Assembly (NCBI GenBank): GCA_001825665.1
Contig: MHXZ01000108.1
Span: forward strand, 1-36,282
Source of the DNA: Planctomycetes bacterium GWF2_41_51
Lineage (GTDB): Bacteria > Planctomycetota > Phycisphaerae > Sedimentisphaerales > UBA12454
Direction of reading: 5' to 3'
DNA: 36,282 nt
The notes under the pieces are model-generated. The model was not told the origin of the DNA, searched no databases, and saw nothing but the letters and a program-made list of their open reading frames with translations. Made by a program: the position numbers and the translations under genes. Positions 1 through 36,282 of this stretch are shown one piece after another (positions within the stretch are counted from its first letter, which is position 1; each line of letters opens with the position of its first letter).

Positions 1-200
1 ACTCGAAAATTTTTGAGCCAAACTTTTGAGCGAATATTAAATTTTTAAAGAGCAACTTCCGAACACCCGTTTTAGGCAACACGCCCGTAATGGAGCGGGT
101 ATCGTTTAGCACCCGCACCCGTGGCGGGTGATTTTCAGAGCCCTGAGCGTTAGCGATGGGTCAGTAATATATAATTCTTAAATATTACAGGAAAACCAAA
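1..200. other. Repeat-rich upstream spacer
   Basis: No coding region is visible here. The stretch has two direct copies of TTTTGAGC (near 11 and 24), GC-rich hairpins between 83 and 130, and an inverted repeat GTAATAT-N11-ATATTAC (164-188) just before the secreted-protein gene. The last element sits where an operator or 5' UTR hairpin would be, and the AGGA at 189-192 serves as the likely ribosome binding site for the ATG at 201. Confidence 0.5.
110..130. repeat. GC hairpin, CCCGCACCYGTGGCGGG family, copy 1
   Basis: CACCCGC (110-116) pairs perfectly with GCGGGTG (124-130) around the loop ACCCGTG. A copy with the same loop apart from one base lies at 19934-19950. The run ATTTT that follows is too weak to call it a terminator with confidence. 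A dispersed REP-like element is the best description. Confidence 0.5.
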
Positions 201-2009
201 ATGCTGATTAATAAAAACATTCTCAAAAAAAGTATTTTGACATTTTTTTTCCTCTGCCTTTTTATTTCATCTGCTTTAGCCGAACCGCCTCCAAATATTC
301 CTTATATTGATGGGGATCTTGATGGCGATAACGAGTATAACGTCCTCGGAGGTGAAGATTATGATCCCGATGATAACCCAGGTAAGGTTTTAAACGGCAA
401 TTATTGCAAATTATATTACAGGTTTATTCCTTTTGACGGCTTATATCTTTGCTGTGACTGGTATGTTCCCGGCGGCTCACAGGAATTTCAGCGATTTGAA
501 TTCACGGATAAAGGATTAAGCCCTCGCAAATTCTGGCGAATCGATATTATTGGCGGCAGCACAGTGAATGTCTTTTGGACAGAAAACCCGTCAGGTATAT
601 GGAACGATGTTCATGAACTTGGTTGGGATGAGGCAACTGGCAATCATGATTCAATTAACAGTCCCGAACCTCATCCGATTTGGGAAATGAGAATCCCTGC
701 TTCCGAATTTAGCGGCCAGGAATTAATGGCTGGAATTTGCCCAAAATATTCCGGCGGTTCAGGTATCGAAACAGACCCATATTTAATTTCTACCCCGCAG
801 GACATGAACGCAATCGGCGCCGATTCAAGCGACTGGAACAAATGTTTCAAGTTGGTTGCTGATATAAATATGGCTGCTTATAGTGGCACAAAATATAATG
901 TAATCGGTAATTTAAGCAACTCTTTCAATGGTATTTTCGATGGAAATTCTCATGTCATTCGTAATCTTCGTTTGAATGTATCAGTTTCAAATGTCGGTTT
1001 ATTCGGTTATATCAATCGCAATGCTGTCGTTAAAAATATAAAATTGCATAACATTGATTTCACAGCCACTAATTATATTGGAGGTATCGTTGCAATGAAT
1101 GAAGGCAGGATTTACAATTGTCATGTAACAGGAACTATACATGGCCAGCAGACTTGTGGCGGAATAGCGGGTTCTTCAAATGGTACAGGCTCTCCGCCGG
1201 ATTTGAAAGGCGAAATTTCAAATTGCTCATTTAGCGGAACTATAATTGGAACATCCCGTCTCGGGGGGATTGCAGGTGGTTCAACAGGTACAATAATCAT
1301 AAATTCTTTTGCTGTCATTGATATTGCGGGAAATACACAGATTGGTGGGGTAATTGGAAGTGATATGGGTTCACATTTCGATTCATGTTTTGCTAAAGGG
1401 AAATTGTTTTGCCGCCAAAGCGACGCTGGTGGATTTGCAGGAGGGCTGACAGGTGGTTGCGGTTATGTTACTGATATACATAATTGTCATGCGAATGTTA
1501 TAGTAGATTGTAATATCGGCGCGGGCGGATTTTCCGGCAGTAAACCTTTTTCAGGTGGCCGAATTACAAATAGTTACGCTTGCGGTAAAATTATTTTTGA
1601 TCCTGCAAATCATTCTGATATAGGCGGATTCACTGGCCGCAGCGCTCAGCCGTATGAAGTAATCAATTGTTTTTTCCTTGACGGTAGTGGTCCCGATAAT
1701 GGTTCCGGTGATCCTTTAACAGATATCCAGATGAAACAGTGGACAAGTTTTACAAATTGGGACTTTACAACGCCTGTCTGGAAAATATGTACTGGTACTA
1801 ATTATCCGAAACTCGCCTGGCAGCAAAAATTAACCGGCGATTTTGTATGTCCCGATGGAATTGGTTTTGAAGATTTTACAGTTTTAGCAAATCAATGGCT
1901 GCTGGCTCCGGATGTTCCTTCAGCCGATATTGCTCCGCCTTCCGGCGATGGCATAGTCGATTTCCACGATTTAAAAATCTTCGCAGATAACTGGCTTAAT
2001 ATTGATTAA
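201..2009 (+). CDS. Secreted GLUG-repeat protein with C-terminal dockerin-like repeats
   Basis: This is a 602-residue exported protein. Residues 1-27 form a signal peptide: a Lys-rich start, a hydrophobic core rich in Phe and Leu, and a cut after SALA. Residues about 30-175 are a beta-rich domain beginning IDGDLDGD, possibly CBM9/DOMON-like, but I am unsure of that. From about 182 comes the typical GLUG preamble (SGIETDPYLIS, then FNGIFDGNSHVIRNL), followed by repeated Gly-rich units such as GGIAGSSNG and GGFAGG to about residue 500, which should fold as a right-handed beta-helix. The last 55 residues hold two Asp-rich calcium-loop units (GDFVCPDGIGFEDF and GDGIVDFHDL), each ending in N/QWL, like the dockerin-type tails common in Planctomycetes. 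It is probably displayed at the surface or extracellular; the substrate is unknown. It stands alone. AGGA 8 nt before the ATG supports the start. Confidence 0.85.
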   Translation: MLINKNILKKSILTFFFLCLFISSALAEPPPNIPYIDGDLDGDNEYNVLGGEDYDPDDNPGKVLNGNYCKLYYRFIPFDGLYLCCDWYVPGGSQEFQRFEFTDKGLSPRKFWRIDIIGGSTVNVFWTENPSGIWNDVHELGWDEATGNHDSINSPEPHPIWEMRIPASEFSGQELMAGICPKYSGGSGIETDPYLISTPQDMNAIGADSSDWNKCFKLVADINMAAYSGTKYNVIGNLSNSFNGIFDGNSHVIRNLRLNVSVSNVGLFGYINRNAVVKNIKLHNIDFTATNYIGGIVAMNEGRIYNCHVTGTIHGQQTCGGIAGSSNGTGSPPDLKGEISNCSFSGTIIGTSRLGGIAGGSTGTIIINSFAVIDIAGNTQIGGVIGSDMGSHFDSCFAKGKLFCRQSDAGGFAGGLTGGCGYVTDIHNCHANVIVDCNIGAGGFSGSKPFSGGRITNSYACGKIIFDPANHSDIGGFTGRSAQPYEVINCFFLDGSGPDNGSGDPLTDIQMKQWTSFTNWDFTTPVWKICTGTNYPKLAWQQKLTGDFVCPDGIGFEDFTVLANQWLLAPDVPSADIAPPSGDGIVDFHDLKIFADNWLNID

Positions 2010-2015
2010 ATAATT

Positions 2016-2035
2016 CCGCCTCTGGCGGTTTCCAT
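2016..2035 (+). terminator. Possible terminator after the secreted-protein gene
   Basis: CCGCC (2016-2020) pairs with GGCGG (2024-2028) across a TCT loop, 7 bases after the stop codon, followed by TTTCC. The position fits a terminator, but the U-tract is short. Confidence 0.4.
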
Positions 2036-2167
2036 AACTTTTCACTATTAGTTATTCACTATTAACTATGAAGATTACTGGCTCGATACCGGCATCTACG
2101 ATTAAAACTGAGAACTGACCTTAAAGGTTCGATTCACCGAGACTACTTTATACTTTAATGCAAAAAT

Positions 2168-2203
2168 CTCTGTGAACTCTGTGAACTCTGTGTCCTCTGT
2201 GGT
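2168..2203. repeat. Four-copy 9-bp tandem repeat CTCTGTGNN
   Basis: CTCTGTG begins at 2168, 2177, 2186 and 2195, an exact 9-bp period, with only the last two bases of each unit varying. A looser relative (CTTGTGC, CTTGGTGC, CTTAGTGGC) lies at about 20023-20047 in the other repeat-rich spacer. Confidence 0.75.
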
Positions 2204-2217
2204 GAAAGTAAAATTTT

Positions 2218-2237
2218 GCGCAAGCGAAAACTTGCGC
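2218..2237. repeat. Perfect inverted repeat GCGCAAG/CTTGCGC
   Basis: A 7-bp perfect stem around the loop CGAAAA is seen directly. It is not followed by a U-tract on either strand, so it is not a simple terminator. The equivalent in the other spacer is GTGCGCA-N24-TGCGCAC at 20177-20214. Confidence 0.55.
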
Positions 2238-2364
2238 CAAATTTGCGAAAAACCGAAAAATTCACTTTTTAACCACTTTTAAACGCTTTTTTTTCACTTT
2301 ATTTTGCTTTTTTTGTATTTTTTGATATTTGTTTTTTAGTTTTTTTTGGTATAGTTCCAACAAT

Positions 2365-2820
2365 ATGAACGTACGAAATGCCACAGTAAAAGATGTTGAT
2401 AATATATACTCGCTGATTAGCAGATACGCTCAATTGGACAAGATGTTATTTCGTTCCAAGGCGTATATCTTCGATAATCTGCAGATGTTCAACGTAGCTG
2501 ATATACAGGACAGGGTTATCGGCTGTTGCGCATTGCAGGTTATATGGTCTGACCTTGCCGAAATAAAATCTCTTGCTGTCGATGAGGAGTTTCAAAATAA
2601 AGGTGTCGGCGGCGCTTTGATTTTAAAAGCGGTTGAGCAGGCAAAGCATTTAGGTGTTAAAAAAGTTTTTGCTCTTACGCTTGCCCCGAAGTTTTTTGAA
2701 AAATACGGATTTTCCATAGTCGATAAAAAAACGCTCCCAATGAAGGTTTGGAGCGATTGTGCGCGTTGCACCAAGCAGGAAAACTGCGATGAAATTGCAG
2801 TTGAATTGATTCTGGCTTAG
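2365..2820 (+). CDS. GNAT N-acetyltransferase, ArgA-like
   Basis: This is a 151-residue acetyltransferase of the GNAT fold. The acetyl-CoA loop is at residues 75-85 (EFQNKGVGGAL, with Q77xxG80xG82), preceded by the strand EIKSLAVDEEF. The C-terminal strand and helix carry KFFEKYGF and a Cys-containing tail (WSDCARCTKQENCDE, C132, C135, C141). That tail and the opening VRNATVKDVDNIYSLI are typical of short ArgA-like N-acetylglutamate synthases, which make N-acetylglutamate for arginine synthesis; the substrate is inference. I chose the ATG at 2365 over one 36 bases upstream because the extra residues (MFFSFFWYSSNN) are encoded by the T-rich repeat tract and are foreign to the fold. No good Shine-Dalgarno is visible for either start. 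No arg gene is adjacent. Confidence 0.75.
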   Translation: MNVRNATVKDVDNIYSLISRYAQLDKMLFRSKAYIFDNLQMFNVADIQDRVIGCCALQVIWSDLAEIKSLAVDEEFQNKGVGGALILKAVEQAKHLGVKKVFALTLAPKFFEKYGFSIVDKKTLPMKVWSDCARCTKQENCDEIAVELILA

Positions 2821-2855
2821 TAATGATTTCCAGTTGACCGATTCACATTTAACGT

Positions 2856-2876
2856 AGACGAAACAAGCCGCGTAAC
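2856..2876 (+). repeat. 21-bp dispersed repeat containing GACGAAACAAGC, copy 1
   Basis: This stretch recurs with one mismatch on the opposite strand at 30303-30323. Both copies lie in intergenic DNA. The shared part covers GACGAAACAAGC plus the following GCGTAAC. Confidence 0.6.
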
Positions 2877-2895
2877 CGCAACCTGATAACGAAAG

Positions 2896-3864
2896 TTAAC
2901 CTATTTGTCTTCGCTGGAACATCGCCACTGCCAGGAAAATAAAAGCCGCAGAGTAGAGTACCCCATAAATTCCGCAGGACATAATATAGTTAGCTGAAAT
3001 TTTCACACCTTCTTCATATATTGCATCGCTGATCCAGAAGACCTGCAAACTCGGCACGATTACTTTTCCTATTGTAGCCCACAGATAAGAATCGGCCAAT
3101 CTTCCAAAAGTATAGTCACTGACCAGTCCCAGCAGAAACAGCCCTATGCAGCAGCTTAGGGTAATGAGCACATTGAATCTCGTCGAAAACATAATTGCCG
3201 CCGCCGAAATAATAAACAGCGACATTAAAAGCAGCACAGAAGCATAAACATCAAGCAGATTAAACCCGTTCCGAGCCGGGAAAAATTTCCATTCCTTATC
3301 TATGAAAAACAGGAAAACTATTGAAATTGTGGCAAAAATGGAAAGCAAAACGATGGCCGTTGAGGTAAATTTAAAATCATAAGAATAGTTCAGGAAAGCA
3401 GTTACAAGAAGAGCAAGGCCGATTGATGCCGCGCTGCACATAATAACCGTCATATCCGTTGTATCTGATGCCGTCGTCATTACGCCATGCCTTATTGACA
3501 TTAGCAGGGCCACTGTAAAGATGTAATGGGCAAGGATAACCGCCGCCAAAACCCCGAAAAATTTGCCTAAAATGAACAAAAAACGCGGAACAGGCTTAGA
3601 TAGGGTAGTTATAATCGTTTTTGTTTCAATTTCTTCGGTAATTGATGTCGAAGCTGAGAAAATCGATATGAACAATCCCGCAATAAATAGCGTAGATAGC
3701 CCTATCTCGCGTAAGAGCTTATTATCGTCGTCTAATGAGTACATCGTCAGCGATGGGCTTATGAAAAAGAGAAACACAGCAGCAGCTATAATAACTGCAT
3801 AGACCGGCTGTCTGATAATTTCTACGAATGTGTTTTTGGCGATTGAATAAAATTTGTAAAACAT
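2896..3864 (-). CDS. ABC-2 type transporter permease, orphan
   Basis: This 322-residue membrane protein has about six hydrophobic segments: residues about 20-42, 57-75, 103-125, 140-165, 170-190 and 205-270, with a last one near 295-315. Its N-terminal pattern (IAKNTFVEIIRQP) and the cytoplasmic stretch ETKTIITTLSKP...RFLFILGKFFGV match the permease encoded at 11606 (AKNSFVSAMRM; NKRIYSVVTKP...RFEIVLGKVLGV), so the two are paralogues. ABC-2 permeases pair with an ATPase to export or flip lipids, sugars or drugs. No ATPase gene adjoins this one, so it may share the one at 10435; that is inference. The gene diverges from the SPFH operon. Confidence 0.8.
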   Translation of the reverse strand: MFYKFYSIAKNTFVEIIRQPVYAVIIAAAVFLFFISPSLTMYSLDDDNKLLREIGLSTLFIAGLFISIFSASTSITEEIETKTIITTLSKPVPRFLFILGKFFGVLAAVILAHYIFTVALLMSIRHGVMTTASDTTDMTVIMCSAASIGLALLVTAFLNYSYDFKFTSTAIVLLSIFATISIVFLFFIDKEWKFFPARNGFNLLDVYASVLLLMSLFIISAAAIMFSTRFNVLITLSCCIGLFLLGLVSDYTFGRLADSYLWATIGKVIVPSLQVFWISDAIYEEGVKISANYIMSCGIYGVLYSAAFIFLAVAMFQRRQIG

Positions 3865-3928
3865 ATTTTTTTTCCATTAAACAGTTTACGAATATGAAGT
3901 TATCTATTATATAATAATCGTGATTGAA

Positions 3929-3988
3929 TTCCCGCTAATCCGCGGGTAAGCACTTTAAAAAATATAAGTTACCGTTTATTCGCGGGAA
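3929..3988. repeat. Imperfect 60-bp inverted repeat in a divergent intergenic region
   Basis: TTCCCGC (3929-3935) pairs with GCGGGAA (3982-3988), and an inner GGTAA (3945-3949) pairs with TTACC (3969-3973). The left arm also folds locally (CCCGC-TAATCC-GCGGG, 3931-3946). It may be a REP/MITE-like element or a structured regulatory site between the diverging permease and SPFH genes. Confidence 0.5.
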
Positions 3989-3993
3989 CTTAT

Positions 3994-4007
3994 TACCCTT
4001 AAGGGTA
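3994..4007. promoter_or_regulatory. 14-bp perfect palindrome, possible operator
   Basis: TACCCTTAAGGGTA is a perfect palindrome lying about 20 bp upstream of the proposed -35 box of the SPFH operon. That spacing would suit an activator or a metal-responsive regulator. Function is inferred from position only. Confidence 0.4.
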
Positions 4008-4025
4008 TATTAGCGTCTTTTATTC

Positions 4026-4053
4026 TTGTAGTAAAGAAACTTTATTGTATACT
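4026..4053 (+). promoter_or_regulatory. Putative sigma70 promoter for the SPFH operon
   Basis: TTGTAG (4026-4031), a 16-bp spacer, then TATACT (4048-4053). Transcription would start near 4060, giving a 5' UTR of about 90 nt before the ATG at 4151. Confidence 0.5.
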
Positions 4054-4150
4054 CTGGGCACAAGAGCCGGGTTCAAAAGATTTGCCCCGGTTCGTATTGT
4101 TTATGATGCTCAGGGATGGTAAATTTTAATTTAAGGATGGACAGGTAATA

Positions 4151-6181
4151 ATGCAGACAGAAGAAAAAAAGGCAGCCGTTGTTTGTCTGATAGCACTAAT
4201 TTTGAGTATCATCTTTTTTCCCGCCTGTTATATTTTAAGCCGGGTAACGGGTGTTTTCGCTTTATTTGCTTTAAGCTGGCAGATACTCGCGGCGGCGGCA
4301 ATATGGGCAGTGTTGGCCATTCAGTTTTACCAGCGTGCATTGGCTGAGCAGGAAAAGTTTGATATTGCCCAGCTTGCCCAAAATAGCCAAAGCGACACTA
4401 TTTTTGAAGCTCAAAAAAGGCAATCAGAATATTTCGCAGTCGCTCAAAACAGGCTCAAAATTTTTGAGAAATGGTTCCTCCCGATTTTTTCAATTCTCAT
4501 CGCCGCATTTCAAATCGTTATGGGTGCTCTTCTGATAAGAAGAACCATAAACGGGCAAACTGGCGAAGAAATGAACAGTCTGCTTCTTGGTGCTGTTCTT
4601 TCATCGGCAATAGCGTTTATGAGTTTCCTGTATTCACTTTATGCAAATGGTCTTTCCGCACAGGCAAAATGGAAGCCGATTAGAGCAGGAGCAGGTTTCT
4701 TCCTTGCCACCGCGGTTCTTTCTTTTGCTATTGCAGCCGGTATGGCATTTGCCCAATTTAAAGTTCAGATAGTGCTTACAGTTCTAAACTGGGTTGTTCC
4801 TATTGTACTTTTACTGGTCGGATGCGAAGTGATATTAAACTTCGTATTTGATTTATACAGGCCGAGAATAAAAGGCCAATACAGCAATGCCGCTTTCGAC
4901 AGCAGGCTGCTTGCCACAATCTCATCCCCGCAAAATATTCTGCATACAGTCGCAGGCTTTATCGATTACCAATTCGGTTTTAAAGTTTCACAGACATGGT
5001 TCTATAAGATTGTCGAACAGGCGATAATTCCGCTCATAGTTGCCTCAGCCATTATCCTTTACCTCTTGAGCAGTGTTGTCATTGTTGACCCCGGTTCGCA
5101 GGCAATAGTCGAAAAATTGGGTTCGCCTTATGATTCAAAGGGAAACGTAAGAATTGCTGATTCCGGCATTTCTTTTAAGCTGCCTTGGCCTTTCGGAATC
5201 GCCAGAATATTTCCAACCAAAGAAATGCAGGAAATATATATTGGATATGTACCGATGGATGAAGGCAAACATCCGCTGCTTTGGGACAAGGAGCATTATA
5301 AAGAAGAATATAACTTGCTGGTCGCTACTGAAAGTATCAGTTCTCAGGAAAAAGGTGCGGTGCCTGTAAGTATTATCCGGGCGGCAATACCTGTTCAATA
5401 TCGTGTTGTTGACCTTTACAAATATATTTACAATCATTCTGACAGCAAAGAGCTTCTGAAAAATATATGCTACCGTGAGCTGGTAAGTTTCGCGGCAGGC
5501 GCAAGAATCGAACCTGAATCTGAAAGCGGCGAAGAAAGTTTGCTCGGCGCCGGCAGGGCAAAGGCCGCTGTTGTTGTTATGAACAATATTCAGCAGCAGG
5601 CTGATAAACTCGGCTTGGGTGTTGAAATCGTATTTATGGGTTTCGAAGGTTTTCATCCGCCGCCAACCGTTGCACAGGATTTTCAGGCCGTTACTGGTGC
5701 CGTGCAGAAAAAACAGGCTGCGATACTCGAAGCAATCTCAGTGCGAGACAGGATTTTTACCGGAAATACAGGCTCAGTAAAACAGGCTGAAGGTTTACAT
5801 AGTCTTGCTGCAAAATATTTGAAGGCAACCCAGAAAGGCGACAAGAAGGCAACCGATGAAATCAAGCTTCAGCTTGACCAGGCCTTTACAGATGCCAGCG
5901 GCGAACTTTTCTTTAAACTAAGAGAGGCGCAAAGTTATGCCTTCGAAAAATCTATTCTCGCAAAAGCCACAGGCGAAAGATTTAGTCAGCAGTTGAAAGC
6001 CTATCAGGCTTCGAAGAATATTTATACTCACGAATTGAAGATGGGTATGCTTGAAGAAACGCTGGCGAAAATAAGAAAATTCATCATTGTTTCCGACAGC
6101 GATACGGAAGTAATGATTCTTGATTTGCAGGAAAAACTTGTTCCAAGCTTGTATGAAGCCCAGCCCGAAGAGCAAAACTAA
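4151..6181 (+). CDS. SPFH (band 7) protein with multi-pass N-terminal membrane domain
   Basis: This 676-residue protein is first of three SPFH genes. Hydrophobic helices run at about 9-30, 36-58, 108-130, 143-165, 178-202, 205-232 and 290-311. The SPFH domain starts right after the last one (VVIVDPGSQAIVEKLG, residue 309 on; then SGISFKLPWPFGIARIF) and runs to about 500. An Ala/Lys/Gln-rich helical region follows to about 650. HflK/HflC, the best-known relatives, have one membrane helix and form a cage around FtsH, so the seven-segment front is unusual. No ftsH lies in the window. It is 34 bases from the next SPFH gene. The family is clear; its role as a membrane-microdomain scaffold is inference. 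Confidence 0.85.
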   Translation: MQTEEKKAAVVCLIALILSIIFFPACYILSRVTGVFALFALSWQILAAAAIWAVLAIQFYQRALAEQEKFDIAQLAQNSQSDTIFEAQKRQSEYFAVAQNRLKIFEKWFLPIFSILIAAFQIVMGALLIRRTINGQTGEEMNSLLLGAVLSSAIAFMSFLYSLYANGLSAQAKWKPIRAGAGFFLATAVLSFAIAAGMAFAQFKVQIVLTVLNWVVPIVLLLVGCEVILNFVFDLYRPRIKGQYSNAAFDSRLLATISSPQNILHTVAGFIDYQFGFKVSQTWFYKIVEQAIIPLIVASAIILYLLSSVVIVDPGSQAIVEKLGSPYDSKGNVRIADSGISFKLPWPFGIARIFPTKEMQEIYIGYVPMDEGKHPLLWDKEHYKEEYNLLVATESISSQEKGAVPVSIIRAAIPVQYRVVDLYKYIYNHSDSKELLKNICYRELVSFAAGARIEPESESGEESLLGAGRAKAAVVVMNNIQQQADKLGLGVEIVFMGFEGFHPPPTVAQDFQAVTGAVQKKQAAILEAISVRDRIFTGNTGSVKQAEGLHSLAAKYLKATQKGDKKATDEIKLQLDQAFTDASGELFFKLREAQSYAFEKSILAKATGERFSQQLKAYQASKNIYTHELKMGMLEETLAKIRKFIIVSDSDTEVMILDLQEKLVPSLYEAQPEEQN

Positions 6182-6215
6182 TATAATATAGGAATGTATT
6201 AAAGGATAATTCGAG

Positions 6216-7121
6216 ATGAAAAATTTTTCAATTGTAATTCTTGTTGTACTGATTGTCGGCGTTATGGCGCTGTACCTTGTTTCGTTTCAAGTGCGTCAGA
6301 CAGAAACGGCGCTGGTTCTTACCTTTGGTAAACCCACGCGCGATATAAACACACCGGGCTGGAAATGGAAATGGCCCGCACCGATACAGACCCTTGTAAA
6401 ATATGATTCAAGGCAGAAGCTTTTCGAAGGCATCGAAGAAGAGACCGTAACAAAAGGCGGCGAACCGATTATTGTCCAGACTTATATCGTCTGGCAAATT
6501 GCGGAACCGATAAAATTCCGTGAAGCTGTACGCGATGTTCCCGGCGCAGAGAAACTGCTCAAGAGCAGGCTTCGTGATGTGCAGAACAAAGTTGTCGGAA
6601 GACATTATTTCAGCGAATTCGTAAATACTGACCGCGAGCAGATTAAATTCGGCGAAATCGAAAATGAAATGCTCGAAAATATTGCCGCGCCTGTGAAAAC
6701 TGCTTACGGCATGAACGTTCAAACTGTCGGCATAAAAATGCTGAAAGTCAGTGAAAAGGTAACTGAAGACGTATTTGCTCGAATGAAAGCTGACAGAAGA
6801 CGTAAAACCGAAGCGACACTCGCACAGGGCAGTGCAGAATCCACAAGAATCAGAAGCGACGCCGATTCGAAGATTACCGAATTGATGGCCGCCACTGAAG
6901 CAAGAGCAAAAGCTATCCGCGGCGAAGGCGATGCAGAAGCTGCTCAGTATTATAAGATGCTCGATGCTGACCCTGAGTTTGCAATGTTCCTTCGTGAAAT
7001 AGAAGCGCTCAAGAAAACCCTTAAAGAAAGAACAACGGTTGTTTTACCGGCAGACGCTGAACCATTCAAATTGCTTAAGGAAATGCCGAAAATTGAACCA
7101 AAACAAAGCGGGGCAAAATAA
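6216..7121 (+). CDS. HflC-like SPFH protein
   Basis: This 301-residue protein has a single N-terminal membrane anchor (about 4-25). An SPFH domain follows at about 25-200 (VRQTETALVLTFGKPTR, then PGWKWKWPAPIQTLVKYDSR). Next is an Ala/Glu/Arg-rich coiled-coil stretch (about 195-260, RRKTEATLAQGSAESTRIRS) of the type that builds the wall of the HflKC cage. It is close to HflC in length and plan. It lies 34 bases after the first SPFH gene and 2 bases before the third, so the three are almost certainly co-translated and probably assemble together. AAGGATAA upstream of the ATG is a fair ribosome binding site. In E. coli HflC modulates FtsH, but whether that holds here is unknown. Confidence 0.85.
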   Translation: MKNFSIVILVVLIVGVMALYLVSFQVRQTETALVLTFGKPTRDINTPGWKWKWPAPIQTLVKYDSRQKLFEGIEEETVTKGGEPIIVQTYIVWQIAEPIKFREAVRDVPGAEKLLKSRLRDVQNKVVGRHYFSEFVNTDREQIKFGEIENEMLENIAAPVKTAYGMNVQTVGIKMLKVSEKVTEDVFARMKADRRRKTEATLAQGSAESTRIRSDADSKITELMAATEARAKAIRGEGDAEAAQYYKMLDADPEFAMFLREIEALKKTLKERTTVVLPADAEPFKLLKEMPKIEPKQSGAK

Positions 7122-7123
7122 AT

Positions 7124-8380
7124 ATGAGTCACGAACATAATCACGATCATCATCACCACCATCATCACGACAGTGTTGAGATTGAGGAATTGCCGGTAAA
7201 CGAAATGGATGCAGGCAGCAAGAGTCTTGCCAACGCATTGCACATTAGTTTCACGGTTTTAAAGTTCATCATGATTGTTCTGGTAGTGCTGTTCCTCTGT
7301 TCCGGAATTTTCACGGTTGCTCCTGATGAGCGGGCCATGATATTGCGGTTCGGAAGAATCACCGGAGATACGACCGAGAAAAGGATTCTCGGCCCCGGTT
7401 TGCATTGGGCCGTTCCATATCCGATTGATGAAGTAGTTAAGCTTCCCGCACGAAATACGGTGCTGCGGACAGCCATCGATTCGTTCTGGTATGATGAAAA
7501 AAATACCTACGGTTCAGAAACTCTGAATCCTATTACCGATGGATATTCAATCACACGCAACGATGAAATCCCGGATTTAAAAAGCGACGGCAGCGACTAT
7601 AACATCGTACATTCTAAATGGCAGTTGACATATAGAATCTCCGATTGTGAATTGTTTTTCAAAAATATAATGCTCAGCTCACCCGCCACAGGTCAAACTC
7701 TTATAGATATGATACCAAAGAGCGTGGAGCCGTTTTTAAAAGCAATAGCTTCTGAAGCGATTGTTGTAACTATGGTAAATTTCAGTATCGATGAAGCTAT
7801 AAAAAGTGATACGCAAATAGGCAGGGAAACCGAAAAACTCCTGCAGCGCAAACTCGATAGTTTGAACAGCGGTATCGAAGTCGATTCGATGCAGCTCACC
7901 GCATGTATTTGGCCCAGACAAGTCAACGATTCTTTCGTGGCATCAATTAAGGCCAGCAACGAAGCGGACAAAATGGTTCGTGAGGCGAAAGGTTACGCTG
8001 AAAGCAAAATCAATGAAGCCGGCGGACAGGAACTTATTAAAGCAGTACTCTCCAAAGATATCACAGACCAGCAGAAAGAAGCGTATTGGATGAATGCTTC
8101 AGGAAATGTTCAGCAGACAATCGCCCAGGCAAGAGCATACAGGACCGAAGTTGTTGAATCTGCAAAAGCAAACGCAGATTATCTGCAGAAGCTGCTTCCT
8201 GAATATCAGAAAAGACCTCAGCTTGTTATGCAGAGAATCTATCAGGATGCGATAGAAGAAGTCCTCAGCAACGCTGATGAAAAGATTATTTCTCAGCCGG
8301 GCAGTACAACGAAAAATCGTGAATTCAGGGTTATGATTAACAGAGACCCTACGATAAAGAAAAAGAAAGAAACTAAATAA
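7124..8380 (+). CDS. HflK-like SPFH protein with His-rich N terminus
   Basis: This 418-residue protein opens with ten His in the first 15 residues (H3, H5, H7 and H9-H15), a likely cytoplasmic metal-binding tail. A membrane helix sits at about 42-65, then an SPFH domain (IFTVAPDERAMILRFGRI, then GPGLHWAVPYPIDEVVKL) to about 270. Helical Ala/Gln/Glu-rich segments follow to about 390, and the end is basic (IKKKKETK). Its plan is that of HflK. The next gene, 70 bases on, is a P1B metal ATPase, so a metal-linked role is plausible; that is inference from the tail and the neighbour. The His codons mix CAC and CAT, as in a natural gene. Confidence 0.85.
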   Translation: MSHEHNHDHHHHHHHDSVEIEELPVNEMDAGSKSLANALHISFTVLKFIMIVLVVLFLCSGIFTVAPDERAMILRFGRITGDTTEKRILGPGLHWAVPYPIDEVVKLPARNTVLRTAIDSFWYDEKNTYGSETLNPITDGYSITRNDEIPDLKSDGSDYNIVHSKWQLTYRISDCELFFKNIMLSSPATGQTLIDMIPKSVEPFLKAIASEAIVVTMVNFSIDEAIKSDTQIGRETEKLLQRKLDSLNSGIEVDSMQLTACIWPRQVNDSFVASIKASNEADKMVREAKGYAESKINEAGGQELIKAVLSKDITDQQKEAYWMNASGNVQQTIAQARAYRTEVVESAKANADYLQKLLPEYQKRPQLVMQRIYQDAIEEVLSNADEKIISQPGSTTKNREFRVMINRDPTIKKKKETK

Positions 8381-8450
8381 ATGTTATCTCTGAAATTTAA
8401 ATGTCAGGGATTAAAATATTAAATATTAAATTTTAAATTTTGAAATTATT

Positions 8451-10397
8451 ATGGCCCATACAGCACTAAATCTGACGGAATACGAAGTTGACGCGGCGAA
8501 AACGCACCATAAGCAGGTTAAAGTAAGTCTGGCTTTGGCCGGAACACTACTTGGCGGAACGCTGCTCATAAACAGTCTCATCAGTCCGCTTTTCTACAGC
8601 GGCACGCAAATTCGCGATTTACTGGCGATGCTTGCCGCGATACTGCTTGCGACGCCGGTGATTATACATTCATTGAAAAGCGTTATCAGAAATGAAATGC
8701 ACATGGATGAACTGGTGGCGCTGGCGATAATTGCGGCATTCGCTACAGGCGATTATGTCGCGGCAAGTGTCGTGGCGTTCTTCCTGCTTCTAAGCGAGCT
8801 TGTAGAAACCAGGACAGCGCTTGGCGCAAGAGCGGCAATTGAATCCCTGATTAAACTCACACCGACAAAAGCCTCTGTGATTGATGCTGCCGGAATTGAA
8901 AAGGAAATTAACGCAAGTCGCTTAAAGTGCGATGATGTTATAAGAGTAAGGCCCGGCGACAATATCGCTGCCGATGGCGAAATCGTTAAAGGCTTAAGTT
9001 CTCTTAATGAAGCGACAATTACAGGCGAGGCTCTGCCCGTCGATAAAGTCCCCGGAATGCAGGTCTTTGCCGGAACCACAAATCTTACCGGCGTGCTCGA
9101 CATTAAAGTTACAAGAGCGGGAAAAGATACAACGCTTGGAAAAGTACAGGAATTGATTCTCCAGGCCGAGCATACAAAAATCCCGATTATGCGAATCATC
9201 GATAGATATGTTCGTTGGTATATTCCTACCATTCTAATGATTTCCGCGATAATCTGGTTCTTTACGCGTGATATTGAAAGGGCGATAGGCGCTCTTGTCG
9301 TATCATGTCCGTGTGCTTTGATATTAGCGACACCGACAGCGATGGTTGCGGCTCTTTCAGCCTCTGCAAGACTTGGCATTCTGATTAAGAAAGTTGCAGA
9401 CCTCGAACTTGCCGGCAGAATCACATCGATTGTCTTCGATAAAACTGGAACGCTGACAACAGGCCAGCTTTACGTTACAAAACTTACACCTGCTCAGGGC
9501 GTTGAACCTGCCGAACTTTTGACAGTTGCAGCTTCAGCCGAACAAATGAGTAAACACCCGGCCGCTAGGGCACTTCAGTTGGTAGCAAGAGAAGCTAACT
9601 TGACTCTGACCTCGGCAGAAGATTTTTCGGAAACGCCGGGCAAAGGCGTCAGGGCCGATGTCAAAGGCGAAAAAATAATCGTAGGCCGTGATACTTTCCT
9701 AAATGAAAATGGAATTGATACTTCAACCGTACCAGACCCCGCTCTTCACGAAGAACAGGGCTTCAGTACTTTATATATCGCCAGAGATAAAAAATGTATC
9801 GGCTGGATTGGTATGCAGGACAAGACCAGACCGGAAGCAAGACATTCAGTCGAGCAGCTTCGTGACGCCGGCATCAAACGCCTGATAATGCTCACCGGCG
9901 ACAGGGAAGAAGTTGCCCGAAGAGTTGCCGCAGAACTCGGCTGTACGGAAGTAAAAGCCAAATGTCTGCCGCAGGATAAACTTGCGATTGTAGAAAAAAT
10001 GAAAAAAGCAAACCACATTGTCGCGGTAGTCGGCGATGGTATCAACGATGCACCGGCGCTTGCAAGCGGTGACCTTGGGATCGCGATGGGTGCTGCCGGA
10101 AGCGATGTTGCTATTAATTCCGCTTCGATAGCTCTTATGAGCAACGACCTCAGGAGACTTCCTTTCCTTGTAAAGCTTTCAAGGAAAACTCGCACGATTA
10201 TTAATCAAAATCTTCTGTTTGGAATTCTCTTTATAATCCTCGGCGTTTCTGCTTCGGCTGTCGGCTGGCTGCCTTTGATTTACGCCGCTCTGCTGCATTT
10301 CGGCGGTTCGCTGGTTGTAGTATTTAATAGTGCAAGGTTAGTGCGGTATGGCGAAGAACTCGATCCGCATATTGCACCAGAACAAGTTAATTTATAA
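8451..10397 (+). CDS. P1B-type heavy-metal-translocating ATPase
   Basis: This 648-residue pump uses ATP to move a soft metal ion across the membrane. Seen in order: the actuator motif TGEALP (191-196), the transmembrane metal site CPC (286-288), the phosphorylation motif DKTGT (330-334), the nucleotide-domain His-Pro (H369-P370) and GDGINDAP (528-535). There is no N-terminal HMA or Cys-rich metal-binding domain; only about 60 residues precede the first pair of helices. In the last helices the Lys of Zn/Cd pumps (P1B-2) is absent, and its Asp is replaced by H616-F-G-G-S, which recalls the HEGG of P1B-4 (Co/Fe) pumps, although those usually have SPC or TPC rather than CPC. Metal specificity therefore cannot be assigned. 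It sits downstream of a His-rich SPFH protein. There is little Shine-Dalgarno before the ATG. Confidence 0.9.
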   Translation: MAHTALNLTEYEVDAAKTHHKQVKVSLALAGTLLGGTLLINSLISPLFYSGTQIRDLLAMLAAILLATPVIIHSLKSVIRNEMHMDELVALAIIAAFATGDYVAASVVAFFLLLSELVETRTALGARAAIESLIKLTPTKASVIDAAGIEKEINASRLKCDDVIRVRPGDNIAADGEIVKGLSSLNEATITGEALPVDKVPGMQVFAGTTNLTGVLDIKVTRAGKDTTLGKVQELILQAEHTKIPIMRIIDRYVRWYIPTILMISAIIWFFTRDIERAIGALVVSCPCALILATPTAMVAALSASARLGILIKKVADLELAGRITSIVFDKTGTLTTGQLYVTKLTPAQGVEPAELLTVAASAEQMSKHPAARALQLVAREANLTLTSAEDFSETPGKGVRADVKGEKIIVGRDTFLNENGIDTSTVPDPALHEEQGFSTLYIARDKKCIGWIGMQDKTRPEARHSVEQLRDAGIKRLIMLTGDREEVARRVAAELGCTEVKAKCLPQDKLAIVEKMKKANHIVAVVGDGINDAPALASGDLGIAMGAAGSDVAINSASIALMSNDLRRLPFLVKLSRKTRTIINQNLLFGILFIILGVSASAVGWLPLIYAALLHFGGSLVVVFNSARLVRYGEELDPHIAPEQVNL

Positions 10398-10434
10398 GCA
10401 GTATAGAATAATATTGTTTTATTGAGAGTGTATT

Positions 10435-11613
10435 TTGGCCCGAACAAATGAACAATATGTGATTGAAGCGTTTTCGCTGACTAAAATCTTCTCCGATTGG
10501 TGGGGAAGAAGCAGAGTCGTTGCGGTTGACAACCTTGAGTTAAAGGTAAGAAATAACCAGGTTTTCGGCCTTTTAGGCCCGAACGGCTCTGGAAAGACAA
10601 CCGTCCTGAAAATGCTGCTTGGACTTCTGCATCCGACAAAAGGAAGAGCTTTTGTTCTTGGCGGAGACTGCAAAGACCCGCGTATAAGTTCTCAAATCGG
10701 CTTTTTGCCCGAAGAGTCATATCTTTATCCTTATCTTAATGCCAGGGAAACGCTTGATTTTTATGGCAGGCTTTTTGGCTTAAACAGTAAAGTTAGAAAA
10801 GCAAGAATCGATGTGCTGCTGGATATGGTCGGTTTGGCGGGAATGTCAAACAGGCCGATAGGTACATTCTCAAAGGGTATGGCAAGAAGAATCGGCCTCG
10901 CACAGGCACTTATCAATGACCCCAAACTTCTCATCCTCGACGAACCTACAAGCGGTCTTGACCCTATCGGCACAAGACAGATTAAAGACCTCATTGTTGA
11001 ACTTGCACGTCGCGGCAAAACCGTTCTGCTCAGCAGTCATTTGCTTGCCGACGCTGAGGAGGTTTGCGATACGGTGGCGATACTTTATGGCGGACTCGTA
11101 CAGAGAGAAGGCAAAATAGAAGAACTTCTCGAAGAAAAAGATAAAACCCAAATAACAACAAGCGTTCTTACCGAAAGAGCGATTGAACAGATTAAGCGAA
11201 TAGTTGAAAAAGACGGCGGCCAAATTGATGTCAAACCGCCGATGCAGAAACTTGAATCTTATTTCATCGATATCGTAAGAAAGGCACAGCAGGCGAAAAA
11301 GCCCACAAGCGGTGCGGTTAATCGGCTGGACGTAACTGATGCGCAGCGTGCCGCAGCCATGTCCGATGTGATTGATAAACTTGTCTCCGCGAAAGTCGAA
11401 TCGCCTAAAGTCGAAAATACAGAAAAACTCTCCGTTGTCGAAACCGAAAAAACGGGAACGGATTTCAGCGTTATAAGCCAGCTCACTCAGCAGCCGCTGA
11501 AAATGCCTGAACCGGTCGAGCCTGTTAAAAGTGAAGAAATAATTACTCAGCAGGAAATTAAGAAAAATATCCTCGATGAGCTGACAAAATCTGAGGAGAA
11601 TAAAGATGAATAG
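10435..11613 (+). CDS. ABC transporter ATP-binding protein with long C-terminal tail
   Basis: This 392-residue ATPase powers the ABC-2 permease encoded next. Walker A is GPNGSGKT (48-55), the signature is the variant FSKGM (145-149), Walker B is LLILDE (165-170), and the switch His is H202. The core ends near residue 235. The remaining roughly 155 residues are charged and Lys/Glu/Pro-rich, and are not part of the usual 300-residue family length. The start is TTG, since no in-frame ATG occurs before residue 60 and homology begins at once. GAGAGTG just upstream is a modest ribosome binding site. The gene overlaps its permease by 8 bases. The cargo is unknown. Confidence 0.88.
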   Translation: MARTNEQYVIEAFSLTKIFSDWWGRSRVVAVDNLELKVRNNQVFGLLGPNGSGKTTVLKMLLGLLHPTKGRAFVLGGDCKDPRISSQIGFLPEESYLYPYLNARETLDFYGRLFGLNSKVRKARIDVLLDMVGLAGMSNRPIGTFSKGMARRIGLAQALINDPKLLILDEPTSGLDPIGTRQIKDLIVELARRGKTVLLSSHLLADAEEVCDTVAILYGGLVQREGKIEELLEEKDKTQITTSVLTERAIEQIKRIVEKDGGQIDVKPPMQKLESYFIDIVRKAQQAKKPTSGAVNRLDVTDAQRAAAMSDVIDKLVSAKVESPKVENTEKLSVVETEKTGTDFSVISQLTQQPLKMPEPVEPVKSEEIITQQEIKKNILDELTKSEENKDE

Positions 11614-12979
11614 AGTCTGGGCTGTTGCCAAAAACAGCTTTGTCTCTGCAATGAGAATGAAGACGGCTATAGTCTTTATGCTGCTTCTCATTGTTTTGCT
11701 CCCTGTCATGAGTCTGACCGCCACAGGAGACGGCACTGTTAAAGGCCGCATTCAGAGCTTTTTAAGCTATGGACTGGGCCTGACAGCTTTATTATTGTCT
11801 ATTCTTACAATTGTAGTATCCTGCCACACATTAAGTGCAGACATAAAAAACAAACGAATTTACTCCGTCGTCACCAAACCCATAAGGCGGTTCGAAATTG
11901 TATTGGGCAAAGTGCTCGGCGTTGTATTGCTCGATGTACTGCTCCTGCTTGTGTTTTCATCCGTAATATATGTACTTGCTCTCCAGATGCCCCGGTTTGT
12001 TAAAACAACTGATGAGGAACTTGCATTACTTGATAATGAATTTTTTACCGCGAGAACCGCATTAAAGGGAAAGTACGATTATGAAATGATTACTGCCCGT
12101 GCGCAGCAGGCATTTAAAAATCTTCAGGATACAGGCCAACTGGATGAAAATAAAAATAAACAGGCCGTTTTGAAGGAATTGACCGAGGCCGCCAGGTACA
12201 GTATGTTCTCGGCCGAACCCGGCGGAACCGTTATCTGGGAATTTGAAAATGTAAAGCCTTTGGATCCGAACGATTCATTGTATGTGCGCTTTAAGTTTAA
12301 TGCTTCGCAAGTTCCGCCCGATGAGCTTTTTTATGGCGTTTGGTATGTCGGCGATTATCGGCAGATGAAAAATGGTCAGGAAACGATGAAAACTCCGATT
12401 TATGCCGTTCCCCGAAAAGACGTTTCAAAAACTATCCGCGAATTCCAGGTTCCTGCCCAGGCTGTCGCAGAAGACGGTTATTTGGCAGTTCTGTTTTTTA
12501 ATGAACCTGAAAATAATTCGACTATAATTTTCTCTGAGGAAGATGGCTTGGAAGTACTTTACAAGGCTGGAAATTTCAGCGAGAACTATGTTCGCGCCGT
12601 ACTTGTAATTTTTTCAAGGCTTATCTTTTTTGCCGTGCTTGGCGTTTCACTTACTACCTGGCTCGGTTTTCCTGTTGCGATACTGTTCTGTTTCGTTGTC
12701 TTTTTTACCGGCGTGATTAACGGCTTTATTACGACATCTTTCGATTTTATCGGTGCTAATCTTGCGTTGTTCTATAGTTTTACTATCAAGCCGATTATCT
12801 GGCTTTTACCGAAATTCGATGAAAACTATAATATCAATAAGTATATTGTTGACGCCAGATTAATTAATACAGGCTTTCTCGCCATGGCATTAATATCCTT
12901 GGCTGTAAAATCTCTTATTCTGCTTTTTGCAGGTTTTATTATCTTTGCAAAACGTGAATTAGCTAAAGTTATTGTTTAA
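11606..12979 (+). CDS. ABC-2 type permease with large external loop
   Basis: This 457-residue permease is the partner of the preceding ATPase. The N-terminal amphipathic stretch is followed by a hydrophobic segment at about 22-40 and more at 50-75 and 103-127. A large soluble insertion of roughly 200 residues (about 130-330, rich in charged and Pro-Asp turns) should lie outside the cytoplasm, and then four or five further helices to the end. The cytoplasmic motif KRIYSVVTKP...RFEIVLGK matches the orphan permease at 2896-3864. Translation is coupled to the ATPase by the 8-base overlap. A role in exporting an envelope component or in tension sensing would be speculation; only family membership is secure. 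Confidence 0.82.
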   Translation: MNRVWAVAKNSFVSAMRMKTAIVFMLLLIVLLPVMSLTATGDGTVKGRIQSFLSYGLGLTALLLSILTIVVSCHTLSADIKNKRIYSVVTKPIRRFEIVLGKVLGVVLLDVLLLLVFSSVIYVLALQMPRFVKTTDEELALLDNEFFTARTALKGKYDYEMITARAQQAFKNLQDTGQLDENKNKQAVLKELTEAARYSMFSAEPGGTVIWEFENVKPLDPNDSLYVRFKFNASQVPPDELFYGVWYVGDYRQMKNGQETMKTPIYAVPRKDVSKTIREFQVPAQAVAEDGYLAVLFFNEPENNSTIIFSEEDGLEVLYKAGNFSENYVRAVLVIFSRLIFFAVLGVSLTTWLGFPVAILFCFVVFFTGVINGFITTSFDFIGANLALFYSFTIKPIIWLLPKFDENYNINKYIVDARLINTGFLAMALISLAVKSLILLFAGFIIFAKRELAKVIV

Positions 12980-13004
12980 TATTAAAAATTAGAACTAAAT
13001 AAAT

Positions 13005-14804
13005 ATGCGGCTTCGTGAAATTATAATTTGTATTTTCTGTGTACTTGCTGCGGCAGGACTGCTGTTTTTAGGTTCGCAAAGACTCGACAGCATTAACGCT
13101 CAGCGAAGCGAAATGAAGCTCGTTATGAATGAGCCGCTCGAGAACGCGCCGCCTTCACTGGCTTTCGCCACTGTTGCACTCGGTGCTTTCCGCGGCCTGA
13201 TTGTCGATGTGCTTTGGATTAGAGCAGACCAGTTAAAGGAAGAAGGCAAATTCTTCGATGCAAAACAGCTTGCCGAATGGATTACGATGCTCCAGCCCAG
13301 GTTCGCAAAAGTTTGGGACTTCCACGGCTGGAATATGGCTTATAACATTTCGGTAACTATTCCCGCAAGCCGCCCGCAGGAACGCTGGCAATGGGTCAGA
13401 AACGGCTATGAGCTTATCAGGGATAAAGGCATCGAAATGAATCCCAAAAATATTGACCTTTATCGCTCGCTTGCGTGGATATTCCAGCACAAAATCGGCA
13501 ATGTTATGGACGACTGCCACAAGTACTATAAACTCCAGCTTTATCATGGAATTAAACCGCTGCTTGGCCCCGAAACGCAGGAATATTTTATTAATATGGC
13601 GAATGCTCCGCGAAATATTCAGGACGTCTTGGCCGACCCGCAAACGGCAAAATTCATTTCCGAACTTGCCGAAAATGACCCGGTATTTTTAAATCAGGAT
13701 GAGATTGTCGAATCCTATCTTTCTCTTCGTCAGCAGCCCAAGAAATTTCCAGAAAAAACTTTCGCGGTTATTGACCGTTACAGGCAATCAGATACCCTCG
13801 AAAATTTCGATATTTTCGCAAAGGCCTATCATCTGCGTAAAACCTGGAAATTCGAACCCGAGTTGATGGTCAGGCTCAACGAAACTTATGGCCCCATTGA
13901 TTATAAAGACCCGAACAACGTACTTCCTTTGGACTGGACGCAGGCCGATGTTCACGCGATGTACTGGGCGGCGCTCGGTCTCGAAAAAGCCGGTAAAAAA
14001 GGAGAATACCAATTCGAAGAACTTAGCACCGATAGAATTGTTTTTCATGCCATCCAGGCTCTATATACCCGCGGCAAGATGATTGTTTATACTTCCCGCG
14101 TCCCATCTAAAAATGATCCGAACGAGGTTACAGAGCAGGAAAGCGTCTTTTTATATCCTGACCTGCGATTCTTTGATAGGTATGATTCATTGCTCCGCAC
14201 ATTAAAGGAAAAATATCGCCAGCTTGGCCAGGACGATGAAATTCTCGAAGTCCCGCACAGGAATATGCTCAAACGTGCTGTACTCCTGTTTTATCAGGCA
14301 GGTCACACCGATAAAGCTCTAAAGGTTTATAATGCTCTGAGAAAAGACTATCCTAAGGACCAGGAAATTCAAGTCTCACTTAATGAGTATGCAAGAGCAA
14401 GATTGATGCAGGAATTGAAGGATATAGGGCTTTCCGATGCCACAGAAATTATCACGTTGATGCTGCACGAAGGTTTTGCCCGCTACGGCGTTCACGATGA
14501 TGACGAAGCTTACGGCAGAGAAAAAATGGCAAAGGAAGTTTATGACCATTACCAAAAAGAATTTGGTGATGAAGGTGTTGACAGGGTTCTGCTCCCGCCT
14601 TTTAATACTCTGTTATACGTCGGCCTAAGCAGCTTCATCAATGATCAAAGATATCCCGAAGATTTAAGAATGAATTTGATTCAGCGTATACAGGTAGAAC
14701 GACCAGAACTTTATGAAAAATTGAAAGACCAGGAACAGGCTGTAATGCAGGAATTAGAGCAATTACAGCAGCAGCAACAGCAGGAGCAAGGCCAGCAGCA
14801 ATGA
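13005..14804 (+). CDS. Membrane-anchored TPR-like protein with poly-Gln C terminus
   Basis: This 599-residue protein has a single N-terminal membrane helix (about 5-23) and a long soluble helical part. Around 425-455 the pattern AGHTDKALKVYNALRKDYPKD is a recognisable TPR unit. Earlier repeats (about 60-180: FFDAKQLAEWITMLQPRFAKVWDFHGW) are looser. The C terminus is a Gln-rich coiled coil ending in a CAG-rich poly-Gln run (14766-14804). The stop overlaps the start of the helicase gene (ATGA). TPR proteins scaffold complexes, and being directly downstream of the ABC pair suggests work at the membrane with it. I do not recognise a named family. Confidence 0.75.
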   Translation: MRLREIIICIFCVLAAAGLLFLGSQRLDSINAQRSEMKLVMNEPLENAPPSLAFATVALGAFRGLIVDVLWIRADQLKEEGKFFDAKQLAEWITMLQPRFAKVWDFHGWNMAYNISVTIPASRPQERWQWVRNGYELIRDKGIEMNPKNIDLYRSLAWIFQHKIGNVMDDCHKYYKLQLYHGIKPLLGPETQEYFINMANAPRNIQDVLADPQTAKFISELAENDPVFLNQDEIVESYLSLRQQPKKFPEKTFAVIDRYRQSDTLENFDIFAKAYHLRKTWKFEPELMVRLNETYGPIDYKDPNNVLPLDWTQADVHAMYWAALGLEKAGKKGEYQFEELSTDRIVFHAIQALYTRGKMIVYTSRVPSKNDPNEVTEQESVFLYPDLRFFDRYDSLLRTLKEKYRQLGQDDEILEVPHRNMLKRAVLLFYQAGHTDKALKVYNALRKDYPKDQEIQVSLNEYARARLMQELKDIGLSDATEIITLMLHEGFARYGVHDDDEAYGREKMAKEVYDHYQKEFGDEGVDRVLLPPFNTLLYVGLSSFINDQRYPEDLRMNLIQRIQVERPELYEKLKDQEQAVMQELEQLQQQQQQEQGQQQ

Positions 14805-16963
14805 CGAACATACAGCCCCGGATTATGGATAATCTAACCGAATCTCAAAAAAGGGCCGTTTTACACAAAGACGGTCCTTTGCTTATTATAGCAGGTCCCG
14901 GAAGCGGAAAGACTCGCGTAATAACACATCGTATCGCAGCGCTCGTGCAGCAGGGCGTCTCACCTCATAATATTTGTGCAGTTACTTTCACCAACAAAGC
15001 GGCGGACGAAATGCGTCAAAGAGTATTTGCGATGAACGTTCCGCGAGGCGTACACGTCAGCACCTTTCATTCCCTCTGCGTCAGGATTCTCCGCAAGTAC
15101 AATATGGCCGCACGTATCTCACCTTCGTTCAGCATATTCGATACTTCCGAGCAGAAAAAATGTATTAAGGAAGCGGTTAAAAAAGCTGAACTCGAATTAA
15201 AATCTTTTCCTCCCGCCGCGATGCTCGAAACCATTTCGCGTTTGAAAAATAATCTTGAAGATGTAAATACATTTGAGCAAAGAGCAGGTGGTGATTTTTT
15301 CCTGAAATGTGTTTTAAAAATATATAAGAATTATCAGAAAATCCTCGATAAAAATAACGCGCTCGATTTCGACGATTTACTTTTCAAAACTGCTTTTCTT
15401 CTCAAGAATAATCCTGAAATCAGAAAGCAGTTGAATGACCAGTATAGGTACCTGATGGTCGATGAATATCAGGATACCAATCACGCTCAGTACCAAATTG
15501 CCCGCGGCCTTTCAGCCGAGCATGGCAACATCTGCGTAACCGGCGACCCCGACCAATCCATCTACGGCTGGCGCGGAGCCGATATCGGCAATATTCTTGC
15601 CTTCGAAAGAGATTGGCCGACCGCCGTCATTATTAAACTTGAGGAAAATTTCAGGTCGCTTCCCGAAATTCTCAAAACAGCCGACAGGCTTATAGTTGCC
15701 AATAAAAGCCGCAAAGCCAAAGAACTCCTTCCCGTTCACCAGGGCAGCGCCGAAATTTCCGTCGATTGCCTCGAAGACGAACAGGCAGAAGCATCTTTTA
15801 TTTCCGGCCGCATCAGCACTCTGTTGAACAAAGGCGCAATGCCGAACGAAATCGCAATATTTTACCGCGTAAACTCGATGAGTAGGGCGATTGAAGAATC
15901 GCTGGTTATAAATAATATTCCATATCAAATCGTTCGCGGCGTTGAATTTTACAATCGCAAGGAAATCAAGGATATGCTCGCGTATCTTCGATTGATAATA
16001 AATCCATTCGATGACCAGGCTTTTACACGCATAGTAAACACCCCCGCAAGAGGCATCGGCGATACAACCGTATCCAAACTCGAGTCGTTTGCCGCTTTCA
16101 ATAATATGAGTATATTCCAGGCCGCCAAAAACTGCGATAAAATGGAATCATTGCCTCAGTCGACTAAATTAAAGCTCAAAGTCTTTATAAAAATGATAGA
16201 AGATTTCCAGACGGAAAAAGACGGCCCCGCAGCAATTATTATGGAAAGAGTCTTCAAGCAAAGCGGTATGTACGAAGCCCTCAAAATCGAAACCGCCGAA
16301 GAGGATTACAGCAAGGCGCCGCCGATTGACAATGTATATGAACTTATTAATTCCGCAAAACGATTTGACGAACAGCACAACGCCGGCCTTGTGGATTTTA
16401 TCCAGCACATTGCCCTTTTCAGCGACACCGATGCCTACGACAGCAGAAGCGGCAAAGTTTCGCTTATGACCCTTCATTGTGCCAAGGGCCTCGAGTTTGA
16501 TAATGTCATTATCGCCGGCCTCGAACAGGGGCTTCTCCCGCACGAGCGCAGTGTCGAAAATCCTCAGGAGCTTGAAGAGGAAAGAAGGCTGTTTTTCGTC
16601 GGCATTACAAGGGCCAAAAAAAATCTTTGTGTAACATTATGCCGCTATAGAACCATCCATGGCCAGACAATGCGAACTATAAGGTCGCAATTCCTTTTTG
16701 AAGCCGGCCTCGAACCTAAGGAATTGGAGCAGAAAGAAGTTGTTGAAGAAAAAGATGCTCTTGATTATGATAACACCGACAGTCAGGTGCGCCATGAGAT
16801 TGGATTAAAGGAAGGGCAGCTTGTTTCGCATATCAAGTTTGGGACTGGAAGAATTAGTAAAATCCATAATCTTGGTGCAGACAGCGTCGTCGAAGTTCAG
16901 TTTAGAAACGGAATGATTAAGCAGTTAATGCTGAAATATGCCAATTTAACTATTGTCGAATAA
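14801..16963 (+). CDS. pcrA: PcrA/UvrD/Rep-type superfamily 1A DNA helicase
   Basis: This 720-residue 3'-5' DNA helicase works in repair and in clearing replication blocks. The Q-motif LTESQKRAV is at residue 12, Walker A AGPGSGKT at 31-38, motif Ia VTFTNKAA near 63, motif II VDEYQDTN at about 220, motif III ITGDPDQSIYGWRG-like (CVTGDPDQSIYGW) near 247, motif V LMTLHCAKGLEFDNV near 557 and motif VI EERRLFFVGITRAKKNL near 595. The last 45 residues (GQLVSHIKFGTGRIS) form the small C-terminal beta domain found in PcrA/UvrD. The ATG at 14801 overlaps the preceding stop. A second ATG at 14825 lies closer to the conserved start and may be the true one. Confidence 0.93.
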   Translation: MTNIQPRIMDNLTESQKRAVLHKDGPLLIIAGPGSGKTRVITHRIAALVQQGVSPHNICAVTFTNKAADEMRQRVFAMNVPRGVHVSTFHSLCVRILRKYNMAARISPSFSIFDTSEQKKCIKEAVKKAELELKSFPPAAMLETISRLKNNLEDVNTFEQRAGGDFFLKCVLKIYKNYQKILDKNNALDFDDLLFKTAFLLKNNPEIRKQLNDQYRYLMVDEYQDTNHAQYQIARGLSAEHGNICVTGDPDQSIYGWRGADIGNILAFERDWPTAVIIKLEENFRSLPEILKTADRLIVANKSRKAKELLPVHQGSAEISVDCLEDEQAEASFISGRISTLLNKGAMPNEIAIFYRVNSMSRAIEESLVINNIPYQIVRGVEFYNRKEIKDMLAYLRLIINPFDDQAFTRIVNTPARGIGDTTVSKLESFAAFNNMSIFQAAKNCDKMESLPQSTKLKLKVFIKMIEDFQTEKDGPAAIIMERVFKQSGMYEALKIETAEEDYSKAPPIDNVYELINSAKRFDEQHNAGLVDFIQHIALFSDTDAYDSRSGKVSLMTLHCAKGLEFDNVIIAGLEQGLLPHERSVENPQELEEERRLFFVGITRAKKNLCVTLCRYRTIHGQTMRTIRSQFLFEAGLEPKELEQKEVVEEKDALDYDNTDSQVRHEIGLKEGQLVSHIKFGTGRISKIHNLGADSVVEVQFRNGMIKQLMLKYANLTIVE

Positions 16964-16981
16964 TAATAATTAGGAGCATTT

Positions 16982-18391
16982 ATGGAAAAGCCGCAGGTGA
17001 AGTTTTATTACAAGAATGTTACAGAAGAAGTTTTGGGCAAAGAGCATGGCATAACAAAAGAACAATTCAAAGAGCTTGAAAAAAAGACAACCCCTCTCAT
17101 CCACCAGCTAAATACTGAACGAAAGGCAGGCAAAGTAAAATACAGAGATTTGCCTTATCAGACCGATACGGTTGCACAGGTCAAAAAAATCGTTGCCCAG
17201 ATAAAAGGCTGTGAAAATTTCGTCGTGCTCGGCATCGGCGGCTCCGCTCTCGGCAACATCGCTTTGCAGACCGCGTTAAATCCATATATGTATAATCTCG
17301 ATGAAAAGCAGAGAAAAGGGAGTCCTCGCCTTTTCGTGCTCGACAACGTTGACCCTGTGCAGATGAAATCTTTTTTCGATTGGCTCGGCGATAAACTCGA
17401 TAAAACTATTATTAATGTCATCAGCAAATCCGGCAGAACTGCCGAAACAGCCTCGCAGTTTATGACTGTTTGCGAATTGATAGAGAACAAGCTCGGCAAA
17501 GATAAATTAAAAGACCACGTCGTCGCTACAACAGACCTCAAAGCCGGTACGCTTCGCAAAATTACCGACCAGTTTGGCTTTAGAAATCTCGAAGTTCCCG
17601 ATGGTGTCGGCGGCAGGTTCAGCGTTCTCAGCGCAGTAGGCCTTTTGAGTGCAGCCGTTTGCGGCATCGATATCGATGAACTCCTTGCCGGCGCTGCCGA
17701 TATGGACAAAAAAGTCAGCATCACCGATTTTTACAAAAACCCAGCCGCGGTAAACGCCGCAATAAACTGGCATTACTATAACAGGGGCAAAAAAATATCA
17801 GTAATGATGCCGTATAGTTATAGCTTAAAAGATTTGTCCGACTGGTACAGGCAGCTATGGGCCGAAAGTCTCGGCAAAACCAAAGATATCTCCGGCAATG
17901 ATATTTTCGTTGGCCCGACTCCCGTAAAGGCACTCGGCGCAACCGACCAGCACAGCCAGGTTCAGCTTTACCGTGAAGGCCCGAATGACAAGCTATTTAC
18001 GTTCCTTAGCGTAGAGCAATTCAGCGATGACGTAATAATCGGTAAATCCCCCGATATAGCGCCGGAACTCGCTGTGCTTTCAGGACATAAAATGAGCAAA
18101 CTCATCAACGCAGAGAAAACCGGAACCGAATACGCCTTCATCGCCAGCAAAAGACCCTCCCTTACTGTTGCTTTCGATAACGTTTGTGCTTATACTATCG
18201 GCCAGTTTATTTATCTCTTCGAGGCGACAACATCGATTGCAGGTATGCTGTTTAATATTAATACGTATGACCAGCCTGCTGTCGAACTTGGAAAAGATGC
18301 GACGCTCGCGCTTATGGGAAGCAAAGATTACGCTCAGCTCGCTGAAAAAATTAAACCTTTTAAGGAAATGGACAGCAACTTTATAATATAA
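16982..18391 (+). CDS. pgi: Glucose-6-phosphate isomerase
   Basis: This 469-residue enzyme interconverts glucose-6-phosphate and fructose-6-phosphate in the cytoplasm. Two SIS-type sugar-phosphate sites are visible: FVVLGIGGSALGN (80-92) and the phosphate loop ISKSGRTAET (147-156). The catalytic Glu lies in LWAESLGKTKD (about 290) and the catalytic His in ATDQHSQVQL (about 314). The length fits the shorter bacterial/Bacillus-type enzymes, not the roughly 550-residue E. coli form. AGGAG 6 bases upstream supports the start. With the next gene it links glycolysis to mannose nucleotide supply; no phosphomannose isomerase is adjacent. Confidence 0.93.
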   Translation: MEKPQVKFYYKNVTEEVLGKEHGITKEQFKELEKKTTPLIHQLNTERKAGKVKYRDLPYQTDTVAQVKKIVAQIKGCENFVVLGIGGSALGNIALQTALNPYMYNLDEKQRKGSPRLFVLDNVDPVQMKSFFDWLGDKLDKTIINVISKSGRTAETASQFMTVCELIENKLGKDKLKDHVVATTDLKAGTLRKITDQFGFRNLEVPDGVGGRFSVLSAVGLLSAAVCGIDIDELLAGAADMDKKVSITDFYKNPAAVNAAINWHYYNRGKKISVMMPYSYSLKDLSDWYRQLWAESLGKTKDISGNDIFVGPTPVKALGATDQHSQVQLYREGPNDKLFTFLSVEQFSDDVIIGKSPDIAPELAVLSGHKMSKLINAEKTGTEYAFIASKRPSLTVAFDNVCAYTIGQFIYLFEATTSIAGMLFNINTYDQPAVELGKDATLALMGSKDYAQLAEKIKPFKEMDSNFII

Positions 18392-18405
18392 GAAAAGGAA
18401 ACGAT

Positions 18406-19497
18406 ATGGCGCGGTTTGCAGTTATTATGGCGGGGGGAACAGGAAAGCGGCTCTGGCCCCTAAGCAGAGAAAACAGACCCAAGCAGGTTCTCAAATTAAT
18501 CGATGGCGATACTCTGCTCCGCAGATGCTTCCAGAGAATAACCACCCATTTCGACCATCGCAGCATCATCGTACTGACCAATAAAGGTTATTCCGACCTC
18601 GTGCGTGATAATCTTCCCGAGATTCCTTACGACAACGTCATTTCCGAACCCGAAGTTCGCGACACCGCAGGTGCTATCGGTCTTGCCGCCGCAGTCCTCG
18701 CGAGGTTCGACCCGGATGCTACAATGGCCGTCGTTACCGCAGACCAGATTATCAAACCCGCAAACATATTTAATCAGGCCCTTGCGGATGGTATGAACTT
18801 CGTCGAAAATAATCCTGAAGCTCTGATTACTTTCGGAATTCAGCCTTCATTCCCTGATACCCAACTCGGTTATATAAAATTGGGCAAAAGTCAGCAATGC
18901 GCGAAATGCAATAACGAAATTTACGAAGTCGAGTCTTTCAAGGAAAAGCCCGACCTGCAAACCGCAAAAGAATATCTTTCATCCGGCCAGTACTGCTGGA
19001 ACTCCGGCCTTTTCGTCTGGAAAGCCAGAAGAATACTTGAACTGCTTTACCAGAATATTCCGCAGACCAAACCGCCTCTCCAGAAAATTCAGGCCCATTG
19101 GGGCGGCCCCAATCAGGAAGAGATACTTCAGGAATGTTTTGTAAAACTCCCGAAGATAAGCATTGATTTCGCCGTCATGGAAAAAGCCCCGCAAGTCCAC
19201 GCTATCAAACTAAATTGCCAATGGCTTGATATGGGTTCATTCTCCGCTCTGGCAGACATTATACAATCCGACAAAAACGGAAATATCGTCGTCGCTTCTC
19301 AAAGCGAACTTATGGATTGTAAAAACAGCATTCTCGTAACTGAAGATAAAAATCATTTGATAGCCGCCGTTGGCCTAAAAAATATGGTTGTCGTGCACAG
19401 CCCCGATGCCACGTTTGTCTGTCCCATAGAAGAGACCGGCAAATTAAAGGAATTGCTGCAAAGCATCAGGGATCGCGGCGGAGCGCAATATCTCTAA
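18406..19497 (+). CDS. manC: Mannose-1-phosphate guanylyltransferase
   Basis: This 363-residue nucleotidyltransferase makes GDP-mannose from mannose-1-phosphate and GTP. The signature loop at residues 8-26 (IMAGGTGKRLWPLSRE, then RPKQ) is intact, with Lys at the RPKQ substrate site. Further matches are ESFKEKPD (about 178-185), YCWNSGLFVWKA (about 196-207) and the second-metal region SIDFAVMEKAP. There is no C-terminal isomerase domain, so it is the monofunctional form. AAGGAA lies 6 bases before the ATG. It is 14 bases after pgi and 2 bases before yqgF. GDP-mannose could feed mannosyl donors for the GT-C enzymes further along, which is inference. Confidence 0.92.
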   Translation: MARFAVIMAGGTGKRLWPLSRENRPKQVLKLIDGDTLLRRCFQRITTHFDHRSIIVLTNKGYSDLVRDNLPEIPYDNVISEPEVRDTAGAIGLAAAVLARFDPDATMAVVTADQIIKPANIFNQALADGMNFVENNPEALITFGIQPSFPDTQLGYIKLGKSQQCAKCNNEIYEVESFKEKPDLQTAKEYLSSGQYCWNSGLFVWKARRILELLYQNIPQTKPPLQKIQAHWGGPNQEEILQECFVKLPKISIDFAVMEKAPQVHAIKLNCQWLDMGSFSALADIIQSDKNGNIVVASQSELMDCKNSILVTEDKNHLIAAVGLKNMVVVHSPDATFVCPIEETGKLKELLQSIRDRGGAQYL

Positions 19498-19499
19498 CT

Positions 19500-19931
19500 A
19501 TGCGATTTTTATGTATTGACCTTGGCGATAAACGTACCGGCCTTGCGATTTGTGATGGCGATGAAATCATGGCAAGTCCGCTGGGTATCATCGAAGGCCA
19601 AAAAAATCTTCAGTATGAAATTATCAAAATTGCGAAGGAGCATCAGGTTCAGGGCCTTGTCTTTGGTCTGGCTCTGAATATGGATGGCACCGAAGGCGAC
19701 AGGGCGATACAGACTAAAAAAATTGTAGAGGAAATCAAAACGAAAATTAGCTTGCCCGTTTTCTTTCAGGATGAAAGACTTTCAACTTTTTCCGCCGGCA
19801 ATAAACTCTCTCGAATCGGCCTGACGCATAAAAAGAAAAAATTTAAAATTGACGCAATCGCCGCCGCCGAAATCCTCACAGAATTCCTCAACTCCCGTAA
19901 AAAAGTATCTGGGAACCAAAATAACTATTAA
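19500..19931 (+). CDS. yqgF: YqgF/RuvX family RNase H-like nuclease
   Basis: This is a 143-residue protein of the putative pre-16S rRNA nuclease/Holliday-junction resolvase family. The RNase H-like first strand LCIDLGDKRTGLAI (4-17) carries the metal-binding Asp. LVFGLALNMDGTEGDRA is the conserved second block, QDERLSTFSA the third, and DAIAAAEIL supplies the last acidic residue. The length is typical. It starts 2 bases after the stop of manC and closes the long plus-strand run. A GC hairpin follows 2 bases after its stop. Confidence 0.9.
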   Translation: MRFLCIDLGDKRTGLAICDGDEIMASPLGIIEGQKNLQYEIIKIAKEHQVQGLVFGLALNMDGTEGDRAIQTKKIVEEIKTKISLPVFFQDERLSTFSAGNKLSRIGLTHKKKKFKIDAIAAAEILTEFLNSRKKVSGNQNNY

Positions 19932-19933
19932 CC

Positions 19934-19950
19934 CCCGCACCTGTGGCGGG
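19934..19950. repeat. GC hairpin, CCCGCACCYGTGGCGGG family, copy 2
   Basis: CCCGC (19934-19938) pairs with GCGGG (19946-19950) around ACCTGTG. It differs from the copy at 112-128 in one base of 17. An A-run, not a T-run, follows on the plus strand, so as a plus-strand terminator it is poor. Confidence 0.55.
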
Positions 19951-20133
19951 CGAAAAAAAACTTGTCAAACGATTCCACAAATTTTCAATCTCTCAATCTT
20001 TCAATCTTAAAAATCTTTAGTGTCTTGTGCCTTGGTGCCTTAGTGGCTCCAGTATTAGTGATTCTCTCCCCCGAACCACCATAAAAAGTGTTCACTTTGA
20101 TATACTTTTCTCCGCTTTTTTCTCACTTTTTTT

Positions 20134-20162
20134 CGCTTTTTAGTCACTATTTTTTGCTTTTT
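20134..20162. repeat. T-rich dispersed repeat, copy B
   Basis: This 29-base stretch (CGC, T-run, CAC, T-run, GC, T-run) matches 2284-2312 at 25 of 29 positions without gaps. The two copies are about 17.9 kb apart, in the same strand orientation and in spacers with other shared elements. Confidence 0.6.
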
Positions 20163-20289
20163 AAAGGCATTTTTTAGTGCGCATTCAGGTCACAAGCTTG
20201 CACAGTTTGCGCACAAAATCGCAAATTTAGCGCAATTAAATACATGCGCAGAATTTTTTTGAATATTTTTGAAAATTTTAAAAAAAGCA

Positions 20290-20318
20290 TTGACTAAGAT
20301 TAATTAGTTTCGTATTAT
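20290..20318 (+). promoter_or_regulatory. Sigma70 promoter of the Rrf2 regulator
   Basis: TTGACT (20290-20295), exactly 17 bp, then TATTAT (20313-20318). The predicted start of transcription is near 20325, leaving a 5' UTR of only about 13-25 nt. The boxes are identical to those at 30585-30613. Confidence 0.7.
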
Positions 20319-20342
20319 CACTATTACCATTGGATTAGTGAT
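20317..20342. promoter_or_regulatory. Candidate autoregulatory operator of the Rrf2 gene
   Basis: ATCACTA (20317-20323) and TAGTGAT (20336-20342) form a perfect 7-bp inverted repeat with a 12-bp spacer. It overlaps the end of the -10 box, the predicted start site and the start codon, the position expected for self-repression. An RNA hairpin hiding the start codon is the alternative. Confidence 0.5.
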
Positions 20343-20817
20343 GATGGATATGGAAAACATTTATATAACGCCAAAAATTATATCGCAGAAATGCAGATAT
20401 GCCTTGCGGGCCATATTTGAGCTGGCAAGCCGGCATACAACAGAAGCGGTGAAGATCTCTGACATAGCCGCTGCCCAGGCAATATCTCCGCGTTTCCTGG
20501 AGAATATACTTGTCGAGCTAAAGCAGGCAGGTTTTGTTGCCTCAAAAAGGGGCAATGATGGTGGATATTTTCTGGCTCAGCCCCCTGAAAACCTGACGGT
20601 GGGGCAGGTGATTGCCTTTGTGCAAGGTACTGCCAAATCTAATGTTATGGCGTCTGTCGGCCTCGGTTCTTTAAGAAACGGCGACTATGCTTTTTCTCAT
20701 CTTTGGCAGAGATTAAATGATTCGATAGCTGCCATTTACAATCAGATGACTTTTGCCGACCTCGTCAAAGAAGAAGCTACAGCAGTTAAAAGCTATGTGC
20801 CCAATTACGTAATTTAA
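20338..20817 (+). CDS. Rrf2 family transcriptional regulator, CymR-like
   Basis: This is a winged-helix regulator of up to 159 residues. The helix-turn-helix spans about 24-62 (YALRAIFELASR, then ISDIAAAQAISPRFLENILVEL), followed by the wing (GFVASKRGNDGGYFLA). It lacks the three clustered Cys that bind Fe-S in IscR and NsrR; only C19 is present. That makes it CymR-like, and CymR-type members control cysteine and sulfur genes. The downstream APS reductase and sulfite reductase fit that role. The start is ambiguous: GTG 20338, ATG 20341, ATG 20344 or ATG 20350 are all in frame, with no decisive ribosome binding site. The effector is inferred, not seen. Confidence 0.85.
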   Translation: MMMDMENIYITPKIISQKCRYALRAIFELASRHTTEAVKISDIAAAQAISPRFLENILVELKQAGFVASKRGNDGGYFLAQPPENLTVGQVIAFVQGTAKSNVMASVGLGSLRNGDYAFSHLWQRLNDSIAAIYNQMTFADLVKEEATAVKSYVPNYVI

Positions 20818-20833
20818 TTTAGTTTTTTTTATT

Positions 20834-20859
20834 TATAATTCCTACTAAACCTATAGGAA
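20834..20859 (+). promoter_or_regulatory. -10 box with abutting palindromic operator before the sulfur genes
   Basis: A perfect -10 box TATAAT (20834-20839) shares its last base with the palindrome TTCCTA-N9-TAGGAA (20839-20859). No good -35 is seen 17 bp upstream. The palindrome would cover the transcription start, so a bound regulator would block initiation. The likely binder is the Rrf2 protein encoded just upstream. The CCTA/TAGG half-sites recall CymR-type boxes, which is inference. Confidence 0.6.
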
Positions 20860-20876
20860 CACTTACAAGGCAGAAA

Positions 20877-21098
20877 ATGGAAAGTCATTTAAGAAGTATA
20901 TTAAAGGGTGTAACTTGGCGAGTTGGCGGCACCACCGTAACGATTTTAGTCGCATGGTTATTTACCGGAAATATTAATATCGCGGCAAAAATCGGTTTAA
21001 TCGAAACGGTTCTGAAAATCAGTGTTTTCTATATACACGAACGTTTGTGGAATCACATAAATATCGGCAAAGAAAAGAAACCAGAGTATCAAATTTAA
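20877..21098 (+). CDS. DUF2061 small membrane protein
   Basis: This 73-residue protein has two membrane segments (about 15-31 and 36-55). The sequence SILKGVTWRVGGTTVTILVAWLFTG, shown here in family terms as a W-R-x-G-T/G-T core, and the later ETVLKISVFYIHERLW are diagnostic of DUF2061. Members are often encoded with sulfate activation or reduction genes, and here it sits between the Rrf2 regulator and cysH. Its biochemical role is unknown; a part in sulfate handling is guilt by association. AAGG 6 bases upstream of the ATG supports the start. Confidence 0.82.
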   Translation: MESHLRSILKGVTWRVGGTTVTILVAWLFTGNINIAAKIGLIETVLKISVFYIHERLWNHINIGKEKKPEYQI

Positions 21099-21116
21099 TT
21101 TCATAAGGAGTATCAA

Positions 21117-21827
21117 ATGATACAAAGCGTTGCAGAACAAGATGTTAGAGAATTAGTAAATGGCCTCAATTATGCCCAGAAGGTCGAGCGAAGCCTCGAA
21201 CTGATTCGCTGGGCATGGAAAGAATATGGCGATGGCCTCGTTGTCGCCAACAGTCTCGGCAAAGATTCGGTTGCCGTTTGGGATCTCGCTAAAAAAGTCA
21301 GTCCCAAAATTCGCGGGTTTATTGTTACTACCCGATTTAAGCCTGTTGAAACCGTACAATTTATGAACGAGCAGGTTCTTAAATATCCCGAGCAAAGGGT
21401 ATTTAAAAATGATGAGTCCATTCCGGAAGCGCTTTACGCAACCGAACCGGACAAATGCTGCGATATTCTCAAGGTCGAGCCTACCCGCAGGGCTATAAAG
21501 GAAATGAATGTTACCTGCTGGGTAACCGGTCTGCGTTGCACCGAAGGCAGAACACGTACAGATTTCAAGGAAATCGAAGAAAGGGATGCCGGTCTATTGA
21601 AGCTCAATCCTATTCTTATCTGGCATGAACGTGAAGTCTGGCAGTATCTTGCCCTGAACAAAGTTGATGTAAATCCTCTCTATTCAAAGGGTTATCGCTC
21701 ACTTGGCTGCTCGCCTTGCACGAAAATTACGCTTGATATAAATGAACGTGCCGGACGATGGATTGGCACAAGCAAATGCGGTGGAGAATGCGGAATACAT
21801 ACAAGACCGTTAACTGCAAAGGTTTAA
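21117..21827 (+). CDS. cysH: APS-reductase-type CysH (phosphosulfate reductase family)
   Basis: This 236-residue enzyme reduces activated sulfate to sulfite. The PP-loop is NSLGKDS (45-51), TTRFKPVET follows the substrate strand, and the C-terminal redox motif is ECGIH (224-228) within KCGGECGIH. It carries C114-C115 and C198-x2-C201, the four Cys that hold a [4Fe-4S] cluster in enzymes using APS; PAPS-specific CysH proteins lack them. AAGGAG lies 8 bases before the ATG. It is 18 bases after the DUF2061 gene and upstream of the sulfite reductase, which takes the next step. No sulfate adenylyltransferase is in the window. Confidence 0.92.
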   Translation: MIQSVAEQDVRELVNGLNYAQKVERSLELIRWAWKEYGDGLVVANSLGKDSVAVWDLAKKVSPKIRGFIVTTRFKPVETVQFMNEQVLKYPEQRVFKNDESIPEALYATEPDKCCDILKVEPTRRAIKEMNVTCWVTGLRCTEGRTRTDFKEIEERDAGLLKLNPILIWHEREVWQYLALNKVDVNPLYSKGYRSLGCSPCTKITLDINERAGRWIGTSKCGGECGIHTRPLTAKV

Positions 21828-21851
21828 GTGATTTTATGGGCAAAGATATAT

Positions 21852-21989
21852 ATGCTTTTGACTAAAAAAATGATTGATGTTATAAGAGCGATTGCCGAGC
21901 ATCTTGCGTTGGCAGGTGAATTATTGGTAATAGGCAGAATAATTGAAATTAATGATAACGGCATAAAAAATGGCGAACGACAAAACTGA
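21852..21989 (+). CDS. Candidate small protein between cysH and sulfite reductase
   Basis: A 45-residue ORF beginning MLLTKKMIDVIRAIAEHL fills most of the 142-base gap between cysH and the sulfite reductase gene and overlaps the latter by 20 bases. The product would have an amphipathic helix (residues 6-25) and a short beta/charged tail. Its position in an otherwise tight operon and the overlap suggest translational coupling, but no clear Shine-Dalgarno is present and I know no family. It could equally be an untranslated spacer. Confidence 0.35.
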   Translation: MLLTKKMIDVIRAIAEHLALAGELLVIGRIIEINDNGIKNGERQN

Positions 21990-23268
21990 CAATATTTTAC
22001 GGTTTTCAGCGGCTGCGGATAAACTTCATGGTGTTTATCCGCAGAAGCAGGAAGGGCTGTTTATGCTGCGAGTTAAAATCCCCGGTGGGAGACTGACTTG
22101 GCCGCAATGGCGTGTCTTTGCTCAGGTTCAGGAAACGTATTCACCGGATACACCCGTACATTTTACAACCCGCCAAGACATAGAATTTCACAATTTGCAG
22201 CTTGGCGATATCGTAGAAGCACAGAAAATTCTGATTAAAGCAGGACTTTCTTTTTACGGCTCTGGCGGCGATGCGTTGCGAAATGTCACCGTATGCAGCG
22301 GTTGCGGATTATGCGCTGAAAGTTTCGAAGTTTTTGAAATTTCTGTCGCCGTCGAGGAATATTTACAATCACTGCCCGCCTCAGCAAATTTGCCTCGCAA
22401 ATTCAAAATCAGTTTTTCCGGTTGTCAAAAAAATTGCGCAAGACCGTATCTAAACGACATTGGCTTTATCGCCGTATCAGAGAGTCATTTCAACGTAATA
22501 ACAGCCGGTTCTCTCGGCCCCATACCTGCTTTAGGTATCGAAACATACAAAAACCTGCAAGTTTCTGATGTGTTTTTTTTATGCCGAGCTGCGATAGAAA
22601 TGTTCGCCGAACTCGGTGATCGCACCAACAGGCGAAAAGCAAGATTGCGCCATATCCGCCAGAAATTAGGCGATGATGCATTCCTGTCTGAATTAGACAG
22701 ACGGTTTAAGCAAGTTGTTAAAGAGCCTCAGCCGAATATAAATTCATTATCGAAAAGTAAGCCTGATTTTAAACTTTTGCACCGTCTAAACATTCCCGAT
22801 GGCGATATAAGCACAGAGCAGATTATTCAGCTGGCTGATTTATGCGAAAATCAAGGTGTTGAATCGCGAATTAACTTTGAGCATGGTATAGAGCTTTATG
22901 GCTCAAAGCATCTGGAATTACCGGTGAATCTGAAGCAGTTCGAAAATGGCCTTGTCATAATTGCCTGTCAGGGCGGCAGAACCTGTCCTTACGGCCTTAT
23001 TAATACTCAAAATGCCGCTTTAAAAATAAGAAAAGCATATGAAAAAATTGATCATTCAAACATCCATATAAACATTTCCGGCTGTTCAAACAATTGCGCC
23101 CACAGTGCTGCTGCGGCAATTGGGTTTGTTGGCCTTAAACGAGATGGCAAAGAACACGTGCAGTTATATACCGGCGGGGGAGATGGCAAAAATCCAATGC
23201 TGGCTCAGAAGCGAGAAATTATAGACGTTGAAAATATCACTTCTGATACTTTTAATCATATCAAATAA
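21970..23268 (+). CDS. Siroheme sulfite/nitrite reductase-like protein
   Basis: This 432-residue protein has the repeated ferrodoxin-like/SIR layout. The first half has FTTRQDIEFHNLQ (R68), GGDALRNV (R104) and LPRKFK (K144, K146), matching the Arg-Arg-Lys-x-Lys set that holds sulfite in SiRHP/NirA. It also has C109-x5-C115 and C152-x3-C156. The second half carries C333-x5-C339 and C372-x3-C376, the standard siroheme-[4Fe-4S] ligands. Assimilatory enzymes normally keep the Cys set in one half only, so two sets are unusual. It follows cysH, so reduction of sulfite to sulfide is the likely job; nitrite reduction is possible. At 432 residues it is shorter than NirA or CysI. The stop lies 1 base from the convergent yebC stop. 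Confidence 0.85.
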   Translation: MANDKTDNILRFSAAADKLHGVYPQKQEGLFMLRVKIPGGRLTWPQWRVFAQVQETYSPDTPVHFTTRQDIEFHNLQLGDIVEAQKILIKAGLSFYGSGGDALRNVTVCSGCGLCAESFEVFEISVAVEEYLQSLPASANLPRKFKISFSGCQKNCARPYLNDIGFIAVSESHFNVITAGSLGPIPALGIETYKNLQVSDVFFLCRAAIEMFAELGDRTNRRKARLRHIRQKLGDDAFLSELDRRFKQVVKEPQPNINSLSKSKPDFKLLHRLNIPDGDISTEQIIQLADLCENQGVESRINFEHGIELYGSKHLELPVNLKQFENGLVIIACQGGRTCPYGLINTQNAALKIRKAYEKIDHSNIHINISGCSNNCAHSAAAAIGFVGLKRDGKEHVQLYTGGGDGKNPMLAQKREIIDVENITSDTFNHIK

Positions 23269-23269
23269 A

Positions 23270-24025
23270 TTAAGCTTGTTGAACCTTTGCGATAATGTCG
23301 TCCGGAATATCAAAATTGGAATAAACATTCTGAATATCATCATGTTCTTCAAGTTCATCTATAAGGGAGAGAATTTTTCTCGCCGATTCCGCATTGGTAA
23401 TAGGTATCGAATTTTGAGGAATCATAGATATTTCAGAAATCTGAGTTGGGATTTGTTTGTCATCCAACGCTTTTTTAAGACCTTCATACGCGGACTGTTC
23501 ACAGGTAATTTCGTAAACCTCTCCTGTGTTTTGAATATCTTCAGCACCTGCCGACAAAGCTAATTCCATCAAATCGTCTTCATTGGCATCTTTTGTCAAA
23601 ACTGTAATAAGTCCTTTTTTGGTGAACATATAGCTCACGCACCCGGTTGAACCGAGTGAACCGCCGTGATGTTCAAAAATTTTCCTTATCTCAGGCGCCG
23701 TTCTGTTTCTGTTATCAGTCAATGCTTCGGCCATAATAGCTACTCCGCCATGAGCGTAGCCTTCATAAACGACCCCGACAAACGCAATCATATCGCCTCC
23801 GCCGGCGCCTTTCTTGACTGCCTTTTCGATTGTGTCTTTTGGCATATTGGCCTGTTTGGCCTTATCGATTGCGTATCGCAGAGCAAGATTTTGCCCGGGG
23901 TCAGGGCCGCCGTTTTTCGCTGCAACGATTATTATTCTGGCGATTTTGCTCCAGACTTTGCCGCGTTTTGCGTCATTAGCTGCTTTTTTATGTTTTATTC
24001 CGGCCCAGTGTGAATGTCCTGACAT
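23270..24025 (-). CDS. yebC: YebC/PmpR (TACO1-like) family protein
   Basis: This 251-residue protein is full length for the family. The N terminus is diagnostic (SGHSHWAGIKHKKAANDAKR, then GPDPGQNLALRYAIDKAKQANMP in the family pattern). The middle holds GYAHGGVAIMAEALTDNRNRT and the last domain ends near SIVYNFD-like NVYSNFDIP. Family members act as transcription regulators or, as TACO1/YebC, help ribosomes through proline-rich stretches. Its place as last gene of the nusA-infB-rbfA run fits a translation role. It follows hisG by 24 bases. Its stop codon faces the sulfite reductase stop with one base between. Confidence 0.92.
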   Translation of the reverse strand: MSGHSHWAGIKHKKAANDAKRGKVWSKIARIIIVAAKNGGPDPGQNLALRYAIDKAKQANMPKDTIEKAVKKGAGGGDMIAFVGVVYEGYAHGGVAIMAEALTDNRNRTAPEIRKIFEHHGGSLGSTGCVSYMFTKKGLITVLTKDANEDDLMELALSAGAEDIQNTGEVYEITCEQSAYEGLKKALDDKQIPTQISEISMIPQNSIPITNAESARKILSLIDELEEHDDIQNVYSNFDIPDDIIAKVQQA

Positions 24026-24049
24026 AATATATCTACCTTATAGATTTTA

Positions 24050-24925
24050 TTAATGAATAACTTTATTAAGCGGATAAGTAATAATTCCAGAAGCACCGCC
24101 ACGCTTGAGTTTCGGCACAATATTCCGTTCAGTAATCGTGTCAACTACGACTTCGACAGCGCAGAATTCACTATCAGCAAGCGAAGACACTGTCGGGCTT
24201 TTTTCTGCAGGCAGGATTTTCAGGATTGCTTCAAGTTTATTTTTTGGAACGTTCATTTTCAATCCTACTGTTGTTTTCGCGTCAATGGCGGCATTTAGCA
24301 GGATGGAAATATTTTCGATTTTTTCACGTTTGAATTTATTTTTCCATGCATTGCTATTAGCAATAAATCTTGTTGTCGATATCAGCAGGGTATCTATTAT
24401 TCGGAGATTGTTCGCTTTAATGCTCGAACCGGTTTCAGTGAGTTCTACGATAGCATTAACTAATCTCGCTTTTACTTCGGTTGCTCCCCAACTGAATTCC
24501 ACTTTTACTTTGATGCCTTTTTTCTTGAAATATTCTTTTGTTACTCCGACAAGTTCGGTTGCGATGATACCGCCGTCAAGGTCTTCAGGTTTTTTTATCT
24601 TTGATTCTTCAGGCACTGCGAGAACCCATTTAGTTGGGTTCGAAGTGGCTTTGCTGTATAACAATTCGCATACTTCGTGTACTGACGATTTATTTTCAAC
24701 TATCCAGTCATGCCCGGTAAAGCCCGCATCGAGCACACCGTCTTCGACATATCTGCTTATCTCCTGTGCCCGCAGCATAATCAAACTGATTTGATCATCG
24801 TTAATTCGCGGAAAATAACTTCTTTCATAACCTGTTATTCTAAAGCCCGCTTTATCAAAAAGCTCGAAAGTGGCTTTTTCAAGGCTTCCTTTTGGGATAC
24901 CAAGTTTGAGAATTTGTTCAGACAT
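24050..24925 (-). CDS. hisG: ATP phosphoribosyltransferase, long form
   Basis: This 291-residue enzyme catalyses the first step of histidine synthesis, joining ATP and PRPP. It has LGIPKGSLEKAT at the start, RAQEISRYVEDGVLDAGFTGHDW (metal/substrate region), and the PRPP signature around residues 155-175 (NAIVELTETGSSIKANNL). The C-terminal domain (about 220-291, ending GGASGIITYPLNKVI) is the regulatory, histidine-binding part that marks the long form, so HisZ is not needed. A strong GGAGG lies 5 bases before the ATG. No other his gene is nearby; it is embedded in the translation operon. Confidence 0.94.
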   Translation of the reverse strand: MSEQILKLGIPKGSLEKATFELFDKAGFRITGYERSYFPRINDDQISLIMLRAQEISRYVEDGVLDAGFTGHDWIVENKSSVHEVCELLYSKATSNPTKWVLAVPEESKIKKPEDLDGGIIATELVGVTKEYFKKKGIKVKVEFSWGATEVKARLVNAIVELTETGSSIKANNLRIIDTLLISTTRFIANSNAWKNKFKREKIENISILLNAAIDAKTTVGLKMNVPKNKLEAILKILPAEKSPTVSSLADSEFCAVEVVVDTITERNIVPKLKRGGASGIITYPLNKVIH

Positions 24926-24937
24926 ATAACCTCCGTA

Positions 24938-25600
24938 TTATGATTTTGGTTTGGCATTCTTTTTGTCATCCGACAATATCTGTGCCGCCTTTGGATTTGC
25001 CAGTTCGCTGTCGTGCCGAACAAGCGAATAAAATGTATAAGCTTCAGACGCTGAAACTTGTTTTTCAATAAACGATTCAATCTGGTTGTCGTCCCACTGT
25101 TCATCAACGAGATTATACGTTTTGAAATACTGTATCATCTTGTCTGTAAGCGGAACTGCATGACCGTTTAGTGCTGTAAGATATATGAAATTACGGACAA
25201 ATGCCGTCATTCCATTCAGCTTTTCGAGTATTTCTCTCACTCCTTTTTTGCCGGCGCCGACAAGATTTTCCGTAACCAGACTGTCATATTTCTGGAAAAT
25301 GGCGTTAAGCAGTGAAGTAATTTTAATAGCTTTCGATTCGGCATTATTTATATCGCCCCCGATAACTCCGACTATTTCTTCAACGCGGGCAACTCGCAAA
25401 TCATTGAAATCTACAAAATGAGATTGGATTTTTCTTATTGCCGACCTGGCCCCGGATTCGGGACAATCTGCGCAAAGCGATGCGAATATCATTGCTTCAA
25501 TCATGTCTTCATAGGCTGTTTTTTTTGGTTTTTCGGCGCCTTTTTTAAGTGCGCTGAACAATTTCTTTACTTTTTGAGAATACTGCAGCGGTTTTTTCAT
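24938..25600 (-). CDS. Degenerate HhH-GPD (endonuclease III-like) protein
   Basis: This 220-residue helical protein has the outline of endonuclease III. Residues 30-45 (YEDMIEAMIFASLCAD) match the Nth helix that reads LLSAQATD, residues 85-105 match the NSKAENI region, and residues 128-153 (LNGMTAFVRNFIYL...LTDK) match the helix-hairpin-helix and catalytic segment. In that alignment the catalytic Asp is kept (D153), the catalytic Lys is replaced by F134, the hairpin GVG is GMT, and the C-terminal Fe-S cysteines are absent. It is therefore not a standard lyase; a monofunctional glycosylase or a DNA/RNA-binding relic is possible. Its start overlaps the rbfA stop (ATGA), so it is co-translated. 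Confidence 0.65.
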   Translation of the reverse strand: MKKPLQYSQKVKKLFSALKKGAEKPKKTAYEDMIEAMIFASLCADCPESGARSAIRKIQSHFVDFNDLRVARVEEIVGVIGGDINNAESKAIKITSLLNAIFQKYDSLVTENLVGAGKKGVREILEKLNGMTAFVRNFIYLTALNGHAVPLTDKMIQYFKTYNLVDEQWDDNQIESFIEKQVSASEAYTFYSLVRHDSELANPKAAQILSDDKKNAKPKS

Positions 25601-25971
25601 TTCTTTTCGTCTTCCGGTTTGAATTCTTTTGAGACTTCATCGATGAGTCTCAATGTTTCCATTGTTTTTTTCAGTCTTTCATCCAGATGAAAATAAAGAT
25701 GAGGGCAAAATCTCGATTCCATATAATCACCCAGCAACGACTGAATTCTGCCTGCCGCATGCTGGATCGCCGTAAAAATCACCCGCTGTTTCGTGTCATT
25801 TTCCGTCATTATGCTAATAAATACTTCAGCGCTCTTAAGATCGGGTTCGGCTCTGACCTCTGTTACGCTTATAAAACCTTCGATGCGCGGGTCTTGCAGG
25901 TGATTATTAATGATATCACTTACTGCTTCTTTTATTACCCGTGACATTCTTTCTTGTCTTCGACTTGGCAT
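25597..25971 (-). CDS. rbfA: Ribosome-binding factor A
   Basis: This 124-residue protein helps mature the 30S subunit and adapt to cold. It begins SRRQERMSRVIKEAVSDII, followed by the conserved DPRIEGFISVTEVRAEPDLKSAEVF-type KH core (shown by IEGFISVTEV and AEVFIS) and ends LHFHLDE-like (LYFHLDERLKKTMETLRLID). It starts 7 bases after infB and overlaps the HhH-GPD gene by 4 bases. Confidence 0.93.
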   Translation of the reverse strand: MPSRRQERMSRVIKEAVSDIINNHLQDPRIEGFISVTEVRAEPDLKSAEVFISIMTENDTKQRVIFTAIQHAAGRIQSLLGDYMESRFCPHLYFHLDERLKKTMETLRLIDEVSKEFKPEDEKK

Positions 25972-25978
25972 AACGCAC

Positions 25979-28621
25979 CTAAATTGTTCTTTGAATCTTT
26001 ATTATTTCATATACCTCGAAGACATCGCCTTTCTTGATATCATCAAAACCGGCAATCTTTATGCCGCATTCAAATCCTGTTCCGACTTTCTTGACATCAT
26101 CCTTAAAATGTTTTAGTGATTCAATCTGACAATTGTCTCTGAGAACAACATTGTCTCGAATGAGCCTAATTCTTGCATTACGCGTAATCTCGCCTTGTTC
26201 TACATAACAGCCGGCGATAGTCCCGACACTCGGGATTTTGAATGTATCGCGAACCGCTGCTTTGCCAAGACTGTTCATCTTTTCTTCAGGCTCGAGCAAT
26301 CCTGACATGGCTTTCTTGAGATCATCGGTAATTTTGTAAATAATATTATACAGCCGTATGTCCACGCCTTTAGATTCGGCAATTTTCGATGCCTTATCTT
26401 CCGGGAGAACATTAAAGCCAATAACAATAGCATTGGAAGCCTCGGCCAAAACAACGTCGCCTTCGGTAATTGCTCCTACCGCAGCGTGCAGAATCTTGAC
26501 CTGAACTTCTTCTGTACTTAAATCTGAAAGATATTTAGCTAATACGTCAACAGACCCCTGAACATCCGCACGGATGATAACGTTGACTTCTTTTGCCTTG
26601 CCTGCTTCGATATGAGTGAAGAGATTTTCCATAGTAACGAGCGAACGCGTCGCAAGCGCTGCTTTACGCGATAATGTCTTTTTCTCTTCGGCAGCCGCTT
26701 TGGCTCTATTAATATCGCTTAAGCAGTAAAATCTGTCGCCTGCCTGAGGAACATTGTTTAATCCCGATACTTCCACCGGCATTGCGCTTATTGCTGAATT
26801 AATTGATTTTCCGGCACTATCTTTTAAGGTTCGTATTCTGCCGTAACTTGTACCGGCAAGAATGATATCGCCTTTTTTAAGCGTGCCTTCCTGAATAAGA
26901 ATCGTTGCCATCGGGCCTTTTGTCGGATTCAATTTTGCTTCTACAACCCAGCCTGTGGCCGGAATTGTCGGGTCTGCTTTAAGGTCGAGAAGTTCTGAAG
27001 CATAGTCAAGATGTTCTAAAAGTTCTTCGATGCCGATATTCTTCGTTGCGCTTGTCTTTACGACATCTGTTTTTCCGCCCCATTCTGCGGGAGCAAGTTC
27101 GTACTCTGACAGCTGGCCATATAGTCTGTTTATGTCGACACCCGGCAAATCTATTTTGTTTAAAGCAACGATGATATGAACACCTGCCGCTTTAGCGTGA
27201 TTAATTGCCTCTTTTGTCTGAGGCATCACACCGTCATCGGCAGCCACAACGAGTACCGCGATATCAGTCATATTTGCACCACGTGCACGCATTGCTGTAA
27301 ATGCTTCATGGCCTGGAGTATCAAGAAACGTAACGCGTTTGGCGTTAGTTTTGTCGCCCCAGACGACCTGGTATGCGCCCATGTGCTGAGTTATGCCGCC
27401 GGCCTCACCAGCCGCAACTTGCGCAGATCTGATTTTATCGAGGAGACTTGTCTTGCCATGGTCAACGTGACCAAGCATCGTTACTATCGCTGAACGCCTT
27501 TGGACATTTTTTCGCTCTCTTTTTGTGAATTCTTCTGCAATTTGTTGTTCGAGAGTCAATTTGGGCTGAATAACTAATTCCGTACCCAAATCGAGAGAAA
27601 CAATCTCTGCAATTTCATTTGGAATCACCTGATTAGCCACTGCCATAATATTGTGTGCCAGCAGTCTTTCGATTATCTCGGCTGTTTTTACGCCGAGAGC
27701 ACCGGCCAATTCTTTTACAAGCACTGGTTCGGTAACAACTGCTTTTTCAGGTTTGATCTTCGGAGCTTCGTCAGCTTTTGTTTTTTTGGTTTCTAATTTT
27801 CTGACCGGCCTTAGACGCATGCCTTCGCCGCCGGCGGCTTCGAGCCTTGCGCGTCTCTCTTCAAGGTCTCTTGAACGGAGCTTGCGCGCGGTTTTCTGTT
27901 CTCGGAGAGCCTCTTCGGCAGTCAATTGAACTTCATCGTGCCTGCGGCCATGCGTTTTTTTCTTGCCTTTGCCTGCTTTGGATTTCGAATCTGCAATTTG
28001 CGGCGCACTTGCCAGCAACGGCTCTGAGGCAGCCTGCTTATATGATGGTTTTGTAAGCTGCGGCCTTGGTCTGGGTCTGGGGCGTTCGATTTCTTCAGGT
28101 TTTTCAACGCGTATAACCCTTGGGCCAGCCAATTGAGCAGGTTTCGGTTTTCCGAGCATCGGGCCGGCAGGTACTACCGGAGCTGGTTTTGGAGGCTCAG
28201 GTATAATTTCAGGAGGAGCGGGGGGCGGTGTTTCGTCAATAACGGGAGTTTCAGCGGGTTCTTCAGCCGCAACTGTTTCAGACTCAGACTCTTCCGCAAC
28301 TGTAGTTTCAGGTATTTCTGCTTCACTAACCTGCGGAGTTTCTGTTTGCTCGGTTACCTCAGGCTCAACCGGTTCTTCCGGTACTTCAACTTTTTTCTTT
28401 CTTCTGACCCGAACCTTTGCAAGGTCAACCGGAGCAGCAGTTTCCACTGTTGTCGTATGCGCACCCTCGCTGAACCATTCGCGAATTGTAGCAGCCAAAC
28501 CTGCGGATATTGTGGACATATGGTTTTTAATGTCCAGACCTTCAGCCTGGCATTTATCGATAATGGCCTTGCTGTTGACGCCAAGTTCCTTGGCTAAAAG
28601 ATGTACTCTTGTAATTGCCAA
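25979..28621 (-). CDS. infB: Translation initiation factor IF-2
   Basis: This 880-residue GTPase places initiator tRNA on the ribosome. An N-terminal IF2_N module (1-50, [20 protein letters not shown]) leads into a long Pro/Glu/Ala-rich and then Arg/Lys-rich linker (about 60-290). A second IF2_N module follows near 295-345 ([20 protein letters not shown]). The G domain has G1 GHVDHGKT at 384-391, switch [12 protein letters not shown]3 DTPGHE near 434 and G4 NKID near 487. Beta-barrel domains and IF2-specific C-terminal regions complete it. It lies 33 bases after nusA. Length and order are typical. Confidence 0.97.
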
Positions 28622-28654
28622 TGCGAATACGCTCCATATTAAACTATATTTGAG

Positions 28655-29914
28655 TTAACCGTTTATTTCCGGTTGAATTTCTGCTTTTTTAGCTATTTCA
28701 TTCAATCGAGCTGTTTCATTCATTAAAGTTTCAGCTATGGTTCTCTTGTCGGTCTCGGCTGTTTGTTTTCTGGCTAAATCCTCGGCAACCTGAATTATTC
28801 TTTTTGCCATTTCCGGATTAAGCCCGATTTCTTTTATAAGCGGGTCAGCACCTATTTCCGCAAGGTCCAGAACTGAAATAACACCCAATGCAATGAGTTT
28901 ATCGACGAAGGCATAATCGAGTCCTTCGATATCTTTAAGCCCGTTTGTAAGTCTTTCGACTTCCTGGTTATATTCTTCCGGCGTTAAAATATCGATATCC
29001 CAATCTGTCAATCTTGCCGCAAGTCTCACGTTTTGGCCGTGTTTGCCGATTGCCAGACTTAACTGGTCTTCCGGCACAACAACAGTTGCTCCGCCAAGTT
29101 CGAAGCACAGGGCAACCTGAGAACACTTTGCGGGCATAAGTGCATTCGCTATAAGTTCATGCGAAGATTCATTCCATCTAACTATATCGATTTTTTCGCC
29201 TCCGAGTTCGTCAACAATATTTTTTATTCTGCTGCCCCGAACGCCAACGCAAGCACCCACCGCATCTACCTTTGGGTCACTTGACAGAACCGCGATTTTC
29301 GTTCTGTAACCGGCTTCGCGAGCTAAGGCCTTGATTTCTATGATGTTTTCCGCAACTTCGGGAACTTCGAGTTCGAACAGTCTGCGAATAAAATCAGGAT
29401 GTGTACGAGACAAAATAATCTTTATCTGGCTGCCGCTTTCGCGAACATCGAGAATTAAGCTGCGGATTCTTTCGCCAACGTGGTGGCTTTGGCCGCTGAT
29501 TTGTTCGCTTTTTGGCAGAATAGCTTCGGTTCTGTTGTTTATTGTTACAATTAACGCGCCGCCTTCAAATCTGACGGATGTTCCGCTAATAATGTCGCCT
29601 TTTCGCTCTACAAACTCATCGTAAACGCTTTGACGTTCATCTGCTTTGATTTTCTGAATCATAACCTGCTTTGCGGTTTGAGCGGGAATTCGGCCGAGTT
29701 TTTTGATGTCAATCTGCTGGCCATCTTTGAAAGCAACAATTTCGCCCGTCTGGCGGTCGATCCTAACTTGAATATCGGCCTCGACTTCGGATTTGCCGAA
29801 ATATTTTCTTGCAGCGGAAACCATCGCGGATTCCAAATCAGCGAAAATGGATTCCCTGTCGATGTTCTTATCGCGAGCTATATTGTCAACTATTCGAACT
29901 AATTCCTGATTCAT
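28655..29914 (-). CDS. nusA: Transcription termination/antitermination factor NusA
   Basis: This 419-residue RNA polymerase-binding factor has the N-terminal domain (1-125), then an S1 domain (about 135-200, [18 protein letters not shown]). Two KH domains follow (about 205-340, with [20 protein letters not shown] and [15 protein letters not shown]), and a helix-hairpin-helix tail (about 350-395). AAAGG lies 7 bases before the ATG. It is the first gene of the operon; rimP, which usually precedes it, is absent. A terminator-like hairpin sits just upstream of the start, a natural place for NusA feedback. Confidence 0.96.
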
Positions 29915-29937
29915 TATTTGCCTTTCACATCATATAA

Positions 29938-30193
29938 ATAAAAAGTGGAAACTCCACTAAATGAACGTTTCCACTTCAAATAACAAAATGTCATTTTTAA
30001 GTACAAAATCTACATCAATACAGCCTCCGATGCAGAATCAGTACATATTGCCTTCCAAGCGAAAGCGTTCATAAGCCGCGCATAAACTGTTTGCGGCTCT
30101 GTAATTGTAGCCGCAAGGCTACTCACGGCTTTTAATACCTATAAATATCATTGCTTACCTTCCGTTCCGTTACTACTGCGAACAATATAGTAA
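29938..30193 (-). ncRNA. Candidate structured nusA leader or small RNA
   Basis: Between a consensus minus-strand promoter and a terminator-like hairpin lie about 255 bases with no ORF but several perfect stems: AGCCGC/GCGGCT (30074-30098), GTAGCC/GGCTAC (30107-30122) and an 8-bp TCTGCATC/GATGTAGA stem with one G-U pair, whose loop holds GGAGG (30009-30036). This is the make-up of an attenuated leader or a stand-alone sRNA. I do not recognise it as 6S, SRP, tmRNA or a known riboswitch. The transcribed strand is inferred from the promoter. Confidence 0.45.
29943..29976 (-). terminator. Terminator-like hairpin just upstream of nusA
   Basis: A 10-bp perfect stem (AAGTGGAAAC with GTTTCCACTT, 14-base loop) is followed on the minus strand by TTTATTT. 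It ends 29 bases before the nusA start, so it either ends a small RNA or acts as an attenuator of the operon. Confidence 0.6.
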
Positions 30194-30199
30194 AGTTCG

Positions 30200-30227
30200 A
30201 TTATACTTTGAGATAATGCAATGTCAA
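30200..30227 (-). promoter_or_regulatory. Consensus promoter for the nusA leader
   Basis: Read on the minus strand: TTGACA (30227-30222), 16 bp, TATAAT (30205-30200). Both boxes are perfect sigma70 matches. Start of transcription would be near 30193, giving nusA a leader of about 280 nt. Confidence 0.75.
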
Positions 30228-30302
30228 ACATATAAAAAGATAATTGGTTATAGGGGATAGGGTATAGATAGGAGAAAGTCGATAAAGGAAATCGGCTAAG
30301 TT

Positions 30303-30323
30303 GTTACGCAGCTTGTTTCGTCT
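30303..30323 (-). repeat. 21-bp dispersed repeat containing GACGAAACAAGC, copy 2
   Basis: On the minus strand this matches 2856-2876 with one mismatch (C to T in the centre). Flanking sequence is unrelated apart from nearby ACCTGA-type words. Confidence 0.6.
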
Positions 30324-30412
30324 TATGATTTCAGGTTATGCAAAAACCAAAAATCCGCAAATGGGGTATTTCATGGCTTGTGCGGAATTCATGAGTCCAT
30401 CAGCATAACTGT

Positions 30413-30571
30413 TTAATCGTTATCAATCTCCCTCTCAAGATTACGTGTAACTGTCAACTGCAAAGATATTAACGTAATAAGTTGTTTTACATGGCTCAGT
30501 ATTCTCTCTCGCTTTTTTGGTTCTATTTTATTCCTGGGCCGCTCTTTTTGATTGTTTTTTCTGCTTTTCAT
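30413..30571 (-). CDS. Small basic protein divergent from the repressor
   Basis: This is a 52-residue ORF with a strong Shine-Dalgarno, AAGGAG, 9 bases before the ATG. The first 24 residues are Lys/Arg/Asn-rich (MKSRKNNQKERPRNKIEPKK). The rest, from about 22, is a likely amphipathic helix or coiled coil (ILSHVKQLITLISLQLT). It is transcribed away from the LexA/CI-like repressor, and its upstream region contains the repressor's operator-like repeats, so it is a candidate target. A -35/-10 pair TTGAAA-N16-TTAAAT overlapping those repeats is possible. The family is unknown. A Cro-like or effector role is conjecture. Confidence 0.55.
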   Translation of the reverse strand: MKSRKNNQKERPRNKIEPKKRERILSHVKQLITLISLQLTVTRNLEREIDND

Positions 30572-30584
30572 CTATAAGAACTCC

Positions 30585-30613
30585 TTGACTGATATTCCTT
30601 TTTATGGTATTAT
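30585..30613 (+). promoter_or_regulatory. Sigma70 promoter of the LexA/CI-like repressor
   Basis: TTGACT (30585-30590), 17 bp, TATTAT (30608-30613), the same boxes and spacing as the Rrf2 promoter. The start would be near 30620, leaving a leader of about 78 nt that contains the repeated operator-like sites. Confidence 0.7.
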
Positions 30614-30624
30614 TTTAAAAATAC

Positions 30625-30689
30625 TACGCAATTAAGTGTATTTAATACGCATTTGCGAATATTTCAAGTATAAAATTCGCATTTACGAA
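30625..30689. promoter_or_regulatory. Phased operator-like repeats in the repressor leader
   Basis: Two 14-bp sites, TACGCATTTGCGAA (30646-30659) and TTCGCATTTACGAA (30676-30689), match at 12 of 14 bases and are each near-palindromes (TTCG/CGAA). They start 30 bp apart, three helical turns. A half-site TACGCA at 30625 lies 21 bp before the first. They sit between the repressor promoter and its start codon and upstream of the divergent small gene. Confidence 0.6.
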
Positions 30690-30697
30690 AACTTTTT

Positions 30698-31651
30698 ATG
30701 GATGAACTCGAAAAAAGCATAATACATAGGATAATTGGTGTTCGAACATCGCTGGCAGGCGAGCGAGGCCGCAATAAATTCGCTAAAATGCTTGACCTAA
30801 GCCCCTCTACATACAGCTATTACGAAAAAGACAGAATCCCGCCCGTTCCGGTTCTTGTTAAAATCTGCCAGTTATGTAACATTGATTTGAACTGGCTTTT
30901 GACTGGTAAAAATGGCGAATCAGATAAAGCAATTTCGAGTGAACACCTTAAAATAATTGCAAAAACCCAAAAAATCATTGAAAAACAACCAAATTCCGTA
31001 AATGCTCTTTCAGCTTTTTTAAACCTTTTAGAAGAAAAGGCTTCGTTCGAAACGGCGGTAAAATCGCAAAATTCCTCGAAAAACGGCTGGATTCCGGTTT
31101 TGGGCCGAACAGCCGCCGGCGTTCACGGCTCATGGAGTCAGTCAATTGGAACCGATTCGAGGGTTGTTGAAACGCATATTGAACAGTTGGTTCAAAAGCA
31201 TCTGAATTCTTCCATCGTTAATTCTATAACTGCGGATATCACCGTAGATTCCCAGACTAGGGGGATTATACAGGCTTTGAACAAGTCGCAGGCTAATTTA
31301 ATACAAACCACTGGTAATAATGAAGATGATGTTGTTCAATTTGTCGAATGTTCGGAAGTTCACAATCTTTTTCCCGATAGTTTCGCTTTGCAGGTCGATG
31401 GCGATAGTATGTCGCCTCGGATAAACGATAGCGATATCGTCATTGTCAGTCCTTCTTTGGCCGCTGTTGAAGGTCTGCCTGCCATTATTCGCATAAGTAA
31501 TGCAATAGGCGTTACTTGTAAGCTGATTAGAATGGAAGATAAGTCCGTTCATCTTATCCCGATAAACGAAAAATACGAAACGAAAGTAGCGGCTAAAAAC
31601 CAGATTTTGTGGTCTCTGGCCGTAATTTGTCATATTAAATTGAAAAAGTAG
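30698..31651 (+). CDS. LexA/CI-like self-cleaving XRE-S24 repressor with a large insertion
   Basis: This 317-residue protein has an N-terminal XRE helix-turn-helix (about 10-68, GRNKFAKMLDLSPSTYSYYEKDR). The S24 peptidase part starts with the cleavage site WIPVLGRTAAG, with the scissile bond A140-G141. The catalytic Ser is S237 in GDSM and the Lys is K275, 38 residues apart as in LexA (37). The distance from cleavage site to Ser is 96 residues, against about 34-37 in LexA and lambda CI, so roughly 60 residues are inserted (about 150-215, helical, ending in an acidic GNNEDD). RecA-stimulated self-cleavage is expected from the family. It likely represses itself and the divergent small gene. It differs from housekeeping LexA in its XRE-type DNA-binding domain. 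Confidence 0.85.
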   Translation: MDELEKSIIHRIIGVRTSLAGERGRNKFAKMLDLSPSTYSYYEKDRIPPVPVLVKICQLCNIDLNWLLTGKNGESDKAISSEHLKIIAKTQKIIEKQPNSVNALSAFLNLLEEKASFETAVKSQNSSKNGWIPVLGRTAAGVHGSWSQSIGTDSRVVETHIEQLVQKHLNSSIVNSITADITVDSQTRGIIQALNKSQANLIQTTGNNEDDVVQFVECSEVHNLFPDSFALQVDGDSMSPRINDSDIVIVSPSLAAVEGLPAIIRISNAIGVTCKLIRMEDKSVHLIPINEKYETKVAAKNQILWSLAVICHIKLKK

Positions 31652-31749
31652 ATTTTTATCTCTTGTTTGCCGATATTATAAGTAAGTAATTTAATTCATA
31701 AGCTCTTTGTAATATTGATTTTAGTTTATTATTTTTTGGAGTATTTTAT

Positions 31750-32865
31750 ATGTTATTGCACTTTATTCGGTTCTTTTTTATTGTTATTTTATTTGCTGCA
31801 CTTTTTCTTAGTATCACCAGTCAGGTTGAAGATCCTGCAGAAGCACAGAGACTCACACAAAGTCAGATTTGGATTGTGTTTATAGGGGGTCTTGTGCTTG
31901 CAGTCGTGGTTTTGTTTATCGACTGGCTCCTGCCGAAACGTTCGTTAAGCGCGCTTGCGGGTGTATTTTTTGGTCTCATTGTAGGTATCTTTTTCAGTTG
32001 GGCTCTAACTTTAGTGCTCGACATGATTAATGAGGTTTTCAAAATCGGCCTTGAAGGAAGCAATCTTAAGCTTACAAAATGGATGATGGGAATTTGCATT
32101 TGCTACTTTGTAATCAGCTTCATTATGCGTACAAAGGATGAAGTGCGTTTCATCATTCCTTATGTTGAATTTTCACGTCAAACCAAAGGCGTAAGGCCTT
32201 TGGTGCTTGATACTTCGGTCATTATCGATGGCCGAATAGCCGATATTTGCCAGACAAAGCTGTTCGATGCGCCGTTTATAGTTCCCCGATTTATATTGAA
32301 TGAGCTTCAATTAATTGCAGATTCCGCAGATAAACTCAAAAGAACCCGCGGCCGACGCGGTCTTGATATTCTGCATAAATTGCAGGAAAACACGCATATT
32401 GAAGTAAAAATCGATGATACACCACCTCCGGGCGTTGATGAACACGCACAGGTTGACCAGAAACTTGTCGCTTTCACTAAAAACTGTGATGGCAAGCTTA
32501 TTACCAATGATTATAATCTCAGCAAGGTCGCCCAGGTAAGGCAGGTTGATGTAATTAATATCAATGATTTGACCAATTCTTTGAAAACTGTCGTTCTGCC
32601 CGGCGAATCAATGCAAGTTCGCATAATCAAACCCGGCGAAGAAGCCCAGCAGGGCATTGGCTATCTCGATGACGGCACTATGATTGTAGTCGAAGAAGGC
32701 AGAAGTAAAATTGGCGAAAAAGTCCAAATTGTTGTAACAAGCGCACTTCAAACTTCCGCAGGAAGGATGATTTTCGGCAAATATGACAGGCCCATTAACG
32801 GTCAAAACGATGAAAACGGCAAAGATGTACCAAACAACTACAGGCCCAGAAAACAATACAGTTAA
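31750..32865 (+). CDS. PIN-TRAM membrane protein, YacL-like
   Basis: This 371-residue protein has four membrane segments (about 4-22, 40-60, 67-92, 112-127). A PIN nuclease-like domain follows (about 150-265: LVLDTSVIIDGR with D154 and D160, ELQLIADS, and TNDYN near 255), then a TRAM domain (about 285-345, PGEEAQQGIGYLDDGTMIVVEEGR). This is the YacL plan, a family of presumed membrane-tied RNA nucleases or binders. The PIN acidic residues are present, so activity is possible. GGAG 9 bases before the ATG fits. It has its own upstream region after the repressor gene and no obvious operon partner. Confidence 0.88.
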   Translation: MLLHFIRFFFIVILFAALFLSITSQVEDPAEAQRLTQSQIWIVFIGGLVLAVVVLFIDWLLPKRSLSALAGVFFGLIVGIFFSWALTLVLDMINEVFKIGLEGSNLKLTKWMMGICICYFVISFIMRTKDEVRFIIPYVEFSRQTKGVRPLVLDTSVIIDGRIADICQTKLFDAPFIVPRFILNELQLIADSADKLKRTRGRRGLDILHKLQENTHIEVKIDDTPPPGVDEHAQVDQKLVAFTKNCDGKLITNDYNLSKVAQVRQVDVININDLTNSLKTVVLPGESMQVRIIKPGEEAQQGIGYLDDGTMIVVEEGRSKIGEKVQIVVTSALQTSAGRMIFGKYDRPINGQNDENGKDVPNNYRPRKQYS

Positions 32866-32959
32866 CTTTTGATAGTGATGAAGAAATGGTCTGACAAATA
32901 CATTTGGATAATGTATCTGAGGCATGCAGTTTGTACAGTTTTGGTATTTTGGCAGGTTT

Positions 32960-34645
32960 ATGGCTGAGACGGCAAAAAACTATAAGGTTCACCTGATTTA
33001 TATATCGCTGGCAGTTGTAACATTTATCGCTTTCGAGCCGATACTTCACAATAGTTTCATAAGCTTCGATGATGATGAATATATATATAACAACCCTGCT
33101 GTATATACTGGTCTAAAGTTTGAGAATGCAATTGGAGCGTTTACAAACGTTCATTCCAATAATTACCATCCTTTAACCACGATATCTCACATGATAGACA
33201 GCCAGATTTTTAAGCTTTGGCCTGGCGGGCATCATTTAACAAATCTGCTGCTGCATATTGCGAATACAGCACTCCTGTTTTATATTTTAAGCCGAATTAC
33301 AAAAAAGGTATGGCCGGCAGCTTTTGCTGCGGCATTGTTTGCGCTTCATCCGATGCACGTTGAATCTGTGGCATGGGCATCGGAAAGAAAAGACGTCCTT
33401 AGTACGCTTTTCTGGCTGCTGACAATTCTTGCGTATTCGTACTACATTCAGCGGCATACAAAGGGAAAATATGCGATAACACTTGCTTTTTTTGTACTGG
33501 GGCTGTTGTCAAAACCGATGCTTGTTACATTGCCATTTGTACTTTTATTGCTGGATTATTGGCCTTTTGAACGGTTCGGTAAAATTAAAAGCAGCAAAAT
33601 TATCGCAGAGAAAATACCATTTTTCGTTTTGACAGCAGTATCAAGCATTATAACATTGGCAGTTCAGAGGAGTATGGGGCTTGTAAAATCTCTTTCCCAT
33701 TACCCGCTATCGTGGCGAATAGAAAATGCGATTTTTTCGTATGTAATTTATATAAAAAAAATGTTTTTGCCTACGAATTTGGCGATTTTTTATCCTCACC
33801 CTAAAGGGACTGTTGAAACGTGGCAAATCGTCGGAGCGGTTTTTGTTCTCCTTTTTATAACCGTGATAGCATTGTTGGAAATTCGCAAAAAACCCTATAT
33901 CGCGGTTGGATGGTTTTGGTTTTTGGGAACGCTTGTTCCGGTAATCGGAATTTTTCAGGTTGGTTTGCAGGCTTATGCTGATCGGTATACATATATTCCT
34001 TACATTGGATTATTTATTTTAATTACGTTGTGGATTTGTGACATAAGCACGAAACTTCCGAAACAAAAATTAATTCTTTCGATAACCGCAGGTTTAATTC
34101 TTTTTTCTTTGGGGGTGAAAACTTACGTGCAGACTATGTACTGGAATAATAATCTGCTGCTGTATTCTCATGCCATTAACGTAACAAAAAATAACTGGTG
34201 GGCATATAATTTCCTTGGCAAAGCCTTGGCATCGCAAGGCGAATATGCAGAAGCGGTGGAGCATTTTAAAAAATCTTTGGAAATATATCCAGATAACGCA
34301 AGTGTGTATTATGAACTTGCGAAAACATATCTCGAGAAAGGGGATGTGAATGAGGCGGAGATAATGTATCAAAGATTGCTTCCACCTTTGCCGAAAGATT
34401 TGAATGCGCCAAGAGGTGTGGATACTTCAAGGTACGATTATCCAATGATCAGTGCAATATATGTAAATGCAAACATAAATCTTGCGAGGATACTTGTGCA
34501 AAAGGGCGATCTGATTGAGGCTGAAAGGCGATTCAAAGAGGCATTGCGAATTGCTCCAAATGCCAAGGCGGCTCAAGAAGGGCTTGAACAGATTAAAAAA
34601 ATGAAAAATAATAAAATTCAGAAAGGACATCCAGACGCAGTATAG
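32960..34645 (+). CDS. TMTC-like GT-C membrane glycosyltransferase with TPR tail
   Basis: This 561-residue protein has about eleven membrane helices and C-terminal TPRs. The first external loop carries the acidic motif SFDDDEYIY (D37-D39), the mark of GT-C enzymes using a lipid-linked sugar. The segment HPMHVESVAWASERKDVLSTLF matches the core loop of TMTC/DUF1736-type O-mannosyltransferases. TPR units follow at about 420-545 (AEAVEHFKKSLEIYPDNASVYYELAKTY, quoted here only in part as EHFKKSLEIYPDN). Probable role: glycosylating exported proteins; donor and target are unknown. I prefer the ATG at 32960 because the upstream ATG (32924) adds an odd 12-residue prefix. Both have weak ribosome binding sites. 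Confidence 0.78.
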   Translation: MAETAKNYKVHLIYISLAVVTFIAFEPILHNSFISFDDDEYIYNNPAVYTGLKFENAIGAFTNVHSNNYHPLTTISHMIDSQIFKLWPGGHHLTNLLLHIANTALLFYILSRITKKVWPAAFAAALFALHPMHVESVAWASERKDVLSTLFWLLTILAYSYYIQRHTKGKYAITLAFFVLGLLSKPMLVTLPFVLLLLDYWPFERFGKIKSSKIIAEKIPFFVLTAVSSIITLAVQRSMGLVKSLSHYPLSWRIENAIFSYVIYIKKMFLPTNLAIFYPHPKGTVETWQIVGAVFVLLFITVIALLEIRKKPYIAVGWFWFLGTLVPVIGIFQVGLQAYADRYTYIPYIGLFILITLWICDISTKLPKQKLILSITAGLILFSLGVKTYVQTMYWNNNLLLYSHAINVTKNNWWAYNFLGKALASQGEYAEAVEHFKKSLEIYPDNASVYYELAKTYLEKGDVNEAEIMYQRLLPPLPKDLNAPRGVDTSRYDYPMISAIYVNANINLARILVQKGDLIEAERRFKEALRIAPNAKAAQEGLEQIKKMKNNKIQKGHPDAV

Positions 34646-34680
34646 TTAAATGGCAGGTTCATAATAACAAGGGAGCAAAA

Positions 34681-36186
34681 TTGCATAACAGAGATTTCTA
34701 TAATAAGATAATTTTTTCAGTTATATTACTCTGCGCTTTATTTCTTCTTTTCTTCAATTTAGGCAATCAATATCTCTGGCAGGATGAGGCTGAAACGGCA
34801 CTTGTCAGCAAGACAATTCTAACAGACGGAATCCCGCGAGCAACCGATGGTACAAATTCGTTTTCGCAACTTCAGGGCAGAGATTACGGAAAAAATAATA
34901 TATGGATTCGACACACATGGCTGCCATTTTATGTATTGGCTGGTTTCTATAAAATTTTTGGTGAAACAACTTTTATCAGCCGGCTTCCGTTTGCAATTTT
35001 TGGTTTTGGAACAATTGTATTGACATATTTTTTTGCAAAAACTGTATGGGGCAGGCGTATTTCCTTAATAGTTGCTGCTTTGCTGGTCTGCTGTGTTCCA
35101 TTTCTACTGTTGAGCAGGCAATGCCGGTACTACAGTATGGTAATGTTTTTTTCAGTGCTTGCCTTGTACTCATATAACTTACTGATGAACAGAAAAAAAT
35201 ATTCAGGTTTGCTTCTGTTTGTCTCAATCGTAATGCTTTTTCACAGTCAGCATATCTATATAGTTATTATAATTCCGGCTATTATATTGCATGTGATTAT
35301 ATTTCATAGGGGAAGGTTAAAGGAATTGATATTTGTATCTGCTGCTGCCTGCTTAGTTACAATTCCATTTTTTGTATGGTTGTCAAGTATGAATTTTACT
35401 TATGCAGAAGGGAACAGATTTATTAACGAAATAGCCATAATAAATGCAGGAAGCAGAATGCTGATTCAAAACATAATCAGTAATGTTTTTCCTGTTTGGA
35501 TTATGCTTGCCGCAATTATTGTCATTTATATAAAATATATAAAGATCGGCAGATTTTCATCAAACAGATTTGCTATTTGGGAAAACATCTCACTTCCAAT
35601 TTTTTTTATAGTGTTAAACTTCGCTGTAATAACAGTTTTTACGCCGTTTCCTTTCTTTCGCTATATGGCTCCATCTTTACCACTTTTTATGATTATGGCA
35701 GCAGTGATCATCGATGGAGCATGGAAGACGCATAAACTCTTTGCTATCGCGGCAGTTATTTTTTTACTTTCTACGAGTCGGATGAATGATTTTATTTATG
35801 AGATAACTCATGATTTTGACGGTCCTATAGAGGGTATTTGCAAATATCTTAATGAATATGGAAAACCTGATGATGTCGTCGCCATTACTTACGGTGATAT
35901 GCCTGTAAAATTTTATACAAATTTACGAGTAGTTGGCGGTCATACGGGAGAAAGCCTGGAACCGGCTAAAAATGCGCGTTGGGTAATATTCCGTAAATAT
36001 TTTATTAATGAAAATGATTACGCCGTTAGGCAGTTTTTGGAACAAAATATAAATTTAAAAAACTATCGCAGAATTCAATTAAGCTATCCTGATACCACAT
36101 GGGAAAACAGGGAAGATATTACAGTGCATTTTTTTAAAACACAAACAAACGAGGACAAAGTTGTTATTTACGAAAGAGCGGATTGA
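34681..36186 (+). CDS. GT39/ArnT-like GT-C membrane glycosyltransferase
   Basis: This 501-residue membrane protein has about ten to twelve helices. The catalytic-type motif sits after the first helix in YLWQDEAETAL (D35, E36), the place of the Asp-Glu/Asp-Asp pair in ArnT/PMT enzymes. WLPFYVLAGFYKIFGETTFISRLPFAIFG is the conserved second loop (key words LPFYVL and SRLPFA). A soluble C-terminal domain covers about 385-501. TTG start, supported by GGGAG 7 bases upstream and the lack of a nearby in-frame ATG. It lies 35 bases after the TMTC-like gene, so the two are probably co-transcribed. GDP-mannose made by manC could supply a dolichol/polyprenyl mannose donor; that is inference. Confidence 0.8.
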   Translation: MHNRDFYNKIIFSVILLCALFLLFFNLGNQYLWQDEAETALVSKTILTDGIPRATDGTNSFSQLQGRDYGKNNIWIRHTWLPFYVLAGFYKIFGETTFISRLPFAIFGFGTIVLTYFFAKTVWGRRISLIVAALLVCCVPFLLLSRQCRYYSMVMFFSVLALYSYNLLMNRKKYSGLLLFVSIVMLFHSQHIYIVIIIPAIILHVIIFHRGRLKELIFVSAAACLVTIPFFVWLSSMNFTYAEGNRFINEIAIINAGSRMLIQNIISNVFPVWIMLAAIIVIYIKYIKIGRFSSNRFAIWENISLPIFFIVLNFAVITVFTPFPFFRYMAPSLPLFMIMAAVIIDGAWKTHKLFAIAAVIFLLSTSRMNDFIYEITHDFDGPIEGICKYLNEYGKPDDVVAITYGDMPVKFYTNLRVVGGHTGESLEPAKNARWVIFRKYFINENDYAVRQFLEQNINLKNYRRIQLSYPDTTWENREDITVHFFKTQTNEDKVVIYERAD

Positions 36187-36246
36187 TTCTTTATTCAACG
36201 TTTAATTGGCTTGACATTTTACGGCATATAAATAGAGTTATAATCA

Positions 36247-36282
36247 ATGGCAAAGAACCTATACATAATCGACGGACATTCA
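36247..36282 (+). CDS. polA: DNA polymerase I, N-terminal fragment cut by window edge
   Basis: The last 36 bases read MAKNLYIIDGHS in frame. The IDGHS motif, where the Asp binds metal in the 5'-3' exonuclease domain, is how PolA proteins begin (compare YLIDGHSxIYRA in the family). Only 12 codons are present, so the call rests on that motif. Upstream is TTGACA (36211) with a possible -10 TAGAGT (36233) at 16 bp; if used, the transcript would start about 2 bases before the ATG. Confidence 0.65.
   Translation, partial: MAKNLYIIDGHS

Follow-up and report, generated by a model that had tools for sequence, protein, structure and literature searches.

The window analyzed here, a 36,282-nucleotide stretch of the Planctomycetes bacterium GWF2_41_51 genome (contig MHXZ01000108.1), encodes a two-domain repressor and, on the opposite strand, a small protein (Table 1). 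The repressor open reading frame starts with an ATG at 30698 and ends with a stop codon at 31649-31651. Its N-terminal domain matches HTH_3 (PF01381; 36.4 bits against a Pfam cut-off of 23), and its C-terminal domain matches Peptidase_S24 (PF00717; 52.3 bits against a cut-off of 23.3). In a Pfam search extended to E-values of 1, the LexA winged-helix DNA-binding domain was not found and HTH_3 and HTH_19 matched instead, and the N-domain model resembles P22 c2, ImmR and SinR. Thus, the LexA/CI-like label of the initial annotation holds for its CI-like part, given the Cro/CI-type helix-turn-helix, and fails for its LexA part; the genome carries a canonical LexA gene at another locus. The neighboring genes are nusA/infB/rbfA-like open reading frames and a PIN-TRAM gene, not the phage genes that would surround a prophage CI, and full-length relatives were not found in phage records, plasmid records or viral contigs. 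We regard the protein as probably a self-cleavable repressor of the phage-CI type that belongs to the host chromosome, a judgment made jointly with the local-switch explanation developed below. The PIN-TRAM gene (31750-32865, plus strand) encodes a YacL-like membrane protein and lies directly 3' of the repressor gene here and in many orthologous loci; at L059 and L061, a canonical lexA comes after it.

Table 1. Features of the repressor locus, with positions in the window
Feature	Positions	Strand	Basis
Small protein encoded divergently, 52 aa, with a basic N-terminus and a conserved helical core (LITLISLQ...RNLEREI)	30413..30571	-	Profile match, purifying selection, conserved beside repressor
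Predicted repressor promoter, TTGACT-17-TATTAT	30585..30613	+	Sequence; layout recurs in orthologues
Predicted small-gene promoter, TTGAAA-16-TTAAAT, spacer filled by O1	30640..30667	-	Consensus match
Predicted operator O1, TACGCATTTGCGAA (consensus TTCGCAnnTGCGAA)	30646..30659	.	Paired-site statistics
Predicted operator O2, TTCGCATTTACGAA, with its end 8 bp upstream of the repressor start codon	30676..30689	.	Sequence, orthologues
CI-like repressor, XRE/HTH_3 + Peptidase_S24, 317 aa	30698..31651	+	Pfam, orthologues
Helix-turn-helix DNA-binding domain, residues 25-72	30770..30913	+	Pfam; structural matches of the model
Predicted self-cleavage site A140-G141 in IPVLGRTAAG	31115..31120	+	Invariant in 44/44 orthologues
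Insert (approximately residues 149-209) separating the cleavage loop from the catalytic core; modeled as a helix and two strands	31142..31324	+	Spacing comparison, AlphaFold models
Catalytic nucleophile S237	31406..31408	+	Invariant in 44/44 orthologues; PF00717 match
Catalytic general base K275	31520..31522	+	Invariant in 44/44 orthologues, always 38 residues past Ser

The residues expected of a self-cleaving repressor are all in place. A140-G141, S237 and K275 occupy exactly the positions that the initial annotation assigned to them, and the residues that are invariant across the 44 aligned orthologues also include P133, G136, R137, A139, D234, G235 and M238. S237 and K275 are 38 residues apart in the window protein, as the corresponding residues are in every orthologue. 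The invariance of A139, A140, G141, S237 and K275, together with the fixed distance between Ser and Lys, makes it very probable that selection acts on cleavage at A140-G141 and has kept the cleavage chemistry at a site remote from the nucleophile. The site-to-Ser distance of 96 residues, measured from G141 to S237, agrees with the earlier count. The corresponding spacing in E. coli LexA is 35 residues. The comparison set comprised S24 proteins from viral contigs and from three distant genomes, together with the order's ordinary S24 paralogue; in these, the closest A-G or C-G dipeptide that could plausibly be cleaved lies 31-47 residues from Ser, and one comparison protein (L116) has additional A-G dipeptides 63 and 78 residues from Ser. 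A second, ordinary S24 regulator of about 260 residues (INKVAAGYP..DLGYP) is encoded at G000:C25:301-684 of the source genome and at L020-L030; almost every genome searched within the order encodes it, and its site-to-Ser spacing is a normal 38.

The excess distance is occupied by an insert of about 60 residues that proves to be real, with a conserved length and a partly conserved sequence. The site-to-Ser spacing is 84-109 residues in 43 of the 44 aligned orthologues and 69 in the remaining one (L066), which identifies the insert as a family trait and not a sequencing accident. These orthologues are 30-71% identical to the window protein and nearly all planctomycete, and the possibility that the insert is a common S24 linker was not borne out, since no such insert is present in the other S24 proteins examined. 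The insert diverges more in sequence than the core, and its partly conserved positions include the helix and strand residues T159, L164 and H168 and a VxLIQ motif. At L066 (L049; G005:C153), 27 residues are lost in frame from the second half of the insert; this loss, seen in one draft genome, is either a natural variant or an assembly error.

AlphaFold models of the window protein and the L075 orthologue, computed with the 44-sequence alignment as input, have mean pLDDT values of 83.3 and 84.1, respectively. The insert is ordered in both models, with pLDDT values of ~60-80 in the window protein and ~64-91 in L075, and folds into a helix (residues 154-168 in the window protein) that is followed by two strands (residues 173-183 and 198-205). 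The catalytic domain, including the cleavage region, resembles RecA-bound lambda CI (8gmu_A; Z 12.2, rmsd 2.5, 121 aligned residues, model residues 130-315) and LexA (3jso_A; Z 11.4), and the L075 model gives a similar result. Given these matches, the modeled insert bulges from the catalytic domain as an ordered element between the cleavage loop and the core, without splitting the core.

The insert-bearing repressor appears to be confined essentially to planctomycete bacteria. A whole-genome search detected full-length orthologues within the genus, the family and the order of the source organism, and a species-level genome scan yielded 53 loci. The full-length relatives come from records titled as planctomycetes (Phycisphaerae, Sedimentisphaerales and some Planctomycetia), except for L102, from an assembly titled Actinomycetes, and L070, from an uncultured bacterium; three remote C-terminal matches in the scan stem from other records. 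When genomes were sampled evenly across the phylum, just one more had a full-length match at E < 1e-20.

What does this repressor control? Upstream of its gene lie two predicted 14-bp palindromic operators, 30-31 bp apart. O2 takes up the place of a Shine-Dalgarno sequence, none of which was found before the repressor ATG (30678-30697). Two such sites 30 or 31 bp apart, with at most three mismatches, occur upstream of the repressor gene at 21 of 45 orthologous loci, compared with none in 200 dinucleotide shuffles, and these spacings predominate among the paired sites of the 45 loci. Both operators are located downstream of the predicted repressor promoter, and orthologous upstream regions likewise display a TTGAC-17-TATTAT-like promoter followed by TTCGCAnnTGCGAA palindromes. 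The predicted small-gene promoter takes the form TTGACA-16-TATTAT in relatives, most clearly in L069, L078 and L090, and a crude consensus scan places an operator between its -35 and -10 elements at 19 of 33 loci. The predicted promoters point toward one another, and a short overlap between the two transcripts would be expected. A genome-wide operator search allowing one mismatch returned 29 sites, compared with 7 for a reversed control; 14 of the 15 sites examined fall inside open reading frames, and we therefore claim no wider regulon. Across 40 genomes, the twin half-sites recur at the repressor locus only, and the remaining matches look unconserved. An Rfam search of the neighborhoods found nothing.

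The divergent small gene is preceded by a ribosome-binding-like AAGGAG. The profile match of its product reaches 1.3e-16, and relatives occupy the same divergent place at ~33 loci. They combine a lysine/arginine-rich tail with a helical core (consensus L..L..LQ..LL..L) and form a family that is conserved over Phycisphaerae and some Planctomycetia. Neither NCBIfam nor, above its cut-off, Pfam gave a match to the small protein. In every pair tested, pN is lower than pS (0.25 versus 0.69 between the window and L066), which indicates that the gene is coding and points to purifying selection on the protein. Matches to the small-protein profile fall almost exclusively next to the repressor: of 59 genomes, 13 contain both the repressor and the small gene, 6 the repressor only, 1 the small gene only and 39 neither, an association with a Fisher p of 8e-8 when related genomes are treated as independent. 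The repressor and its insert are retained in G004, G008 and G009 with no recognizable small gene, and L066 keeps the small gene although part of its insert is lost. These exceptions demonstrate that the insert and the small protein are not strictly coupled and weaken the otherwise attractive case for an action of the small protein on the insert. The twin operators and the divergent small gene, which the initial annotation had missed, tell more about the function of the locus than the insert does. Another small open reading frame (WYP...PPLMVRKAAWR) was rejected as a part of the module because it is found in 50 of the 59 genomes of the order, many of which lack the repressor. Its products, which end in PPLMVRKAAWR(R/K), are ~60-70 residues long, are usually encoded in single copy independently of the repressor and have no Pfam or NCBIfam match; they are located at L048 (minus strand, around 4900-5100), L050, L051, L053, L054, L055 and G000:C45:32440-32625.

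Building on the protein family, the cleavage residues, the insert, the twin operators and the coding small gene, we propose that the locus is a local, autoregulated, self-cleaving switch, an explanation that we consider reasonably probable. Repressor dimers would bind O1 and O2, whose 30-bp separation corresponds to about three helical turns and would enable the dimers to block the output of both promoters. The dimer on O1 would block the leftward promoter of the small gene from within its spacer, and occupancy of both operators would obstruct the repressor's own transcript or leader just downstream of its own promoter. The small gene is thus probably switched off until the repressor cuts itself. 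Once triggered, most probably by RecA activated on damaged DNA or else by another signal, the S237-K275 dyad would cut A140-G141 and part the helix-turn-helix domain from the dimerizing C-terminal domain, so that both genes would be derepressed. As an ordered subdomain placed between the catalytic core and the loop that carries the cut site, the insert would most likely tune cleavage, either by controlling loop docking or by providing a partner with a contact surface. The initial annotation had raised two possible roles for it, signal sensing and an altered triggering of cleavage.

Two alternatives concern the identity of the repressor and the position of its cut. The S24 domain, together with the presence of lexA ~2 kb downstream of the repressor gene in two relatives (L059 and L061), could suggest that the repressor is the organism's LexA and governs a wide SOS regulon. 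However, the protein scores only 20.9 bits in the LexA equivalog test (TIGR00498; cut-off 110.95), and the source genome encodes two proteins above that cut-off elsewhere (G000:C59:4621-5229 and G000:C73:74654-75280), which makes a LexA duplication possible. Combined with the location of 14 of the 15 examined operator-like sites inside open reading frames, these results render a LexA identity extremely improbable. Four proteins exceed the same cut-off in the close relative G001. The spacing from TAAG to Ser, which is far outside the normal range, likewise invites the view that the cut falls at another peptide nearer Ser and that the TAAG motif is merely decorative. The initial annotation had named cleavage at another site as an outcome that would overturn its reading, and the alignment argues against it: an A-G or C-G dipeptide occurs 25-50 residues before Ser, in the region of the usual ~35, in just 13 of the 44 orthologues and at scattered, differing positions, whereas the AAG of the TAAG site is kept in all 44. 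With no A-G or C-G conserved nearer Ser, such a site was rejected, and we consider it very improbable.

The other alternatives accept the local repressor and question the insert or the trigger. The insert may be a bulge that this lineage tolerates and that regulates nothing, in which case the protein would work as an ordinary CI-like repressor. Its divergence relative to the core and the loss of 27 of its residues in L066 are consistent with this view, and a surface-loop insertion should be easily accommodated in the S24 fold. Nonetheless, the narrow spacing range is held down to 30% identity, the T159, L164, H168 and VxLIQ positions are conserved in part, and the insert is confidently folded in the L075 model; a neutral bulge is therefore unlikely, albeit a serious contender. 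By analogy with known small modulators, such as GIL01 gp7 acting on LexA and DdrR acting on UmuDAb, the divergent small protein could also serve as an antirepressor or corepressor that replaces RecA as the trigger and makes cleavage secondary. Its gene lies next to the repressor gene in divergent orientation and is conserved, with evidence of purifying selection, but some repressor-bearing genomes lack it or carry a decayed copy, and the cleavage residues remain invariant in all 44 orthologues, so that we consider this trigger rather doubtful. A bolder version, which we offer as speculation and believe to be quite improbable, makes the insert a dedicated control subdomain on which the small basic protein docks to govern the access of the cleavage loop to S237. 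Self-cleavage would then be set by the partner together with or instead of RecA, as an ancient planctomycete damage or stress switch beside canonical LexA.

The self-cleaving local switch that we favor has relatives among known systems. According to the available text on Francisella FddR (PMC13148647), this S24 repressor also belongs to a self-contained divergent unit, is grouped with lambdoid repressors and is found in Francisella only. That organism lacks a canonical LexA-run SOS response, whereas LexA is encoded here; the FddR operator is GTG-N11-CAC, and the same text mentions no insert of the planctomycete kind. The Acinetobacter UmuDAb-DdrR pair similarly couples an S24-fold repressor to a divergently encoded small protein, with one repressor site overlapping both promoters (PMC7273328, PMC11332147). 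As in FddR- and UmuDAb-type systems, the repressor and divergent gene share operators in our sequence-based prediction. However, UmuDAb derives from UmuD, regulates several copies of umuDC and occurs in a genus that lacks LexA (PMC7273328, PMC11332147), whereas LexA is present here and only a local site was found. On the basis of sequence and models, the planctomycete repressor appears to have the catalytic fold, Ser-Lys dyad and A-G site in common with phage lambda CI and E. coli LexA. It differs from both by the ~60 residues that the insert adds between cleavage site and nucleophile, from lambda CI by its location outside a prophage, and from LexA by its Cro/CI-type N-domain in place of a winged helix. 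The small protein could, by analogy, modulate an S24 repressor as phage GIL01 gp7 does, although gp7 is phage-encoded and acts on the host LexA (PMC4551915).

The two-gene layout thus has precedents, whereas the insert, the planctomycete repressor family and the small-protein family are apparently undescribed; our search of the literature on planctomycete S24 regulators and LexA-RecA structures found nothing on an insert-bearing repressor family. These proteins are S24 repressors extended by a conserved subdomain beside the self-cleavage loop, with no comparable insertion in the other members examined, and they are accompanied by a conserved small protein that is likewise undescribed. Should cleavage proceed with the insert in place, the family would provide a natural system for understanding how the cleavage rate and the response to RecA are tuned, and would represent a second, LexA-independent switch in planctomycetes, whose damage responses are little studied.
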